From contig CAMDQN010000016.1 of NCBI GenBank assembly GCA_945905925.1, positions 1 through 64,000 on the forward strand: 64,000 nucleotides of DNA. The letters run 5' to 3'. The translations under genes were made by a program, and so were the position numbers. How positions within the stretch are numbered: the stretch's first letter is position 1; every line of letters begins with the position of its first letter. The notes beneath the pieces were generated by a model. The model was not told the DNA's origin. It ran no database searches and saw only the letters and a list, made by a program, of their open reading frames with translations. Positions 1 through 64,000 of the stretch are shown here, piece by piece. This DNA is from Singulisphaera sp. GP187 (GTDB taxonomy: Bacteria; Planctomycetota; Planctomycetia; Gemmatales; Gemmataceae).

Positions 1-151
1 ATGAGGGGATAAGTTGGTCCATGGCACAGGCCTCCTGCCGGACGGGTTGTGGTGACGTTGTGGTAAACTTCACCGTAGCCCAACCGAACCAGGTGGCCTG
101 TGTTCATCTGATCACTTCAACACCCTCCGTAAGTCCGAAACACAAGTCAAA

Positions 152-177
152 CTCCCCTTCCCTTCAGGGAGGGGGAG
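152..177. repeat. Short GC-rich hairpin (CCCTTC module)
   Basis: The arms CTCCCCTTCCCT and AGGGAGGGGGAG face each other across TC, ending a few bases after the stop codon of the minus-strand DUF2007 gene. The sequence matches the core of the larger element at 38522-38610 and may act as that gene's terminator. The rest of 1-151 holds no gene I can support. Confidence 0.6.
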
Positions 178-183
178 GCTTCT

Positions 184-423
184 TCACGCCAAAATGTCTT
201 CGTTGTTCTCGAACCGCTTGATCGCGGCCGTGGCCTTCTCCGCGTCCTCGCTCTTCACCCACAACTCCACTGAGTTCGGTATCACGCTGCCGAAACTCGC
301 GCTCAGGCTCAGCCCGACCACGTTGCTCTCGATACTGGCTTCGCGGAGCGCCTGCTGGTACAGTTGCACATTCACCACCGGTCCGATGTACACCTTCACC
401 ACGTCATGCGTTTCGGTTGTCAC
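184..423 (-). CDS. DUF2007-type putative signal-transducing protein
   Basis: The product is about 79 residues, beginning TTETHDVVKVYIGPVVNVQL. It shows the short alpha/beta pattern of the DUF2007 family: a hydrophobic first strand, a helix with QQALREA, the phrase 'ELWVKSEDAEKA', and a C-terminal helix. DUF2007 proteins are PII-like small proteins of unknown function. The reading frame is open to 516, but I prefer the GTG at 423 because a GAGGG ribosome-binding site lies just upstream and the extra N-terminal residues are not family-like. The gene is transcribed away from the ThuA-like gene at 542. Confidence 0.7.
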   Translation of the reverse strand: MTTETHDVVKVYIGPVVNVQLYQQALREASIESNVVGLSLSASFGSVIPNSVELWVKSEDAEKATAAIKRFENNEDILA

Positions 424-541
424 AGCGATGCCCTCAAAAGAAATGGGGCTAACATCTATTCTACACCGTTGCGATCGCTCACGGTAACTCGCACAATCTG
501 AATGCCGCCGGTTCAATCCTCACCCAACTCGGAGCCTCTCC

Positions 542-1408
542 ATGCGATTCCTCTCTGCGTTCCTGTTCACAACCATCTTCGCGCTGTACGCGCCGGCCGC
601 GGACGAGAAGATGAAAGTCCTCATCATCGACGGCCAGAACAATCACAACTGGCAGCAGACCACGCCCGTGCTGAAGAAAATTTACGAGGACACGGGCCGC
701 TTCACGGTGGACGTCGCGACCAGCCCGGCGAAGGGAAAGAAGGAAGAGATGGCGAAGTTCCGTCCCAAACTCAGCGACTTCCACGTGATCGTGAGCAACT
801 ACAACGGCGAGTCGTGGAGCAAGGAACTCAATGATGACTTCGACGCGCTGCTGAAAGAGGGCAAGATCGGGTTCGTGGTGGTTCACGCGGCGAACAACGC
901 GTTCGGCGGCTGGAAGGAGTACAACCAGATGATCGGGATGGGCTGGCGCGGCGTGAAGGACGGCAAGCGACTGAAGTACGACGACGACAAGGAAGTGATT
1001 GTCGAAGCGGGCGCCGACGGCGGTTCCGGGCACCGCTACAGCGGCCCGTTCACGGTGAAGCTCCGTGACGCCGAACACCCCGTTACCAAGGGGATGCCGA
1101 AGGAGTGGGCACACGTGAAGGACGAATTGTACGACAACATGCGCGGCCCGATCGAGAACGTGAAAGTGCTCGCGACCGCGTATTCGAGCGGCACCAAGAC
1201 GCACGAACCAATGATCTGGACCGTGAGTTACGGCAAGGGTCGTGTGTTCCACACGCCGATGGGTCACGACGCGGTCGCGATGAAATGCTGGGGCTTCGCG
1301 GGCACGGTCACGCGCGGCACCGAATGGGCCGTTACCGGCAAGGTGACGATCGCGCTGCCGAAGGAGTTCCCCACCGCGGACAAGGCCAGCCCGATTGTGG
1401 AGAAGTAA
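542..1408 (+). CDS. Secreted ThuA-like domain protein
   Basis: The product is 288 residues with a cleavable signal peptide (residues 1 to about 19, ending FALYAPAA). The mature part is a ThuA-like glutamine-amidotransferase fold: 'KVLIIDGQNNHNW' as first strand, 'FHVIVSNYNGESW', 'GFVVVHAANNAF' and a C-terminal 'GKGRVFHTPMGHD'. ThuA-like proteins are common in planctomycetes, usually exported and near sugar or DUF1080 genes. The biochemical role of the family is not settled, and a sugar-related role is inference. The ATG follows a GGAG-like site. The length matches the family. It appears monocistronic. Confidence 0.85.
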   Translation: MRFLSAFLFTTIFALYAPAADEKMKVLIIDGQNNHNWQQTTPVLKKIYEDTGRFTVDVATSPAKGKKEEMAKFRPKLSDFHVIVSNYNGESWSKELNDDFDALLKEGKIGFVVVHAANNAFGGWKEYNQMIGMGWRGVKDGKRLKYDDDKEVIVEAGADGGSGHRYSGPFTVKLRDAEHPVTKGMPKEWAHVKDELYDNMRGPIENVKVLATAYSSGTKTHEPMIWTVSYGKGRVFHTPMGHDAVAMKCWGFAGTVTRGTEWAVTGKVTIALPKEFPTADKASPIVEK

Positions 1409-1431
1409 AAAGCATTATCGGAGTCGGAGTG

Positions 1432-1546
1432 TGTTTGTTTTTAGCCCCCGTAAGGGGCGGCAGATAGTAGCCCGGGGTGAAGCGGCTTTGCGAGTTACGC
1501 CACCCTGGGCTGTGGGATACACCCTTTTCGGGGTAAAAACAAAGCA
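1432..1546. repeat. Nested inverted repeat between genes
   Basis: The outer arms TGTTTGTTTTTAGCCCC and GGGGTAAAAACAAAGCA pair imperfectly. An inner pair, AGCCCGGGGTG and CACCCTGGGCT, encloses GAAGCGGCTTTGCGAGTTACG-like sequence. The element fills most of the gap between the ThuA-like gene and the DUF1653 gene. No open reading frame with coding character crosses it. Confidence 0.7.
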
Positions 1547-1566
1547 CTGGAGCCGAGCATTCCATC

Positions 1567-1791
1567 ATGTCGAGTAATGAACCTGTTCCGGGCCTGTATC
1601 GTCACTACAAGGGCGGCGAGTACGAGGTGATCGGCGTCGCCCGGCACAGCGAGACCGACGAGTTGCTCGTCGTGTACCAGCCGCTCTACAACGCGACCGG
1701 GTTGTGGGTGCGCCCGCTCGCGATGTTCCTCGAAGATGTCACGTACAACGCCCAGACTGTGCCGCGATTCGCCTACATCGGCCCGATTTGA
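1567..1791 (+). CDS. DUF1653 domain protein
   Basis: This 74-residue protein matches the DUF1653 pattern throughout: 'PGLYRHYKGGEYEVIGVARH' at residues 8-27, then 'LLVVYQPLYN', 'LWVRPLAMF' and a terminal 'PRFAYIG'. DUF1653 proteins are small single-domain beta-rich proteins of unknown function found across many bacteria. The length is typical. The neighbours give no functional clue. Confidence 0.8.
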   Translation: MSSNEPVPGLYRHYKGGEYEVIGVARHSETDELLVVYQPLYNATGLWVRPLAMFLEDVTYNAQTVPRFAYIGPI

Positions 1792-1882
1792 CGTTCTGCA
1801 TTTCGCCGTTCCCTTTTCGCTTCTCTCAATCAGTGTGCCGGGTTACTCTCAACGCTCTCCCACCTTCCCGGAGTTCTACGCC

Positions 1883-2629
1883 ATGCAATCCCGCCGCGAG
1901 TTTCACGCCAAACTGATTGGGTCCGCAATCACGTTCTCACTGCTCGAAACGCTCTGGTCGCGCGATCTGTTCGCCGACCCCGCCAAGCCCACCATTCAGA
2001 AGTGGATGGCGGAACTGGTCGAGATGAGCAAAGACCTCAAGGGCCAGAAGCTCACCGACCTGCAGTTCCAGACCAAGATGGAAGACCTGTACAAGCGGGT
2101 CGATCTCATGGAACTGTGCAAGCTCATCAAACTCGACGAGGCGGAGAAGAAAAAGCTGCCCGATAATGGCGCCGCGAACTTCGGGTTCGACCTGTCGAAG
2201 GTGGATGGGTTGCCCGCGGACGTGGGGTTCGGCAAGCAAATCTTCGCGTGCAAGAAGGGCCGATCTATCGTGCCGCACGGCCACGCGAACATGTGTACCG
2301 GGTTCATCATCCTCAAGGGCGAGTGGCACGGCCGGCACTACGACCGCGTCGAAACGAAGACCGACCACTACGTCATCAAGCCGACCATTGACCGCACTTT
2401 TAAGCCGGGCGAACTCTCGACCATCTCCGACCACAAGGATAACATCCACTGGTTCGAGGCGACGAGTGACACCGCGTTCATCTTCAACGTCCACGTGATC
2501 GGCTACGACAAGACCATCAAGGAATCGGGCGGCCGGATGTACCTCGACCCAGTCGGCGAGAAGCTCGCGGGCGGGTTGGTCAAGGCCGCGAAGATGACGA
2601 GCGCCGACTGCCACAAGAAGTACGGCTGA
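1883..2629 (+). CDS. Tat-exported cupin-like protein of unknown function
   Basis: The product is 248 residues. The start at 1883 gives MQSRREFHAKLIGSAI, a twin-arginine-type signal with a hydrophobic stretch ending near 'RDLFADP'; upstream in-frame codons lack family character. The C-terminal half (about residues 115-215) reads like a cupin barrel: 'SIVPHGHANMCTGFIILKG', 'GRHYDR' and 'DNIHWFEATSDTAFIFNVHV', with histidines that could bind a metal. The middle is a charged helical region. No precise family is recognised. Export and a metal-binding cupin fold are inferences from the pattern. Confidence 0.65.
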   Translation: MQSRREFHAKLIGSAITFSLLETLWSRDLFADPAKPTIQKWMAELVEMSKDLKGQKLTDLQFQTKMEDLYKRVDLMELCKLIKLDEAEKKKLPDNGAANFGFDLSKVDGLPADVGFGKQIFACKKGRSIVPHGHANMCTGFIILKGEWHGRHYDRVETKTDHYVIKPTIDRTFKPGELSTISDHKDNIHWFEATSDTAFIFNVHVIGYDKTIKESGGRMYLDPVGEKLAGGLVKAAKMTSADCHKKYG

Positions 2630-2638
2630 GTCGCGTTT

Positions 2639-2755
2639 GGTATTTGGTGTTTGGTGTTTGGTGTTTAGTTTAGCCGCAAGCCGAAGGTGAGCGAGCCAGC
2701 GACTCGCGGAGGTAGTGCGAACCTCAGCACCAAACACCAAACACCAAACACCAAG
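2639..2755. repeat. GTGTTTG-heptamer inverted repeat with TTAGCCGC module
   Basis: The left arm is a run of TTTGGTG heptamers (2639-2667) and the right arm a run of CACCAAA heptamers (2728-2755), so the strand can fold into one long hairpin. The loop holds TTAGCCGCAAGCCGAAGG (2670-2693), the module that also appears at 35864 and 49999. The same heptamer architecture recurs at 29133-29252 and 42993-43100. It separates the cupin-like gene from the MFS gene. Confidence 0.85.
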
Positions 2756-4018
2756 TTGTTAAAGGCACTCAAAGAGACGACGTTCCGCTCGCTGCGGCAC
2801 CCGAGCTACCGGCGGTACTTCTACGGACAGATCGTTTCGTTCGTCGGCACGTGGATGCAGTCGGCCGCGCTCATGTGGCTGATGTACGACCGCACCGGCG
2901 ACCCGCGCTGGCCCTCTTGGATTTTGGTCGCTCAGATTGGTCCGACACTTTTGCTCGGTGCGTGGGGCGGGTCGCTCGCGGACCGCTACCCGAAGCGCCG
3001 GATCGTCTCCACCACGCAAACCGTCTTCTTGCTGAACGCCGTCGCTCTCACGTTCGTGGTCGCGTGCGGCTTTGCGACGCCGTTTCTCGTGCTCACACTC
3101 ATCGCACTCAACGGCGTGATTCAGGCAGTGGACTTCCCGGCGCGGCTCGCGTTCGTGCCGGACCTCGTGCCCAAAGAAGACCTCATCAACGCGGTCGGGC
3201 TGAACTCGCTTGTCTTCAACTGCGCCCGCGCCTTGGGGCCGGCGCTCGCGGGGCGCCTGTTTCTTCTCGCGGCCCTGCTGCTGCCGCATTTCCCCGACGG
3301 CGCGAACCAGGTTACCGTCGGCGCGACCGCGTGCTTCGCGCTGAACGCGCTGAGTTTCCTCGCGGTGCTCCGCGCGCTCCGCGGCATTCCCGAACCGCAC
3401 GCGAGCGAGAAACGCGAGCGCGGGTCCGCGTGGGACGGCGTGCGATACTTGCGCGACCACTCCGCGCTCGGGGCGATCGTGCTGTTGACATTCGCGCTAT
3501 GCATGTTCGGCTGGCCGGTCGTTACGGTGCTGCCCGCGTACACGCGACTACAACTCGGCTTGGGCGTCGATGTGTACACCTCGTTGCTGAGTTGGCTCGG
3601 CGCGGGCGCTCTGGGCGCGGCGCTTGTTACCGCGACGTTCGGGAGCGTGTCGCGGCGCGGTGCATTCATGTTCTGTGGGGTCGCGGTATGCGCGGCGGGA
3701 ATGACTGGGCTGGGATTCGCGCAGGTCGTGTGGCTCGCGAACGCGTGTTGCGCCGCGATCGGTTTTGGAATGATCCTGTTTCTCGCGACGGGGCAATCGA
3801 CGCTTCAACTCGCGGTGCCAGACGCGGTGCGCGGTCGCGTGATGGCGGTGTGGGCAATTATGCTCAGCGCGAGTGCGCCGCTGGGTCACCTGATCGCGGG
3901 TCAGGCGGTTACGGAAGTGGGCGTTGGGCCGGTGTTGTTCGGGATGGCAATCGGGATTGGGTGTGTGGTTGTGCTGCTCGCGGGGATGCTGGTGAGGCGT
4001 TTTGGCACGCCTTCGTAG
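2756..4018 (+). CDS. MFS transporter (MFS_3 / EntS-like exporter family)
   Basis: This is a roughly 420-residue inner-membrane protein with about 12 hydrophobic segments. The N-terminus has the MFS_3 signature 'FYGQIVSFVGTWMQSAALMW', and the loop after TM2 has 'GGSLADRYPKRR', the motif-A equivalent. Family members export siderophores or drugs; the substrate here is unknown. The frame is open back to a GTG at 2687, but 2687-2755 is entirely repeat sequence. A TTG at 2756 right after the repeat fits the start of family homology better. No convincing ribosome-binding site exists for either start. Confidence 0.8.
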   Translation: MLKALKETTFRSLRHPSYRRYFYGQIVSFVGTWMQSAALMWLMYDRTGDPRWPSWILVAQIGPTLLLGAWGGSLADRYPKRRIVSTTQTVFLLNAVALTFVVACGFATPFLVLTLIALNGVIQAVDFPARLAFVPDLVPKEDLINAVGLNSLVFNCARALGPALAGRLFLLAALLLPHFPDGANQVTVGATACFALNALSFLAVLRALRGIPEPHASEKRERGSAWDGVRYLRDHSALGAIVLLTFALCMFGWPVVTVLPAYTRLQLGLGVDVYTSLLSWLGAGALGAALVTATFGSVSRRGAFMFCGVAVCAAGMTGLGFAQVVWLANACCAAIGFGMILFLATGQSTLQLAVPDAVRGRVMAVWAIMLSASAPLGHLIAGQAVTEVGVGPVLFGMAIGIGCVVVLLAGMLVRRFGTPS

Positions 4019-4022
4019 GGTC

Positions 4023-4090
4023 AGTAGTTCCGATTAGGAGTCGTGGCTTGGAAGTGACGCGTGGCTACTCAGACTCCAATCGGAACTACT
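4023..4090. repeat. Inverted repeat downstream of the MFS gene
   Basis: The arms AGTAGTTCCGATTAGGAGTC (4023-4042) and GACTCCAATCGGAACTACT (4072-4090) differ by one base. The element lies between the ends of two convergent genes, so a bidirectional terminator is possible. It lacks the U-tract of a classic terminator. Confidence 0.75.
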
Positions 4091-4113
4091 AACCCCATAA
4101 GAATCGACCCGAC

Positions 4114-4476
4114 TCACTTCTTCTTCTTGAGCGTATCCACCTTCTTGTCGTTGTCTTCCAATTCCAGGCCGTCGTCACTTTTGAAGGTAACTGTGAAGTC
4201 GTGTTCGATCTTCTGCTCGTTGAGCGTGAGTTTCACGGAGAGTTTCTTGCCGTCGAGTTTGTAGGTGCCGTTGAGTTTCAGGTCTTTGCCGTCGAGGTTG
4301 ACCATCGCGGTCATCTTGCCGTCTTTCGCGAACTCGACGATCGCACCAACCGGCGTGTCACCGGTGGACTTCGTGATTTCCCACTTGCCGAGCAGTTTGG
4401 GCGTGTCGTCGGCCTTCGCGGGCTGCGCGAGCGTAAACACCGCGAACCCGAACACGGCGGCCAGGAACGTCTTCAT
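4114..4476 (-). CDS. TIGR03066 family (Gemmata paralogous family) secreted protein
   Basis: The product is 120 residues with a signal peptide (residues 1-22, 'VFTLAQPAKA'). It is followed by 'LLGKWEITKS', a 'GAIVEFAKDGKMTAMV' strand pair, 'LNGTYKLDGKKLSVKL' and a Lys-rich tail. This is the lipocalin-like pattern of the small exported proteins described as a paralogous family in Gemmata obscuriglobus (TIGR03066). Function is unknown. It is good evidence for the taxonomic placement of the window. Confidence 0.8.
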   Translation of the reverse strand: MKTFLAAVFGFAVFTLAQPAKADDTPKLLGKWEITKSTGDTPVGAIVEFAKDGKMTAMVNLDGKDLKLNGTYKLDGKKLSVKLTLNEQKIEHDFTVTFKSDDGLELEDNDKKVDTLKKKK

Positions 4477-4573
4477 GCGGTTGCCTCAGATTGTGATGTG
4501 CCCGAGGTGGGCGGGGTCATGGTATGGCGCGGGTCAAGGGCGTTTCGACGCTTGCGAAATTGCAATCGGCGAG

Positions 4574-5221
4574 TCATGCGACTTGGGCGCGACCGAGCAT
4601 GAACTGAATTGCGTTCACGACGTCGGCCACTTCTGCCAGTGCGCCGACGCCGACATCGCCGCAGGCGAGTTGCTTCGACACCGGTGCCACCACGCGCAAC
4701 GTCGGGCTGCGGTCGTTGATCTGTTGAATGAGCGCATCGTCGGCAAGGTGCGCCGGGATGTGACCCGCGCCCGCGTCGGCGGCGATCGAACGCAGATGGC
4801 GCCGGGTGAACGAGTGTTGCCACATGAGCGTGTTCATCGCGGGAGCGAGTACCACCGGGCGCGCCACGTCCCAGGCTCTCCACACGCACGTTAAGCAGTT
4901 GTCGCACAGACCGACCGCGAGTTTCGCGAGCGTGTTTGCGTCGAGTGGCGCAATCACGAAAATGTCCGCCCACTTCCGGAGTTCGATGTGCAGAACCGAA
5001 TCGCCGCGATGGTATCGCTCGCCCGCTTCACGACCGGGCCATTCATTTTCGTCGAGAACGAGTACGGCAGAAGCGCGGAACTCGGTGGGATCGAAGAAAT
5101 ACGTCGCAGCGGTGGTGGCGACGATCTTTACCGAGTGACCGGCGGCGGTGAGCGAATCGAAGAGCGCCGGCACGCGCACGGCGGCCACGCTGCCGGTCGC
5201 GCCGAGGAGTACGTTAGCCAT
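4574..5221 (-). CDS. coaC: Phosphopantothenoylcysteine decarboxylase (CoaC-type flavoprotein)
   Basis: This is a 215-residue flavoprotein of coenzyme A synthesis that decarboxylates phosphopantothenoylcysteine to phosphopantetheine. Visible motifs are the FMN-binding 'GATGSVAAVR' at the N-terminus, the catalytic-His region 'LHIELRKWAD', the substrate motif 'PAMNTLMW' and the flexible-flap cysteine in 'LACGDVGVG'. The ATG at 5221 overlaps the end of the ligase gene by 8 bases (ATGGCTAA), so the two are translationally coupled. Most bacteria fuse these activities as CoaBC; here they are separate and the ligase comes first. Confidence 0.8.
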   Translation of the reverse strand: MANVLLGATGSVAAVRVPALFDSLTAAGHSVKIVATTAATYFFDPTEFRASAVLVLDENEWPGREAGERYHRGDSVLHIELRKWADIFVIAPLDANTLAKLAVGLCDNCLTCVWRAWDVARPVVLAPAMNTLMWQHSFTRRHLRSIAADAGAGHIPAHLADDALIQQINDRSPTLRVVAPVSKQLACGDVGVGALAEVADVVNAIQFMLGRAQVA

Positions 5222-5966
5222 TGCTCGCCCGCTTCTGAAAAAGGTCTTCGAGAACCAGCACCAGGCGGTCCGGCAACTCACGCCGCGTCACGCGCTCGTA
5301 CTTGTCGCCGACCGGACCGATGTACGCCCAGTGCGCGGCGCCGTCGAGCGTGTTCGCGACGATGATCTCGGCCGCGGACTGCTCGCGAGATGCTTCCGCC
5401 ACGTCCACGAGTTCCTGCTCGCTCAAGCCCACTTCAAGTTTGAACTTCACCAGCACGCCTGTGAAGCCCCACGGTTGCCGGAAGCGGTCCACGAGCTTCG
5501 GTGCGCGAACGAGTCGCACCCACAACTCCGGTTCCGTACTCTTGATTTTCCCGGCCTCCTGCACGGTGAGCACCGGTGCGCCGGATCGCGCCTCCCACTG
5601 TCCAGTGCGGGCGTTGAAGAACGTGCCTGCGTTGGGGGTGTACGCGCCTGCGGTGAGAAAGTCACTCACGGCTGCGGAGTGGCACACCGCGTCGAACGCG
5701 CCGGTGCGAAGTTGGTTTTGGAGCAGTGAGGCAAGTTCGTCGAACGTCTGGTAAGGAAGCACCGTGAATCGCTCGCCGGGTTCGCGCGGGTTAAGTCCGT
5801 ATTCAAGCAGCGCGTCCGGGCGCGAAGTCGCGAGTGTGACCGTGTGCCCGCGGTCCCACGCGGTTCGAGCGATGGCCGCGCCCGTGCGCCCGGCGAACGT
5901 GTTGGTGATACACCGCACCCGATCGATGGGGGTCTGCGTGTTGCCAGCGGTGATCAGGAAGTTCAT
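5214..5966 (-). CDS. coaB: Phosphopantothenate-cysteine ligase (CoaB-type, DFP domain)
   Basis: The product is 250 residues. The N-terminus 'FLITAGNTQTPIDRVRCITN' corresponds to the CoaB nucleotide-binding motif (normally TAGGT.EPID.VR.ITN), followed by 'GAAIARTAWDRGHTVTLATS'. The C-terminal region carries 'VLVKFKLEVG' and a late 'DRLVLVLEDLF' helix. It should join phosphopantothenate to cysteine. It is upstream of and overlapping coaC, together completing the middle of the CoA pathway. Assignment rests on motifs and on the coupled partner. Confidence 0.78.
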   Translation of the reverse strand: MNFLITAGNTQTPIDRVRCITNTFAGRTGAAIARTAWDRGHTVTLATSRPDALLEYGLNPREPGERFTVLPYQTFDELASLLQNQLRTGAFDAVCHSAAVSDFLTAGAYTPNAGTFFNARTGQWEARSGAPVLTVQEAGKIKSTEPELWVRLVRAPKLVDRFRQPWGFTGVLVKFKLEVGLSEQELVDVAEASREQSAAEIIVANTLDGAAHWAYIGPVGDKYERVTRRELPDRLVLVLEDLFQKRASNG

Positions 5967-6041
5967 CGTAGGCGTCGCGGTGCTGAGAACGGGTGAAGCG
6001 GTGTGGTCAGGTTAGCGGATTCCGGTTCGCGCTGCACGGGT

Positions 6042-7025
6042 TCACGCGGCGCGGCGAACGCTCTCAGTTCTGCCCTCCAGCCACAGTACCGTCTCGGACA
6101 CGCCATCTTCCAGCGGGGTAGCGGGAATCTCGCACCCGGCGGCCCGCAATTTCGTCATTTCCGCGCGCGTGAAGTTCTGATACTTCCCGGCCAAGTCGCG
6201 CGGCATGTCGGTGAACCCGATTCGCGGAGGAAGCCCCAGCGAGGCGAACACACCCCGCGCGAGATCGTGAAACGTGCGAGCCTCGCCGCTCCCAGAATTG
6301 TACACGCCGTTCGTCGCGTCGTTCTTCCACAGCCAGATGAGATGGTTCACGCAGTCGCCGACGAACACGAAGTCGCGGCGCTGCCCGCCGTCCTCGAGAT
6401 GCGGGTCCGTTGAGCGGAATAGCTTCATCTCGCCGGTCGTCGTCACCTGCTTGTGCGTGTGATACACGACGCTCGCCATGCGTCCCTTGTGTGACTCGCG
6501 CGGACCGTACACGTTGAAGAACTTCAGCCCGGCCCACTTCGGCGGTGTCGGTTGTCCGGTCGTCTCCTCTGCAATCGCCCAGATGTCGAACGCGTTCTTG
6601 CTCTTGCCGTAAAGGTTCAGCGGCTTCAGTTCGCGCGGCGGCGTGTAGTCGTCGAAGCCGCGCGAGCCGTCGCCGTACGTCGCGGCACTCGACGCGTAGA
6701 GGAACGGCTTCCGGTTCGCAGTGGCCCATTCCCAGAGGCGGCGCGTGTACTCGACGTTGTTGCGGAACAGGTAGTCCCAGTTCGTTTCAGTGGTGGAACT
6801 GCACGCGCCGAGGTGGAAAATCGCATCTGGTGCGACGCGGTTCGCGGTGAGGTCTTCGAGGAAGTGGTCGTGCCGGCTGAACGCAAACCGCGGTAACCCG
6901 ACGAAGTTCGCGGCCTTCGCGGGGTTAAGTTCATGATCGACCAGAAGGAGTTGGTGGCCCTCGCTGGCGAGTCGGTGCGCGAGGTTCGACCCGATGAACC
7001 CGGCCGCGCCCGTAATGGCGATCAT
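6042..7025 (-). CDS. hldD: ADP-L-glycero-D-manno-heptose 6-epimerase
   Basis: This 327-residue extended SDR has the Rossmann motif 'ITGAAGFIGSNLA' at residues 4-16. The HldD-type active-site region follows, with 'YASSAATYGDGS' and the Tyr-x3-Lys as 'YGKSK', then 'FNVYGPRE' and 'KGRMASVVYH'. These match ADP-heptose epimerases rather than UDP-galactose epimerases. The enzyme makes ADP-L-glycero-beta-D-manno-heptose for lipopolysaccharide core, so it supports a Gram-negative type outer membrane. The downstream neighbours are the coa genes and the upstream ones are cell-envelope genes. Confidence 0.88.
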   Translation of the reverse strand: MIAITGAAGFIGSNLAHRLASEGHQLLLVDHELNPAKAANFVGLPRFAFSRHDHFLEDLTANRVAPDAIFHLGACSSTTETNWDYLFRNNVEYTRRLWEWATANRKPFLYASSAATYGDGSRGFDDYTPPRELKPLNLYGKSKNAFDIWAIAEETTGQPTPPKWAGLKFFNVYGPRESHKGRMASVVYHTHKQVTTTGEMKLFRSTDPHLEDGGQRRDFVFVGDCVNHLIWLWKNDATNGVYNSGSGEARTFHDLARGVFASLGLPPRIGFTDMPRDLAGKYQNFTRAEMTKLRAAGCEIPATPLEDGVSETVLWLEGRTESVRRAA

Positions 7026-7048
7026 GGTGTGTACCTTCCGTGGTGTTC

Positions 7049-7124
7049 AAAGTAGTAGGCACACTCCTGTGCCGTTCCTTTACCGCGCGTTAAACGACGG
7101 CACACGGAGTGTGCCTGCTACTTT
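7049..7124. repeat. Inverted repeat (AAAGTAGTAGGCACAC module)
   Basis: The arms AAAGTAGTAGGCACACTCC (from 7049) and GGAGTGTGCCTGCTACTTT (to 7124) pair almost perfectly, with an inner TGTGCCGT/ACGGCACA continuation. The element spans the gap between the stop of the lipoprotein peptidase gene and the start of hldD. The peptidase stop codon lies at its outer edge. Confidence 0.8.
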
Positions 7125-8046
7125 ATTTCGGTGCGCTCGCCCGCGTTCTCGTGCGCGGTTCCGGCATTTCGACGGTCGCGAGGTAATCGGCGAGCGCCTG
7201 TTCCGGTTCGGGCACGGCTTCGCGCAACTTCGGGAGCAGCGGGCCGGGGTTTGGGTCGGCGCGGAGCGCTTGCAGGTAATCGTGCAGCACCTTCTTCGCG
7301 GCTGGGCCGGTGTGGAGCATCAGGTGGACCCACGCCCACGCCTCACGGTACTCCGGCTTCTGCATCTCGGCCACGTCCTTCAACTTCTCCAGTCGCGCAA
7401 GGTCGGGCTGAAACGGCCCGCGACGCAGTGTATCCAGATGCTGCGGGTTCACGCCATCCTGATGCGGCGGTAACTCGAAGTACCCGGCCAGACCCTCGTC
7501 GAGCCACAGTGGAACATCCTTCAACACGCTTCGCAGTAGGGCGTGCGTGAGTTCGTGCCGCAGGTCGGTGCTGAGGTGATCGCCGAGCCATGTGAAGATT
7601 TTGAGTTCGTCGGTTCCGCCGGCACGCGGTTCCGCGATAAAGTACGCGCGGCGCGGCGGCAGGTTCCGGTACTTCGCCCGCATATAGCGTTCGTAGCGCT
7701 CCTGCGTGTCGAACAGGAACACCTGCACGAGGCCACTACTCGGCGGGAGTTTGAGTTCACCGAAGACCTGATCTGGGAGCGCGTCGAGTTCCGCGAACAG
7801 CGGGTCGGCCTTGTCGATCTCGAAGTCATGGTAGAGGACGTAGTAGGCGCCGCGGGTGTGCTTCTTGCCAGGCGGCGCGGTCGAGACGGGCGCGACCACG
7901 ACGGCCGACGGCGGAGGAGCGACATCGACCCGCGTGTTGGGCGCGGGCAGGTCGAGGCGAAGGGCTTCGCACCCCGCGCTCGCGCCGAACAGCGCGGTGA
8001 GAACCGCGAGCCAGACGAGCGAGCGGCAGTGCGGAGAACACGGCAT
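7123..8046 (-). CDS. Lipoprotein metallopeptidase with HExxH motif (DUF1570 / peptidase MA-like)
   Basis: The product is about 307 residues. The N-terminus has a signal peptide with a lipobox ('FGASAGC'), so a membrane-anchored lipoprotein is expected. The catalytic region 'LRHELTHALLRSVL' contains HExxH, and 'PLWLDEGLAGYFE' carries the downstream Glu typical of gluzincin-like peptidases of the MA clan. This resembles DUF1570 proteins common in planctomycetes. The substrate is unknown. In-frame ATGs lie at 8091, 8052 and 8046; a GCGGGG site favours the last two. Confidence 0.72.
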   Translation of the reverse strand: MPCSPHCRSLVWLAVLTALFGASAGCEALRLDLPAPNTRVDVAPPPSAVVVAPVSTAPPGKKHTRGAYYVLYHDFEIDKADPLFAELDALPDQVFGELKLPPSSGLVQVFLFDTQERYERYMRAKYRNLPPRRAYFIAEPRAGGTDELKIFTWLGDHLSTDLRHELTHALLRSVLKDVPLWLDEGLAGYFELPPHQDGVNPQHLDTLRRGPFQPDLARLEKLKDVAEMQKPEYREAWAWVHLMLHTGPAAKKVLHDYLQALRADPNPGPLLPKLREAVPEPEQALADYLATVEMPEPRTRTRASAPK

Positions 8047-8150
8047 ACACATCGCCCCGCGACACGGGAACAGGATCGCTGCCTTCAGCACGACCGGAAT
8101 AGTTTCGGCCGTCGAGTGTGCTTTTCTTCACATTTCGCGGATGATAACGG

Positions 8151-9839
8151 TTATCCGATCGAGCGCCCGCTGCGGCGGTTCTTCGCCACCTTCGCCGCAG
8201 TCGCCTCGGATACCGCGTTCCACCAAGTTTTCCAGTTCAACTGTTTTTCCCCGGCACTCAGGTACGCGCGCAAGAATCGGAGTCGCTCCGTTCGCGTGAC
8301 GTGCGGCATCGCGAGGAAACTCGCGTTTAATCGCGCGAGTTCCTTCGCCCGGCGTGCGAACGGGACCGCGTCCGTGCTTGCCCGCACCCCGACGAGGTCT
8401 ATCAGAACGGATGTTGCGTTCGCGGGGTCGCTCGTAGCGTTCTCCAACATCACATTCGGCGCCTTCAGGTCGCGGTGCGAAACGCCGCGTTCATGCATCG
8501 CTCGCACCACGCGTGCCAGTTTCTCGGCCCACGCGCGAAGGATGTGGGGGTCGCGACACGCCTTCACCGCTTCGGGCAGACCGACCGCGTTCGGTACCTT
8601 CTCGGTGAGCAAATAGCCGTCCGCGGGGAGAAATCCGGCGCGGTAGACGTGGAACATCGCGAGCGGTCGCGGGGTCGGCAGCCATCGCTCGCGCAGCCCG
8701 TGACCGAGCAGCCACGACCGCCGGACTGCAGACGAGCGAAAGAGATTCTTTAGTGGATCGAAGGCGCTGCGCACGTTCACACGCTTGAGGATGACGGTTC
8801 GCGTGCCGTCGGGTGTGGGCATTTCCAGTTCCGCGACCGTGGAACTCACGCACTGCTTGAGTAACCGCGTGCCGGGTCGCGTGAACGCTGCGTCGGGGTT
8901 CGCGAGAAGCGCGCGAAGGAAATCATCCGGAATGTTGCGAACGGCCAACCCGCGCACGCGGCCCGCTCGCACGCGGCGGATACTGCGGTGTGTGCCGGCG
9001 TAGCGCGCCGTGCGCGCCATCCAGAACCGGCGATTGGAAGCGAGTGTTGCACGCTCCAGTTCGCGCGCCGCGTCCGGTATCGATGGGCGCGCCGCGCGGT
9101 ACGCCTCCCAAAAGCGCAGGCGGTCCGTCTGACTCGCGCGGAGCTGGTACCACCGGTTGAAGCGAACCAGGTTCGCGCGGCTCGCGCTCCACGAAAGGGA
9201 AGCGCCGAACCTGATCGCGTGAACGTCGAGCAGGCTGAACTGTGGGGCGCCCGCGACGAGATCGACGAGCAGATTACCGGGGTGCGGGTCCGGGTGGCTG
9301 ATGCCGTTCTCGTGCAGGCGAGCCAGGAACTCGCCGAGGGCACGCGCGAACTCGCGACGCGAGTTCGGACTGAGTTCGTGCGATTCGATGAAATCGGGGA
9401 ATGGGACCGCGGGCGCGAGGTCGCGCGTGATGAGGAAACTCTGCCCCGGCCAGCGCGTGTCGGGCGTGCCCCACGCGAGCGGGACCGCCGCGCTGATCCC
9501 CAGCGAACGCAGTCGCATTGCGTTCTCGAATTCGAGTCGCGCTTTCGGGACGCGCAGCACCTCTCGCGCCCACGCACGCGGCCCGTTGATGCGGCAGTGT
9601 TTGGCGTACACCGCGCCGGTCGCGAGCGGAACGCGGTACACCGTGCGGTGCGGGCCGCTCTTCACCACTTCGGCCGAACCGTTGGCGAGCCACTGATCGA
9701 ACGCCGGACCCGCGGTGCCGAAGAGCGATTCACCTTCGGGCGAGAGATGCCACACACGACCGTTCGCGCGCACGATCGGCCCCGTCGCGTCCGCGACCAG
9801 CGAGCCGAACTTGCGCAGCACGTCGCCGAACATCAGCAT
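8151..9839 (-). CDS. Tandem lipopolysaccharide-kinase (WaaP/RIO-like) family protein
   Basis: The 562-residue product carries two kinase-like domains. The first (about residues 40-290) has 'YAKHCRINGPRAWARE', the catalytic loop 'HPDPHPGNLL' and the metal Asp in 'FSLLDVHAI'. The second (about 300-545) has 'TVILKRVNV', 'VSHRDLKAPNVML' and 'SVLIDLVGV'. Both keep the catalytic Asp, the Asn and the DFG-like Asp, so both could be active. WaaP-type kinases phosphorylate LPS core heptose. It starts 3 bases after the glycosyltransferase stop, forming one operon, which supports a role in envelope glycan assembly. Confidence 0.75.
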   Translation of the reverse strand: MLMFGDVLRKFGSLVADATGPIVRANGRVWHLSPEGESLFGTAGPAFDQWLANGSAEVVKSGPHRTVYRVPLATGAVYAKHCRINGPRAWAREVLRVPKARLEFENAMRLRSLGISAAVPLAWGTPDTRWPGQSFLITRDLAPAVPFPDFIESHELSPNSRREFARALGEFLARLHENGISHPDPHPGNLLVDLVAGAPQFSLLDVHAIRFGASLSWSASRANLVRFNRWYQLRASQTDRLRFWEAYRAARPSIPDAARELERATLASNRRFWMARTARYAGTHRSIRRVRAGRVRGLAVRNIPDDFLRALLANPDAAFTRPGTRLLKQCVSSTVAELEMPTPDGTRTVILKRVNVRSAFDPLKNLFRSSAVRRSWLLGHGLRERWLPTPRPLAMFHVYRAGFLPADGYLLTEKVPNAVGLPEAVKACRDPHILRAWAEKLARVVRAMHERGVSHRDLKAPNVMLENATSDPANATSVLIDLVGVRASTDAVPFARRAKELARLNASFLAMPHVTRTERLRFLRAYLSAGEKQLNWKTWWNAVSEATAAKVAKNRRSGRSIG

Positions 9840-9842
9840 CCT

Positions 9843-10853
9843 TTATCCCGCCATTCGCGCGGTCGTGAGTCGCGAGAGCGATTCCACCCAGAGCCTCGCA
9901 CCGGCTTCGACGCTGTAGCGTGCTTCCACTTCTCGCCGCGCCGCGCCGCCAAGGCGATTCCGCAACGCGGCGTCTGTCGCGAGGGTGCGAATCGCGCGTA
10001 CCCAGTCGTCGGTTGTGTTAGCGCGGAAACCGGTAATGTTGTCGCGCACGAAGTCCGCTTGTACGCCGACAGGGTTCGCGACGACTGGCAGTCCCGCGGC
10101 CTGATACTGAAGCACCTTCAGCGCGCACTTCCCGCGGCTCCATGCGTCGTCCGGCACCCAGCCAATGCCGATGTCGCACGCCGCGATCTCGGTGGCTTCG
10201 CTCGCCTCGGTCCACGGGCAGCGCTCGACCTGAAGACCGGGGAACTCCGCGAACCGGTCGCAGATGAGTTTGAGTCGTGTGCCGGAAACCGCGCGCCCGA
10301 TCGCGCTGAGTGTCGAGTCGAATCGCTCCAGCCCTTGCAGCGTGCTTGATGAGCCGACCCACACGAGCCTAATGCCGTGGTTCGCGGAGTGCGAAGCGAG
10401 CGGGTACTTCGTTACGTCTACGCAGGTCGGAATTACAGTGACGCGGTCCGCGGGCACGAACTTCTGAGCTTCTTCCGCGAGGGTGGCGTTCCCCGCGATC
10501 ACGAGGTCGCACGCTTCGACCGTGGCGCGGAACCGGGCCGCGCGCTTCGGGTCGCGGAACCCTTTTGGGGAGTACGAGTCGCGCAGGTAAACCGCGTCGT
10601 CGAAGTCGAAGAGGAGTCGCCGCACGCGCCGGCGCAGCAGAGCGGTTGCCCACCGCGGGAGCAGTTTGCGCTGGAGGATGACCGCGTCGTAGGAGGTGAG
10701 GTCGCGTCCGAGTGCGAACCGGCCGAAGAGGGATTGCGGCAGCGCGTGAAAGTCGAGCGTGTGCCCAGCCGAAGCGAGCGCGCCACGGAACGCGGTGAGC
10801 CGGTACCGGCAGCACACGTGCGATTCGGATTCCACCAGCGCGACCAGCCGCAC
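9843..10853 (-). CDS. Glycosyltransferase, group 1 / GT4-like
   Basis: The product is 336 residues with the two-Rossmann GT-B pattern. The N-terminal half has 'YDAVILQRKLLPRWA' and 'LLFDFDDAVYLRD', a motif seen in GT4 enzymes acting in LPS or exopolysaccharide synthesis. The C-terminal nucleotide-sugar domain has 'RLVWVGSSSTLQGLERF' and 'ALKVLQYQAAGLPVVANPVG', with the family E replaced by Q in the usual E-x7-E region. It lies immediately upstream of the tandem WaaP-like kinase. Donor and acceptor cannot be read from the sequence. Confidence 0.8.
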   Translation of the reverse strand: MRLVALVESESHVCCRYRLTAFRGALASAGHTLDFHALPQSLFGRFALGRDLTSYDAVILQRKLLPRWATALLRRRVRRLLFDFDDAVYLRDSYSPKGFRDPKRAARFRATVEACDLVIAGNATLAEEAQKFVPADRVTVIPTCVDVTKYPLASHSANHGIRLVWVGSSSTLQGLERFDSTLSAIGRAVSGTRLKLICDRFAEFPGLQVERCPWTEASEATEIAACDIGIGWVPDDAWSRGKCALKVLQYQAAGLPVVANPVGVQADFVRDNITGFRANTTDDWVRAIRTLATDAALRNRLGGAARREVEARYSVEAGARLWVESLSRLTTARMAG

Positions 10854-10882
10854 CGCGACCTCCGTGTCGGGTTGAATGCAGA

Positions 10883-11000
10883 AGAGTATTCACCGCGGAG
10901 AACGCAGAGGACGCGGAGAAAGACCAAGAGAGTTCTGTTTTCAACTCTCCTCTCTGTGTTTTCTCCCTGCGTCCTCTGCGTTCTCCGTGGTGAGTACTCT
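10883..11000. repeat. Inverted repeat of the CACCGCGGAGAACGCAGAGG type
   Basis: The left arm contains CACCGCGGAGAACGCAGAGG and the right arm contains CCTCTGCGTTCTCCGTGGTG, flanked by matching AGAGTATT and AGTACTCT. About 40 bases pair with few mismatches. From memory, similar sequences are scattered in many bacterial genomes. It ends five bases from the smpB stop codon and fills the smpB-glycosyltransferase gap. Confidence 0.85.
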
Positions 11001-11005
11001 TATCT

Positions 11006-11503
11006 TTATCTCTTCCTTCGCGACGCGAGCGCCCGGTCGATGTCGCGTTTGGCGTTCGCCGTTTTCAGTGCCTCGCGCTTGTCGTGTACCTGCTTGCCCT
11101 TCGCGATCGCGATTTCCACCTTCGCTTTGCCGTCCTTGAAGTACAACCGGAGGGGAACAAGCGTCAGCCCCTTCTCGTCGGCCTTCTCCGCGAATTTCGT
11201 GATCTCGCGACGATGCAGGAGCAGCTTTCGCGTGCGCTTCGGCTTGTGGTTCGCGCGGTTCCCGAACAGGTATTCCGGGATCTCCGCGCCGATCAAGAAC
11301 ACTTCGCCCGCGTCGATGCGGGCGTAAGCGTCTTCGAGGTTCGCGTGCCCATCGCGCAGGCTTTTCACCTCAGTGCCCACCAGCACGATGCCGCACTCGA
11401 TGCGGTCGGTGATCTCGTAATCGTGGAGAGCACGCCGGTTGCGGCACACGTTTACCGTGCCGTCGGCGTTCGCTTTCTTGTCTTTCTTGTCACCCTTTGC
11501 CAT
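11006..11503 (-). CDS. smpB: SsrA-binding protein SmpB
   Basis: This 165-residue tmRNA-binding protein of trans-translation rescues stalled ribosomes. The motifs are clear: 'NRRALHDYEITDRIECGIVL', 'GTEVKSLRDGHANLEDAY', 'KRTRKLLLHRREI', 'LVPLRLYFKDGKAKVEIAIA' and 'GKQVHDKREALK'. The basic C-terminal tail 'RDIDRALASRRKR' is expected for the domain that enters the mRNA channel. The N-terminus carries about 16 extra Lys/Asp-rich residues. No tmRNA gene was recognised nearby. Confidence 0.96.
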   Translation of the reverse strand: MAKGDKKDKKANADGTVNVCRNRRALHDYEITDRIECGIVLVGTEVKSLRDGHANLEDAYARIDAGEVFLIGAEIPEYLFGNRANHKPKRTRKLLLHRREITKFAEKADEKGLTLVPLRLYFKDGKAKVEIAIAKGKQVHDKREALKTANAKRDIDRALASRRKR

Positions 11504-11593
11504 GATGCACGCATTCTACATTTGCGCGAAGCCCCAGCGAAGGCCATTTGGAGCAAGCGCCTCTGCGGGTCGCACGCTAAACCGGGGAACAGG

Positions 11594-11947
11594 GTGAGGT
11601 TCGTCGTTCTTACGCACGACTGGCCGGCGCACCACTGGGATTTTCTGGTGGAAGCCCAAGGTGCGCTGCGCGCCTGGCGCCTGCTCGCGGAACCGTTCGC
11701 CGATGTCGATATTCCCGTCGAACCGAACTTCGACCACCGGCTGTTTTACCTCGATTACGAAGGGCCGGTGTCCGGCGGGCGCGGCACCGTCTCGCGCTGG
11801 GACGCCGGCACCTGCGATTGGCTCCTCGACGCCGAGGATCGCGTGGAACTCGCGTTGCAGGGCGCGAAACTGAAGGGGCACGCCCTGTTTCGTCGCGAAG
11901 CGGGTGCGTGGGTGTTTCGGTTCACGGGGCCGGGGGCAGCGGGTTGA
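11594..11947 (+). CDS. Stand-alone LigD-type 3'-phosphoesterase domain protein
   Basis: The product is 117 residues, matching the phosphoesterase (PE) domain found at the N-terminus of LigD and in free-standing form: 'FVVLTHDWPAHHWDFLVE' (the H...HWDF motif that binds metal and substrate), 'PNFDHRLFYLDYEGPVSGGRG', 'RWDAGTCDW', 'LQGAKLKGHALFRR' and 'WVFRFTG'. PE enzymes trim 3'-ribonucleotide and phosphate ends during DNA repair. The GTG at 11594 follows CCGGGGAA. The 3' end overlaps the convergent gene by 26 bases. No ligase or polymerase domain is adjacent. Confidence 0.78.
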   Translation: MRFVVLTHDWPAHHWDFLVEAQGALRAWRLLAEPFADVDIPVEPNFDHRLFYLDYEGPVSGGRGTVSRWDAGTCDWLLDAEDRVELALQGAKLKGHALFRREAGAWVFRFTGPGAAG

Positions 11948-12650
11948 CGCCCGCGGGCGTGGCCGGGGCCGCTTCCAGAAACGACCGCCCCGCGATCGTT
12001 AACTTCCCGTCCTTCACTTCGAGCGTTAACACCTGCGAAGTCGGGCGCGGTTGCTTCGCGAAGAACTTGAACAGCCCCACCGGGTTGCTCTTGTTGCGAT
12101 ACCACGTCACTTCGATGCTTGATTCGTGGGCCACGTCGCCGATCTTGTCGAGGATCGACTGCGACCCGAACGGCACCCGCCCGACCTTCAGGTCACACAC
12201 CTCCACTGCCGCGACGTTTACCTGATCGGCGACCAGCCAGATCTTCAGTTCCAGCCAAACGATGCTGCTCCAGAACCCTTCGCGATACCGCACGCCCAAC
12301 TTGAGGCGGTCGCCTTCGATGGCGATTCGCGGCGAGTGGAAACCCTTCGGGAGCAACTCGCACAATCCATCTTTTGGCCCCATGTTCTCCGCGAAGAAGC
12401 AGTTCAGTTCGTCCGCGGTGAACGTGTCGCCCCATTCTTCCTTTCCGCGGATGTCGTTTTGCAGGTCGAGTATACGGGTGAGCAGTTTCGCGGACTTCTC
12501 GTGCGAATCCCAGTCGGCGGGGCGATTCGCGGCGGTGGTGTAGAACTCCGGCTCGCGCTTCGTTGCCAGCAACAGTGTACCGCTCGCCAGGCTCGCAAAT
12601 GCGGTCAGCATAGCCAGAGCCAGGAACATTGGCCGACGACGACGCATCAA
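11922..12650 (-). CDS. Conserved hypothetical membrane-anchored protein
   Basis: The 242-residue product is unrecognised. It begins MMRRRRPMFLALAMLTAFAS, an N-terminal membrane anchor or uncleaved signal with positive charges before about 20 hydrophobic residues. The rest is soluble with a repeated beta pattern, including 'FTADELNCFFAENM', 'GFHSPRIAIEGDRLKLGVRY' and 'VLTLEVKDGKLTIAGRSFLE', and a Pro-rich tail. This resembles periplasmic proteins tethered to the inner membrane. Its 3' end overlaps the PE gene, and no operon partner is evident. Confidence 0.65.
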   Translation of the reverse strand: MMRRRRPMFLALAMLTAFASLASGTLLLATKREPEFYTTAANRPADWDSHEKSAKLLTRILDLQNDIRGKEEWGDTFTADELNCFFAENMGPKDGLCELLPKGFHSPRIAIEGDRLKLGVRYREGFWSSIVWLELKIWLVADQVNVAAVEVCDLKVGRVPFGSQSILDKIGDVAHESSIEVTWYRNKSNPVGLFKFFAKQPRPTSQVLTLEVKDGKLTIAGRSFLEAAPATPAGVNPLPPAP

Positions 12651-12841
12651 CGAACCCTCCGCGACGCGGCCGAATACCGCCCCGGCGGAATCTGGTCAAC
12701 GCCGACCGTCGGGCGCGATTGCGCCATTCCGAAGGGCAAATTGGGAGCCGTAAAGGAATATGGAGACTTGGCAAACGCCGGCCGGAGCGGTTACGTTGTA
12801 GGTGTGATATTCGGTTCGCGCTTAGAGTTAGGAGGGCCGGC

Positions 12842-14125
12842 ATGACGCGCTTCAAGAGTTACCGCTGGGCTGGTGCGGTCGTTACCGCCGCGAGTCTGTT
12901 CGCGACGGCTTACGCGGCCCCGCCACAGCAGGTCGTGGAGCAAAAAGCGGAAAGTGAGGTCGCCACCGCGCTCGCCGCCGCGGACCAGCAGGCGCGATTC
13001 AACCGCGCGAAGGCGGTCGAAATCCTGAAGACCGCGAAGCAGAACCTCCAACTCGCGAGCATCGGCGAAGCGACCCGCACGCGGCTCACGAACGCGATCG
13101 ATGCGAAACTCGCGGCGTTCGAGGGCCGCCCAGTCACGAACCCGAACCCCGGTCCCAACCCCGGCGTGAAACTCGACCCGAAAGGCCCGGAGGCGATTGC
13201 GGCTCAGAAGTTGCTGACCGAAAAGGCGACGGCCGAATTCAAGGACGTAGTCGCGGGTCTCAAGACCGTGCAGCGGGCGCAGGACGCGAACAACACCGCC
13301 GAAGCGAACAAGGAAATCGCCCGGCTGACGGGGCTGTACCCGAACAACCCGTCCGTACTCGCGCTCGGCCAGAACGAAAGCATCAAGACCCGGCTCGATG
13401 ACGCGATCGCTTTCCAAACGCTGGCCCGCGACCGGTGGGTCGCGAATCAGAAGAACATCAACATGTCGTCGCTGCCCGCGATCACCGACGTCGAGTTCCC
13501 GAAGGACTGGAAGGAAAAGTCGGAGCGGCGGCTGAAGGCCAACACGGTTCAACTGAGCGCGAAGGAAAAGAAGATCATCGAGGCGCTGGACAAGCCCATC
13601 AAGATCGACTTCCGCGAGCGGCCGTTCGAGGAAGCGCTGCAAGACCTCTCGAACCTGATCGACCAACCACTGTTGCTCGACAAGAAGTCGGTCGAAGATC
13701 TCGGCCTCGACCTGAAGAAGGGTTCGAGTCTCCAGGCGAATGGACTGTCCGCGCGCACCGCGCTGCGGGCGCTGCTCGCGGCGCAGGGCTTGACGTTCGT
13801 GGTCAAGGACGAAACGATTCAGATCGTCACTGTCGAACGCGCGCGGAGCATTCTGACGACGCGTGTCTACTACCTCGGCGACCTGGTACAGGGCGTTGGG
13901 GCGTTCGGCGGTATCCAGTGGGGACCGGGGTTGAACTTTCAGCAGACGCTCGACAACGCGGACAAGATCGTGTCGATGATTCGGAAGTCGATCGACCCGC
14001 TTTCGTGGAACGGCGAAACCGGCGGTCCGGGGTCGATCACCTTCCACTACCCGAGCATGTCGATCATCGTGCGCACCTCGGCGGAAGTTCACTACACGCT
14101 CGGCCGCAGTTTCGGCGGGAAGTGA
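12842..14125 (+). CDS. Secreted STN-domain (secretin/TonB N-terminus) protein
   Basis: The product is 427 residues with a signal peptide (residues 1-26, ending ATAYAAP). Residues about 35-110 form a helical region rich in Ala, Lys and Gln, followed by a Pro-Asn linker 'NPNPGPNPG'. The STN-like domain lies around residues 250-330: 'IKIDFRERPFEEALQDLS', 'LLDKKSVEDLGLDLKKG' and 'LRALLAAQGLTFVVKDETIQ'. No secretin pore domain follows. Planctomycetes have many such orphan STN proteins of unknown function. The ATG follows AGGAGGG. Confidence 0.75.
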   Translation: MTRFKSYRWAGAVVTAASLFATAYAAPPQQVVEQKAESEVATALAAADQQARFNRAKAVEILKTAKQNLQLASIGEATRTRLTNAIDAKLAAFEGRPVTNPNPGPNPGVKLDPKGPEAIAAQKLLTEKATAEFKDVVAGLKTVQRAQDANNTAEANKEIARLTGLYPNNPSVLALGQNESIKTRLDDAIAFQTLARDRWVANQKNINMSSLPAITDVEFPKDWKEKSERRLKANTVQLSAKEKKIIEALDKPIKIDFRERPFEEALQDLSNLIDQPLLLDKKSVEDLGLDLKKGSSLQANGLSARTALRALLAAQGLTFVVKDETIQIVTVERARSILTTRVYYLGDLVQGVGAFGGIQWGPGLNFQQTLDNADKIVSMIRKSIDPLSWNGETGGPGSITFHYPSMSIIVRTSAEVHYTLGRSFGGK

Positions 14126-14139
14126 CACGACCGCACGGA

Positions 14140-14178
14140 GCAGAGAAAGCCCCGACCGAAGGTCGGGGCTTTCTCTGC
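14140..14178. terminator. Bidirectional hairpin terminator
   Basis: A perfect 18-bp stem (GCAGAGAAAGCCCCGACC, loop GAA, then its complement) sits between the ends of two convergent genes, the STN gene and the aminotransferase homologue. The A-rich and T-rich stretches within the stem give weak U-tracts on both strands. Confidence 0.9.
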
Positions 14179-15573
14179 TTATGCCCGGCTGAACGCGGGC
14201 TTGCGCTCGTCCGTTTTCTTCGTCGCTTCAACGAGCGTTTCCTCGGTCGGCTCGCCACTCTTCGGCGGTGTCGGTCCACCTGGATTCTTCAGGCGCGCCA
14301 CGAACGCGGCCATACGGTTCAGTCCCTCGCGCAACCGGCCGTCGTCAGCCGCGACGCTTATGCGAACGTGTCCCGCCCCACTGGGGCCGAACGCTGACCC
14401 CGGTCCCACCAACACGCGATCTTCTCGTAACAGCCGCTCCGCGAACGTGCGGCCATCCGTCCCCAACGCTGCGACCGATGCCCACACGAAGTACCCGCCG
14501 CCGGGTCGTTCCGGTTCGAGGTCCATCGCGCGGAGCCGGTCGAACGTGTATTGTCGCTTGGATTGATACCGCGCAGCGGTATCGCCCGAAGGTGCTTCGG
14601 AGAGCAACCGCGCCGCGGCCTGTTGACACACCGGCGGAACATACGGCGCCGAGAGGTTCGCGGTGAGTTGACACGCGCGAACGAGGTGCCGCGGACCGGC
14701 GAGCCAGCCGACGCGCATTCCCGGTTGCCCGAACTCCTGCGACACCGAACCGGCCGTCAGCGTGACACGGTCCGCGCCCGGCATCGCGGCCAAACATCGT
14801 GGCTTGTCGGAACGGAACGCGGCGAACGATTCATCGAGGTACACAAGCACGTCATAGCTGGCCGCGATCCACGCGATGTGTTCGAGGTCTTCGTTCGCGA
14901 GACACCCGCCCGCCGGATTGCCAGGATCACTGAGCACGAGTATCTTCGCGCCGCGCATCGCGCGCTCGAACGCCTTCGCAATGTACCGGCACCGGCCGTC
15001 TTCGGTCCACGTCGGTACCCACCGCACGTTCGCGTGTCTCGACTTCGCGCCCAGCACGAACAACGGCGAACACGGGTCGAACATCACGATGCGGTCGCCC
15101 GGGTTCACGAACGCATCGAGCGCCGCGGCGAGCGCGCTGGTGGCGCCGTGGGTCGCGAAGATATCGGTCGCGGGGTTCACTGTGCGCCCGGCTGCTTGGT
15201 AGCGGTCCGCGATGGCCTGACTGAGTTCAGGCAGGGTAGTAGGCACGCGACCGGGGGCCGTGTGCGAGTCGGTGCGGCCCACGCTGATGGCCCCGCGCGC
15301 CGCAGGCGCGTCGGGAACCGGCTGGTTCAGGTCGATGACATCGGGGTTCGGTGCGTCGGGAACAATTGCGGGGTCGAGAAGTTCTTCGACCGGTGCGGTC
15401 AGGACGCGATCGGAGTAGTATTTGAGGTACGCGGTTCCGCCGTCGGTGAGGCGCCGGGCGCGCGGAGTGAACCGCGCGAGCCGCGTGCGGATGAGCAACT
15501 TTGTGAGCCAGAAGGGAATCGCCACGCTGTAGCCTCCGCGCCGTTCAGAGTGAGAGCCGGGATTCTCGCTCAT
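14179..15573 (-). CDS. Class I/II aminotransferase homologue lacking the PLP lysine
   Basis: The 464-residue product has the PLP-dependent fold type I layout: 'ATHGATSALAAALDAFVNPGDRIVMFDP', 'LVLSDPGNPAGG' (the NPxNPxG-like motif), 'VLVYLDESFAAF' (the Asp that contacts the pyridine nitrogen) and 'GQPGMRVGWLAG'. The position that should be the Schiff-base lysine, normally SxSK, reads 'SVSQEF' with Gln279 (CAG, plus-strand 14737-14739). The Tyr of the usual DExY is Phe. The phosphate-binding Arg remains. A catalytically dead or repurposed protein is inferred. An N-terminal extension of about 60 residues is unusual. The gene ends in the shared terminator. Confidence 0.75.
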   Translation of the reverse strand: MSENPGSHSERRGGYSVAIPFWLTKLLIRTRLARFTPRARRLTDGGTAYLKYYSDRVLTAPVEELLDPAIVPDAPNPDVIDLNQPVPDAPAARGAISVGRTDSHTAPGRVPTTLPELSQAIADRYQAAGRTVNPATDIFATHGATSALAAALDAFVNPGDRIVMFDPCSPLFVLGAKSRHANVRWVPTWTEDGRCRYIAKAFERAMRGAKILVLSDPGNPAGGCLANEDLEHIAWIAASYDVLVYLDESFAAFRSDKPRCLAAMPGADRVTLTAGSVSQEFGQPGMRVGWLAGPRHLVRACQLTANLSAPYVPPVCQQAAARLLSEAPSGDTAARYQSKRQYTFDRLRAMDLEPERPGGGYFVWASVAALGTDGRTFAERLLREDRVLVGPGSAFGPSGAGHVRISVAADDGRLREGLNRMAAFVARLKNPGGPTPPKSGEPTEETLVEATKKTDERKPAFSRA

Positions 15574-15676
15574 TCGCGGTGCGTCTGTAAAGCCCGGCTC
15601 GCGCGAAGAAATAATGGAAGCCCCGCGTGGCTTCGCGCCTCTACTCTTGCGGACCTGCTATTTCGGAAGGCTTTGC

Positions 15677-17704
15677 ATGGCACGCGAACCGTCGGCCGCG
15701 ATACTCGACCCGCTCCGCCGGCTCATCACCCGGCGGACCGGCAGCTCGCTTCCCGACACGCAATTGCTGGGCAACTTCGTAACGCGGCGCGACGAGGCGT
15801 CGTTCGAGGTTCTCGTTTGGCGCCACGGGGCGATGGTTCTTGCGCTGTGCAATCGAGTCCTCCGCGACGCACACGAAGCCGAAGACGCGTTCCAGGCCAC
15901 GTTCCTTGTGTTCGCGCGAAAAGCAGGGTCCATCGGTCAGGGCGAAGCGGTCGCGTGCTGGCTGTACAAGGTCGCGTACCGCATTGCGATTCGGCTCCGC
16001 GCGGCAGCCGTGAAGCGGCAGGCCGCGACCGAACTGGCCGACGAGCTTCCGGCATCGGACCTGCCCGATGACGCGGAGTGGCGAGACCTGCGCCCAGTTC
16101 TCGACGACGAAATCGCGAATCTGCCGGAGAAGTACCGCGCTCCGTTCGTGCTGTGTTATCTCGAAGGCCGCACCAACGAAGAGGCCGCGGTGCAATTGGG
16201 TTGCCCGAAGGGTACAGTGCTGTCACGCCTCTCCCGCGGGCGCGAATGGTTGCGCGAACGCCTCGCCCGGCGTGGCGTCGCCCTTACCGCGGTTGCACTC
16301 GCACTCACGCTAACCCGCAACGCGGCTTCGGCCGCGGTTCCTTCCGCACTGGTTCTCGCTACGACCAATGCCGCCATCCCGTTCGCGGCGGGGAAGGCGG
16401 CAACCGAACTGGTTTCCCATCAGGTCGCCGCAGTTGTCGAAGGAGTGTTACGCGCCATGACGTTCACGTATCTCAAAACCGCGGCCGTTGCGCTGCTGTC
16501 GCTCGTTGTTCTCGGAAGCGGAATCACCTGGGCCGCGTTCGGGGAGGGTGATGCACCCGCGTCAGGCGAACCGGTCTCGTTCGTCGCGGCGCCGAACACG
16601 GCCGAAGCTCAACGCGAGCGCCCCGCCGCACCCGCGCCCGCCGCGATGACGGGCAAGGTGGTCGGTGTCGCGAAGGACGGGAAGTCGTTCACGGTGGAGA
16701 CGCCCTCCGCAGTGCGCGGCGAAGAACCCGGCAAGGCGGTCATCAAGATCGGCGACAAGGCGACCGCGACTTACAATGGCGTCGGCACCGGTGGCGCAAA
16801 ACTCACCGAAGGCTACATCGCGCAGGTGTGGTTACAGGAAGGCTCGAAGGACACCGCGAACGCGCTCGTGTTCAACGGGCCGGAATCGGCGGGTCGCGGC
16901 GGCGACGTTTCGGGCGTCGTGTCGTCCGTCGCGAAGGACGGGAAGTCGGTCGAGATTAGCCTGGTCGGCGCCCGCGGCGAACGCGGCGAACGCGGTGCGG
17001 AGCCGAAGAAAACGACTGTTCCGCTCGACCTCAAGACCATTCTCAGTTTCTCGAACGTCGCGAAGGACGAAGCCAAACTCGCGGCCGGGCAGCGGATCAC
17101 GGTGTGGTACGCGGACGACGGCAAGACCGCTGGCAAGGTGCAAATCTTCGGCATGGGAGACCCCGGTCGCCGCGACGAGAAGCGCCCGGACATGTTTGGG
17201 AAGGTGACGCGCGTTTCCGACGACGGCAAGTCGATCACGGTCGAGGTTCCGCCAAAGGAACGCGGTGGCGAAGCAACGCAGATGACGGTGAAGATCGGCG
17301 ACAAGGCGACGGCCGCGTTCCACAACGTTCCCGCCGACGGGGCGAAGGCCGCGGCTGGAATGCAGGCGCAGGTTTGGCTCGCGGACGGCGAGAAGGAAAC
17401 TGCCGCGAAGGTCGCGTTCATCGGTACCGTGCCGGAACGCTGGGTCGTTGTGGCGGGTAAGGTGGTGACCGTTGCGAAGGACGGCAGCTCGATCACCGTA
17501 GAGCAGCCGAGCACCGTGCGCGGCGAGGAGCCGAAGCGCACCGAGATTAAACTGAACGCGAAGACGAAGGTCGCGTACTTCGGCGTCGGTGCGGGCGAAG
17601 CGAAGCCGGTCGAAGGGCTGAACGCTAGCGTCCGCTTGCTCGACGGCGCGACCGACACCGCCGCGCAGGTCACCTTCGGTAAGGCCGGCGAACGCGGCCG
17701 GTGA
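15677..17704 (+). CDS. ECF RNA polymerase sigma factor with TM segment and four-repeat extracytoplasmic domain
   Basis: The product is 675 residues. Residues 1-195 are an ECF sigma factor: region 2 with 'ASFEVLVWRHGAMVLALCNR' and 'AFQATFLVFARKAGSI', and region 4 with 'LPEKYRAPFVLCYLEGRTNE' and 'GTVLSRLSRGREWLRERL'. A hydrophobic segment follows near residues 270-290 ('KTAAVALLSLVVLGSGI'). Residues about 324-675 hold four copies of a 75-90 residue beta-rich unit, each opening like 'GKVVGVAKDGKSFTVETP' and closing like 'AQVWLQEG..TA..'. Planctomycetes are known for such C-terminally extended ECF factors. Regulation through the extension is inference. No anti-sigma gene is adjacent. Confidence 0.88.
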   Translation: MAREPSAAILDPLRRLITRRTGSSLPDTQLLGNFVTRRDEASFEVLVWRHGAMVLALCNRVLRDAHEAEDAFQATFLVFARKAGSIGQGEAVACWLYKVAYRIAIRLRAAAVKRQAATELADELPASDLPDDAEWRDLRPVLDDEIANLPEKYRAPFVLCYLEGRTNEEAAVQLGCPKGTVLSRLSRGREWLRERLARRGVALTAVALALTLTRNAASAAVPSALVLATTNAAIPFAAGKAATELVSHQVAAVVEGVLRAMTFTYLKTAAVALLSLVVLGSGITWAAFGEGDAPASGEPVSFVAAPNTAEAQRERPAAPAPAAMTGKVVGVAKDGKSFTVETPSAVRGEEPGKAVIKIGDKATATYNGVGTGGAKLTEGYIAQVWLQEGSKDTANALVFNGPESAGRGGDVSGVVSSVAKDGKSVEISLVGARGERGERGAEPKKTTVPLDLKTILSFSNVAKDEAKLAAGQRITVWYADDGKTAGKVQIFGMGDPGRRDEKRPDMFGKVTRVSDDGKSITVEVPPKERGGEATQMTVKIGDKATAAFHNVPADGAKAAAGMQAQVWLADGEKETAAKVAFIGTVPERWVVVAGKVVTVAKDGSSITVEQPSTVRGEEPKRTEIKLNAKTKVAYFGVGAGEAKPVEGLNASVRLLDGATDTAAQVTFGKAGERGR

Positions 17705-17722
17705 CACCGACCTTCTTCGCAC

Positions 17723-17782
17723 AACGCGCCTGGGTCGCTGTTCATTCCACTTGAGCGGAGTGAACAGCGACCCAGGCGCGTT
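17723..17782. terminator. Strong hairpin, probable terminator
   Basis: A perfect 22-bp stem, AACGCGCCTGGGTCGCTGTT plus CA and its complement, encloses a 16-base loop. It lies between the sigma factor stop and the response-regulator start, and pairing extends outward with CTTCGCA/TGCGAAG. Confidence 0.85.
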
Positions 17783-17812
17783 TGCGAAGTGGTTCGGCTA
17801 TGATGACTTCCT

Positions 17813-19027
17813 ATGACTGACACCGTACTCATCGTGGACGACGAGGAATCCGTCCGCCGGACGTTTCAGGAGTGGCTCACGGCCGCGCTGCCCGGCGCGA
17901 ACGTGTTCGCCGTTCCCGATGCCGAGTCGGCGCTCAAGGTCGCCAACGAGTACGCCGTCGATCTCGCCGTTCTCGACTGGAACCTCGGTTCCGGTAGCGA
18001 CGGGTTGCGACTCCTCGAAGACCTCGTTGAGTTCCGGCCGGACGTGGTTGCGATTCTCGTGACCGGGTTCGCACATCAGGCCACGCCGCTCGACGCGCTC
18101 CGCATGGGTGTGCGCGACTACATCGACAAGAACCAGGACTTGAACCGCGACACGTTCGTCGCGGCCGTGCGCCGGCAGCTCGACCGCATCTACCCCGCGA
18201 AGCAGCAGCGCGAACTCAACCGGCGGCTCGCGGCGTTCCGCGAAGCGGTCGAGAAGGTGCTGCCGATCGTGCAAACGTCGGCCGCGTTCAACGACCCGGT
18301 GCCGTTGCCCGCCGCGGTAAAATCCCTTCTCCGGTTCGTCATTCGCGGAACGCTCGCCGCGGACGGCGCGCTGATCGTTCGCCACACCGAAGCCGACGGC
18401 ACCGAATCCACGGTTGCCTACGGTTCCGACGGCGTGGCGCTTCCGACGCCGCTCGTGCCGTTCGGGAAGTCGCTGGCGGCGAGCGTCATCAGCTTTCAGG
18501 AGCCAATCGCTCTCAACGACTTCGACCCCAAAGCGCTCGGGCCGATGGAACTGCTGCCGTTCGAGGCGAACCGGTCGTGTATCCTCGCGGCCCCGTTGCG
18601 CGTTGCGGCTGATACCGTGGTCGTGGTGGAGTTGTTCGACAAGGCTTCACCCGGCTTCACGGAAGAGGATCGACGGCTGATCGCGTCCGCGGCCGAAGTC
18701 GGTACGGACCTGCTCCGTCAAGCGATCGCGGAGCGCCAGACACACCAACTACTCTTCGACGCGGTGGACGCGGCGTTGCAAGCGACGGCGCACCTGACCG
18801 ACATGCCCACCGCGACGGATACCGCTCCGCCGCTCTCCGTGATGGCTCGACTGAAGGAAGGCTTGGGCGCGGACTCGAACGCGACCGCGCCGCCGGAAAC
18901 CACACTCCGCTTGGTGGAAGCGGTGCGATCGCTGGCCGTACGTCACGGGCCGTCTGCGGTGGAACACTGCGTCACGGTGGTGAACGATCTGCGCAAGTTG
19001 CTGGACGAGATGACGGGCACGGCATGA
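17813..19027 (+). CDS. Response regulator with REC and GAF-like domains
   Basis: The product is 404 residues. The receiver domain (residues 1-120) has the acidic pair in 'VLIVDDEESVRRTF', the phospho-acceptor Asp in 'LAVLDWNLGSGSDG', the Thr in 'AILVTGFA' and the Lys in 'DYIDKNQD'. Residues about 165-300 form a GAF-like domain ('LRFVIRGTLAADGALIVRH', 'CILAAPLRVAADTVVVVEL'). The C-terminus is helical with no recognised output domain. The stop overlaps the next gene's start by 4 bases (ATGA), coupling it to a subtilase. The kinase partner is not in view. Confidence 0.85.
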   Translation: MTDTVLIVDDEESVRRTFQEWLTAALPGANVFAVPDAESALKVANEYAVDLAVLDWNLGSGSDGLRLLEDLVEFRPDVVAILVTGFAHQATPLDALRMGVRDYIDKNQDLNRDTFVAAVRRQLDRIYPAKQQRELNRRLAAFREAVEKVLPIVQTSAAFNDPVPLPAAVKSLLRFVIRGTLAADGALIVRHTEADGTESTVAYGSDGVALPTPLVPFGKSLAASVISFQEPIALNDFDPKALGPMELLPFEANRSCILAAPLRVAADTVVVVELFDKASPGFTEEDRRLIASAAEVGTDLLRQAIAERQTHQLLFDAVDAALQATAHLTDMPTATDTAPPLSVMARLKEGLGADSNATAPPETTLRLVEAVRSLAVRHGPSAVEHCVTVVNDLRKLLDEMTGTA

Positions 19028-19857
19028 CGAGTTCATCACCTCCGAACGCGCCGACGGTGTTCGACGAGATCTTCGCGAGGCTGACGCCTAACAGCATCTT
19101 CCAGGATGCGCGGGCGACCGGGGACGGTATCGCCGTCGCCGTGATCGATTCCGGTGTGGAACGTGCCGTCCTCGAAGCGAAGTTCCTCGCTGCGGGAACG
19201 CCGATTCAGCACATCGAAGGCGCGATCTTCCGCCCGACCGGACCGCCGCTCGAATACACCGGGCATCAGTCCAGCCCGCACGGCACGACGGTCGCGGACA
19301 TCGTGCTGACGCTTGCACCGCGCGTGAGGTTGTACTCCGCCGACGTGTTCGGGCCGACCGGGTCTTGCGAAGTGGAAACGGTAATCGCGGCGCTGCGCCA
19401 CTGTATCGACGTGTGGAACGTGAAGGTCGTGAACCTCTCGCTCGGCGTGCCCGAACATAAACTGCAACAACTCCCGCGGCGCCAGCAGTTGCAGCGCGCG
19501 ATCGAAGAAGCTTACTTCCGCGACGTGTTGGTGTTCGCGGCGGCGCACAACGAACACCCGCTAACGCGAAGCTACCCGGCCGCGTTCGCCCCGCCGCTGA
19601 TCTCGGTCGATAAGGGCTTGTTCGACGACCCGCTGCGATTCGCATACAAGCTGACGGAGCAAGTGGAGTTTCAGGCGCATAGTCGCGGGTATCTCGGTCC
19701 GTTCGCGCGCGAACCGGCAACGAGCTGGGCGACACCGCACCTCGCGGGAATCGCGGCACGCATCCTGTCGCTGAAGCCGGACCTGAAGCCGTTCGAGATC
19801 AAGACGATTCTGTACTGGCTGTTCCGCAGCGGCGGGAACGGGAAGCCGGCTCAGTAA
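19024..19857 (+). CDS. S8 family (subtilisin-like) serine peptidase
   Basis: The product is 277 residues with the full triad: Asp in 'IAVAVIDSGVE', His in 'SPHGTTVADI' and Ser in 'ATSWATPHLAGIAARIL', with the oxyanion Asn in 'FAAAHNEHP'. The active-site Ser motif departs from the usual GTSMAAPH. No signal peptide is seen, so the enzyme is probably cytoplasmic, which fits coupling to the response regulator upstream. Phosphorelay-controlled proteolysis is a reasonable but untested inference. The 3' end overlaps the convergent TIGR02996 gene by 7 bases. Confidence 0.85.
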   Translation: MTSSSPPNAPTVFDEIFARLTPNSIFQDARATGDGIAVAVIDSGVERAVLEAKFLAAGTPIQHIEGAIFRPTGPPLEYTGHQSSPHGTTVADIVLTLAPRVRLYSADVFGPTGSCEVETVIAALRHCIDVWNVKVVNLSLGVPEHKLQQLPRRQQLQRAIEEAYFRDVLVFAAAHNEHPLTRSYPAAFAPPLISVDKGLFDDPLRFAYKLTEQVEFQAHSRGYLGPFAREPATSWATPHLAGIAARILSLKPDLKPFEIKTILYWLFRSGGNGKPAQ

Positions 19858-20378
19858 ATCTCCAGGCGCGGGAACCGCTTCTGAGCTTCGGTTAACAGTT
19901 GAGCGTCTCCGCGGCCCTGAGTGCCGGGCAGACGAAGGCTGACGAGTCGCACCAAGAACGGGCATGTGAGCAGTTGGCGAAGTTGTCGGCGGCGCAGACT
20001 GGTAACGGTCAGATAGCGGAGCGGGACCGCCGCGAACAACCCGTTGATCGCTCGCGGTAGGTCGTCGAGGGCGAGAATTTCCGCCGCATCCACGAACCCA
20101 CGAACGAAGAGAGCGCCCCACTGCACGCCCGGAATGATGGGCAACTCCTCATACCACTGATCGCCGAACTGCCGTTGCAGCACCGAAGCGCGGGTCCGCG
20201 CTTCGGTGAGCATCGGGTACGCGGGGCACAGGTTCCACGCTTCGCACTGGAGCCGAATGAACTCGGCGCGATCCGGCTGGCTGTTCTCGTCGAGCCAGTC
20301 GGCGTAAACGAGTCGCGGGGTGTCTTCCGCGGGTTGTTCGCAGATCGCACGAAAGAGGGCCGCGCCGTCGTTGGTCAT
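19851..20378 (-). CDS. TIGR02996 domain protein
   Basis: The product is 175 residues. The N-terminus holds the TIGR02996 domain: 'LFRAICEQPAEDTPRLVYAD' then 'WLDENSQPDRAEFIRLQ'. TIGR02996 is a domain of unknown function seen repeatedly in Gemmata-type planctomycetes, often in front of leucine-rich-like repeats. Here the C-terminus has 'LRYLTVTSLRRRQLRQLL' and 'VRLVSLRLPGT', a degenerate repeat region. I chose the ATG at 20378 because upstream residues (frame open to 20477) are not domain-like. Confidence 0.8.
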   Translation of the reverse strand: MTNDGAALFRAICEQPAEDTPRLVYADWLDENSQPDRAEFIRLQCEAWNLCPAYPMLTEARTRASVLQRQFGDQWYEELPIIPGVQWGALFVRGFVDAAEILALDDLPRAINGLFAAVPLRYLTVTSLRRRQLRQLLTCPFLVRLVSLRLPGTQGRGDAQLLTEAQKRFPRLEIY

Positions 20379-20434
20379 GGCTTCGTGAACCGGGTACACT
20401 TGGGACACTTCCCACAGGATACCCGGAGGACGCG

Positions 20435-21814
20435 ATGAACCCAACCCGACGCGACGCACTTGCCCTACTCCTCGCAACAGGGGGCTTACGGCCCCCGCTC
20501 GCCAATGCAGCAGAAGAAAGCAAGCTCACGCTCGCGACGTTCGACACGGAGGTGACCATTCCCATCGGTCACCCGTGCATGGGCGGAGGCATCGCGCCCG
20601 CGAAGGAGATCATCGACCCGCTGCTCGCGCACGGGTTCGTGCTGAGCGGCGCCGGCAAACCGGTGGTGTTCGTCGCGCTCGACTGGTGCGAGATCCGCAA
20701 CGGTGCGTATGAACTCTTCCGCGAGAAGATCGCGAAAGCCGCCGGCACGGAACCCGTTCGCGTGATGCTGTGTTCCCTTCACCAACACGACGCGCCTATC
20801 GTCGATCTCGAAGCGCAGCAGTTGCTCGAAAAGCACAAGGCGAAGGGCGCGATCTGCGACCTCGCGTTTCTGGAGAAAGCGGTGTCTCGCGTCGCGGACG
20901 CGGCGAAGGCGTGTCTCAAGGACGCGAAGCCGGTCACGCACATCGGCACCGGTGAGGCGAAGGTGGAGAAGGTCGCGTCCAACCGGCGATACCTCGATGC
21001 CGACGGGAAGGTTCGCTACAACCGCATGTCGGCCACACGCGACCCGAAGATTCAGGCCGGCGAAGAAGGCACCATCGATGCGATGCTGAAGACGCTCAGT
21101 TTCTGGAACGGCGACACTGCGCTCTGCGGCTTGTCTGCATACGCGACGCACCCGATGAGCTACTACGGCAAGGGCGGCGTGACCGCGGACTTCGTTGGGA
21201 TGGCGCGCAAGAAGCACCAGGCCGCGACGAAGGGCACAATGCAGATGTACGCGAGCGGGTGCAGCGGGAACGTGACCGCGGGCAAGTACAACGACGGCGA
21301 CCCCGCGAACCGCGGAGTGCTCGCCGACCGCATTCACACCGCGATGAGCGCCGCGTGGAAAGCGACCAAGAAGACCGCGGTGAAGGACGTGAACTTCCGC
21401 TCGGCGCCGCTTACACTCGAAGCACGCACCTCCGAAGGCTTCTCAGAAGACGCGCTCACGAAGAAACTGAAGGACGACCCCAAACCGTTCGGGCAGTGTC
21501 TCGCGGCGCTCGGCTTGAGCTGGAAGAAACGCTGCGACGCGGGCAAGCCGATCGACCTTCCCGTGCTCGACTTCGGCGGAAGTGTGATCGCGCTTCTTCC
21601 GGCGGAGAGCTACGTCGAGTACCAACTCGCGGCACAAAATGCGCGCCCGGATGCGTTCGTACTGGCCGCGGGGTACGGTGAGTGCGGTCCGGGCTACATT
21701 CCCATCGAGCGCGCCTGGAAGGAGAACGATGGCAACCTGAGTGACTGGTGCTGGGTCAATCCCGGGAGCGAGAAGCGAATGAACGAGGCAATTGAGAAGG
21801 CACTGAAGAAGTGA
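20435..21814 (+). CDS. Secreted neutral/alkaline ceramidase-like protein
   Basis: The product is 459 residues. The N-terminus MNPTRRDALALLLATGG resembles a Tat signal. The body shows features of the neutral ceramidase N-terminal family in planctomycetes: 'VVFVALDWCEIRNGAYELFR', 'VMLCSLHQHDAPIVD' (metal-ligand His pair), 'LSAYATHPMSYYG', 'YASGCSGNVTAGKYNDG' and the late 'ALLPAESYVEYQL' plus 'GYGECGPGYIPIE'. Ceramide hydrolysis is not assured; the family is broad. Unusually, the signal-peptide codons for 'TGGLRPPLANA' are a copy of the repeat module seen at 44312-44341. Confidence 0.72.
   Translation: MNPTRRDALALLLATGGLRPPLANAAEESKLTLATFDTEVTIPIGHPCMGGGIAPAKEIIDPLLAHGFVLSGAGKPVVFVALDWCEIRNGAYELFREKIAKAAGTEPVRVMLCSLHQHDAPIVDLEAQQLLEKHKAKGAICDLAFLEKAVSRVADAAKACLKDAKPVTHIGTGEAKVEKVASNRRYLDADGKVRYNRMSATRDPKIQAGEEGTIDAMLKTLSFWNGDTALCGLSAYATHPMSYYGKGGVTADFVGMARKKHQAATKGTMQMYASGCSGNVTAGKYNDGDPANRGVLADRIHTAMSAAWKATKKTAVKDVNFRSAPLTLEARTSEGFSEDALTKKLKDDPKPFGQCLAALGLSWKKRCDAGKPIDLPVLDFGGSVIALLPAESYVEYQLAAQNARPDAFVLAAGYGECGPGYIPIERAWKENDGNLSDWCWVNPGSEKRMNEAIEKALKK
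20476..20506. repeat. AACAGGGGGCTTACG repeat module inside a signal-peptide coding region
   Basis: AACAGGGGGCTTACG followed by GCCCCCGCTCGCCAAT matches the right arm of the intergenic element at 44265-44341 apart from one extra G and one T-to-C change. The extra base shifts the module so that the frame stays open through the signal peptide. Confidence 0.8.
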
Positions 21815-21946
21815 GGACCGCCGCGATTGCCAGAAATCCGCGGCCCTCACGGAACTCTCATCGAGCGAGTGTGTCTAATCCACTGCCGGGTTCGGCACGC
21901 GGTTGTGCCGAACCAACCCGGTCACATCTCTAAACCAGAGTCTCTC

Positions 21947-22300
21947 ATGATTCGCGCGTTCGTGTTCGCAGGTGCCGTTGTTGTCGCCGCGTTGCTCATC
22001 GGCTCGTCCGACGCCTCCGCTGCGGCTCAGCAGAAGACCCAGATGGTGAAGGGCACCGTCAAGTCGGCCGACTCTAAGAACCTGATCCTCATCATCAACC
22101 AGAAGCTCAAGGACCAGGTCGTGGACCGCGAACTGAGCATCAACCCAGACACCGAATTCAGCGTCACCGGCGCCGACGGCAAAGTCACCAACACGGTCGG
22201 CAAGGAAGGCCTCGCGCTGCTCCTGGCCGGTGCCGACGTCCAGGTCAAGTGCGACAAGGACGTGAACGTCCTCAAAGTCACAGCGAAGTTGAAGAAGTAA
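21947..22300 (+). CDS. Small secreted hypothetical protein
   Basis: The product is 117 residues with a clear signal peptide (residues 1-25, 'LLIGSSDASAAAQQ'). The mature part is one beta-rich domain: 'KGTVKSADSKNLILIIN', 'DRELSINPDTEFSVTGADGK' and 'VQVKCDKDVNVLKVTAKLKK'. The pattern resembles single units of the extension of the sigma factor at 15677 (a strand, the phrase 'sad.kn.i.i', then a closing strand), so it may share that fold; this is weak inference. Function is unknown. Confidence 0.72.
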   Translation: MIRAFVFAGAVVVAALLIGSSDASAAAQQKTQMVKGTVKSADSKNLILIINQKLKDQVVDRELSINPDTEFSVTGADGKVTNTVGKEGLALLLAGADVQVKCDKDVNVLKVTAKLKK

Positions 22301-22303
22301 CTT

Positions 22304-22390
22304 CACAAGTCAGCAGGTTGTCAGTCCCAAGTCGAAGAATAGACGAGCAGTCTTCATCTTGACTTGGGACTTGCGACCTGCCGACTTGTG
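22304..22390. repeat. Inverted repeat (CAAGTC...CCCAAGTCGAAGA module)
   Basis: The left arm contains CACAAGTCAGCAGGTTG and CAGTCCCAAGTCGAAGA; the right arm contains their complements, ending GACTTGTG. The module CCCAAGTCGAAGA also builds the element at 45122-45192. It lies between two convergent genes. Confidence 0.82.
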
Positions 22391-22399
22391 ACTGGTCTT

Positions 22400-24562
22400 C
22401 TACGCCACGACGACGTGCGGCTTGCGATCCTCCGGCACGTCGGCGCGGCGGATCAGCGTGTGTACCATCCACGGCACGTTCCCGATCCCGAACAGCACGA
22501 AGTGCAAGTTCGCCGTTACCGGGTTCTCCACCGACCAACCGAAGTGAACCTCCGGTACGCCGCCGGTCTTCGCCAGGTCGATCGCCGCCGCGGCGACCGC
22601 GTGCGCGACCGAACAGCAGCGCGTGATGTGGATCACCACGCGACCCTCTTCGCGCACGATTCGGATCAACGGGCGCTGGTTGAAGTCGCTCGGGTCGGCC
22701 ACCTCCGCCAACACGAACATGATCGGTAGCGTGCCAGGGATGCGGTGCCGCGTGCGCATCTCGATTTCCTTCGCTTTCAGGTCGTGCTTGCCGGGCCGGA
22801 GCGGAACGAGGATTGGTAGGTTGGCTGCCGTGAGCCGCTCCCACTCGTGTGCCGAAACCTTGTCCGCGAACTCGAACGACTCAAACCGCGGCTCGGTGCT
22901 GCGCCACGCCCGACTGATGATCGACAGCACCAGCACCAGCGCGACGAACGCGCTGGCCATCACCGCGCCGACGGGCCGCGACCACGCGACCGAAATCGCG
23001 CACGCGGTGAACGTTGCAAACGCGAGCAGGAATACCGGCGGCACGCGAACCACTTTCGGCAGGTTGCGCGCGGTGCGGCGCTGCCACACGTCCACGGTGG
23101 TCGCGAGCGCCGCGAACGAGAAGAGCGCGAGCACCGCGGTGAGGTACGCGGCCCGGTGCGCGTCCAGGTCGGCCGCGTAATACGCGATCAGCGCGAACTT
23201 CAGCGCGAGAAACAGGTATGCCAGCACGCCGAGCTTCACCGACCAACTGAACTCCATCCCGAGCCGGTTCAGGTACGGTGGGATCCACGACGAGAGCGTG
23301 AGCGCGAAACTCAACCCCGCGAGCGCGAGGATCGCGACCGTGGCGAAGTCGTAGACGGTCCCGAAGTTCAAGCCAAACGCGGCGTTCATCGCGGTCGCGG
23401 AGCTGCCATCGGAGAGCGTGCCGCCGTGCGCGAGGTACGCGAGCGACCGGAACTTCGCCTGCCCGTTCACCTCCTGCGCGCCCGGCGGAATGAGTACCGT
23501 CGTCACGAGCGTGGACGTGAGCAAGTACGCCGACATCGTGACAGCCGCGAGCGTGAGCAACAGTCGCGTGTTGCGGATCACGGCGCGCGGCTTCTCCGGG
23601 TTGTCGTCCTTGCGACCGCGCACGAGCGGCATTGCCATCAGCGTTAGCTCGAAACCGCTCAAGCCGAGACACAGCGCCGGCAGCAGCGGAACGCACGCAC
23701 CGAGTAACGCGCCCCAGTCGCCCGAAGGCTTCGCTGCCACACCAGGCTTCCAGTTCCCAGCCCACACGTCGCTCCACCACGCGTTCACCAACTGCGGGTG
23801 TTCCACGAGGTACACGCCGCCGCTCCCGACTACCACGAGCGTCATCGCGAGGTAGAACAGCACGGTCAGCACCGCGAGGCGCACGAAGTTCTTCGTGTAG
23901 CCTTTGAAGAAGATCAACCCCGTGACCGTGCTCAGCACGAGGATGATCAGCGACACGATCGTCTGCCGGTGCCACACGCCTTCGGTGCGTTGCTTGGCCC
24001 AGTCGGGCAGTTCGCGGCGCAGGCTTTCGCCCTGTCGCGTGGCCGCGTCGAGCGACTGCTGCCATTCGGGGTGCGGGTTGAACGTGAGGTGTTCGGCCGC
24101 AGCCGCAGTGGAGAAGGTTCGCGTGAACACGAGGTCCACCGCGCCGAACGCGAGCAGCACCAGAAGGAGCAACTTCCCGAACCAGCCCGAGATGACGCGT
24201 TCCAACAGCGCGGTGGACCCGCCGCCGTGCGGCGACCGCCCCGCGATGTAGCAGTAAATCGGGAGCGCGAAGCCGAGCGTGATGCACGCGACCAGTACCG
24301 TGACGAGCGGCGCGAGTCGCCCGGCGGCGCCGAACGCGACGGACGGCTGGTACGCGAGCGTGCTGAGGTAATCCAATCCGATGACGCACAGCACCCACGG
24401 CCACGCGGCGCGGAACGGTGCGTCCGCCGCTTGCGGCTTCGCGGGTGCAGTGTCGGGCGGTTGGGGGGGAGAGCCGACGTGAGCTTCCCCCTGACTCAAT
24501 GGAGGTTCGGAGCTACTGGGAGGCTCCGTGGATTCGCCGGACTTGATTTCAGATGCGGGCAT
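22400..24562 (-). CDS. APC-superfamily permease with C-terminal cytosolic domain
   Basis: The product is about 720 residues. A Pro-rich N-terminus of 45 residues precedes about 12 membrane segments; TM1 reads 'WPWVLCVIGLDYLSTLAYQP', like the APC (amino acid-polyamine-organocation) family, and a later loop has 'FELTLMAMPLVRGRK'. The last 170 residues are soluble, with 'NLPILVPLRPGKHDLKAKEI' and 'VVIHITRCCSVAHAVAAAAI'. The substrate is unknown. Amino-acid transport is suggested by family only. Starts at 24577 or 24562 are possible; the second ATG is used here. Confidence 0.75.
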   Translation of the reverse strand: MPASEIKSGESTEPPSSSEPPLSQGEAHVGSPPQPPDTAPAKPQAADAPFRAAWPWVLCVIGLDYLSTLAYQPSVAFGAAGRLAPLVTVLVACITLGFALPIYCYIAGRSPHGGGSTALLERVISGWFGKLLLLVLLAFGAVDLVFTRTFSTAAAAEHLTFNPHPEWQQSLDAATRQGESLRRELPDWAKQRTEGVWHRQTIVSLIILVLSTVTGLIFFKGYTKNFVRLAVLTVLFYLAMTLVVVGSGGVYLVEHPQLVNAWWSDVWAGNWKPGVAAKPSGDWGALLGACVPLLPALCLGLSGFELTLMAMPLVRGRKDDNPEKPRAVIRNTRLLLTLAAVTMSAYLLTSTLVTTVLIPPGAQEVNGQAKFRSLAYLAHGGTLSDGSSATAMNAAFGLNFGTVYDFATVAILALAGLSFALTLSSWIPPYLNRLGMEFSWSVKLGVLAYLFLALKFALIAYYAADLDAHRAAYLTAVLALFSFAALATTVDVWQRRTARNLPKVVRVPPVFLLAFATFTACAISVAWSRPVGAVMASAFVALVLVLSIISRAWRSTEPRFESFEFADKVSAHEWERLTAANLPILVPLRPGKHDLKAKEIEMRTRHRIPGTLPIMFVLAEVADPSDFNQRPLIRIVREEGRVVIHITRCCSVAHAVAAAAIDLAKTGGVPEVHFGWSVENPVTANLHFVLFGIGNVPWMVHTLIRRADVPEDRKPHVVVA

Positions 24563-24675
24563 GGTGGGCAACTCCAAGACGGCGAGTGATTCCGCCGACT
24601 TGGAACCTATTTTACCTCGGACCGGGTTGCGAATCTTCGGATTCGCGGAACGCGTGATGGCTACGCGGGTTCCGC

Positions 24676-25437
24676 TCAGAAGGCTGCGAGCGTCAGCCGA
24701 AGATCACGGGTGAGGTACGGCGACTCCGCCAACGCGACCCACCCCACGTTCGTGATGTGATTGTCACTCAAATCGAAAACCTTCAGAGATGCGGCGTGCG
24801 GCCAGTTGGCAAGCAGAATGGCGCCTGTGTCACTCACGCTCCCGGAGCGGAGGTCAAGGTGTTGGAGACGCGTCAGAAAACCGCCAATCAGCGCCTTCAC
24901 GAACGCGTCGGTCGCGTCGTAGGTTCTGATCTCCGTGATGCAACCCGCGTGGGGCCACAGCGCAACCCGTGCGATGAGCGCCTCGACTTGACCTTCCACC
25001 ACAAAAAAACTGGGAGCGAACTTCACGTCTTCCACCGGTTCGAGCGCCGAGTCCGGGTCAACCAGGAGCGGGACGGCACGAAGTGGAAGTGCAATGTCAC
25101 AGGGGAAGCCGCGGAAGAACCGGGCGCACCTCTGCGAGTAATCCCAGTTGAAGTTTCGGTCGGAGGGTTCGAGGTGTTCGTAAAGCGGACGAAGCCACTC
25201 GTTCGCGTAACGCTTAATGACCCGGCGCTCACACTTCGTGAGCCGGCGCTCGCGCGGGTCCGAGCAGAGTGCGGACGGGGAGAACATTGCGGTCTGTTCG
25301 ATCTGTACGCGAATGAACTCGGCTCGGGTTTCGTCGCCGTTCTCTTGCAGCCAGTCGGCGTACACGAGGCGCGCGGTATCGTCGTCCGGGTTCGCCCGGA
25401 TCGCGGCCCAGAACGCACGCTGTTCGGTGGTCGGCAT
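24676..25437 (-). CDS. TIGR02996 domain protein with leucine-rich-like repeats
   Basis: The product is 253 residues. The TIGR02996 signature is at residues 6-45: 'RAFWAAIRANPDDDTARLVY', then 'ADWLQENGDETRAEFIRVQ'. The C-terminal part shows leucine-rich-repeat-like phrases 'LQHLDLRSGSVSDTGAILLA' and 'LKVFDLSDNHITNVGWVALA', as expected for this repeat-companion domain. It is a second member of the family seen at 19851. The role is unknown; protein-protein binding is a guess from the LRR part. The ATG at 25437 is chosen over upstream starts. Confidence 0.8.
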   Translation of the reverse strand: MPTTEQRAFWAAIRANPDDDTARLVYADWLQENGDETRAEFIRVQIEQTAMFSPSALCSDPRERRLTKCERRVIKRYANEWLRPLYEHLEPSDRNFNWDYSQRCARFFRGFPCDIALPLRAVPLLVDPDSALEPVEDVKFAPSFFVVEGQVEALIARVALWPHAGCITEIRTYDATDAFVKALIGGFLTRLQHLDLRSGSVSDTGAILLANWPHAASLKVFDLSDNHITNVGWVALAESPYLTRDLRLTLAAF

Positions 25438-25632
25438 CGGGTACTCACCGACGCGGCTTGCTTGTTGCTGTGTTGGTTGCGAACTCTCCACGAGCAATTC
25501 TAACAGCCGCGATGCGGGGCGCGGAACACTTCTGCTTGAAGTCGCCCGAGTACGGCTTGATCCCGATGCGCGGTTGTCAAGAAGTGGTCAGGAATGACCG
25601 CTTTGGTGCTGTTGTCATAACCGTCGAGCACC

Positions 25633-27099
25633 CTACGCGAGGTCCGGCTGAACCAGTTTTTCCGCTTGCCCGGATCGCCCCAGAATCGCTTCGGCCGCGA
25701 GGTAGCCGCTGCGGACCGCGCCTTCCATCGTGGCGGGCCAACCGGTCGCGGTCCAGTCGCCGGCCACCGCGAGGTTGTGGACCGGGGACTCCTGCACCGG
25801 ACGCCACCGGTCCACGCCGGGCACCGCGCTGAACGTCGCGGTGTGCTCGGTTATCACCTTCGCACGGAGCAACTTCGCCCGTGCAACCGGCGGGAACACC
25901 TTTCCGAGTTCCTCCACGATTAGCCGCTGAACCTCGTCGCGCCCTAAGCCTTTCAGGTCGCGTGCGGCGCTCACCACTACTTGCAAGTAGAACTCACCCG
26001 GCGCGACCTCACCGCGATTGAACACCCACTGACCCAAACAGTCGATGAGGACCGCGTGCGGGAGCTTCATCACGGGCCGATCGAACCACAGGTGAACGCT
26101 CGTGATGGGCGACGGCGTGAGGTTCTTTACGTTCGCGAAGTACGGCTCGCGCGCGAGTTCGTCCGGCAGCAGGTCCGTGACGCGGTCGAAGGGCACCGCC
26201 AGCACGTACCAGTCGGCGGTAAGTGTGGAACCGTCGCGCAGTTCGACGGCGCGAAGCGAAGAACCCCTCCCCCCAACCCCCTCCCCTAAGAAGGGAGGGG
26301 GAGCAAGAATGAAAGAAGAGTCGTTATCTGTTCTTTCTCCCCCTCCCTTCTTAGGGGAGGGGGTTGGGGGGAGGGGTTCTTCCAACACCAATCGCTTCAC
26401 CCCAGCGTTCTCTCTCACCTCCACGCCATGGGAAGCGAGCCACGCGCGGAGTTCGTCGCCGTAGAGCCTGCCGAGAGGGACCGTCGGCACGTGAACCGTG
26501 AAGCCGTCGCGGTGGCGCACGAAGCCGTCGCGGAATACCTTTCGCGCATACTTCAGGCCGACGCGATCCACCGTCTCGTTCAGCGCGCTCGTCAGCACGA
26601 TCGCCCAGAACCGCTCGATCGTGCGCGCGTTCTGGCGGTGCGACTTCAGCCACGGCAGCAGCGGCGGGTCCGCGTCGGGACGTTCCCAGAGCATCCGGGC
26701 CAAGCCGTAGACGACGCGAAGTTTGTCCAGCGGTGTAAGGTAATGCGCGCCCAAGAGAGCGCGCCCGAGATGAAAGGGCGCTGGCCACGGGTCCGCCTTG
26801 AACACGCTCGTTCGGCGGTCCGGCGTCACGAAGTAGAGTTTGGGTTGCGGTGACAGGAGGTGATCGACGCCGACCGTGCGGAGGAAGTGCGTGAGGTTCG
26901 TGCAGCAACCCATGCTGACGTGCTGGCACGCATCGACCATCTGCCCGGTTGTCGGGTCGGTGAACGATCCGGCGCGCCCGCCGAGCCGTGTCCGTGATTC
27001 CAGCAGGGTAACCCTAAACCCGCGCCCGGCCAGACCCACCGCGGAGGCCAACCCCGCGAGGCCACCGCCTACGACAATCGCGGACCGCGGCTCCGGCAT
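25633..27099 (-). CDS. hpnE: Squalene-associated FAD-dependent desaturase HpnE with repeat-derived insert
   Basis: The product is 488 residues. It has the FAD dinucleotide-binding motif 'IVVGGGLAGLASAVGLAGRG' near the N-terminus, followed by 'VTLLESRTRLGGRAGSF', and the C-terminal FAD motif 'NLAVAGDWTATGWPATMEGA'. This matches HpnE amine oxidases that convert hydroxysqualene to squalene in the HpnCDE route. Residues about 241-280 ('PLPPTPSPKKGGG' through 'GEGVGGRG') are encoded by a perfect 43-bp inverted repeat and look like an insertion in a surface loop. The ATG overlaps the hpnD stop by one base (TGATG). Confidence 0.85.
   Translation of the reverse strand: MPEPRSAIVVGGGLAGLASAVGLAGRGFRVTLLESRTRLGGRAGSFTDPTTGQMVDACQHVSMGCCTNLTHFLRTVGVDHLLSPQPKLYFVTPDRRTSVFKADPWPAPFHLGRALLGAHYLTPLDKLRVVYGLARMLWERPDADPPLLPWLKSHRQNARTIERFWAIVLTSALNETVDRVGLKYARKVFRDGFVRHRDGFTVHVPTVPLGRLYGDELRAWLASHGVEVRENAGVKRLVLEEPLPPTPSPKKGGGERTDNDSSFILAPPPFLGEGVGGRGSSLRAVELRDGSTLTADWYVLAVPFDRVTDLLPDELAREPYFANVKNLTPSPITSVHLWFDRPVMKLPHAVLIDCLGQWVFNRGEVAPGEFYLQVVVSAARDLKGLGRDEVQRLIVEELGKVFPPVARAKLLRAKVITEHTATFSAVPGVDRWRPVQESPVHNLAVAGDWTATGWPATMEGAVRSGYLAAEAILGRSGQAEKLVQPDLA
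26260..26380. repeat. Perfect 43-bp inverted repeat inside hpnE
   Basis: Arms 26260-26302 and 26338-26380 are exact complements, beginning AGAACCCCTCCCCCCAACCC and built of CCCCTCCC/GGGAGGGG blocks. They are separated by 35 bases. The hpnE frame stays open across both arms. Related modules occur at 152-177 and 38522-38610. Confidence 0.95.
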
Positions 27100-27968
27100 C
27101 ACAACCAACCCCACTTCACGAAGTACCCGGACCCGCACACGAGCAGTTTGCGCCACCGCGGCACGCGTACACGGCATGTGAACACGTCGTAGTTGCGCCG
27201 CTCAATCTCGTCCAACAGCCCGCGATAGGTGCCGTGCATCACGTGGAAGATTGACCGCCCTTCGTCCGAGAGCAGCGGGAGCAGCGCCGCGCCTGTGCGG
27301 TAGTAGTCGCGGGCGCGGGCCACCTGGAACCGCATCAGTTCGCGGAAGCCTTCGGCCGCAGTCGGGTCGCTCCACTGTTCCGGCGAGCACCCGAACTGGT
27401 CGAGTTCGTCGGCCGGAAGGTACACCCGGTCGCGGGCGGAGTCTTCACCGAGGTCGCGCAGAATGTTCGTGAGTTGGAACGCGATCCCGACGGCTTCCGC
27501 GGGCGGGTCCGTGTCGGCGAACGTCACGCCGGGTCGCGTGCCCCAGATACGAACGCATGCTAAACCCACCGCCGACGCGACCCGGTAGCAGTACGGGTAC
27601 AACTCCGCGAACGTCCGCATCCGCACTGGGCCGGTATCGGTTTCCATGCCGTCAATCGCGTCGAACAGATACTGCGCCGGGATGCCGAACCGGCGCACGG
27701 TTTCGACGAGCGCCGGGTGCAGCGGGTGCGTACACGTGCCCGTGAGCGCGCCGCGCAAACTTTCGCGCCACGTCGCCAGCGCCTGTTGCTTTGCGGAAGG
27801 TTCGGAGGGTTCGTCCGCGATGTCGTCCGTCACGCGCATGTAGGCGTAGACGGCGTACATCGCACGCCGCTTGGCCGGGCGGAGTAACCGGAACGCGAAC
27901 GGGAAAGAGCTGTTCGCCGCGGAGGTGATGGCGCGACAGGCGTTGAACGAACTCGCGAGACCAGAAAT
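27099..27968 (-). CDS. hpnD: Squalene/phytoene synthase family protein HpnD (non-canonical start)
   Basis: This trans-isoprenyl synthase has the first Asp-rich motif in 'VTDDIADE' and the second in 'LGEDSARDRVYLP', plus 'YCYRVASAVGLACVRIWG'. HpnD makes presqualene diphosphate. From the first ATG (27860) the protein lacks the conserved N-terminus, yet the in-frame codons upstream encode it: 'FNACRAITSAANSSFPFAF' then 'RLLRPAKRRA'. No ATG, GTG, TTG or CTG exists in frame between the stop codon at 27987 and 27860. An ATT at 27966-27968 is placed about right for initiation and is used here. The gene overlaps hpnE and follows an ABC exporter. Confidence 0.8.
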   Translation of the reverse strand: MSGLASSFNACRAITSAANSSFPFAFRLLRPAKRRAMYAVYAYMRVTDDIADEPSEPSAKQQALATWRESLRGALTGTCTHPLHPALVETVRRFGIPAQYLFDAIDGMETDTGPVRMRTFAELYPYCYRVASAVGLACVRIWGTRPGVTFADTDPPAEAVGIAFQLTNILRDLGEDSARDRVYLPADELDQFGCSPEQWSDPTAAEGFRELMRFQVARARDYYRTGAALLPLLSDEGRSIFHVMHGTYRGLLDEIERRNYDVFTCRVRVPRWRKLLVCGSGYFVKWGWL

Positions 27969-27986
27969 CTCGGCGAGCGGAAAAAG

Positions 27987-29114
27987 TTATTGGCCCAGAT
28001 TCACGCGCACGCGTTGGCCGACACGCAGGGGCGGCTTGCCAGCCGGTGTGGGGTCGTTCACGTCGATCACGGCCTCGATGACGCGGGTGTCGCCACCGAG
28101 GAAATTCTCCGTGCTGGCGCGTTTGAGCAGAAATGTGTTGCCGATGTGGCGCACGGTGCCGGTGTACGTGATCTTCGCGTCGCTGTGGTCGGAGATCGTC
28201 ACCGTCTTGCCGATGCGGTCGAAGCCGACGCGGTGGGCGAACTCGGCCTCGACCTCGGCGCGAACCACTCGCGGCCCGTCCGGGATGAGCCACAGTGCCG
28301 GGGTTCGCGTGCTGATGCCGATTGTGGTGCCGGGGCTGATCGACACTTGCTCGACGGTCCCGGACGTCTTCGCCCGCACCACGCACAAGTCCACCGCGGA
28401 CTGTGCCTTCGACTGTTCAGCCTTCGCCTGCTCGACCGCCGCCTCGGCCTCTTTCACGTTCACCTGCGGGTCGGCCGCTTCCAGTTGCTTGAGTTTCGAC
28501 TTGATCACATTGACTTCGCCGATGGCCACGTCTTGGTCCACCCTCGCCTTGTAGAGCGTCGGGTCGATTTTCAGTTTCTCCTCCCACTCGGTTTCCGGGA
28601 TCTTCTCGATCTTGTAGCCCTTGATCAGCGTTTCGTTGACGAGGTTGGTGAAAGCCTGCGCGAGTTCGACCTTGCGTTCGGCGTTTTTTAGCGTGGAGTC
28701 GCGAAGATCGTTGATACTCGCCTTGTGCTGTTTGGCGAGTTCCTTTGCTTGCCCGACCTTCGTCTCGGCGTAGGCGACGGCAGCTTCGGCTCGCTTCACA
28801 TCCTTTTGCTGGATGGTCGCGTCGAAGGAGTATAGTTCCTGGCCGATCTCCACCTTGCCGCCGTCCTTGACGGCCACCTTCAGCACGGTGCCGGACTGGA
28901 GCACCGGGGGCAGACCGTAGGAAACCGGCGGCGGGTCGGTGTCCACGGTGGCGAGGACGATCGGACCACCGGCGCTGCGCGGCGCCGAATCGACCTTACT
29001 GTTCGCGTCGGCGAGACTACCGTTGGTCAGCGCGCGAGCGCCCACGATGCTGCCGATCACCAAACCCAGCCCGATCACGATCAACACCGGTCGCATCTTG
29101 CGAAGCCAATTCAT
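27987..29114 (-). CDS. HlyD-family membrane-fusion (periplasmic adaptor) protein, DevB-like
   Basis: The product is 375 residues. An N-terminal membrane anchor (residues 10-30, 'VLIVIGLGLVIGSIVGARAL') precedes a biotinyl-lipoyl-like hairpin: 'SGTVLKVAVKDGGKVEIGQE' and 'VRAKTSGTVEQVSISPGTT'. A long alpha-hairpin (about residues 110-250, rich in Ala, Glu, Lys and Gln) lies between them, and beta-barrel strands such as 'ADLGQ..VTISD'-type sequence follow. Such adaptors link an inner-membrane ABC pump to an outer-membrane channel. It is the third gene of a permease-ATPase-adaptor set. Its stop codon lies in the same frame as hpnD. Confidence 0.85.
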   Translation of the reverse strand: MNWLRKMRPVLIVIGLGLVIGSIVGARALTNGSLADANSKVDSAPRSAGGPIVLATVDTDPPPVSYGLPPVLQSGTVLKVAVKDGGKVEIGQELYSFDATIQQKDVKRAEAAVAYAETKVGQAKELAKQHKASINDLRDSTLKNAERKVELAQAFTNLVNETLIKGYKIEKIPETEWEEKLKIDPTLYKARVDQDVAIGEVNVIKSKLKQLEAADPQVNVKEAEAAVEQAKAEQSKAQSAVDLCVVRAKTSGTVEQVSISPGTTIGISTRTPALWLIPDGPRVVRAEVEAEFAHRVGFDRIGKTVTISDHSDAKITYTGTVRHIGNTFLLKRASTENFLGGDTRVIEAVIDVNDPTPAGKPPLRVGQRVRVNLGQ

Positions 29115-29132
29115 GGGGCGTCTCCTCTGGGC

Positions 29133-29252
29133 GTGTTTGGTGTTTCGTGTTTGGTGTTATTGTTTAGCCGCAACCCCGCAGGGGTGCGCGACGCACACGC
29201 TTGCCTTTGTCTTGCGGCTAAACAATAACACCAAACACGAAACACCAAACAC
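29133..29252. repeat. Perfect 41-bp inverted repeat, GTGTTTG heptamers plus TTAGCCGCAA
   Basis: Arms 29133-29173 and 29212-29252 are exact complements. The outer part is made of GTGTTTGGTGTTTCGTGTTT units and the inner part of ATTGTTTAGCCGCAA. The loop contains a small CCCCGCAGGGG hairpin. It sits inside the ABC operon between ATPase and adaptor genes and could lower downstream expression. Confidence 0.95.
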
Positions 29253-29276
29253 GAAACACGAAACACCAAACACCAT

Positions 29277-30008
29277 TTACTCCACGGGCAGCGCCCGGCG
29301 TTCCAGATGCCCGTCGTCCAGGTGGTAATACACGTCCACGAACGGCAAGATACGGTGGTCGTGGGACACGCACAGCACCGAAGCGCCGCGCTGGTGAGCG
29401 GCATCGCGGAGCAGTTCGATGACCTTCTGGCCGTTCTCCCAGTCGAGCGCGCTGGTCGGTTCGTCGGCGAACATGAAACTCGGGTTCTTCACCAGCGCCC
29501 GGCCGATGGCGACCCGCTGCTTCTCGCCGCCGGACAGTTGGGCCGGTTTCTTGTGCTTGTTCTTCGCCAGCCCGAGTTTGTCGAGCATGTCGTCGGCGCG
29601 GCGCCGGGCGTCGCCGGAGGAGACGCCCTCACCCCACTTTAACACGATCTCCAGTTGCTGCCGCGCAGTCAGCGCCGGGAACAAATTATACCCCTGGAAG
29701 ATGAATCCGGTGTGCTTGCGTCGGTAATGCTCGCGCTCCTTGCCGTTCATCTGCCACACGTCGCGCAACACCCCGTCGTCGTCGGCTAAAACCTGCCCGG
29801 TGTCCGGTTCAAGCAACCCCGACAGGATCGCGAGCAGCGTTGATTTGCCGCTGCCCGACGGGCCCATCAGAAGGACGATCTGACCGGGGAACAGGTCCAT
29901 CGACACCTTCTGTAGCGCCGCACGCCGTGCCGTGCCGTCGCCGAAGGTGCGAACCAGGTTCACACCCTTCAAACTCGGCGTCGAACTGCTTCCAGCCCAG
30001 GGCGTCAT
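29277..30008 (-). CDS. ABC transporter ATP-binding protein (MacB/LolD/DevA type)
   Basis: The product is 243 residues with Walker A 'LLMGPSGSGKSTLL', Q-loop region 'TGFIFQGYNLFPALT', signature 'LSGGEKQRVAIGRAL', Walker B 'FMFADEPTSALD' and the H-loop in 'VLCVSHDHRI'. The sequence is of the MacB/LolD/DevA class that partners FtsX-like permeases. It should power the exporter encoded with the permease upstream and the adaptor downstream. Substrate unknown. Confidence 0.92.
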   Translation of the reverse strand: MTPWAGSSSTPSLKGVNLVRTFGDGTARRAALQKVSMDLFPGQIVLLMGPSGSGKSTLLAILSGLLEPDTGQVLADDDGVLRDVWQMNGKEREHYRRKHTGFIFQGYNLFPALTARQQLEIVLKWGEGVSSGDARRRADDMLDKLGLAKNKHKKPAQLSGGEKQRVAIGRALVKNPSFMFADEPTSALDWENGQKVIELLRDAAHQRGASVLCVSHDHRILPFVDVYYHLDDGHLERRALPVE

Positions 30009-30075
30009 CGTTTCGCGCCTTTCGTTCGTGGCGAGCGGGGCGTCAGCTCCTGTTAAACGCTTGCGCCGTCAGACA

Positions 30076-31203
30076 CTATCGCAACAGAGTCATCGGCTCG
30101 ATCTGCCTCACGCTCCGCAGCGCGAAGACGCCCGAGATGAGCGCCATGCCAATGGTCACGACGGCGGCCCCCAGGAGCACTTCCCACCGGAGGTCCACGT
30201 CGGCGCCGACCTGCTTGGCCGCGTACTTCAGCCCCAGGCACACCGGGTATGCCATCGCGATGCCGATCACCCCGACCCAGAACGACTGACCTAACACCAT
30301 TAGCGAGATGCGCCATCGCGGAACACCGAGCGCAAGGAGAATGGCGAATTCCTTCGCGTTGGCGGCGGTCGCGGAGTAGAGCGTCTGGGCAGTGATGACG
30401 GCCCCCACAAAGAGTCCGAGGAGCGCCGCGTACCCGATCGCGATGCCAGCCTTCGTGCGGAATAGCCAGTACTTGCGCGAGCGGAGCGAGAACTCTTCGG
30501 ATGTGTACGCGCCCATCTCGGAGCCGTACTGCGATTGCAACTCGGCCGCGACCTCCTTCGCGCGGGTCGGCGACTCGCACCGGGCCAGCAGGTACGTCAC
30601 GTGTTCCGCCGGCATGAGGAACCCGAGCAGGTGCCGGGCGGTGGACGTGCTGCACAACACCCACGGGGCCGCGAGGCTCTTCAGCCCGCGCACGGTTCCC
30701 ACGAGCGTCACGGCCTTGCCGTTGATCTTCGCCTTGCCCTCGGGGTTGTCGAGGCCGAGTCGCTTCACGTCCGACTCGTCCACGATGATGGCGTTGGGCA
30801 TGGTCAGCGCATCGCGCTGTTCGCGGGTGAGAACCACCGGCGCCCCGGCCGCGTCGTCGTTCAGGCTACTGCCCAACAGGTAGCACAGTTCGGTACCGCC
30901 AGCCGGCTTGGTGAAGTTCGCGAAGTGGGCGACGTACAGTTCGACCTTGTCCACGCCCGGCGTACCCGCGACGCGAGAGATGTAAGACTCGGGGATCGGT
31001 TTCCCCAGATCCACGCTCGGCACCTCCTGTGATCCGACCCACAGGTCCGCGGTGGTGTTGTCCACTGGGATCGACGTGATCTTGAACAGGCCCAGCAGCA
31101 ACCCGCACTGCAGCGCGATGAGCACGGCCGAGAACGTCACCGCCAGCACGCCGGACGCGTACCGCTGTCGTTCGTGCCAGAGAGTTTGGAGGGCATAACT
31201 CAT
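30076..31203 (-). CDS. ABC transporter permease, FtsX-like (DevC-type)
   Basis: The product is 375 residues. TM1 lies near residues 18-42 ('GVLAVTFSAVLIALQCGLLL'). A large periplasmic domain spans about residues 45-250, and three TM segments follow, with 'AGIAIGYAALLGLFVGAVIT' and 'EFAILLALGVPRWRISLMVL'. The latter is the FtsX/MacB coupling region. DevC permeases of cyanobacteria have this layout and act with DevA and DevB to export glycolipids. Here hpnD and hpnE follow, so a terpenoid or lipid cargo is conceivable. The start is directly downstream of repeat-like sequence. Confidence 0.85.
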   Translation of the reverse strand: MSYALQTLWHERQRYASGVLAVTFSAVLIALQCGLLLGLFKITSIPVDNTTADLWVGSQEVPSVDLGKPIPESYISRVAGTPGVDKVELYVAHFANFTKPAGGTELCYLLGSSLNDDAAGAPVVLTREQRDALTMPNAIIVDESDVKRLGLDNPEGKAKINGKAVTLVGTVRGLKSLAAPWVLCSTSTARHLLGFLMPAEHVTYLLARCESPTRAKEVAAELQSQYGSEMGAYTSEEFSLRSRKYWLFRTKAGIAIGYAALLGLFVGAVITAQTLYSATAANAKEFAILLALGVPRWRISLMVLGQSFWVGVIGIAMAYPVCLGLKYAAKQVGADVDLRWEVLLGAAVVTIGMALISGVFALRSVRQIEPMTLLR

Positions 31204-31214
31204 GGGGACAAAGC

Positions 31215-31319
31215 TCGAAATTCAAAGAACGAAATCCGAAAGAACACACCCCGCGACGGTCACGACTCTAACGCCCCGGCTCTATGTTTCGTGTTTCGAT
31301 TTTTGGATTTCGGATTTCA
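31215..31319. repeat. Imperfect inverted repeat (GAAATCCGAAA module)
   Basis: CGAAATTCAAAGAACGAAATCCGAAAG faces GTTTCGATTTTTGGATTTCGGATTTC across about 40 bases. The right arm is translated as the last residues of the asparagine synthetase ('LKSEIQKSKHET'), so the repeat seems to have replaced or extended the native C-terminus. A related element lies at 57698-57774. Confidence 0.65.
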
Positions 31320-33288
31320 ACTCGCACAGCGAGTTGTCCAAATAAAGGTGGTGCCACAACTGCGTGGCCAGTACACCGGTGAGGCCCATTTCGATGCTGG
31401 TGCGTGAAAGCCCGCCGCCGGGCCGCGCGAGTTTCTGTCGGGCTGTCTCGACCGCGCACGGGTCGAAGTATCCGGCCTTGCGGATCGAGTCCGACGAGAG
31501 CACTTGGTCGATCCACGTTTGACCGGCGCTCGCCTTCGGCTCGCGGCTAACCGTCGCCCAACTGTCCATTGGGGCGCGGAACATCTTCTTCTTCCGCCAC
31601 GCGATCTCTTTCGGCAGCCAGCGCTCGGCTACCTTGCGCTCGATGTACTTATCGTTCGTCACGCCGCGGAGCTTCCAGCGCGGGTGGATCTTCGACATGT
31701 ACGCAATCACATCTTCGTCGAGGAAGGCGTATCTGGTTTCAACGGACGAGTGCATCGCGATGCGGTCGCCCTTGCTCGCGAGCAGGTGGCCGGGGAGCAT
31801 GACGCGCCCGCCAAAGTACATCTGCCGGTTGAACGGGTGCCACCGGTACAGGTCCGGGGAGATATCAAGGTCGTCAAACGCGGACCGCCCGAGGACCGCT
31901 TCGCGCGCCGCGCCGGTGAAGAACCGCAGTTTGTTCGTGCTGACGAGGCCGTACATGTCGAACCAGCCGTTCGACCCGCCCATGTGCCGCTGCGTGTTCC
32001 GATACGAGGCGTAGGAGAATCGCGGTTGGCCGTTGACGATCTGGAAGAACTGGCGAACGGCGTAGCCGAGCGGCACGCCGGGAATCTTATCCATCCAGCC
32101 CACGAGTTTGCGAATCTTGAACCACGAGTACCCTGCGAGCCACTCGTCCGCGCCTTCGCCGGTGAGCGCGACCTTGTAGCCGCTCTGGTGGACCGAGCGC
32201 GCGAGGTGCAGAAGCCCCAGACATGACGTGTCGATAACGGGGAACTCGGCCGCACCGATCAACTCCGGGTAGCCGGTGCGGATCTCGTCGTGTCCGCAAT
32301 CGACCACGACCGGCTCGCAGCCGAGATGCTTCGCGACCTGCAGCGCTTCGGATTTCTCGTTGAGCTTCTTGTCGGTGATGGAGATCGTGAACGTGGGGAT
32401 GGGTCGGCCCATTACCTTGTTCGCCATCGCGACGACGAGACTCGAATCGACGCCACCGCTGAGGTACGACACGACCGGCACATCGGCCCACACCCGGCGT
32501 TTGACCGCGTTGAACAGCACTTCCTCGAAGCCGTCAACGATCTTCTTCTCGTCGTGTCCGTAATCTTCGTGCCCGTGGTCCGGGTACGTGATCTGCCAGT
32601 AGGTCTTTTGCGTCGTCGCCTGTTCCGCGGTAGTCTGCCCGAGTTTGAAATGCAGATACCGCCCAGGTGCAATGCTCTTGATTCCCTGGAAAACCGTGGT
32701 CGGCCCGGGCATCGCCAGGAACGTGAAGACGTGGTTCAGTCCCTGCATGTCCGCTTTGCGTTCGACGAGACCGGACGCGAACAGCGCCTTCATCTCGGAC
32801 GCGAACATCAACCAGTTGGAACCGTCGTGCTTCACGACCGTGTAGAACAGCGGGCAGATGCCGCTGCGGTCGCGTGCGAGCAACACCTCATTCGTTCGGC
32901 TATCCCACACGCAGATCGCGAACTGCCCTTTGAGATGTTCGAGCATTCCGGCACCGTGATCTTCCCACGTGTGCGGAATGAGTTCGGTGTCGGTCTGCGT
33001 GCGGAAGACGTGTCCCTTCGATTCGAGCGCCGCGCGCTTTTCCTTGTAGTCGAAGAACTCGCCGTTGAAGACGGTCCAGACGCTCTTGTCTTCGTTCGCG
33101 ATGGGCTGCTGTCCGTCCGCGAGTCCAACGATCGACAGCCGGCGATTCGCCAGATGTAAGCCAGGTCGTTCGAGGTAACCGTCTTCGTCCGGTCCTCGGT
33201 GGAAGATGGCCCGAGCCATCGCGGGCACGACACCAATGGGTGCCGGCCGCTGGCCGCTCAGGTCGAACATCCCCGCGATCCCACACAT
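31282..33288 (-). CDS. asnB: Asparagine synthase (glutamine-hydrolysing)
   Basis: The product is 668 residues. The N-terminus 'MCGIAGMF' gives the Cys2 nucleophile of the class II glutamine amidotransferase domain, with 'FHRGPDEDGY', 'NRRLSIVGL' and 'FNGEFFDYKEKR'. The synthetase half has the PP-loop 'YLSGGVDSSLVVAMAN' and 'VALTGEGADEWLAGYSWFK'. It makes asparagine, or amidates another acceptor, from glutamine and ATP; planctomycetes carry several copies, some in biosynthetic clusters. The C-terminal dozen residues derive from a repeat element. An SDR gene lies upstream on the same strand. Confidence 0.9.
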   Translation of the reverse strand: MCGIAGMFDLSGQRPAPIGVVPAMARAIFHRGPDEDGYLERPGLHLANRRLSIVGLADGQQPIANEDKSVWTVFNGEFFDYKEKRAALESKGHVFRTQTDTELIPHTWEDHGAGMLEHLKGQFAICVWDSRTNEVLLARDRSGICPLFYTVVKHDGSNWLMFASEMKALFASGLVERKADMQGLNHVFTFLAMPGPTTVFQGIKSIAPGRYLHFKLGQTTAEQATTQKTYWQITYPDHGHEDYGHDEKKIVDGFEEVLFNAVKRRVWADVPVVSYLSGGVDSSLVVAMANKVMGRPIPTFTISITDKKLNEKSEALQVAKHLGCEPVVVDCGHDEIRTGYPELIGAAEFPVIDTSCLGLLHLARSVHQSGYKVALTGEGADEWLAGYSWFKIRKLVGWMDKIPGVPLGYAVRQFFQIVNGQPRFSYASYRNTQRHMGGSNGWFDMYGLVSTNKLRFFTGAAREAVLGRSAFDDLDISPDLYRWHPFNRQMYFGGRVMLPGHLLASKGDRIAMHSSVETRYAFLDEDVIAYMSKIHPRWKLRGVTNDKYIERKVAERWLPKEIAWRKKKMFRAPMDSWATVSREPKASAGQTWIDQVLSSDSIRKAGYFDPCAVETARQKLARPGGGLSRTSIEMGLTGVLATQLWHHLYLDNSLCELKSEIQKSKHET

Positions 33289-33318
33289 GCAAAACGTCCT
33301 TTTGCCTTCAACCAGAAG

Positions 33319-33385
33319 AGGTTTAGCGTCGGCCCCGGAGGAGCCTGTTACGAAGCGTGTCCCCTGCGGGGCCGACGCTAAACCT
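33319..33385. repeat. Perfect 19-bp inverted repeat (GGTTTAGCGTCGGCCCC)
   Basis: Arms AGGTTTAGCGTCGGCCCCG (33319-33337) and its exact complement (33367-33385) flank about 29 bases. It lies between the SDR gene and asnB and may attenuate read-through. The GTTTAGCG end recurs at 37153-37211. Confidence 0.88.
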
Positions 33386-33393
33386 ACCTCGCA

Positions 33394-34239
33394 CTACGCA
33401 CGGGCGCTCGCCTTCTCGCGCCGCGCGTACTTCCACACTTTGCGCTGCATGAAGAACCGCACGCCACGCGGGAACATCCGCTTGCCGAACCACACCCACC
33501 ACGACGCGAACCCGACCGCCGCTTCCACGCGATTCGTCAGCAGGCTTCGCACCACCGCGTCCGCGACCTCGTCCGACGGCTGTGCGCCCGCGAAGTTTAG
33601 ATGGATCTTCCCTTCGTTACGGAGCAGATGTTTCTGTAAATCGTCGCTCCGCACAAGCCCAGGTAACACCAGCAACACGTCGATCCCGAACCGCTCGAAC
33701 TCGGACCGCAGCGCCTCTGTCATGCCGACGAACGCGTGCTTGCTCGCGCAGTGTTCGGACATCGACGGGATGCCCCACCGACCGCAGATGCTCGCGACGT
33801 TCACCACCGCCGGGCGCCAGCCGTCTCGCGCGGTCTCGTAACTGCGCGCCAGGTGCGGCGCGATCAGCCGGATCATTTCAACCGGCGCGAAGAAGTTCAC
33901 CTCCAGCACCTTCCGCGCGATCTCTTCGCTCGATGTGCTGAACTCCCCGAAACTGCACACGCCGGCGCAGTTGATCAGCACGTCGAGTCGGCCGAACCGG
34001 GCCACCACACCGGAAACGATGCTCTCGCGGTCGTCCGGCTTCGTGAGGTCGCCGGGGAACGCTTCCGCCTCTGCCCCGCGCACCTTCAAGTCGGTAACGA
34101 GCTTCGTCAGATCGTCGGCCGATCGCGCGGTGAGGGCCAAGATTGCGCCGGTTTTCGCGAGCCGTTCCGCGGCGCGCCGACCGATGCCCCGCGAAGCCCC
34201 GGTAATTAGCACGACGCGTCCGCGCACGGAACGGCGCAT
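33394..34239 (-). CDS. SDR-family oxidoreductase with His in place of catalytic Tyr
   Basis: The 281-residue classical SDR has 'VLITGASRGIGRRAAERLAK' (TGxxxGxG), 'DVLINCAGVCSFG' (NNAG equivalent) and 'VNVASICGRWG' (catalytic Ser). At the YxxxK site the sequence is 'SEHCASKHAF': the Lys is present but the Tyr position is His163 (CAC, plus-strand 33751-33753). The C-terminus has a hydrophobic 'VGFASWWVWFGKRMFPRGV' segment, as in membrane-associated SDRs. Loss of Tyr usually abolishes normal dehydrogenase activity; altered chemistry or a single-codon mutation are options. Confidence 0.82.
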   Translation of the reverse strand: MRRSVRGRVVLITGASRGIGRRAAERLAKTGAILALTARSADDLTKLVTDLKVRGAEAEAFPGDLTKPDDRESIVSGVVARFGRLDVLINCAGVCSFGEFSTSSEEIARKVLEVNFFAPVEMIRLIAPHLARSYETARDGWRPAVVNVASICGRWGIPSMSEHCASKHAFVGMTEALRSEFERFGIDVLLVLPGLVRSDDLQKHLLRNEGKIHLNFAGAQPSDEVADAVVRSLLTNRVEAAVGFASWWVWFGKRMFPRGVRFFMQRKVWKYARREKASARA

Positions 34240-34441
34240 GTCTTCTGTCCCTCGTCTCCGGCACCAACGGCACGATCAAATCATCTGGGCATTTTACGGC
34301 CACCGCTACCATCTGCCAGTGCCGCGCGACCGACGGTTTCGCTTCGCGGACCCGATAATCGGTGGTCGCAACGCAGTTCGCCTAACTCGCCCATCCGTAT
34401 AACAGCCGCGATTCGGGTTGAACTGCAAACGGAGCTTCCAC

Positions 34442-35035
34442 ATGGAAATTGTGATCGGGTTGGCGATCGGCGTGCCGGTCGGGTTCATCGCCGCGTTGGG
34501 CCTAGCGATCGCGCGCGCGGGCAGTTTGGGAAAGGCGTTTGAGGGAATGGCGCTCGCGGGGAAGGCGAGCCAGGACGCGGCGTTCGCGGCGAAGTTGCAA
34601 GCGGTTCTCGCGGGTGCGGAACTCAAGCCGGTCGAACCGCCGAAGCCGGTGAAGCCGAGCGGCGCACCGCTTCGGATGCTCGCGCTTCTTCAAGCGGAGT
34701 CGCGGTTGGTGGACTTCCTACTCGAAGACATTCAGGGCGCGAGCGACGAGCAGATCGGTCAGGCGGTTCGCGAAGTTCACAAGAAGGCACAAACAGCGCT
34801 GAAGCAGCACTTGGTGCTGGAACCGATCCTGCCGGGCAACGAAGACGAGCAAGTAACGGTGCCGAAGGGGTTCGATCCGTCCGCGATTCGCGTGGTGGGC
34901 AACGTGACCGGAGAACCGCCGTTCAAGGGCGCGATCCAACACCCTGGCTGGCGCGTGAAAGAGATGAAGCTCGCGACCCCGGCCGAAGGCGCCGACGAGT
35001 TCGTGCTGCAACCGGCCGAGGTGCAGATCGCATAA
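34442..35035 (+). CDS. DUF2760 domain protein
   Basis: The 197-residue product begins with a membrane-like segment 'IGLAIGVPVGFIAALGLAIA' and has a Pro-rich linker 'KPVEPPKPVKPSG'. It then has the DUF2760 core: 'LLQAESRLVDFLLEDIQGAS', 'DEQIGQAVREVHKKAQTAL', 'PKGFDPSAIRVVGNVTGEPP' and a final 'EFVLQPAEVQIA'. The family's function is unknown; members are often next to Hsp70-like genes, which are absent here. About 200 bases upstream (34240-34441) hold no gene. Confidence 0.75.
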   Translation: MEIVIGLAIGVPVGFIAALGLAIARAGSLGKAFEGMALAGKASQDAAFAAKLQAVLAGAELKPVEPPKPVKPSGAPLRMLALLQAESRLVDFLLEDIQGASDEQIGQAVREVHKKAQTALKQHLVLEPILPGNEDEQVTVPKGFDPSAIRVVGNVTGEPPFKGAIQHPGWRVKEMKLATPAEGADEFVLQPAEVQIA

Positions 35036-35176
35036 ACCGCGCCGCGTGGCTCGCAAACGGTGTCCGGTGCACTCGATGCTGGCAGGTCTGGCACGCCGCG
35101 TGAATCGCTTGCGTTCCGCGACCGCTTCCCGCACAATCAGTTCACCCGCCGAACTCCAACCTGCCAGGTTCTTCAC

Positions 35177-36532
35177 ATGCTAACTCCTTGCCCTGGTCCG
35201 CGAATCTCGCGGCGCCAGATGATCCAGGCTGGGGCTGCGTCGTACCTCGGCCTTTCGCTTCCGCAACTGCTCCAGGCGAAGGAGTCGCGTTCCAGCACGT
35301 CGGCCAGCGCGGACGCGTGCATCGTGATCTTCCTCGACGGCGGGCCGAGTCACCTCGACATGTGGGATCCGAAGCCCGATGCGCCGCCGGAGGTCCGAGG
35401 CGAGTTCAAGACGATTCAGACCAGCGTGCCCGGTGTGCTGTTCGGTGAACACTTGCCGAAGTTCGCGAGCCAGATGCACCGCTCCACGGTCATCCGCTCG
35501 GCGCACCATAGCGTCAACAACGCGCACGCGGCGGCCGTGTACTGCGCTCTCACGGGCCACGATCGTGGCGAGATCGGCGGCGGGGCGCGCCCGGACGACT
35601 ACCCGTGCATCGGCTCGGTTGTGGGAATGCAGCGCCCGCCCGCGACCGCGGTTCCGCCGCACGTGCTGATGCCGTACATCACGAAGGAAGGCGCCGGTGG
35701 TCCGCCGCAACCGGGGTTCTTCGGCGGGTGGTTGGGCAAACCGCGCGACCCGCTCATCATCCTTCGCGACCCGAACGCGGCCGACTTTGCGCTCCCCGAA
35801 CTCACACTCGGGCCGGACATCGACCCCTCACGCTTCGACGCGCGCAGGCAACTCGAATCGAAGTTAGCCGCAAGCCGAAGGCGAGCGTCTTCCGAAGCCG
35901 ACGACCTCGAAGGCATCCGCGCGAAGGCTTACGATCTACTCACGGCGCCCGCGATGCGCGACGCCGTCCGCATCGACCGCGAGCCTGCGAAGCTCCGCGA
36001 CGCCTACGGCCGCAACATCTACGGTCAGAGCGTGCTGCTGTCGCGCCGCTTGATCGAAGCCGGAACGCGGGTCGCGTGCGTGTCGTGGGCACCGGACGCG
36101 AACGCCACCTGGGACACACACGGCAACAACTTCAAGAAGCTCAAGGGCGAACTGCTCCCGCAACTCGATTCGGCGTACTCCGCGCTGCTCGACGACCTCG
36201 ACGCGCGCGGCATGTTGGAACGCACGCTGGTGGTGGTCGTTGGCGACTTCGGGCGCACGCCGAAGATCAACACGAACGGCGCCGGGCGCGATCACTGGAA
36301 CTTCTGCTACTCACTGGTACTGGCCGGTGGCGGGGTGAAGGGCGGGTACGTTCACGGCGCGAGCGACAAGATCGGCGGGAAGCCGAGCCGCAACCCGGTG
36401 ACGCCGGCGGACGTGATCGCAACGATCTACGAATGCCTCGGTGTGCCGCACGACCTGGAATTGCGCGACCGACTCGCGCGTCCCTTCACGCTCTGCCCGT
36501 GGGGTCAACCCATCCGCGACGTGATCGCGTAA
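35177..36532 (+). CDS. DUF1501 (sulfatase-like) Tat-exported protein with embedded repeat
   Basis: The product is 451 residues with a Tat signal 'ISRRQMIQAGAASYLGLSLP'. The DUF1501 features are 'CIVIFLDGGPSHLDMWDPKP', 'GVLFGEHLPKFASQMHRSTV', 'VVVVGDFGRTPKINTNGAGR' followed by 'DHWNFCYS', and 'PADVIATIYECLGV'. These proteins belong to the alkaline-phosphatase/sulfatase fold and are usually paired with PSD1 cytochrome-like proteins. Codons at 35864-35887 ('LAASRRRAS', about residues 230-238) are the TTAGCCGCAAGCC repeat module in frame. No PSD1 gene is adjacent here. Confidence 0.85.
   Translation: MLTPCPGPRISRRQMIQAGAASYLGLSLPQLLQAKESRSSTSASADACIVIFLDGGPSHLDMWDPKPDAPPEVRGEFKTIQTSVPGVLFGEHLPKFASQMHRSTVIRSAHHSVNNAHAAAVYCALTGHDRGEIGGGARPDDYPCIGSVVGMQRPPATAVPPHVLMPYITKEGAGGPPQPGFFGGWLGKPRDPLIILRDPNAADFALPELTLGPDIDPSRFDARRQLESKLAASRRRASSEADDLEGIRAKAYDLLTAPAMRDAVRIDREPAKLRDAYGRNIYGQSVLLSRRLIEAGTRVACVSWAPDANATWDTHGNNFKKLKGELLPQLDSAYSALLDDLDARGMLERTLVVVVGDFGRTPKINTNGAGRDHWNFCYSLVLAGGGVKGGYVHGASDKIGGKPSRNPVTPADVIATIYECLGVPHDLELRDRLARPFTLCPWGQPIRDVIA
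35864..35887. repeat. TTAGCCGCAAGCC module inside a DUF1501 gene
   Basis: The 24-base string beginning TTAGCCGCAAGCCGAAGGC is identical to the first arm of the 70-bp palindrome at 49999-50068 and one base different from 2670-2693. Only one arm is present, in frame and on the sense strand. Confidence 0.85.
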
Positions 36533-36644
36533 GCGTTCCGCGGCGACGCGGTTTCTTTCCGTTGGTTGTTGCCTTCGCGCGCCGCCCCGCTACCATCTAC
36601 GCGGTCGGTCCACGAGTTACACCCTCCCAACCCCGAGGCGTCCC

Positions 36645-37139
36645 ATGTCCATGTTCATCGGCGAAGGTCTATTCGGCGACGGCAACGAAATCGCGCACAT
36701 CGACCTGCTGATCGGCGACAAGACCGGTCCGGTCGGTGTCGCGTTCGCCAACGCGCTGGCCAACCAGAGCGCGGGCCACTCCAGTCTGTTGGCGGTCGTC
36801 GCACCGAACCTCATCTGTAAGCCGGCCACAGTGATGATTACGAAGGTCACCATCAAGGGCGCGAAGCAGGCCGTCCAGATGTTCGGCCCGGCTCAGTCGG
36901 CTGTTGCCCGTGCCGTCGTGGACAGCGTGGCCGAAGGCGTCATCCCGAAGGACAAGGCCGAAGACTACGTGATTGTCTGCGGTGTGTTCATCCACTGGCA
37001 AGCAGCCGACGACACCAAGATCTACGACTACAACTACGAGGCTACCAAGATGGCCATCAGGTGCGCGATGGCTGGCACGCCGAAGATCGATGAGATCATC
37101 GCCAAGAAGAGTACCAAGCACCCGTACAGCCCCAAGTAG
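36645..37139 (+). CDS. fae: Formaldehyde-activating enzyme
   Basis: The product is 164 residues. It matches Fae over its full length: 'FGDGNEIAHIDLLIGDKTGP', 'VGVAFANALANQSAGHSSLL', 'NLICKPATVMITKVTIK' and 'FGPAQSAVARAVVDSVAEGV'. The His in 'EIAHID' is the conserved catalytic residue. Fae condenses formaldehyde with tetrahydromethanopterin to methylene-H4MPT in the cytoplasm. With mtdB immediately downstream it forms the first two steps of the H4MPT-linked C1 oxidation pathway, a known trait of planctomycetes. The later mch and ftr/fhc genes are not in the window. Confidence 0.95.
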   Translation: MSMFIGEGLFGDGNEIAHIDLLIGDKTGPVGVAFANALANQSAGHSSLLAVVAPNLICKPATVMITKVTIKGAKQAVQMFGPAQSAVARAVVDSVAEGVIPKDKAEDYVIVCGVFIHWQAADDTKIYDYNYEATKMAIRCAMAGTPKIDEIIAKKSTKHPYSPK

Positions 37140-37152
37140 TCTTGGTCATTGG

Positions 37153-37211
37153 CGGTTTAGCGGTCGCCCCGCTGGGGCGACTGCGGCCTCTTCGGGTCCG
37201 GCGCTAAAACG
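37153..37211. repeat. Hairpin element between fae and mtdB
   Basis: An inner stem GTCGCCCC-GCT-GGGGCGAC (37163-37181) lies within outer arms GGTTTAGCG and CGCTAAAAC. The outer arms recall the element at 33319-33385. It may act as an intercistronic stabiliser or attenuator. Confidence 0.7.
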
Positions 37212-37241
37212 GGAATCGCCTCACCCCAATTCGCACCACAC

Positions 37242-38117
37242 ATGGCCGAGAAAGCAACGATCCTCGTTCAACTCGACACCGACCCGCTGCCGAGCGTGTT
37301 CGACCGCGTCGTCGCGGTGGACGCCGGCGTGCAGCACATCTTTAGCTACGGCGGGGTCACGCCGCAGAACGTGATGCCACTGGTTCACGGGTGCATCTTC
37401 ACGCGCGGCGGCAAAGACCTCGCACGCACCGCGATCTTTATTGGCGGCTCGGACGTGACACTTGGCGAAGCGGTCGTCGCGGAAGTGCGCAAACACCTCA
37501 TCCCGCAGTACGGTTTGAGCGTGTCGCTGATGCTCGATTCCAACGGGGCGAACACGACTGCGGCAGCGGCCGTTCGCGCCGCGGGCCGGCACCTCGATCT
37601 GAGCAAAACAAAGTCGCTCATCCTCGGCGGCACCGGTCCGGTCGGGCAGCGCGTCGCGCGCCTGCTCGCGCGGGCGGGTGGCAACGTCAGGCTCGGCTCG
37701 CGGCAGAAGGAGCGCGCCGAAGCGGTGTGCGCTGCGATCCGCACGCACGTTCCCGGTGCGGACATTCAGGCCGTGAGCGTTGCTTCCAGTTCCGACGCTC
37801 CAGCCGCGATCGACGGGCGCAACTTGGTGGTCGCCGCGGGCGCCGCGGGCGCGGTGCTGCTGCCGAAGAAAATCCGCCTCGCGTGCAAAGCGTTGAAGGC
37901 CGCGATTGACCTGAATGGCGTGCCACCGGCGGGCATCGAGGGCGTCGAACTCAACGACAAGGGCGCCGACCGCGACGGTCACATCTGCTACGGCGCGCTC
38001 GGCGTCGGCGGTACCAAGATGAAGGTTCACCGCGCCGCGATCAACAAACTGTTCGAGTCGAACGGCACAGTACTGGACATCGAAGAGGTGTACGCTCTCG
38101 CGCTGCTGTTGCCGTAA
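37242..38117 (+). CDS. mtdB: NAD(P)-dependent methylene-tetrahydromethanopterin dehydrogenase
   Basis: The product is 291 residues. The N-terminal part 'ILVQLDTDPLPSVFDRVVAV' and 'DAGVQHIFSYGGVTPQNV' is characteristic of MtdA/MtdB, followed by 'FIGGSDVTLGEAV' and 'SNGANTTAAAAVRAAGRHL'. The Rossmann motif 'LILGGTGPVGQRVARLLAR' binds the nicotinamide cofactor. The enzyme oxidises methylene-H4MPT to methenyl-H4MPT. Location next to fae favours MtdB over MtdA. Cofactor preference cannot be fixed from the sequence. Confidence 0.9.
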   Translation: MAEKATILVQLDTDPLPSVFDRVVAVDAGVQHIFSYGGVTPQNVMPLVHGCIFTRGGKDLARTAIFIGGSDVTLGEAVVAEVRKHLIPQYGLSVSLMLDSNGANTTAAAAVRAAGRHLDLSKTKSLILGGTGPVGQRVARLLARAGGNVRLGSRQKERAEAVCAAIRTHVPGADIQAVSVASSSDAPAAIDGRNLVVAAGAAGAVLLPKKIRLACKALKAAIDLNGVPPAGIEGVELNDKGADRDGHICYGALGVGGTKMKVHRAAINKLFESNGTVLDIEEVYALALLLP

Positions 38118-38128
38118 CCGCGTGCGGC

Positions 38129-38521
38129 TCACTCGTTCGCGTGCGGTCCGAAGGTTCGCGTCACTTCGCCCGCGCGCTGTTCCACCACATCGACCAACAG
38201 CGGGTGCCGGCCGAGCGGTTCCGCGAGCACGAACCGCACGCCGGGGAATCGCGCACTCAACTTGTCGCGCGTGGCGGTCAGGTCTTCGACGACGTGAACG
38301 CCGGGCGAAAGGAAATACGGGAGCAAAATTACGTCCGTCGCACCGGCTTCGACGCACTGCGCGCCACCGGCTTCGATGTTCGGTTCGGCCAGCTCCAGGT
38401 ACGACACGCGCACGACGGGGTAGCGACCGCGCTCGCGCAGCGCGGCGGCGATGAACTCCAGGTCGGCGTTCGCTTCCGCACGCCGGCTCCCGTGCGCGAT
38501 GAGTAGAAGTGCGGTCGGCAA
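38129..38521 (-). CDS. Sirohydrochlorin chelatase-like protein (CbiX family, single domain)
   Basis: The product is 130 residues. The hallmark 'LLLIAHGSRRAEANADLEFI' is at the N-terminus (catalytic His in AHGSR), with 'VRVSYLELAEPNIEAG' and 'VILLPYFLSPGVHVVEDL' (second His). This is the CbiX-small/SirB class that inserts cobalt, nickel or iron into sirohydrochlorin. The TTG at 38521 has a GGAGG site six bases upstream, and that site lies within the repeat element at 38522-38610. It is convergent with mtdB. Confidence 0.82.
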   Translation of the reverse strand: MPTALLLIAHGSRRAEANADLEFIAAALRERGRYPVVRVSYLELAEPNIEAGGAQCVEAGATDVILLPYFLSPGVHVVEDLTATRDKLSARFPGVRFVLAEPLGRHPLLVDVVEQRAGEVTRTFGPHANE

Positions 38522-38610
38522 AGAACCCCTCCCCAACCCCCCCCTAAGATAGGGAGGGGCTTTGTCTGTCTCCCCCTTCCCTTCAGGGAAGGGGGTTGGG
38601 GGTTAGGTCT
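38522..38610. repeat. Imperfect inverted repeat (CCCCTCCC...CCCTTCAGGG module)
   Basis: AGAACCCCTCCCCAACCCC faces GGGGGTTGGGGGTTAGGTCT, with inner GGGAGGGG, CCCCCTTCCC, TTCA and GGGAAGGGGG blocks. The outer part resembles the hpnE insert and the inner part the hairpin at 152-177. It occupies the divergent region between the CbiX-like gene and the pseudokinase gene, where promoters should lie. Confidence 0.82.
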
Positions 38611-38626
38611 CTTCTATACTACTCCC

Positions 38627-40036
38627 ATGATCGGCGCGCGGGTCGGCAACTGGTACGTCGAATCGGAAATCGGGCGTGGTGCGCTCGGCGTGGTCTATCG
38701 CGCGCGCGGCTTCGACGACCCAGACCGCCTCGCCGCGGTCAAAGTGTTCACCGAGGTGCGCGACCCAGCCGCGGTTCAGCGACTCGCGGCGGAGTTGCTT
38801 CCGCTCCAGCGGCTCGATCACGCGAACATCGCGAAGTCACTCGACTGCGGCACGCACGGCGGGTTGGCGTTCGTCGTCTCGGAGTTCATCGACGGCACCG
38901 ACTGCGCGAAGCGCCTCGAAGCGGGGCGCCTCCCGTGGCGCGAGGCGCTCAGCGTCGCGGTCCAGGCCGCTCGTGCCCTCAAACACGCACACAACCGCAA
39001 CGTCCTTCATCGCGACCTCAAGCCCGCGCACCTCGTTCTCACGCCCGACGGCACGCTCAAGGTGCTCGCGTTCGGGGTCGCGAAGGTGTTCCCGCCGCCG
39101 CCGAACCATAGCCCCGCGATCGGTTCGTCCGCGTACTTTCCGCCGGAGGCCGCGAGCGGAAAATCGCTCACGCGCCGGAGCGATTTGTACTCGCTCGGCG
39201 GCGTACTCTATACTCTCGTCACAGGGCGCCCACCGTTCGCGGCCGGGTCCGTGGTCGAGCTGATACACAAGCAGTGCTACACGCTCCCCGAACGCCCGGC
39301 GATGCTCGTCAACGACCTTCCGCCGGAGGTAGACGAGTTCATTTGCACGCTGTTGGACAAGAACCCGGCGCGCCGACCGGGGACCGCGGCCGTTCTCCTC
39401 GAAGAACTGGAACGCATTCGTGGGAAGTTGGAGCGTAAGGGCGAAAAACTAACCTGGCCCGCGAAGCTCACGCCCGACACCGCGGAGTTGCCAGCGCTGC
39501 CCGCCGCACTCGGCGGTGAGGGCGAAGGGACCGACTCGCCCCCACCGGAGACCCGCCCACTGCTCAATCGCCCGCTCGTGGTGATCCCGCTGTTCCTGGT
39601 GGTACTCGCGGCGCTGATTCTGCCGTTCGCGTGGCCCGGTCCGTCCGCCGACGAGTTGTACGCGGCGGCGGAACCGCTGGTCGCGTCGGACAACCAGGAC
39701 GACTGGGACGCGGCGGAGAAGTACCTCGAACCGCTTGCGCGGAAGTACCCAAACCAGTATAAGGACGAGGTCTCGCGCGCGAGACGGAGCGTGAAGGATC
39801 GGCGGGAGTTGCGGCGCGTGATCACCGATAGCGCGAAGCCCGACTTGCGGACCGACGCCGAGCGCGCCTACTTCCGCGGGCTGCGGTTCGTGCAGGACGG
39901 CGACCCGGTGCAAGCGCGGGCAGCATGGGAAGGCGTCGTGACCACGTTCGGCGCGGAGCCGGGCGAAGAGCGGTGGGTGAAACTGGCCCGCACCGGACTG
40001 AAACTCCTGACGCAACCCGATGGGCGCCCGCGCTAA
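38627..40036 (+). CDS. Ser/Thr protein kinase homologue, predicted pseudokinase, with C-terminal TM
   Basis: The product is 469 residues. The kinase fold spans about residues 8-265: Gly-loop 'EIGRGALGVVYRA', the ATP lysine in 'LAAVKVFTE', 'HRDLKPAHLVL' and 'RRSDLYSLGGVLYTLVTGRP'. Two metal-binding residues are missing: the catalytic-loop Asn is His135 and the DFG motif is 'AFG' (Ala148). Asp130 and Lys132 of the catalytic loop remain. A TM segment ('VVIPLFLVVLAALILPFAW') lies near residue 325, with a TPR-like periplasmic tail. It is followed by an intact kinase gene, suggesting a regulatory partner. Confidence 0.85.
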   Translation: MIGARVGNWYVESEIGRGALGVVYRARGFDDPDRLAAVKVFTEVRDPAAVQRLAAELLPLQRLDHANIAKSLDCGTHGGLAFVVSEFIDGTDCAKRLEAGRLPWREALSVAVQAARALKHAHNRNVLHRDLKPAHLVLTPDGTLKVLAFGVAKVFPPPPNHSPAIGSSAYFPPEAASGKSLTRRSDLYSLGGVLYTLVTGRPPFAAGSVVELIHKQCYTLPERPAMLVNDLPPEVDEFICTLLDKNPARRPGTAAVLLEELERIRGKLERKGEKLTWPAKLTPDTAELPALPAALGGEGEGTDSPPPETRPLLNRPLVVIPLFLVVLAALILPFAWPGPSADELYAAAEPLVASDNQDDWDAAEKYLEPLARKYPNQYKDEVSRARRSVKDRRELRRVITDSAKPDLRTDAERAYFRGLRFVQDGDPVQARAAWEGVVTTFGAEPGEERWVKLARTGLKLLTQPDGRPR

Positions 40037-40074
40037 CGACCCCTCCGGGGTCTACGCTAAACGAACTGTCTTCT

Positions 40075-40135
40075 GTCCTCTGGTCTCAGTCCTCTGGTCT
40101 CAGTCCTCTGTCTCCTCACTCCTGGCTCCTCACTC
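40075..40135 (+). repeat. Direct repeats of GTCCTCTGGTCTCA upstream of a kinase gene
   Basis: Two exact copies of the 14-base unit (40075-40088 and 40089-40102) are followed by a degenerate third copy and by two copies of a CTCCTCACTC-type unit. The last unit resembles an arm of 59287-59398. They fill the gap between the two kinase genes and leave no visible ribosome-binding site for the second one. Confidence 0.75.
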
Positions 40136-40137
40136 GT

Positions 40138-41685
40138 ATGGCTACTCCCGCCACGACCGCTCGCGAGTACTGCACGCTCCTGGCGAAGAGCAAATTGCTC
40201 CTGGCGGAGGAGGTGGAGTCACAGTACCGCCAGTGGAAGGAAGAGCGTCCCGGCACGGACGACCGCGTGGACTCGTTCCGCCGGTTCCTGGTCGCGCGCA
40301 AGTGCCTCACCGAGTACCAGGCGATGCTCGTCCAGCGTGGACGCGCCGACGGCTTCTTCCTGGCCGGGTACAAGATCCTCGACCGCATCGGCAAGGGGCA
40401 GATGGGCGGCGTGTACAAAGCCGTTCACACGTTCGGTCAATTGGTCGCACTCAAAATTCTCCCCGCGTCGCGGGCCAAGAACCAGCACATCTTGGGACGG
40501 TTCCAGCGCGAGGCTCGGCTGCTCACGCAACTCGATCACCCCAACGTGGTGCGTGCGTATCAGGTCGGCGACAGCGGCGGCGTTCACTTCATCGTGATGG
40601 AGTTCCTGGAGGGCGAGACGCTCGCCGACGTGCTGGAACGCCGCAAACAGTTACCGTGGGCCGAGGCCGTTCGGCTGGTGCGACAGGTGCTCGACGGGCT
40701 TCAGCACCTGCACGACCGCCGCATGGTTCACCGCGATCTGAAACCCGCGAACATCATGCTCATGCCCGTCCTGGCTACGGGTAAGCCGGACGCCACCTGG
40801 GACGCGACCGTGAAGATCGTCGATGTGGGTCTCGGGCGCGAACTCTTCGATGACGACGCGCCGGAAGGACAGATTGAGACACCGCTCACGCAGGAGGGTT
40901 CGGTCCTGGGCACGCCCGATTACCTCGCGCCGGAACAGGCGAAGGACGCACGATCGGCCGACATCCGGGCGGACATCTACAGCGTCGGGTGCGTGCTGTA
41001 CCACTGCGTCGCGGGGCGAACCCCGTTCCACGAAACGAACATCATGGCGCAGATGCTCAGGCACGCCACCGAGCCGGCCGCACCGCTGAGTTCGTTCGCG
41101 CTCGACGTGCCGACCGGGTTCCAACAGGTGTTGAACCGGTTTCTGGCGAAGTCGCCCGACGAGCGGTTCCAGTCACCCCTTGAAGCGGCCGACGCGCTCA
41201 AGCCGTTCGAGAGCGGCGGCGCCCCGGCATCGCCCTCGAAACTGGTGCCTGCGTACAAGGACTGGCTGGAAAGCGAATCGCAGATGGAGACGCCAAAGGA
41301 ACTGCTCCCGAAGACCGCGAAGCCGCCAGTGCCGGCTCCTGCGCCCGCGCCCAAGCCGCCTGCGCCCAAGCCCGGGATCGCAATCTCGCCCGCGCTCAAA
41401 AGCACCACTGGGCCGCTCCCGACGAAACCCGCCGCGCCGCGCCCGGCTCCGGTCCCACGCCCGGCTCCGGTCGTCGAAGAAGTCGATGTCGAACTCGTGG
41501 CGGAGCCGATGCCGCCGGCACCCGTGGTGTTGCAGGCACCGACCCCGCCGCCTCGCCCGCTGTGGCAGCCGGACCGTCGCGACTGGATCATGCTCGTCGC
41601 GGGGTCCGGGTGCGTGCTGTCCGCGGTGGGAGTCGGTGCCGTGCTCGCGCGCCTGCTTGGTCCGAAACCAAAGCCTGCGGAGTGA
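40138..41685 (+). CDS. Ser/Thr protein kinase with C-terminal membrane anchor
   Basis: The product is 515 residues. Residues 1-75 are a helical N-terminal domain ('AREYCTLLAKSKLLLAEEVE') found in planctomycete kinases. The kinase domain (about 80-360) is complete: 'RIGKGQMGGVYKAVHTFGQL', the Lys in 'VALKILP', 'MVHRDLKPANIML', 'VKIVDVGLGRE' (DVG in place of DFG, Asp kept) and 'LGTPDYLAPEQA'. A Pro/Ala-rich linker leads to a TM near the C-terminus ('WIMLVAGSGCVLSAVGVGAV'). It is predicted active, unlike its upstream neighbour. Substrates are unknown. Confidence 0.9.
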   Translation: MATPATTAREYCTLLAKSKLLLAEEVESQYRQWKEERPGTDDRVDSFRRFLVARKCLTEYQAMLVQRGRADGFFLAGYKILDRIGKGQMGGVYKAVHTFGQLVALKILPASRAKNQHILGRFQREARLLTQLDHPNVVRAYQVGDSGGVHFIVMEFLEGETLADVLERRKQLPWAEAVRLVRQVLDGLQHLHDRRMVHRDLKPANIMLMPVLATGKPDATWDATVKIVDVGLGRELFDDDAPEGQIETPLTQEGSVLGTPDYLAPEQAKDARSADIRADIYSVGCVLYHCVAGRTPFHETNIMAQMLRHATEPAAPLSSFALDVPTGFQQVLNRFLAKSPDERFQSPLEAADALKPFESGGAPASPSKLVPAYKDWLESESQMETPKELLPKTAKPPVPAPAPAPKPPAPKPGIAISPALKSTTGPLPTKPAAPRPAPVPRPAPVVEEVDVELVAEPMPPAPVVLQAPTPPPRPLWQPDRRDWIMLVAGSGCVLSAVGVGAVLARLLGPKPKPAE

Positions 41686-41765
41686 CCGAGTGAGGGGTGG
41701 GAGCCAACCAACGGCATCCGAACCCGCCGCTACCCGTTGGCCGGCGCGTGTGATATCCTGGGGCG

Positions 41766-42986
41766 ATGTCTTCTCCCATCACCACCGACGCCTGGCTCGC
41801 GTTCGAGGACGGGTGGCTCGCGCCCTACGCGATGCCCTCGCGCGCCAGTCGCGGGCGCCGACACCCCGAAAACGATCACCCGTTTCGCTCGCTCTACCAG
41901 CGCGACCGCGAGCGCATCGTTCACTGCACCGCGTTCCGCCGCATGACCGGCAAGACGCAAGTCCTCGTCGCCAGCGTGAACGACCACCACCGCACCAGGC
42001 TCACGCACACGCTCGAAGTCACACAACTCGCGCGCACCGTTGCCCGGCGGTTGCGGTTGAATGAAGATTTGGCGGAAGCCATCGCGCTCGCGCACGACAT
42101 CGGCCACCCGCCCTTCGGCCACGCCGGCGAGGACGCACTCGACGAGTGTCTGAAGCCGCACGGCGGCTTCAACCACAACCTTTTCGGTCTCCGCCGCGTC
42201 GATGAACTGGAAGAGCGCTACCCGCAGTTCCCGGGCCTAAATTTGTCGTTTGAAGTGCGTGAAGCGTTCGTCCAGCACTGCGGGCGCACCGACGCGCCGG
42301 GGTGCAGCGAGTTCCGCGATTGTGGTGGTCCGCTCCTCGAAGCGCAGATCGCGGACGTGGTCGATTCCATCGCCTACGACACACACGACACCGACGACGC
42401 GCTCGGCCTGGGCTTCATCACGATGGACGAACTGCGCCGGGTCGAGTTCTGGACGCGGGCCACGGAGCGGGTTCACTCGCACACGCCGGGATTGTCGGAC
42501 GGTCCGTTGCGGGTCGCGGTCGTGCGCGAACTGCTCTCGTGGCAGGTCGCCGATCTACTCGACGAGACCGCGAACCGGATCGCGGGCGCTAACGTAAGAT
42601 CGGTCGAAGACGTTCGTTCCACAAGCAAGACGCTCGTTGGGTTCACCCCTGAAGTGCGCCGCCTGAAAGCCGGTCTGGAGCGGTTCCTGCACGAGCGTGT
42701 GTACAAACACCATCGCGTACTGCGGATGACCGCGAACGGGAAGCGCATTCTTCAGGCGCTGTTCGCGGAGTACGCGCGATCCCCGGCGCTCTTGCCCGAA
42801 AAACACCTGCGCCGGTGGACCGGGGCCGACGCGATCATCGGCGCGCCGCCGCCGGGGTGGGTCACCGCGGCCCGCACCCGGCTCGACTGTCTGGAGCGCG
42901 TCGTCGGCGACTACCTAGCGGGCATGACCGACCGGTTCGCCCAACTGGAGTACCGGCGCCTGTTTTTGCCGTCCATCGAACTGTAG
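41766..42986 (+). CDS. Deoxyguanosinetriphosphate triphosphohydrolase-like protein (HD domain)
   Basis: The product is 406 residues. It has the dGTPase family opening 'HPFRSLYQRDRERIVHCTAF' with 'RRMTGKTQVLV', and the HD metal site: His in 'RTRLTHTLEV', His-Asp in 'ALAHDIGHPPFGHAGE', and a later Asp in 'IADVVDSIAYDTHDTDDA'. These enzymes cleave dNTPs to nucleosides and triphosphate. The family includes dgt and close paralogues with different dNTP preferences, so no gene symbol is given. Length is typical. Confidence 0.9.
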   Translation: MSSPITTDAWLAFEDGWLAPYAMPSRASRGRRHPENDHPFRSLYQRDRERIVHCTAFRRMTGKTQVLVASVNDHHRTRLTHTLEVTQLARTVARRLRLNEDLAEAIALAHDIGHPPFGHAGEDALDECLKPHGGFNHNLFGLRRVDELEERYPQFPGLNLSFEVREAFVQHCGRTDAPGCSEFRDCGGPLLEAQIADVVDSIAYDTHDTDDALGLGFITMDELRRVEFWTRATERVHSHTPGLSDGPLRVAVVRELLSWQVADLLDETANRIAGANVRSVEDVRSTSKTLVGFTPEVRRLKAGLERFLHERVYKHHRVLRMTANGKRILQALFAEYARSPALLPEKHLRRWTGADAIIGAPPPGWVTAARTRLDCLERVVGDYLAGMTDRFAQLEYRRLFLPSIEL

Positions 42987-42992
42987 AATCGA

Positions 42993-43100
42993 GTGTGTTT
43001 CGTGTTTCGTGTTTCGTGTTTTGATGCTTCGGCGCGCCGGGCGCGTTCGCAACCGGGCGTTCCGAAACACCAAACACTAAACACCAAACACCAAACACGA
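42993..43100. repeat. GTGTTTC/GTGTTTG heptamer inverted repeat
   Basis: The left arm is a run of GTGTTTCGTGTTTCGTGTTT (42993-43023) and the right arm a run of CACCAAACAC-type units (43065-43100). The pairing is imperfect because the left arm has C where the right demands G. The middle contains GCGCGCCGGGCGCG. It lies between the dGTPase-like and PIN-TRAM genes and shares its plan with 2639-2755 and 29133-29252. Confidence 0.8.
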
Positions 43101-43108
43101 GGTTCCCA

Positions 43109-44254
43109 ATGCTGCTCACGCTGTTACGCGTTGCCTATGCCGTGCTCCTGATCGGGATGGCGATCATCTCCGTCAGTTTCTTCGTGGGAACGGAGGACGT
43201 GGCGGGGATGATCTTCGCCCCGCTCGGCATCCTCCTGATCGGCGGGGTCGTGTTCGTGACGGACGTGCGCGAGAAGCAAAAGCGCATTACCACTATCTCC
43301 GCGCTGTACTTCGGGTTGCTCCTCGGATTGTTGCTCGGCTACCTGTTCTCGCTGGTTCTCGAACCGCTCATGCAAAACGTGTTCGGGAAGCCGCAGGTCG
43401 TCACCCTGGGCCGCGTGCTGATTACCGTGATCTGTTGTTATGTGACGATTTCAACGCTTGTGCAGACGAAGGACGAGTTTCGCTTCATTATCCCTTATGT
43501 CGAGTTTTCCAAACAGGTGAAGGGCGGGAAGCCCCTTGTGCTCGACACGAGCGTAATCATTGATGGCCGCATCGCCGACGTGTGCGATACTCAACTGATC
43601 GACACGATGCTCATCGTGCCGCGGTTCGTGTTGCAGGAACTTCAGGCCATCGCGGACAGTTCGGACAAACTGAAACGCAACCGCGGGCGTCGCGGGTTGG
43701 ACGTTCTGAAGAGGCTCCAAACCAACCCGAAGATCGACCTGCAGATGCACGACGGGAACGTCGTGGAGTTGCGCACCGGCGAGCGGGTCCGGGTCGATGA
43801 GCGACTGGTGATTCTCGCGAAGGCACTCAACGCCCGCGTCGTCACCAACGACTTCAACCTGAACAAGATCGCGCAGTTGCAAGGCGTCGATGTCATCAAC
43901 CTGAACGAGTTGGCGAACGCGCTGAAGACGGTGGCGATCCCCGGCGAGTCCATGCAGGTGAAGGTCGTGAAGGCCGGGGACCAGATGGGGCAAGGCGTCG
44001 GGTATCTCGACGACGGCACGATGGTGGTGGTCGAACAGGGTCGGGGGCTGATCGGGCAGGACATCGGGATTGTGGTCACGAGCGTGCTGCAAACGCCTGC
44101 GGGCCGGATGATTTTCGGTCGCCCCGACCAACGGTCGAGCGGGTCGCACACGCCATATTCTGGCGCCACCACGCCGAACTCGTCTGGTGGGCCGGACGCG
44201 AAGGGTGGGTCGGGGGCACACGAGCCGTTGAAGGGGGGCGACCCCAAGAGTTGA
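43109..44254 (+). CDS. PIN/TRAM-domain integral membrane protein (YacL-like)
   Basis: The product is 381 residues. Four N-terminal membrane segments (residues 1-115) precede a PIN nuclease domain: 'LVLDTSVIIDGRIADVCDTQ' (first catalytic Asp), 'PRFVLQELQAIADS' (Glu), 'RGRRGLDVLKRLQ' and 'VVTNDFNLNKIA' (Asp). A TRAM domain follows ('VKVVKAGDQMGQGVGYLDDG', 'VVTSVLQTPAGRMIFGR'). YacL proteins are conserved, with unclear RNA-related roles. The Ser/Gly/Pro-rich tail is low complexity. Confidence 0.92.
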   Translation: MLLTLLRVAYAVLLIGMAIISVSFFVGTEDVAGMIFAPLGILLIGGVVFVTDVREKQKRITTISALYFGLLLGLLLGYLFSLVLEPLMQNVFGKPQVVTLGRVLITVICCYVTISTLVQTKDEFRFIIPYVEFSKQVKGGKPLVLDTSVIIDGRIADVCDTQLIDTMLIVPRFVLQELQAIADSSDKLKRNRGRRGLDVLKRLQTNPKIDLQMHDGNVVELRTGERVRVDERLVILAKALNARVVTNDFNLNKIAQLQGVDVINLNELANALKTVAIPGESMQVKVVKAGDQMGQGVGYLDDGTMVVVEQGRGLIGQDIGIVVTSVLQTPAGRMIFGRPDQRSSGSHTPYSGATTPNSSGGPDAKGGSGAHEPLKGGDPKS

Positions 44255-44264
44255 AGCCTCTCGT

Positions 44265-44341
44265 ATTGGCGAGCGGGGGGCGTAAGCCCCTGTTTGTATT
44301 GTCAACCGCACAACAGGGGGCTTACGCCCCCGCTCGTCAAT
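44265..44341. repeat. Inverted repeat with AACAGGGGGCTTACG module
   Basis: The left arm ATTGGCGAGCGGGGGGCGTA (from 44265) pairs with TACGCCCCCGCTCGTCAAT (to 44341), continuing with AGCCCCTGTTT and AACAGGGGGCT. It lies between the PIN-TRAM and TPR-like genes. The GGGGG at 44343-44347, just beyond its edge, serves as ribosome-binding site for the next gene. Copies of one arm occur at 20476-20506 and 56817-56852. Confidence 0.9.
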
Positions 44342-44356
44342 AGGGGGATTCCGAAT

Positions 44357-45118
44357 ATGCGAATGCTGCTCCTCGGGTTGGCCGGTGTTGGGGCGGTTGC
44401 GTGGTCCGTGGCCGCGCAGCCGAGCAAACCGCTGACCGAACCGGGCAAGACGGCACCGCTTCCGCCCGGTGACAACACTCCACCCTCAACCGCCACCGAC
44501 GTGCAACTCGTCGAGCGCACACTCGCGGCCCGCAAGGAATACGAAAACAGCCTCAAGGCGCTCCACGAACACTACGCCAAGACCGGCGAGAAGCAGCGGC
44601 TCGCGTGGGTCGAGCGCGAACTGATGGCCTACCACCTCCTGTGGAAGCCGTCGTACAACCTCGACGTGAAGGACGTGCCGCCGTCCACGCTCGAAGCCCG
44701 CGTCAACGTGCGCGAGGCGAACGAACTGTACAAGGCCGCGATGGAGTACAAGGGAAAGGGTCTCGGCGACGACTACATTCTGAACATGCGGCGCTCGGAA
44801 CTGCTGCTCCGCGAGGTGTTGGAGAAGTACCCGAACTCGGACAAGATCGGCGACGTGGCATACCAACTCGGCGACATCTACGAGGGCCGCGCGTACAAGC
44901 AGTACGACCGCGCCGCGAAATACTTCGAGCGTTCGTTCCAGTGGGTGAAGGGGTCGCGCACCGATGCGAGGCTCCGCGCCGGGGTACTCTACGATCGCCA
45001 ACTGAACGAGCGCGCGAAGGCGATCGAACTGTACCGCGCCGTGGTCGAACACGACACCAACCCCGACCACATCAAGCAAGCCGAGAAACGCATCGCCGAA
45101 CTGACTGGGCGTAAGTAG
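44357..45118 (+). CDS. Secreted TPR-like protein
   Basis: The product is 253 residues with a signal peptide (residues 1-20, ending 'VAWSVAAQP') and a Pro/Thr-rich linker. The mature part is all helical, with tetratricopeptide-like units: 'VREANELYKAAMEYKGKGLG', 'RRSELLLREVLEKYPNSDKI', 'AYQLGDIYEGRAYKQYDRAA' and 'RAKAIELYRAVVEHDTNPD'. This resembles YbgF/BamD-type periplasmic TPR proteins but is not assigned. The ATG is preceded by AGGGGG at the edge of the repeat. Confidence 0.78.
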   Translation: MRMLLLGLAGVGAVAWSVAAQPSKPLTEPGKTAPLPPGDNTPPSTATDVQLVERTLAARKEYENSLKALHEHYAKTGEKQRLAWVERELMAYHLLWKPSYNLDVKDVPPSTLEARVNVREANELYKAAMEYKGKGLGDDYILNMRRSELLLREVLEKYPNSDKIGDVAYQLGDIYEGRAYKQYDRAAKYFERSFQWVKGSRTDARLRAGVLYDRQLNERAKAIELYRAVVEHDTNPDHIKQAEKRIAELTGRK

Positions 45119-45121
45119 GAG

Positions 45122-45192
45122 AAGTCTCAAGTCCGCAAGTCCCAAGTCGAAGACATACACTGTTGGTGTCTTCGACTTGGGACTTGAGACTT
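45122..45192. repeat. Inverted repeat (CCCAAGTCGAAGACA module)
   Basis: AAGTCTCAAGTCC and CAAGTCCCAAGTCGAAGACA (to 45155) face TGTCTTCGACTTGGGACTTG and AGACTT (to 45192). It shares the CCCAAGTCGAAGA core with 22304-22390, 23 kb away. It separates the TPR-like gene from the CDF gene. Confidence 0.88.
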
Positions 45193-45213
45193 GACGACCC
45201 GAGACTGGAAGAA

Positions 45214-46167
45214 ATGGAACCCCTCGCGCGGCTGCGCTGGCCGGTGGCGCTCTCGATCGTCGCCGCGCTCGTCACCATCGGGATGAAGGGCACGGCCTAC
45301 GCGCTGACCGGGTCCGTCGGGTTGCTCACCGACGCGCTCGAATCCGTCGTGAACCTGCTCGCCGCGGTCACCGCGTACTTCGCGCTGTGGTACGCGTCCC
45401 GGCCCGCCGACCCGTCGCACACCTACGGCCACGAGAAGATTGAGTTCCTGTCGAGCGGTCTCGAAGGCGTGCTGATCGTCGTCGCTGGCCTCGGGGCCGT
45501 GGGTTACGGCATCTGCCGACTGCTCTTCCCGGAACCGCTTCAGGCGATCGAACTCGGCAGCGGTCTGGCGCTGGCTGCGTCGGTCGTCAACTTCGCGGTC
45601 GCACGCGTTCTGTTGCACCACGGTCGCATACACAAGTCCATCGTGATGGAAGCCGACGGGCAGCACCTCATGGCCGACGTATGGACTTCCGTCGGCGTAT
45701 TGGTCGGGCTTGCGCTGGTGTACGCGACCGAGTTCACGTTCTTCGATTCGCTGCTCGCGATCATGATGGGACTGCACATCACCTGGACCGGGTCGGGGCT
45801 GATTCGACGTTCCTTCGACGGCTTGATGGATCACGCGATTCCCCTCGAAGATCGCGAGCGCATCCGCGACGTGATCTCCGCGAACCTCCCCGAAGGCGCG
45901 ACGTTCCACATGCTCCGCACGCGCCTGTCTGGGGCACGCCGGTTCGTCGAGTTCCACCTGCTCGTGGACGGCGATGTCTCCGTGCGCGAAGGGCACCGAC
46001 TCGCGACAAATCTCGAAGCCGCACTCGAAGCCGCGATGCCGGAAGTGGCGGTGACGATTCACGTGGAACCGGTAGACGAACAGGAATCGTGGGAACCTGA
46101 ATACCTGCGGCGTCTCGGCGAGGAACCCACCCCGCCGCCGCCAACACAACCGACCGCGACGCCATGA
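45214..46167 (+). CDS. Cation diffusion facilitator (CDF) family metal exporter
   Basis: The product is 317 residues with six TM segments. TM2 and TM5 carry the CDF metal sites: 'LLTDALESVVNLLAAVTAYF' and 'EADGQHLMADVWTSVGVLVG' (H..D pattern). The loop 'PADPSHTYGHEKIEFLSSGL' is a CDF hallmark. The C-terminal cytosolic domain has 'FVEFHLLVDGDVSVREGHRL'. These proteins export Zn, Co, Fe or Mn by proton antiport. The stop overlaps the next gene by 4 bases, pairing metal export with a metal-ABC permease. A TTG at 45163 inside the repeat is a less likely start. Confidence 0.9.
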   Translation: MEPLARLRWPVALSIVAALVTIGMKGTAYALTGSVGLLTDALESVVNLLAAVTAYFALWYASRPADPSHTYGHEKIEFLSSGLEGVLIVVAGLGAVGYGICRLLFPEPLQAIELGSGLALAASVVNFAVARVLLHHGRIHKSIVMEADGQHLMADVWTSVGVLVGLALVYATEFTFFDSLLAIMMGLHITWTGSGLIRRSFDGLMDHAIPLEDRERIRDVISANLPEGATFHMLRTRLSGARRFVEFHLLVDGDVSVREGHRLATNLEAALEAAMPEVAVTIHVEPVDEQESWEPEYLRRLGEEPTPPPPTQPTATP

Positions 46168-47090
46168 CGATCGGCGACCTCCTATCGCAACTGAACACGT
46201 CGGCTCTGTGGGTACCGGCGGCGGGTACGGCCGCGTTGGGTCTCGTCGCGGGCGCCGTTGGTTCGTTCGCGGTGCTGCGCCGGCAGAGCCTTCAGGGCGA
46301 CGCGGTCGCGCACGCGGCGCTGCCCGGTGTCGCGGCGGCGTTCCTGCTGGGCGGACGCGCACCGCTCGCACTGGTTCTCGGCGGCGCCGTGGCCGGGTGG
46401 CTCGCGATGCTGATCGTCGCGCACATCACTCGCCGCTCGCGGGTGCCGTTCGACTCCGCGCTCGCGGGCGTCCTGGCGGTCTTCTTCGGGTTGGGTCTCG
46501 TGCTGTTCGTTTACATCGACAAGAACGTGCCCGGCGCGGCGCTCACGCCACTGGGACGCTACCTGTTCGGTCAGGCCGCGCTGATCGGCGTGCCGGACCT
46601 GTGGGTGATCGGCGGGTTCGGGGTGCTTGCGCTGCTCGTAATGTTGCTCCTCTGGAAGCAGTTCAAGGTGGTGAGTTTCGACCCGGCGTTCGCGTCGAGT
46701 CTGGGCTTTCCGGTGCGCACGTTGGATCTCTTGCTCACCACGCTCACGGTCGTCGCGGTGGTGATCGGGCTGAAGGCGGTGGGCGTCGTGTTAATGACGG
46801 CGCTGCTGATCGCGCCGTGTGTCGCGGCCCGGCAGTGGACCGACCGACTCGGGCGTGTGGTGCTACTCGCGGGTGTGTTCGGGGCGCTCGCGGGCGTGAG
46901 CGGCACGGTCGCGAGCCACCTGGCGAGTTATCAGTTCCCGAAGGCCGGCTCGGTTCCGACCGGCCCGACCATCGTGCTGTGTGCCACCGCGCTTGTGTTG
47001 CTGTCGCTCGTCTTCGGCACCGCTCGCGGTTGGGTGTGGACGCTGCGCCGCACCGCGAGGCCGGTTCCACACGCCGGGCAACCGGGTTAA
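46164..47090 (+). CDS. Metal ABC transporter permease (ZnuB/MntB-type, ABC-3 family)
   Basis: The product is 308 residues with about eight membrane segments. ABC-3 features are 'GSFAVLRRQSLQGDAVAHAA', 'LPGVAAAFLL', 'GRYLFGQAALIGVPDLWVIG' and 'FDPAFASSLGFPVRTLDLLL'. The family imports Zn2+, Mn2+ or Fe2+ with an ATPase and a solute-binding protein, neither of which lies in the window. Translation is coupled to the CDF gene. Its natural partner permease is at 48905, after two unrelated genes. Confidence 0.88.
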   Translation: MTIGDLLSQLNTSALWVPAAGTAALGLVAGAVGSFAVLRRQSLQGDAVAHAALPGVAAAFLLGGRAPLALVLGGAVAGWLAMLIVAHITRRSRVPFDSALAGVLAVFFGLGLVLFVYIDKNVPGAALTPLGRYLFGQAALIGVPDLWVIGGFGVLALLVMLLLWKQFKVVSFDPAFASSLGFPVRTLDLLLTTLTVVAVVIGLKAVGVVLMTALLIAPCVAARQWTDRLGRVVLLAGVFGALAGVSGTVASHLASYQFPKAGSVPTGPTIVLCATALVLLSLVFGTARGWVWTLRRTARPVPHAGQPG

Positions 47091-47212
47091 CGGTGTCGGT
47101 GTCGGTGGACCGGCCCGAACTCGTGAAGAATCTGTAGGAACTCGGCTCAGGCCAAGCTAAAATCATGCTTACGCTCTAATCTTCGTCGAAGGTACAAGCC
47201 CCAATACTTTCC

Positions 47213-47821
47213 ATGCGCGTACTCCTTCTCACGGTTGTTACGGGTCTGATCCTCGTGGCTGGGTGCGGAAGTCCGTCACCTCCCGAAATCCCACCTCCGC
47301 CACCATTCGATGCGACTGCCATGGCGTCCGCGGCGTTCGCCGAGTACGACCGGGACAAGAACGGTTTCATCGAAGGGTCGGAATTCGATGCGTTCCCGGC
47401 CCTCAGGGGGGTGCTCGCCGGGGTTGACACGAACCGGGACAAGAAGGTCGCGAAGGCTGAGTTGCAAGCCCGGTTCGAGGAATACGCCCCGGCAAATGCC
47501 GGTCTAATTTCCGTCCCCGTGTCGGTCACACTGGACAACGCGCCACTGGCCAACGCGACCGTGCAGTTCGTCCCGGAGGCGTTCATGGGCGGGACGATTC
47601 AGGAGGCGACTGGGAAGACCCAGGCCGATGGAACCGTTCTGAAGTTCACGATCGGTGGGCAGGAGCAGCCGGGCCTTCAACCTGGGTTCTACAAGGTGAA
47701 GGTGACCCGGGGCGACGGGAAGGAACTCCCGGCTCGGTACAACACCACAACCACCCTCGGGGCCGAAGCGTTCGGTAGCCGGGGGGGCAACCGGATTTCG
47801 TTCGCGCTGTCATCCCGGTAG
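47213..47821 (+). CDS. Lipoprotein with EF-hand-like motifs and a transthyretin-like domain
   Basis: The product is 202 residues. Its signal peptide with lipobox 'LILVAGCGS' makes it a lipoprotein. EF-hand-like calcium loops follow: 'EYDRDKNGFIEGSEF' and 'GVDTNRDKKVAKAELQ'. From about residue 100 a beta-sandwich domain common in planctomycetes appears: 'PVSVTLDNAPLANATVQFVP', 'QADGTVLKF' and 'PGFYKVKVTRGDGKELPARY'. It is co-oriented with the DUF1559 gene 60 bases downstream, a pairing that also occurs at 57798/58354. Role unknown. Confidence 0.8.
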   Translation: MRVLLLTVVTGLILVAGCGSPSPPEIPPPPPFDATAMASAAFAEYDRDKNGFIEGSEFDAFPALRGVLAGVDTNRDKKVAKAELQARFEEYAPANAGLISVPVSVTLDNAPLANATVQFVPEAFMGGTIQEATGKTQADGTVLKFTIGGQEQPGLQPGFYKVKVTRGDGKELPARYNTTTTLGAEAFGSRGGNRISFALSSR

Positions 47822-47883
47822 TCCGACATTCGGACCACCGGGTCATTTTCTATCTCCGTTCCTCATTTGCGAGGGAGTCTCTG

Positions 47884-48867
47884 ATGTTCGTACCGTCTGT
47901 TCTGTGGCGCCCCCACCGGAGCCGGGGGTTCACGCTGATTGAGTTACTGGTGGTGATCGCGATTATCGCGATCCTCATCGGGTTGCTTCTCCCCGCCGTA
48001 CAGAAGGTGCGCGAGGCCGCGGGGCGGATGCGCTGCACCAACAACCTCAAGCAACTGGGCCTGGGGATGCACAACTGCCACGACACGACCAGCTCGTTCC
48101 CGTCCGCCGGGTGGGGGTGGCTTTGGACCGGGGAGGCAGACCGCGGGAGCGGCAAGGAACAACCCGGCGGGTGGGTGTTCAGCCTCCTGCCGTACGTCGA
48201 GCAATCGCCGCTGCGCGACATGGGAAAGGGCCAGGCGCGTCCAGCCCAACTGACCGCGTTCGCGGCCCGGAACTCGACCGCCGTCGCCTTTTTCATCTGC
48301 CCGAGCCGCCGTCAGTCCGTTCCGTATTCCGGCACGCTCCCGTACAACAACGCCGACCCTTCTACCGTGTACGGCCGGACCGACTACGCCGCGTGCGTGT
48401 CGTCGAACAACGTCAACGAGGTGTTCGGTGGACCGAACACGTTGGCGGAGGGGGACCCAGACGCCTATTGGGCGAACCACGCCGCGACGAACAGCACCAA
48501 CTTCAACGGCATCTGCTACACCCGGAGCCAGGTGCGGCTGACCGACATTACCAAGGGGTCCAGCAACCAGGTGATGCTCGGGGAGAAGTACCTGAACGCG
48601 AGCAACTACACCAACGGGGCGGACCCCGGTGACAACGAGTGCATGTTCACAGGGCTGAACAACGACGTGTGCCGGAACACGTTCAGCCCACCGCTCAAGG
48701 ACCAACCCGGCGTGACCGACACGATGCGGTTCGGGAGCCAGCACCTCAGCGGCGTGAACGTCGTTCTCGGCGATGGCTCGGTCCGCACGATCACATACAA
48801 CATTGCCCAAACCGTTTTCCAACCACTGGGTGACATCCGCTCGGGGGCTGTCATCAACTTGCCGTGA
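47884..48867 (+). CDS. DUF1559 prepilin-like protein
   Basis: The product is 327 residues. The type IV pilin-like N-terminus '[20 protein letters not shown]' has the prepilin peptidase site after Gly and Glu at position 5 of the mature helix. It is followed by '[20 protein letters not shown]' and 'NLKQLGLGMHNCHD'. The C-terminal motif '[18 protein letters not shown]' is the HX9DG-type ending of DUF1559. These are large planctomycete families of pseudopilin-like proteins, possibly surface or periplasmic. A lipoprotein gene precedes it. Confidence 0.93.
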   Translation: MFVPSVLWRPHRSRGFTLIELLVVIAIIAILIGLLLPAVQKVREAAGRMRCTNNLKQLGLGMHNCHDTTSSFPSAGWGWLWTGEADRGSGKEQPGGWVFSLLPYVEQSPLRDMGKGQARPAQLTAFAARNSTAVAFFICPSRRQSVPYSGTLPYNNADPSTVYGRTDYAACVSSNNVNEVFGGPNTLAEGDPDAYWANHAATNSTNFNGICYTRSQVRLTDITKGSSNQVMLGEKYLNASNYTNGADPGDNECMFTGLNNDVCRNTFSPPLKDQPGVTDTMRFGSQHLSGVNVVLGDGSVRTITYNIAQTVFQPLGDIRSGAVINLP

Positions 48868-48904
48868 CCGCACCGCCACAACTTGTGGCGAATCACGCTT
48901 CGTC

Positions 48905-50002
48905 ATGAATTCCACCCTCGAACTCTGTTTAGTGCTCTCGGTGGTCGCGGTAGCGTGCGCGCTGCCCGGCGCGTTCCTCGTGTTGCGCCGCAGCGCGATG
49001 ACCAGCGACGCGATCGGTCACGTCCTGCTGTTCGGGATCGTACTCGCGTACTTCATCGTGCGCGATCTGGATTCGCCATGGCTGATGGTCGGCGCCGCCG
49101 CTGCCGGGTTGCTTGCGGTGGTGCTGGTCGAAGTGTTGGAGAAGAGCGGGCGCGTCAAAGCGGACGCGGCGCTGGGTTTGGTGTTCGCGGCGCTGTTCGC
49201 GGCCGGCGTGCTGATGGTGAGCGTGAGCGTGAAGAACGTTCACCTCGACGTGGATCAGGTGTTGCTTGGGCAACCGGAGTCCGCGAGAGACCCGCGATGG
49301 GAAGCGTTCGGCACCGCGATTCCACCGGTGTGGGTGATGGCCGCCGTGCTCGCGGCGAACGTGCTGCTCGTGGTGGTGTTCTTCAAGGAGTTGAAGCTCA
49401 CGACGTTTGATCCGGGGCTGGCGTCGTCGCTCGGGTTCCGCCCCGCGGTGATTCACTACGCGCTGATGGCGGTGGTGTCGGTGACGGCTGTCGCGGCGTT
49501 CGACGCGGTCGGTCCAGTATTGGTGGTGGGGTTCTTTGTGGTGCCGGCTGCCGCGGCGTTTCTGCTCACGGACCGGCTCGCGATCATGCTCGGGCTAGCG
49601 AGTGCGTTCGGTGTGGCTGCGGCGTTCGTGGGCACGTTCGCGGCGTCAGCGGTGAACACCACAACCGCCGGCGCGGTGGCCGCGGCGCTGGGGTTGTTGT
49701 TCGCGGTGGTGTTCCTTGTGGCGCCCGGTCGCGGCCTGATCGCGCAGGCGATTCAGCGGATTCGTCAGAAGCGGGCGTTTCACGAACTGATGCTCGCGGT
49801 TCACCTGATGCAGCACGAAGGCACGCTGGAGGAGGTGGAAGAATCGCGCTGCGACGAACTGCACAATCACCTGTCGTGGAAGCCGGCAGAGGTGGCTGCG
49901 GTGGTGTCGCGAGCGGAGCGTAACGGCCTGGTGGTGCGCGCGGGCGACGCGCTGAAGTTGACTGAAGCAGGAAGAATGAGGGCCAGGGCTGTTCTGGGTT
50001 AG
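48905..50002 (+). CDS. Metal ABC transporter permease fused to a winged-helix domain
   Basis: The product is 365 residues. Residues 1-280 are an ABC-3 permease: 'GAFLVLRRSAMTSDAIGHVL', 'DVDQVLLGQPES', 'LTTFDPGLASSLGF' and 'AVGPVLVVGFFVVPAAAAFL'. Residues about 285-365 are soluble and read as a DtxR/MarR-like winged helix: 'HELMLAVHLMQHEG', 'NHLSWKPAEVAAVVSRAERN' and 'GLVVRAGDALKLTEAGRMRA'. A metal-responsive domain on the permease is inferred. The TAG stop at 50000 lies inside the first arm of a 70-bp palindrome. Confidence 0.85.
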   Translation: MNSTLELCLVLSVVAVACALPGAFLVLRRSAMTSDAIGHVLLFGIVLAYFIVRDLDSPWLMVGAAAAGLLAVVLVEVLEKSGRVKADAALGLVFAALFAAGVLMVSVSVKNVHLDVDQVLLGQPESARDPRWEAFGTAIPPVWVMAAVLAANVLLVVVFFKELKLTTFDPGLASSLGFRPAVIHYALMAVVSVTAVAAFDAVGPVLVVGFFVVPAAAAFLLTDRLAIMLGLASAFGVAAAFVGTFAASAVNTTTAGAVAAALGLLFAVVFLVAPGRGLIAQAIQRIRQKRAFHELMLAVHLMQHEGTLEEVEESRCDELHNHLSWKPAEVAAVVSRAERNGLVVRAGDALKLTEAGRMRARAVLG

Positions 50003-50068
50003 CCGCAAGCCGAAGGCGAGCGCGCACCTTCACGTGAAGGTGCGCGCTCGCCTTCGGCTTGCGGCTAA
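49999..50068. repeat. Perfect 70-bp palindrome (TTAGCCGCAAGCC module)
   Basis: The 70 bases beginning TTAGCCGCAAGCCGAAGGCG are their own reverse complement with no loop and no mismatch; the centre is TTCACGTGAA. It supplies the stop codon of the permease-wHTH gene and sits between convergent genes. The first 24 bases recur exactly at 35864-35887. Confidence 0.97.
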
Positions 50069-50105
50069 TAGTTAACTGTTAGCAGCTCACCCAGAAGCAA
50101 AGCCA

Positions 50106-52766
50106 TCAAGGCTTCGCATAGGGAATCACCTCAGGCGTCTTCGGCGATTCCACCTTCGGCACGACCGGCGCGACCCCCAAAAACTTGTCGATCTTCCACG
50201 GCAGCACGGTGAGGTCGCGGTCGCCGGACACGGACTGTGTGCCGTTGTCCAGGAACGCTACCCCGGTCACGCTCGCGACGTGCTTTCGGAAGATGGGGAT
50301 GTCTTGCTTCGCGGTGGACGTGTCCCACAGCCGAAGCGTGCGGTCTGCGCCCCCAGTGAGCACCCAGCGACCACCGTCCTTCACTCCAACGCTGCGCACG
50401 CCGCCGTCGTGACCGGTTAACGTGAACTTCGCTTTCTCTTCGCCCATCAGCCACACGCGAACCGTCCCCAGGTCGTTGCCGGCCGCGATCCACTTCCCGT
50501 TCGGGCTAATCGCAACCGCCGACAGCGGCGACGCGAACTTGCCGTAACGCTTCAGTTCACTGCCGTCAGCGAGGTTGAGCAGAACCAGCGAGTTCTGAGT
50601 CGCGACCGCCACGAACTTTCCTTGTGGGTCCATCGCGACCGCCGTGACAAGGCCGAGTTTCTCCGCACGCCAGCCTTCCTTGCCGTCGGCAACCTTCCAG
50701 TAAACAACAGTGCCGTCGAAGCTGCCACTCACGACCCACTTGCCGTTCGGCGTGAAACTGACCGCGCTCACGAGGCTGGTGTGGTCGCTAAACTTCGCGG
50801 TCTCAAGACCGGAGGTCAAGTCCCACACGCGAGCGGTGCCGTCCATCCCGCCCGACGCGGCCCACTTGCCATCCGCACTGAGCGCGACCGACCACACGCT
50901 CGCGGTGTGGCCCACGAACCGCTTGATGTCGCGACGGCCTTCCACGTCGTAGTATCGCACGCTGCGGTCGCCACTGGCGACGATCGCTTTCCGTCCGTCC
51001 GCGGTGAACGCCCACTGGTTCGCGGAGTCGCCGCGCGCTTCGAGCGGGTCGAGTTCGCCGGTGTTGTCCTTCAAGGTCGGGCCGTTCAGGTTGGACTGAT
51101 AGAGGCCGCCGAGTTGCAGTTCGCGCGCGATGTCGCCGAACGCTTGCAACCAGAGCTGGCGAGTGACGGTGCCGCCGGCGCGGAGAGAACCCACGTGTTT
51201 CACCATCGTGTCCGACTGACTGATGCGAGCGCGGAACTCGTCCGCGGTCAGCCCGACTTCGCTCGCGCCGGTGAGCAAATCAACGTCGGCTTCGTACTTC
51301 TGTGTGATGGTGCTGACGACCTCGTAGCGGCTCACCTTCGCACCGGTCTTCGCCACCGCGGTCGCGTACTTCTTGCCGTCTTCTTCCATCAACTTGAGCA
51401 CTGCGTCCTTGCCGGGGTACAGCGCGCGAACCACATCGGCCTCTTCGCGCTTGAACGCTTTCGGGTTCTTGTTGAGGTGGTCGAGTACCTGATCCGCCTT
51501 CGGCAGAATCCCGGTCACGTGACACGACATACACGACACACCGGCCTCGACGGCTCGGTCCGGGCGCTTCGGGTCGCTCACGATGTTGAGCGGCCCCTTG
51601 TCTAGCCTGTTGTTGACCGCGTTGATGAGGTAGTACGCGTGCAGACCGTTGGGCAGCGCGAAGATGGCTTCGCCGCCTGCATGCTGGAACGGGTTCTCCG
51701 CGAGTCCGCCCGGTCCGAGCGGGAACGCGAAGATGTTTCGCCGATCCGGCAACAGCCCGCCGTTCACGCGATCGACGAGGTTCGCTTGTGGTTCGTCGAA
51801 GTCGTAGGTGCGCCAGTACATCCCCTGTGCCGAATCGTGGCGTTCGAGAATGCGGTTGAAGCGCGAGATGCCCGAACCGTTGAAGCCGACGCGAGAGACG
51901 CGTTCTTGCTTGATGTTCTCTGCAGCATCCACCCGGATCAACTTCTCCAAGTCGGCAAGGTTCGCCGGCAGTTGGAGTACGTCGTAGTAGAGCGGCGCAC
52001 GCGACGCGGTCGCGACGAACCAGTCGGCGCGGACCAGCGGTTGCTTCGCGGCCGTGCCAACAGAAACCGCTCGCGCACTCACGGAGTCGTCGATCACGCC
52101 ATACGGGTACTCTTGGAGGATGCGGTTCCAGATGGTCGCGTCCCACACGAACCAGCGCAGGTCGATGCGCAGAACGGTGCGGTTACCATCTATGGCGACG
52201 GGACTCACGATCTTCGACCCCCACGACAGACTGTTGACCAACTTCGCGAGCGCGTTGCGGTACGTCTGAAGCTCCTCGTCGGAGAGGCCAGCGTTGTAGA
52301 GGTGCGTGAGCGTGAAGTATCGCTGGAAGCGTCGGGCACGCTTGTCGAACGTTTCGAGATCGGTGAGGATCGCGGCGTAGATGTCGGGCTGCGTGACCGC
52401 GATTCGTGCCGCTTCTGTCTCACCGGTGGACGCGCCGGCTTCGATCCACTTCTTGAGCACCGCGACTTCGGCGGGAGACGGTCGCGGTTGTTCGTCGGGT
52501 GGCGGCATGGTGCCTTCGTCCACGCGCTTGTAAAGCCGACTGCCCTTGAGGTCGCCGGGCACGACGTGTTTGCGCGCGACGAGCTTCGCGAGGTCGGTGA
52601 CGAAGTTCATCGACCCTTCGATGCTACCGTCCTGCCCGTGGCACCGGTAGCAGTGCGTCTTGAGTACGGCTTTCGCCTGTTGTGCGAGCTGCTTGTCGCC
52701 ATCGGCGGCGCGCGCGTGCGAAGCGAAGACGAGCAGAGCGAGTATCGGGAAGAGAGTTGTGCGCAT
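50106..52766 (-). CDS. Secreted cytochrome-c-like / WD40-repeat protein
   Basis: The product is 886 residues with a signal peptide (residues 1-20). A planctomycete cytochrome C domain has heme motif CYRCH at residues 39-43, with 'DLKGSRLYKRVDEGTMPPPD'. A long middle region ('TLTHLYNAGLSDEELQTYR', 'FNGSGISRFNRILERHDSAQ') contains a second CMSCH at 412-416. Residues about 575-870 hold WD40 repeats, for example 'GHTASVWSVALSADGKWAAS' and 'GHDGGVRSVGVKDGGRWVLT'. It is probably periplasmic. The combination is characteristic of planctomycetes; the electron-transfer partner is unknown. Confidence 0.9.
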   Translation of the reverse strand: MRTTLFPILALLVFASHARAADGDKQLAQQAKAVLKTHCYRCHGQDGSIEGSMNFVTDLAKLVARKHVVPGDLKGSRLYKRVDEGTMPPPDEQPRPSPAEVAVLKKWIEAGASTGETEAARIAVTQPDIYAAILTDLETFDKRARRFQRYFTLTHLYNAGLSDEELQTYRNALAKLVNSLSWGSKIVSPVAIDGNRTVLRIDLRWFVWDATIWNRILQEYPYGVIDDSVSARAVSVGTAAKQPLVRADWFVATASRAPLYYDVLQLPANLADLEKLIRVDAAENIKQERVSRVGFNGSGISRFNRILERHDSAQGMYWRTYDFDEPQANLVDRVNGGLLPDRRNIFAFPLGPGGLAENPFQHAGGEAIFALPNGLHAYYLINAVNNRLDKGPLNIVSDPKRPDRAVEAGVSCMSCHVTGILPKADQVLDHLNKNPKAFKREEADVVRALYPGKDAVLKLMEEDGKKYATAVAKTGAKVSRYEVVSTITQKYEADVDLLTGASEVGLTADEFRARISQSDTMVKHVGSLRAGGTVTRQLWLQAFGDIARELQLGGLYQSNLNGPTLKDNTGELDPLEARGDSANQWAFTADGRKAIVASGDRSVRYYDVEGRRDIKRFVGHTASVWSVALSADGKWAASGGMDGTARVWDLTSGLETAKFSDHTSLVSAVSFTPNGKWVVSGSFDGTVVYWKVADGKEGWRAEKLGLVTAVAMDPQGKFVAVATQNSLVLLNLADGSELKRYGKFASPLSAVAISPNGKWIAAGNDLGTVRVWLMGEEKAKFTLTGHDGGVRSVGVKDGGRWVLTGGADRTLRLWDTSTAKQDIPIFRKHVASVTGVAFLDNGTQSVSGDRDLTVLPWKIDKFLGVAPVVPKVESPKTPEVIPYAKP

Positions 52767-52965
52767 GTGGTCTTCCGGGGCGCGTGCGATCGCAGAGCCT
52801 CACCTATCCGACGTATCAGAACCGCGGGGCGATTGCCACAACGCGAATGTAACACGCGGTATCGAGAGAAGGAAGGCTGAGGGTGGGGTGGACAGACGGT
52901 CCGGCGCGAGGTGTCAGCGGGACCGAGGTGCCGGTTCGAGTGCGTGCGACTTGTGGAGGTGTGCG

Positions 52966-53797
52966 ATGGCGGACGGGTTACCGGACGTTTCCGTGGAACA
53001 GTTAGACCACGTGATCCACGCGATGCGCCTCTCTGGTGAATTGGCCCGCCTGACTCCCCAGCAACTAACGAATATCGGCTACGCGCTCAAGGTGGCCGGA
53101 CACCGCCACCTCCGGGATTTGAGCGGGGCAACGTACGACGACGGCCACTTAATCTCCTTACCACACCGCGGACTTCATGTCGGACCCGCGGTTCGTGGAG
53201 GCGTACCGTCTCGGGAAGGCAACCAACTCGTGGCTAGGGCACGACATTCCGTGGCGAGTCTACGTGCTGTGTTGGGCGGCAGCCCACGCTCTCCGCTTGG
53301 AGGGTGACTTCGTCGAGTGCGGGGTCAACCGTGGCGGCTTCTCTCGTGCGGTCACGGACTACGTCGCGTTCGACAAGCACCCCGGTCGGACCTTTTATTT
53401 GCTCGACACCTACTGCGGAATCCCGGAGCAAGACGGGGGTGAGGCCGCCGAACACTACACAGCCGCCTACCCGGACTGCTATGACGAGGTCTGCGCGACC
53501 TTCCGGCCGTTCCCTAACGTGCGGATCGTTCGCGGACGGGTTCCAGACACGCTTTTGCAAGTGCCTTCGGAACGGGTCGCTTACCTTTCCATCGATATGA
53601 ACTGCGTGGGGCCAGAGATCGCGGCGGCAACTTACTTCTGGGACAAACTCGTTCCCGGTGCCGTCATTATTCTCGACGATTACGGGGCCGGCGTCTGGCA
53701 CCGCGATCAGAGGCAGGCGTTTGATCGTTTCGCACAGGAGCGAGGGGTGGAGGTATTGACTCTCCCGACGTGCCAGGGGTTGATGCTGAAACCGTAA
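52966..53797 (+). pseudogene. TylF/macrocin O-methyltransferase-like gene with an apparent frameshift
   Basis: Translation should start at the ATG 52966, which has a GGAGG site seven bases upstream, and runs 'MADGLPDVSVEQLDHVIHAM' through 'YDDGHL'. At about 53149-53152 the family-like sequence moves to another frame: 'SPYHTADFMSDPRFVEAYRL', then the SAM-binding 'GDFVECGVNRGGFSRAV', 'FYLLDTYCGIPEQD', 'VAYLSIDMNC' and 'VIILDDYGAG'. Removing one A from CTTAATC would restore a single 277-residue frame. The part from ATG 53177 (206 residues) contains the full methyltransferase core and might still be made, but it has no clear ribosome-binding site. Confidence 0.7.
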
Positions 53798-53860
53798 CAG
53801 GTGTTCGGCAGCATCGCTCCCGAAACGCGAACAGGCTCGGACGCGGTCGCAGCACTCCGC

Positions 53861-56806
53861 CTACATCCACTCGGCTTTCACGCGAAGGGTTTCGCCCGCG
53901 GAGTATTCGAGCGGGACCGCGTCGCCGACCATCGTGAGCGGTTGAAGCACGGTCCCCATCCCGTCGATGAGCGCCGCGGTGCTCGGGTCGCGTGCGAACC
54001 GTAGTTCCGCGGCACCGCTGAAGCCCGCCGTTTCGAGCAGCGAACCGGCCACGGCGCGGTTCGCGCCTTCGCTTGCTTCACACGGCCGCAGACTCAGCAG
54101 CAACAGGCTCGGCATATCGACGTGTGCCAGCCAACCCGAGGTGCCGACCGCGGGCGCGCCTTTCTCCGTGAACACCACCGGCGACGGCGATACCCACCCC
54201 TGCGCGGTCTGCATCGGCACGTCGCGGTCGGTCGCGAGCAACAGGTCGAAAGAACGCGTCTGCTCGCCTTCGGGAACGAGGATCACATCAGCCATGCGCG
54301 AACCGTGGCGCTGGACAAACGGTAGCCCGCCGGTGAACAGGAACGACCGTTCCGCGCCGAGCCTGACTTCGAGATAGTCCGGCGAGACGGGCCGCGTGTA
54401 GCCGGTCTGCGCGTTCGCGCCGTTCACCCCGCGGAACAGCACGGCGCGGTCGTCGCGCCAGCCGAACCGCGCGCCGTAGAACGCGTGCCACGGGTAACCG
54501 CTCGGCTGGTGCTTGACGTCCAACTCGATGCGCAACTCCAACACGGGTCGGCCGAGCCACGCCCGCACGCGCTGCTTGAAAGTGGCTAACACTTCGTCGC
54601 GTTCGTCGATGAGGTCGCCGGTACTTACGATCTCGCCGAGCGCCGCCCCGCTGTTCGTTACGCGGACCTCACGCGCGATCATCTTGCTGCCCGGGTTGAA
54701 CACCAACTGCTGACCGAATCGCGTGGCGCGCGTTCGCAGGTCGCGGAACGAGCGGATGCCGCCGGTGGTCGCGTCGATGTCGCACTCGATGAACTCGTTC
54801 CGCACGGTCAGGCCTTCCGCGAGCTTCATGCGCGGCTTGGGTTGCGCGGCGTTCCCGCCACGCGGCACCCACGCGAACCCCAGCGATGGCACTTCCACGA
54901 CGAGGCGAGCGGTTGTTCCGCTGAACTCGGCCGCCTTCACCGGATCGATAACCGGGATCGCGCCGCGGAAGCCGTCGATTTCCAGTGCGACGCGACGCGT
55001 GAAGCCGCACGGGTTGAAGACCATTACGCCCGGTTGCCCGTCGGCGGATCGCACCTGAATGCGGTCTGCGAGTTTCTTCGCCCAGTGTGCTTCGAGTGCG
55101 GCGAGAGTTTCTTTTCCCTCTCCCCTTGTGGGAGAGGGTGTCGGCGCTTCGCCGACGGGTGAGGGGGAAAGTTGAGCGTGTGGAAACGCCTCCCGCACCC
55201 GGCTCGAAGACTCGCCACCCTCTCCCGCAAGGGGAGAGGGAAAAGACAATGCCCCGAAGTTCACGCCCCTGATTTCAATTGCATCTTCCACTTCAGCCAA
55301 CTGGCGCAATGACTCATCGTCTTCGGGCACGGTCGGCGTGAGCGTGCGGAATAGTGCCGCGAGCGTGAACGTTGCGTCGATGCGCCGGCGCAGACGCAAG
55401 TGTCGCGGGAACCCGCCGACCGGTTCGGGGCGGTGTTGGTTCGTGACGCGTTCGTCGAGGTAGTCCGCGAAGAACTCGTCCGCCGATTGCACGCCGATGT
55501 AGTCGCCGCTCGTCGCCCCGTTGAAGTACCGGCTCAGGTTCGTCCACTCGCCGAATACCGGGGCGAGTTCGGTGAGCGCGAGCAAATCGTGATACGAAGC
55601 GAACGCAGGTTCGCCCGCGTGCTTCAATGACACCGTCGGCGCGGAGTCGTAGGTGGTTGCTTGGTGCAGGTGGTACACGAGGTTGAAGAACGTGTGCGGG
55701 TCGTGCGCCGGGTGCGGTTCGCGTGTGAACGCCTCAACCGCCTTGCCGTCGGGACTGGGCCAGTTGACTGCGGAGGAGCGGATGCTCGGAATCAACCCGC
55801 CGTCGGAACTGACCAGAACCGCGTGCTTGAACCCCATGTGCGTGAGCCAGCCCGGTAACTGCGGGTGGTACGCGCTCTTCTTGCGGCCGTACACCGCGGG
55901 TTCCACGCCGAAGAGCTTCTTCGCGGCGCGGCGGGCGGCGCGCAGGTTCCACAGTTGGCTCTCCACTGGCATGAGCGCGTCTTCGCGGTCGCGGTAGGAG
56001 CCGCAACACAGATCGACCGCTTGCGGCATGTCCGGCGGAACCTTTGCCTTCAGTTCCGCGAACCGCTCGGGCGCTTGCTCCGCAAGTTGCTCCAGCGTTT
56101 CGCCGGACGCGAGGACCGTGATCGGTAGCCCCGCCGCAAGCGAAGCCGGCCACTGGGCGTTGAGCTTCAATGGGTCGATGTGAACCCAGTCGAGCCAGTA
56201 CATCGAGCCGGAGTACACCGGTTCGCGGCCCGCTTGCAGTTTTTCCGCGGCCAGTTTCAGGTGCGGTTTGTAGTCTTCGCCGCGCTCCAGTGTGTCGCGG
56301 GCCGCGACCACATCCGCCCAGAAACCGGGTGCGTCGAGCAGTTTCTCGTGGTCCATCGCTTCGTAGAGCGTATCGAGCATCGCGTAGCCATAGCCCAACC
56401 CCGCGAACAGCCTGACGGCTTCCGGTGAAGCATCAAAAAGTGAACCCGCGTGTGCCGGTTGGCCCGATTCGCGCAGCGCCGCGAGCAATCGCTCCAGTGT
56501 CTCGGTGCGCGACGCGGTGGCGCGGAGGACGATGGATTTCGCCTCTTCGACGCGTATGTTCCAGTCGTCCGGTTGGAACAGGTGCGGGCCTTCGGGCACG
56601 GCATACACGAATCCGGTGCGTGGCATGTCGTGGTCGTAGGAACTGGACACCTGCGGCGGCTGCGACGCGAACGCGAGCGCGGCCGGGTGCCACAGCGCGG
56701 CATACCCGTTGAGCCAAGCGGCGACCTCGTCCGGCGTCTGCTGGAGGGGGTACGAGGTCGCGAGCCGATACGACGAAAGCAGGTGGAGTTGGCGTTCTTC
56801 GCTCAT
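53861..56806 (-). CDS. Large GH38-like (alpha-mannosidase-related) protein with repeat-derived insert
   Basis: The product is 981 residues with no clear signal peptide. The C-terminal half has the beta-sandwich sequence seen in GH38 proteins: 'VMVFNPCGFTRRVALEIDG', 'VRNEFIECDIDATTGGIRSF', 'RAWLGRPVLELRIELDVK' and 'PSLLLLSLRPCEASEGANRA'. The N-terminal half should be the catalytic barrel, but I could not fix the nucleophile Asp, so the enzymatic assignment is tentative. Residues about 522-565, including 'FPSPLAGEGGESSSRVREAF', are encoded by an inverted repeat. The ATG at 56806 is used; upstream frame sequence is another repeat. Confidence 0.6.
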   Translation of the reverse strand: MSEERQLHLLSSYRLATSYPLQQTPDEVAAWLNGYAALWHPAALAFASQPPQVSSSYDHDMPRTGFVYAVPEGPHLFQPDDWNIRVEEAKSIVLRATASRTETLERLLAALRESGQPAHAGSLFDASPEAVRLFAGLGYGYAMLDTLYEAMDHEKLLDAPGFWADVVAARDTLERGEDYKPHLKLAAEKLQAGREPVYSGSMYWLDWVHIDPLKLNAQWPASLAAGLPITVLASGETLEQLAEQAPERFAELKAKVPPDMPQAVDLCCGSYRDREDALMPVESQLWNLRAARRAAKKLFGVEPAVYGRKKSAYHPQLPGWLTHMGFKHAVLVSSDGGLIPSIRSSAVNWPSPDGKAVEAFTREPHPAHDPHTFFNLVYHLHQATTYDSAPTVSLKHAGEPAFASYHDLLALTELAPVFGEWTNLSRYFNGATSGDYIGVQSADEFFADYLDERVTNQHRPEPVGGFPRHLRLRRRIDATFTLAALFRTLTPTVPEDDESLRQLAEVEDAIEIRGVNFGALSFPSPLAGEGGESSSRVREAFPHAQLSPSPVGEAPTPSPTRGEGKETLAALEAHWAKKLADRIQVRSADGQPGVMVFNPCGFTRRVALEIDGFRGAIPVIDPVKAAEFSGTTARLVVEVPSLGFAWVPRGGNAAQPKPRMKLAEGLTVRNEFIECDIDATTGGIRSFRDLRTRATRFGQQLVFNPGSKMIAREVRVTNSGAALGEIVSTGDLIDERDEVLATFKQRVRAWLGRPVLELRIELDVKHQPSGYPWHAFYGARFGWRDDRAVLFRGVNGANAQTGYTRPVSPDYLEVRLGAERSFLFTGGLPFVQRHGSRMADVILVPEGEQTRSFDLLLATDRDVPMQTAQGWVSPSPVVFTEKGAPAVGTSGWLAHVDMPSLLLLSLRPCEASEGANRAVAGSLLETAGFSGAAELRFARDPSTAALIDGMGTVLQPLTMVGDAVPLEYSAGETLRVKAEWM
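55112..55244. repeat. 29-bp inverted repeat inside the GH38-like gene
   Basis: TTTTCCCTCTCCCCTTGTGG (from 55112) and its near-complement ending GGGGAGAGGGAAAA (55216-55244) flank about 75 bases that contain a second small hairpin, TCGGCGCTTCGCCGA. The frame of the host gene stays open throughout. Confidence 0.9.
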
Positions 56807-56816
56807 GTGGTGTGTC

Positions 56817-56852
56817 TTGGCGAGCGGGGGCGTAAGTCCCCCGAGGCAACAG
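56817..56852. repeat. TTGGCGAGCGGGGGCGTAAG module upstream of the GH38-like gene
   Basis: TTGGCGAGCGGGGGCGTAAG followed by TCCCCCGAGGCAACAG is a diverged copy of the 44265-44341 left arm. It lies 11 bases upstream of the chosen ATG (minus strand), in the leader of the GH38-like gene. Confidence 0.75.
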
Positions 56853-56949
56853 GGAAGGAATCGTCGCGCGAACCCGGTTATAGTACGGAAAGCCCCGCGC
56901 GAGACTGGAGCGCTGGTTCGGGGGACGCGCTGTGCTGAGAGGGCCGCCA

Positions 56950-57654
56950 ATGACCGAAGCGGAATGGCTCGCGTGTGAAGATGTGGAAGCGGTCGCGGAG
57001 ATGGTTTGGCAGACCGTCAGTGATCGGAAGGCGCAGTTGATTGCGTGTGGATGTTGTCGGCTCGCCTGGGATTGGTTGATTGACGAGCGGAGTCAAAAAG
57101 CAGTCGAGGTAAGCGAACGCTTCGCCGACAGTCTTGCGACCGACGACGAGTTAGGAAGGGCTGCTTGGTTCGCGGAAGCAGTGGTCTTTGCGTTGCACGC
57201 AAAGCAAGAACGCTACCAGCGGGAACAGAAGGCGATCCGAGACGGGTGGTTAGCCGCGGCGGATTCAGTCGAGGATGGTTTTCTCGTCAGACGCAACGGC
57301 CCTCCGATTTTGTTTAACGCCGCGATATCAGCGGCGAATTGTGCCGAGGCTACGACCTACAACCCGTCTTTCCGCGAATATCCGAACCCACTCTTCTCAC
57401 TGGCGATTCTTCGCGACATCTTCGGCAACCCGTTCCGCCCCGTTGCCTTCTCTCCTTCGTGGCGCACGGACACCGCGTTGTCACTGGCTCGCGGCATCTA
57501 CGACGAGCGCGCCTTTGATCGCATGCCGATCCTCGCGGACGCGCTTCAAGACGCGGGTTGCGATGACCTCGACGTGCTGAATCACTGTCGCGATGTGAAG
57601 CAGACGCACGTTCGCGGGTGTTGGGTCGTCGATTTGCTTTTGGAGAAGCGGTGA
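56950..57654 (+). CDS. Gemmataceae paralogous family protein of unknown function
   Basis: The product is 234 residues beginning MTEAEWLACEDVEAVAEMVW. Conserved phrases are 'DRKAQLIACGCCRLAWDWLI', 'RSQKAVEVSERFADSLATDD', 'LRDIFGNPFRPVAFSPSWRT', 'GIYDERAFDRMPILADALQD' and 'HVRGCWVVDLLLEKR'. From memory this pattern belongs to a large group of paralogues restricted to Gemmata-like genomes, with no known function. There is no signal peptide or membrane segment. It is divergent from the GH38-like gene and probably shares its promoter region. Confidence 0.78.
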   Translation: MTEAEWLACEDVEAVAEMVWQTVSDRKAQLIACGCCRLAWDWLIDERSQKAVEVSERFADSLATDDELGRAAWFAEAVVFALHAKQERYQREQKAIRDGWLAAADSVEDGFLVRRNGPPILFNAAISAANCAEATTYNPSFREYPNPLFSLAILRDIFGNPFRPVAFSPSWRTDTALSLARGIYDERAFDRMPILADALQDAGCDDLDVLNHCRDVKQTHVRGCWVVDLLLEKR

Positions 57655-57697
57655 CTGCGCGGCCGAGCAGACGTCCCGGAGCGGGATGCACGAAAGG

Positions 57698-57774
57698 AAA
57701 CACAAGCGCGAAATCCGAAATTGAAGAGAAGACCTCGCTTGGTCTTGTTTCGGATTTCGCGCTTGTCTTGGTTT
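57698..57774. repeat. Inverted repeat (GCGCGAAATCCGAAA module)
   Basis: AAACACAAGCGCGAAATCCG (from 57698) faces CGGATTTCGCGCTTGT, with inner AGAAGACC and GGTCTTGTTT. It lies between two convergent genes. The GAAATCCGAAA core is shared with 31215-31319. Confidence 0.82.
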
Positions 57775-57797
57775 CGAATTTCTAGCGCCGCGGGTGG

Positions 57798-58226
57798 TCA
57801 GTTTCGCGGTTTTTTCGGCTTCAGTTCGACCGTGATCGTCACGTCGTTGGCCCCGGGCTTCACCTCGATCGTTAGCCCGGACGTGGACGCGTTGGCGTAC
57901 TTGTCGAGCACCGGGAGCGCGTCCGGCCGTTCCGACTGACCCCGCCACCGCGCGTTCAGCGACACCTTGTTCACACCCACCGGCGCGCCGTCGCCGGGCT
58001 TGTTCGTGGTCAGTTCAAACCGGCCCTCGGCGTCCACCTCGCCGGTCGCCCCGATCGCCTTCCCGTCGGCCCCGGTCGCCTCGAACACCACCGAACACCC
58101 GACCAAATCCTTCGCTGGTTGCCCGTCCGAGTACACCAACTGCCCGCGGACTGGGGCCAGCCCGGAGCCTCCGCACCCCGCTGCCAGCACCGCGACGACC
58201 GTCAGTGCCCAACACGCACGCCTCAT
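57798..58226 (-). CDS. Lipoprotein with transthyretin-like domain
   Basis: The product is 142 residues. The signal peptide with lipobox 'AVLAAGCGG' is followed by a single beta-sandwich: 'PVRGQLVYSDGQPAKDLVGC', 'VDAEGRFELTTNKPGDGAPV', 'GVNKVSLNARWRG' and 'IEVKPGANDVTITVELKP'. This is the small carboxypeptidase-regulatory-like lipoprotein found next to DUF1559 genes in planctomycetes. Here it diverges from the DUF1559 gene at 58354. The same partnership occurs at 47213/47884. Confidence 0.82.
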   Translation of the reverse strand: MRRACWALTVVAVLAAGCGGSGLAPVRGQLVYSDGQPAKDLVGCSVVFEATGADGKAIGATGEVDAEGRFELTTNKPGDGAPVGVNKVSLNARWRGQSERPDALPVLDKYANASTSGLTIEVKPGANDVTITVELKPKKPRN

Positions 58227-58353
58227 GTCCGCTCCGAATAATGAAAGTGAACCTGAAGGGCGACAAGACCTGGCGAAGGAGTTATAGTATCAGCATTCGC
58301 CTTATTCTCTTTTACGACTCATTGGCTTTCACTTTCTTTTCGGAGAATGGTCC

Positions 58354-59280
58354 ATGTTCGCACGTCCTCCAAGGCGTGGGTTTACGCTCATTGAATTGCT
58401 GGTCGTGATCGCGATCATTGCGATTCTCATCGGGTTGTTGCTCCCCGCCGTCCAGAAGGTTCGCGACGCCGCCGCCCGAATGCAGTGTTCCAACAATCTC
58501 AAGCAGATCGGGCTGGCGTTCCACGGTCACAACGACGCCATCGGCAACTTGCCCACCACCCGCCTGGACAACCGGTACACGTGGCTGGTCGAGATCCTGC
58601 CGTACGTCGAGCAGGACGGCCTGCACAAGCAGTGGAACCTGGGTGCGGCGTTCAACACGCAGAACGCGGCCGCTCGCGAGACAGCCGTGAAAACGTACTT
58701 CTGCCCGGGCCGTCGCAGCCCGGCGGGTAACAACCTCAGCACCGACGTGATGGACAACACCACAACGGCGGCGAACGGGGTGGTGGCCGACTACGCGGCG
58801 TGCAGCGGCGATCCCGCGACCGGCGATTCGGGCGACTACTGGACGCTGATCGACACGTCGGTGACCCCGAACGTCGCTCGCCAGAGCCAAAACGGAGCGT
58901 TCCGGCTGGCGAACCCGTTCCCGAACAGCGGTGCGCTCCAAAAGGGCGTGGTCTTCGCGGAGATCAGCGACGGGCTAAGCAACACTGTATTCGCGGGCGA
59001 AAAGCACGTGCCGCTCGGTAGTTTCAACAGCCCGGGGGCGGGCGATGGCCCGGCGTACAACGGCGACAAAGGGTACTCGTTCCGGGCGCTGGGCGGTTCG
59101 TCGCTGATCGTTCGCGTGCCGACATCGACCGCGCGCGGGTTCGGTGGCCCGCACACCGGTGTGTGCAACTTCGTGCTGGGCGACGGCAGCGTCCGTGCGC
59201 TGCGAAACAGTTTGGACGGCACCGTTTTGGGGCGACTGGCGTCCCGCAACGACGGACTGCCCCTTACCGGTCTCGACTAA
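58354..59280 (+). CDS. DUF1559 prepilin-like protein
   Basis: The product is 308 residues. The pilin-like N-terminus '[20 protein letters not shown]' and the following '[20 protein letters not shown]' are nearly identical to the protein at 47884. The middle is divergent, with '[20 protein letters not shown]', '[10 protein letters not shown]' and '[20 protein letters not shown]'. The end '[20 protein letters not shown]' is the DUF1559 C-terminal signature. Export by a type II/IV pilus-like route is inferred. The repeat element begins seven bases after the stop. Confidence 0.93.
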
Positions 59281-59286
59281 CCAGGA

Positions 59287-59398
59287 TTGAGTCGAAGCGA
59301 GTGAGGAATCAGGAGAAACGCGCAAAGCCATGCGATCGCAGTCGCATGGCTTCTTTCGTCTTGCTGGGATTCCTGACTCCTCACTCGCTTCGACTCAA
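59287..59398. repeat. Nested inverted repeat with inner hairpin
   Basis: The outer arms TTGAGTCGAAGCGAGTGAGG (59287-59314) and CCTCACTCGCTTCGACTCAA (59371-59398) differ at one base over 28. An inner perfect stem, AAGCCATGCGA and TCGCATGGCTT (59325-59352), sits within. It separates a DUF1559 gene from a convergent DUF1501 gene and could terminate both. Confidence 0.92.
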
Positions 59399-59405
59399 CC
59401 CGTCC

Positions 59406-60860
59406 TTACGACATCATGTCCTTGGCGACGCGGCCGTGGATGTCGGTGAGGCTGTAGTCGCGCCCGCCGTAGCGGTAGGTGAGCTTTTGGTGGTCGAGGC
59501 CGAGCAGGTGCAGCATCGTGGCGTGGATGTCGTGTTGGTGCATCTTGTCCTTCACCGCCTTGCCGCCGTGCTCGTCGGTCTCACCGTACCGGATGCCGCC
59601 CTTCACACCACCACCGGCCATCCACATGCTGAAGCCCGCGGAGTTGTGGTTGCGCCCGTCGGTCCCCTGGCCGGTCGGCGTGCGTCCGAACTCGCCGCCC
59701 CACACCACGAGCGTGTCTTTCAGCAAATCGCGCTGCTTCAGGTCTTGGAGCAACCCGGCGATGGGCACGTCGATCTGCCCGGCCAACTGTCCGACTCGCT
59801 GCTTCAGTCCGTTGTGCGTGTCCCAGTTGCCGTGCGCGATCTCGACGAACCGCACGCCGGCCTCGACCAGTCGCCGCGCCATCAAGCACTGCCGACCGAA
59901 GTTGTCGGTGCCGCCGCCCGCGCCCGCGGGCCTGTTGGGCTTCGCGTTCGCGCCCGCACCCTTGCCGCTGATGCCGTACATCTCCAAAGTCTTCGCGTTC
60001 TCTTTGGAGAGGTCGAGCACGTCGGGCAGCGCCTTCTGCATACGGAAGCCGAGTTCGTAGGAGTCGATCAGCCCTTCGACGGCCCGGTCCTTGCCGCCGC
60101 GGTCGAGCAGGTCGCGGTTCATCGCTTGAATCAGGTCGATCTGCCGGCGCTGCGCGTCGGCGGTGGTCGCGGGCGTCAGGTTGCCAATCTTCGCGGTGGC
60201 GACGTTGTCGCCGAGTTCGCCGATTCGCGTGGCCTGGTACGCGGCCGCGAGGAACGCGTTACCGTAGTTCTGCGCACCGCCGAGATCAGCCGGCGGGTTG
60301 ATCGTGACGAACCCCGGCAGGTTCTGGTTCTCGCTGCCGAGACCGTACAGCACCCACGCACCGAGGCTCGGCCGCGTGAACCGGAACTCGCCGGTGTGCA
60401 ACATGAGGAACCCTTGCGGGTGGTTCGGCACATCGGTGCAGACGCTGTTGATGAGACACAGGTCGTCGGCGTGCTTGGCAAGTTGCGGAAACACTTCGGA
60501 GATCGGCAGTCCGCTCTGACCCGAAGGGATGAACTTGAATGGCGACGCGAGCAGCGTGCCTCGGTTGCGGTCGCCGAGCGTGCCGTTACCGCTAATCGAC
60601 TTGCCCGCGTCCTTCTCCAGCGCCGGCTTGTAGTCGAAGGTGTCGAGGTGACTGGGCGCGCCGCGCATACTCATGAAGATGACGCGTTTGGCCTTCGCCG
60701 GGAACATCGGGGCTTTCGGCGCGAGCGGGTTGGCCGCGCCGATCGCCTTCGCTTCGGCCGCGGCGGCCTCGGTGGCGAGCGCCGAGAACGCGAGATAACC
60801 GAACCCGCAGGATGCCGACTTCAGGGCCGCGCGGCGGGAAACTTGGGGCAGCATTGGCAA
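59406..60860 (-). CDS. DUF1501 (sulfatase-like) Tat-exported protein
   Basis: The product is 484 residues. The Tat-like signal 'VSRRAALKSASCGFGYLAFS' is followed by the DUF1501 core: 'KRVIFMSMRGAPSHLDTFDY', 'GQSGLPISEVFPQLAKHADD', 'LMLHTGEFRFTRPSLGAWVL', 'VVWGGEFGRTPTGQGTDGRN' with 'HN', and 'HDIHATMLHLLGLDHQKLT'. Planctomycetes carry dozens of such genes in tandem with PSD1 genes, and here the partner lies directly upstream. The substrate is unknown; a role in periplasmic polysaccharide use is often proposed. Confidence 0.93.
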   Translation of the reverse strand: MPMLPQVSRRAALKSASCGFGYLAFSALATEAAAAEAKAIGAANPLAPKAPMFPAKAKRVIFMSMRGAPSHLDTFDYKPALEKDAGKSISGNGTLGDRNRGTLLASPFKFIPSGQSGLPISEVFPQLAKHADDLCLINSVCTDVPNHPQGFLMLHTGEFRFTRPSLGAWVLYGLGSENQNLPGFVTINPPADLGGAQNYGNAFLAAAYQATRIGELGDNVATAKIGNLTPATTADAQRRQIDLIQAMNRDLLDRGGKDRAVEGLIDSYELGFRMQKALPDVLDLSKENAKTLEMYGISGKGAGANAKPNRPAGAGGGTDNFGRQCLMARRLVEAGVRFVEIAHGNWDTHNGLKQRVGQLAGQIDVPIAGLLQDLKQRDLLKDTLVVWGGEFGRTPTGQGTDGRNHNSAGFSMWMAGGGVKGGIRYGETDEHGGKAVKDKMHQHDIHATMLHLLGLDHQKLTYRYGGRDYSLTDIHGRVAKDMMS

Positions 60861-60930
60861 ATCCTCTGGGGGTGAGTGTAAGTGAATCGCTCAGGCCCAC
60901 TCGTTGCAACGAGTGGGCGTGTGAGCCTTG

Positions 60931-63147
60931 TTAGCGCACATACCTGAACTCCGCGCTGGCGAACAGCGCCTGGCAGAAACTGGCCCATGCTGCTTCGCCC
61001 ATCTTTGGGTCGATGAGTTTCACATAGTTCGCGGCCCTCGCCACCTCTTCGGTGGTCGCGCCGCGCGAGAGCATCAGCCGGTACGCCAACTCCACGCGGC
61101 CAGCGTCGTCGAGCTTCGCGTCCGCGAGCAGGCGCCGTGCGGTCGCCTTCGACTGGCTCAGGATGAACGGGCTGTTCAGCAGGAACAGCGATTGCGCCGG
61201 CACGGTCGTTTCTTCGCGCGCCGCGACCACGAGGTTCGGGTTCGCCACGTCGAACAGCGCGAGCGATTCCGGCAGCGGCGCCCCACGCAGGATCGGTAGA
61301 TACACGCTGCGGTAGCCGGCCTCCGCGGTCACCATCGGCGTCCGCTTCGCGTTGAAGTTCGCCGGGGCCAGTGACCCCTTCGGGGGCGTCGCACTCAGGT
61401 TGCCGCTTACGGTCATCACAGCGTCGCGGAACGCTTCCGCGTCGAGCCGGCGCGGCGCTTTGCGCCACATCAGGACGTTGTCCGGGTCGGCCTTCTCGTT
61501 CGCCGCGTCGAGCGACGCGGACAGTTGGTAACTGCGCGTCAGCACGACGGTGCGAATCAGTTTCTTCATACTCCAGCCATCGGCCACGAACTTCGTGGCG
61601 AGGTGGTCGAGCAGTTCGGGGTGCGTGACACGTTCGCCGAGGAAGCCGAAGTTGTCCGGGGAACGGCACAGCCCGTTGCCGAATAGATGCTGCCACACGC
61701 GGTTGGCCGCGACGCGGGCCGCGAGCGGGTTCTTCGGGTCGGTGAGCCACGTCGCGAGTTCGAGCCGGCCGCTCTGCGCGCGATTCACCTTCGGGGCTTC
61801 ACTCAGGGTCGCGATGGTCACGAACCCGCGAGGCACGATCACGCCTTTCTTCGTGGAGTCTCCGCGCTCCGCGATGGCGGTGTCCACCGACTTCGGTGCG
61901 TCCTTCACGCCCATCGCCTGTTCGCCGTCGCTGAGCGTGTGAATGCCACCGGGGCCGGCGCCTTTCGCGCCCTTGACGGCGCCCCCACCAATCAGCATCT
62001 GCGTGCTATCGAAGAACCCGGCGACCGCGTAATACTCCTTCTGCGGGATCGGGTCAAATTTGTGGTCGTGGCACCGCGCGCACAACAGACTCATGCCGAG
62101 CACGGCGCGGCTGGTCACGTCCACCTGATCGGCAATCAGGTCCATGCGGTAGTCGGGGTTGTTCTGCGCTCGTGGCTTCGACGTGAGCGCGAGGAACCCG
62201 GTCGCGGTCAGCATCTCGTCGCGGTGCTTGGCATCGCGCGAAGGGAGGAGATCGCCGGCCACCTGTTCGCGAACAAACACGTCATAGGGCTTGTCCGCGT
62301 TGAGCGAGTTGATGACGTAGTCGCGGTACTTCCACGCGAGCGGAAACGGGGTGTTGTCAGCGTTCCCGTTGCTCTCGGCGTAGCGCGCGAGGTCGAGCCA
62401 GTACCGACCCCACCGTTCCCCGAACGCGCTTGACGCGAGCAACTTATCGACGAGCTTCTCGATCGCGTTAGGCGACTTGTCACTCACAGTTGCGGCGAGT
62501 TCTTCCGGTGTGGGCGGCAAACCGATCAGGTCGACGTAGAGCCGGCGGACGAGGGTGACGCGGTCTGCGTCGGCGACCGGGGTCAGCCCTTTCTCTTCCA
62601 TCTTCGCAAGGACGAACCGGTCGATGTCAGTGCGCGGCCACACGGCAGCTTTCACCTTCGGCGCTGGCGGGTTCGCCACCGGCACGAGCGACCAGAACGT
62701 TTTCGCTTCGTCCGCGCTGAGACGCTTGTAGCCGGCACCGCCGGCGCGCGGGTCCGGGGCGCCCATCGCGACCCACTTCTCGAAGTCCGCGATCACGTTG
62801 TCCGCGAGCTTCTGCTTCGGCGGCATCTGCAGTTTGCTGTTGTTGTGCTTCAGCAGTTTCACGAGGAGGCTGGCGTCCGGTTTGCCAGGCACGACGGCCG
62901 GGCCGGTGTCGCCGCCCTTGAGGACGCCTTCGCGGGTATCGAGCAGCAGCCCGCCCTTGAGTTTCGCGGACTTCGCCGAGTGGCACTCGTAACACTGTTG
63001 CACGAGAACGGGGCGAATCTTGTTCTCGAAGAACTCGACGCCCTTTGCGTCGAGCTTCGGTTCCGGCTCCGCAGCGGTTCCGCGCGCGGCACTCAGCGCG
63101 AGGAGGCAGCCGAACAGCGCGGCGGAACGGAAGAGGAAGCGGTTCAT
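60931..63147 (-). CDS. PSD1 protein: cytochrome C-like, DUF1549 and DUF1553 domains
   Basis: The product is 738 residues with a signal peptide (residues 1-26). The planctomycete cytochrome C domain has CYECH at residues 52-56 and 'KGGLLLDTREGVLKGGDTGP'. DUF1549 follows (about residues 160-370, 'RTDIDRFVLAKMEEKGLTP', 'RRLYVDLIGLPPTPEELAAT'), then DUF1553 (about 460-730, 'ELATWLTDPKNPLAARVAAN' with 'RVWQHLFGNGL', 'LDHLATKFVADGWSMKKLIR'). It forms an operon with the DUF1501 gene 70 bases downstream. The ATG at 63147 is preferred because it starts the signal peptide. Confidence 0.93.
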   Translation of the reverse strand: MNRFLFRSAALFGCLLALSAARGTAAEPEPKLDAKGVEFFENKIRPVLVQQCYECHSAKSAKLKGGLLLDTREGVLKGGDTGPAVVPGKPDASLLVKLLKHNNSKLQMPPKQKLADNVIADFEKWVAMGAPDPRAGGAGYKRLSADEAKTFWSLVPVANPPAPKVKAAVWPRTDIDRFVLAKMEEKGLTPVADADRVTLVRRLYVDLIGLPPTPEELAATVSDKSPNAIEKLVDKLLASSAFGERWGRYWLDLARYAESNGNADNTPFPLAWKYRDYVINSLNADKPYDVFVREQVAGDLLPSRDAKHRDEMLTATGFLALTSKPRAQNNPDYRMDLIADQVDVTSRAVLGMSLLCARCHDHKFDPIPQKEYYAVAGFFDSTQMLIGGGAVKGAKGAGPGGIHTLSDGEQAMGVKDAPKSVDTAIAERGDSTKKGVIVPRGFVTIATLSEAPKVNRAQSGRLELATWLTDPKNPLAARVAANRVWQHLFGNGLCRSPDNFGFLGERVTHPELLDHLATKFVADGWSMKKLIRTVVLTRSYQLSASLDAANEKADPDNVLMWRKAPRRLDAEAFRDAVMTVSGNLSATPPKGSLAPANFNAKRTPMVTAEAGYRSVYLPILRGAPLPESLALFDVANPNLVVAAREETTVPAQSLFLLNSPFILSQSKATARRLLADAKLDDAGRVELAYRLMLSRGATTEEVARAANYVKLIDPKMGEAAWASFCQALFASAEFRYVR

Positions 63148-63397
63148 CGTGTGGGCCTCTTGCGGTGCGAACGGCAACCGTCGAGGAATGAAACCCGGTG
63201 TGATCGTGAAGTACCGCGAGCGCCGGCGATCTTGTCCGACTGAATCCCGCGTGCGTGGCAGTCAGACACGACTTCGCGCGGCACCTTACAAACTCCATGC
63301 CGTGTCTGGCGGAACGCGGTGCGGGGTGGTAGTCTGGCATCAAGAGCCTCGTGCCCTCCCGCCAAACGACCCGCAAGTTTACCACGCGGACCAACTC

Positions 63398-64000
63398 ATG
63401 CCCAAACTTTTCGCGATCCTGGTCGCGCTCAGTTTACCTGCGGTTGCTCTTGCTGGCGAGAACGCGAAGCCGCGCGGCGCGACCGAAACCGCGAAACGAA
63501 TCGACGCGGAACTCGACGCCCACCTTACGAAGTCAAAGTTCGTCGCCACAGCGAAAGCCGACGACGCGGAGTTTCTCCGCCGCGCGTATCTCGACATCAC
63601 CGGTCGTGTTCCCACCGCGAAGCAGGCGACCGCGTTCCTCGACTCGACCGAAGCCGACAAGCGCGCGAAGCTCATCGACGAACTGCTCGCGAGCGACAAC
63701 TACGGCGAGCAGTTCGGGCGAGTGTGGCGCGACTGGATCGCACCCGCCGAACTACCGGGCGATGTCACTGGCGGGAACCAACCGGTGCAGGCCACGCTGA
63801 ACATGGGCAAGTGGTTCGCGCAGCGGTTCAACGCCGGCGACGGCTGGGACGTAATCGTTCGCAAGGTGCTTACCGCCGACGGCACGCTGAAGGACCAACC
63901 GCAGGGGCTGTTCTTCTCACTAGTCGGCAACGACACCGGCAACCCCACGCCTGCCGGCGCGGCGCGAACGGTCGGCACGCTGTTCCTCGGGATGCAACTC
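63398..64000 (+). CDS. DUF1549 domain protein, cut by the window edge
   Basis: The first 201 residues are present and the frame is open at the right edge. A signal peptide 'LFAILVALSLPAVALAGEN' starts at the ATG 63398. The DUF1549 pattern follows: 'RIDAELDAHLTKSKF', 'ADDAEFLRRAYLDITGRVPT', 'KRAKLIDELLASDNYGEQFG' and 'VWRDWIAPAELPGD'. It is probably another PSD-type protein with a DUF1553 half beyond the window. It diverges from the PSD1 gene; the roughly 250 bases between (63148-63397) hold no gene and should contain both promoters. Confidence 0.85.
   Translation, partial: MPKLFAILVALSLPAVALAGENAKPRGATETAKRIDAELDAHLTKSKFVATAKADDAEFLRRAYLDITGRVPTAKQATAFLDSTEADKRAKLIDELLASDNYGEQFGRVWRDWIAPAELPGDVTGGNQPVQATLNMGKWFAQRFNAGDGWDVIVRKVLTADGTLKDQPQGLFFSLVGNDTGNPTPAGAARTVGTLFLGMQL

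Follow-up and report, generated by a model that had tools for sequence, protein, structure and literature searches.

A predicted membrane pseudokinase beside an intact kinase in the Gemmataceae, with repeated loss of catalytic residues in the upstream gene

The window, a stretch of 64,000 nucleotides of planctomycete DNA, encodes a predicted membrane pseudokinase (P0001) followed by an intact membrane kinase (P0002), and P0001 is best read, with a probability of roughly 60%, as a conserved regulatory pseudokinase, an inactive partner to the kinase downstream of it. The central result, which the initial annotation of this locus had missed, is that the upstream gene has been inactivated repeatedly and independently across the family. 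The chances are about even that these events form a natural series leading from a kinase pair to a receptor pseudokinase-kinase pair. In that case the sensor-bearing kinase, upstream in a bacterial two-gene unit, would have lost its activity on some six independent occasions through different lesions (HER3-like HRN, CASK/STRAD-like metal-ligand loss, HRE and HRG), and the downstream kinase would have stayed intact throughout.

Domain organization and catalytic residues of P0001

P0001 is a 469 aa protein encoded by an ATG-initiated open reading frame at 38627..40036 on the forward strand, and is predicted to comprise a kinase-like domain (residues ~11-257), a juxtamembrane linker, a TM helix and a C-terminal helical domain. 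The Pfam Pkinase model (PF00069) is covered over the whole domain by residues 11-257 (1.9e-40), and the score of 139.4 against a gathering cut-off of 31.7 bits indicates a protein kinase-like fold. Translation and alignment of homologues show that the Gly-rich loop, Lys39, Glu56, His128, Asp130 and Lys132 are retained; the catalytic loop (39008..39031, forward) reads His128-RDLKPA-His135, keeping HRD and the Lys and placing His135 at the canonical Asn, and AFG (Ala148-Phe149-Gly150; 39068..39076, forward) stands in place of DFG. An alignment to PknB of M. tuberculosis sets the catalytic-loop Asn of PknB opposite His135 and its DFG Asp opposite Ala148. The initial annotation had described both metal ligands as gone and the ATP-binding Lys, Asp130 and Lys132 as remaining, and the alignments bear this out in full.

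The only hydrophobic segment, residues 317-335 (39575..39631, forward; hydropathy 2.97), is the predicted TM helix, and its position is constant among the members of the P0001 clade that were checked. The AlphaFold2 alignments were shallow, holding 4 sequences for P0001 and 3 for P0002, and the kinase domains of both proteins were modelled mostly with pLDDT <50; only helices at the C-terminus of P0001 and at the N-terminus of P0002 are confident. Behind the TM segment of P0001 lie predicted helical hairpins with a block pLDDT mostly of ~80-90 over residues 341-460, dipping to 53-66 near residues 391-410, and by appearance only this suggests a TPR-like domain at about residues 340-465. A structural search with the P0001 model returned kinase matches only, over the poorly modelled N-terminal part. 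At the other end of the gene (39980-40036), P0001 and some close relatives (G003, G006 and G010) lack the final ~54 residues of most orthologues, which are 522-527 aa in length.

The kinome of the same genome, assembled from stretches, comprises ~67 alignable kinase domains. In five of these domains one of four residues (Lys, the Asp of HRD, Asn or the Asp of DFG) is missing, and P0001 alone has neither D nor E at the DFG position, which argues that the lesion is not a matter of chance.

Conservation and selection within the genus

A search of 18 further genomes from the genus recovered an orthologue of P0001 in 17, the exception (G018) being 65% complete. The DFG Asp position is A or G (AFG/GFG) in 17/17 of these orthologues, His occupies the catalytic-loop Asn position in 16 of them, and Asp130 and Lys132 are retained throughout the Gemmata genus. 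The remaining orthologue (locus L007 in G001) carries Asn at the His135 position with AFG kept, an apparent reversal. P0001 is thus a pseudokinase in the sense that at least one of the VAIK Lys, HRD Asp and DFG Asp is lost and the loss, here of the DFG Asp, is conserved in orthologues. The conservation of Ala148 and His135 had been proposed as a check on the initial annotation, with orthologues holding an intact DFG and Asn as a sign of local mutation; no such orthologue occurs within the genus, and intact ones are confined to the more distant genera of G077 and G026.

The kinase domain of P0001-type proteins shows dN/dS of 0.06-0.19 in pairs with unsaturated dS (G007/G009, 0.08; G082/G083, 0.06; G114/G115, 0.19; G064/G065, 0.11; G000/G003, 0.09). 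As these values are close to the 0.05 of a canonical kinase pair (G037/G038), purifying selection acts on the pseudokinase domain and the gene is not a decaying one. A local mutation, pseudogene or assembly artefact can be dismissed with near certainty, since the same residues are found in 17 other genomes and dN/dS is well below 1.

Repeated inactivation across the Gemmataceae

In a maximum-likelihood tree of 47 P0001 homologues, including a canonical paralogue outgroup, 36 Gemmataceae proteins form one orthologous clade (support 100/100) apart from the canonical paralogues. The fewest changes required within this clade are five at the HRD Asp, four at the DFG position and three at the catalytic-loop Asn; the canonical outgroup rows of the same tree show no change at these sites. 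The HRD Asp was lost on five separate branches, becoming E in g50 and again in g8, N in G064/G065 and again in G033, and G in G078/G079. The DFG Asp shows a single loss, at the root of the Gemmata lineage, after which the position varied among S, A and G. G033 and G026 are long branches whose joint position is unsure, and leaving G033 aside would lower the number of HRD losses by one.

The resulting motifs differ from lineage to lineage. The g50 proteins read HRE with Asn and DFG intact, G064/G065 and G033 read HRN with DFG kept, G078/G079 read HRG, and in G063 the sole change is Asn to His. The g57 proteins and Gemmata (g1) read HRD, His and (A/G)(F/Y)G, and g8 has lost all three of the HRD Asp, Asn and DFG Asp together (HRE, His, SCG). 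His is found at the Asn position in 24/25 rows of g1, g57 and g8, the exception again being G001. In the Gemmata lineage, the activation-loop Thr residues of the canonical paralogues (LTxTGG) are replaced by a Pro-rich loop. Only two members of the 36-protein clade, G077 and G026, are intact.

The partner kinase

The partner open reading frame is listed from 39925; however, homology matches often begin at query residue 70-72, and together with an ATG they place the start at 40138, 101 bp past the P0001 stop. The resulting 515 aa Ser/Thr kinase (40138..41685, forward) is predicted to hold an N-terminal four-helix domain, an intact kinase domain, a Pro-rich linker and a C-terminal tail anchor, the hydrophobic segment spanning residues 484-502. 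The catalytic Lys, Glu, HRD, Lys, Asn and Asp are all present (HRDLKPAN, with DFG reading DVG), in agreement with the initial annotation of the next gene as a complete kinase with a membrane anchor, and the activation-loop Thr is kept as well.

The tree of the partner kinase contains a 34-member clade from the same genera as the P0001 clade, and the Lys, Glu, HRD Asp, Asn and DFG Asp are kept in 34/34 members. No catalytic-residue change occurs in the partner clade over a tree length of 8.98, compared to 12 changes at three catalytic sites over 12.12 in the P0001 clade, where an equal rate would have given ~9 in the partner. A change in the role of P0001, away from catalysis and towards regulation of a partner, best accounts for a gene that is kept under selection with different lesions in different genera while its neighbour always stays intact. 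More distant relatives of the partner kinase occur without P0001 in other genera. A recent tandem duplication was considered as the origin of the pair and rejected, as the partner ranks only ~32nd among the relatives of P0001 in its own genome.

Gene pairing and neighborhood

Coordinate counts place the two genes adjacent, on the same strand and in the same order in 25 of the 30 genomes in which adjacency could be judged, the genes of the remaining genomes sitting at contig ends. Of the other five, G111, G078 and G033 carry the two genes at unlinked sites, and G009 and G063 have them on one strand with 5-8 kb between them; in the basal G026 the adjacent pair is already present with both kinases intact. 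The two trees show matching clades and a near-matching phylogenetic distribution. Kinase genes are numerous in the source genome, which holds three or more further kinase tandems (C150, C10 and C115), so adjacency in a single genome is weak evidence and the weight lies on its conservation across genomes. A possible second pseudokinase-kinase tandem in this genome is seen at L061 (G000:C115:10500-14600), where an intact kinase gene comes after one whose product has an FHA-like segment and a kinase domain with degraded motifs (Gln in place of Lys, HRN, Cys in place of Asn, DFF).

Neighbors beyond the pair are mostly not conserved, the downstream HD hydrolase gene of the window among them. The exception is a divergent CbiX/SirB/CfbA-like chelatase gene (38129..38536, reverse), whose NF033198 match, at 1.2e-19, falls short of the curated cut-off. 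This gene completes the conserved block as its third member and stands beside the P0001 orthologue in most genomes checked, distant genera included. Between the divergent chelatase and P0001 genes lies a G/C-rich imperfect palindrome (38528-38607), the core of which, CCCTTCAGGGAAGGGGGTTGGGGGTTAGG, has three further genomic sites with 2-3 mismatches. Upstream of these, on the forward strand (36645-38117), a formaldehyde-activating enzyme (Fae) gene is followed by a dehydrogenase gene whose product resembles, by eye, MtdB of the H4MPT C1 pathway and has no curated match.

Proposed mechanism and alternatives

P0001 probably acts as partner to the downstream kinase and carries the sensor of the pair. 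Its kinase-like domain would be cytoplasmic and connected by the one TM helix to the TPR-like domain outside the membrane, where the latter may sense a signal or oligomerise; the downstream kinase has no such sensor and a tail anchor only. This division of parts, a TM helix and presumed extracytoplasmic helical domain in one protein and only a tail anchor in the other, fits a regulatory pair. The pseudokinase domain would dock on the downstream kinase and switch it allosterically, similar to STRADalpha with LKB1 or HER3 with EGFR. By analogy, P0001 of the Gemmata lineage probably binds nucleotide without metal, and His135 may help to replace the cation as His200 does in STRADalpha.

The main rival to a regulatory pseudokinase is a CASK-like atypical kinase, by which P0001 of the Gemmata lineage would transfer phosphate without Mg2+ and have weak, metal-independent activity. 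P0001 lacks no more than the two metal ligands and retains Lys39, Glu56, the Gly-rich loop, Asp130 and Lys132, a pattern shared with CASK, which is active without cations (PMC4718504), and every g1 and g57 member retains the HRD Asp. This conservation of Asp130 within the genus may, however, reflect mere overall similarity; the activation-loop Thr residues are gone, and the five losses of the HRD Asp in related lineages, together with the triple loss in g8, indicate that catalysis is dispensable in the family, making residual catalysis a rather unlikely account. The allosteric pseudokinase-kinase pair of the initial annotation is supported in part, as a conserved membrane pseudokinase beside an intact membrane kinase with conserved adjacency and matching clades, and is qualified by possible residual catalysis in the Gemmata lineage.

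It is also improbable that P0001 is a stand-alone membrane scaffold or sensor, its pseudokinase domain docking other proteins with no specific control of the neighboring kinase. The TPR-like tail and TM helix would suit such a role, as would the three genomes with unlinked copies, and EssB/YukC offers a bacterial precedent (PMC12599244); the adjacency and gene order conserved across most genomes, and the distribution nearly matching that of the partner clade, speak against it. Less probable still is a substrate relay in which P0001, once phosphorylated by the partner kinase, would recruit phospho-binding proteins. MviN, which is phosphorylated by PknB and binds FhaA, behaves in this manner, and P0001 has a conserved juxtamembrane sequence (RGKLERKGE..WPAKLTPDTAE) whose Thr is kept in g1, g57 and g8; the TPDTAE motif is, however, absent in g41, g49 and g50, most members of which also carry lesions.

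Relation to known kinases and pseudokinases

STRADalpha has His200 at the catalytic-loop Asn position and GLR for DFG, binds ATP independently of cations and activates LKB1 (PMC4718504). P0001 resembles it in the His, the missing DFG Asp and the proposed regulation of an active kinase; however, STRADalpha is a soluble eukaryotic protein that works with MO25 in a complex known from structure, whereas the P0001 complex is a predicted one. The parallel is partial, as STRADalpha supplies an Arg from GLR and no basic residue occurs in AFG, GFG, GYG or SCG, such that the His plus basic residue of a STRADalpha-type site is not found. HER3, the allosteric partner of EGFR with HRD Asp changed to Asn (PMC4718504), is a membrane pseudokinase that regulates a partner kinase, as proposed for P0001, and the HRN with DFG seen in G064, G065 and G033 is the lesion of HER3; it belongs to the receptor tyrosine kinases and also lacks the alphaC Glu, and the lesion of P0001 itself differs. 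CASK lacks the DFG Asp and keeps the Gly-rich loop and Lys (PMC4718504), as P0001 does, but is a MAGUK scaffold with demonstrated kinase activity.

Among bacterial proteins, EssB/YukC and MviN (ActPs3) are membrane-associated pseudokinases like P0001, but all three of their motifs are degraded, including the Lys, they are not from planctomycetes, and the review describing them gives no adjacent intact kinase gene (PMC12599244). The DLHK pseudokinases keep HRD and have a degraded DFG (Hrdlrpas and GFG in P. aeruginosa); they have lost the VAIK Lys and have no transmembrane region, whereas P0001 has Lys39 and a TM segment and hence does not belong to them. Nor is it a DYD kinase, in which the VAIK Lys is Arg and the alphaC Glu is lost, since Lys39 and Glu56 are present. 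The nearest solved structures by sequence are PknB, PknA and StkP (E ~1e-34), which are catalytically intact, and the score of 196.3 against 450 bits for NF033483 sets P0001 apart from PknB-type PASTA kinases. The 2025 review lists seven bacterial families that are wholly or largely pseudokinases, within a classification of 42 kinase families, and a term search of it found no mention of planctomycetes or Gemmata; the P0001 clade is set apart from DLHK and DYD by the features above. A study of planctomycete kinases counted 98-140 Ser/Thr kinases per Gemmataceae proteome and screened them for the K-D-D residues, and does not use the word pseudokinase. A literature search whose reach excluded most subscription papers and all preprints found no bacterial pseudokinase-kinase pair.

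Significance

Bacterial pseudokinases are largely uncharacterised. The P0001 clade offers intact (G026 and G077), single-lesion and full-pseudokinase versions of one orthologous gene, each beside an always-intact partner, so the order in which catalytic function was lost and the way the dead partner regulates are open to direct test. By lesion type, the clade gives bacterial counterparts to HER3, CASK and STRADalpha.
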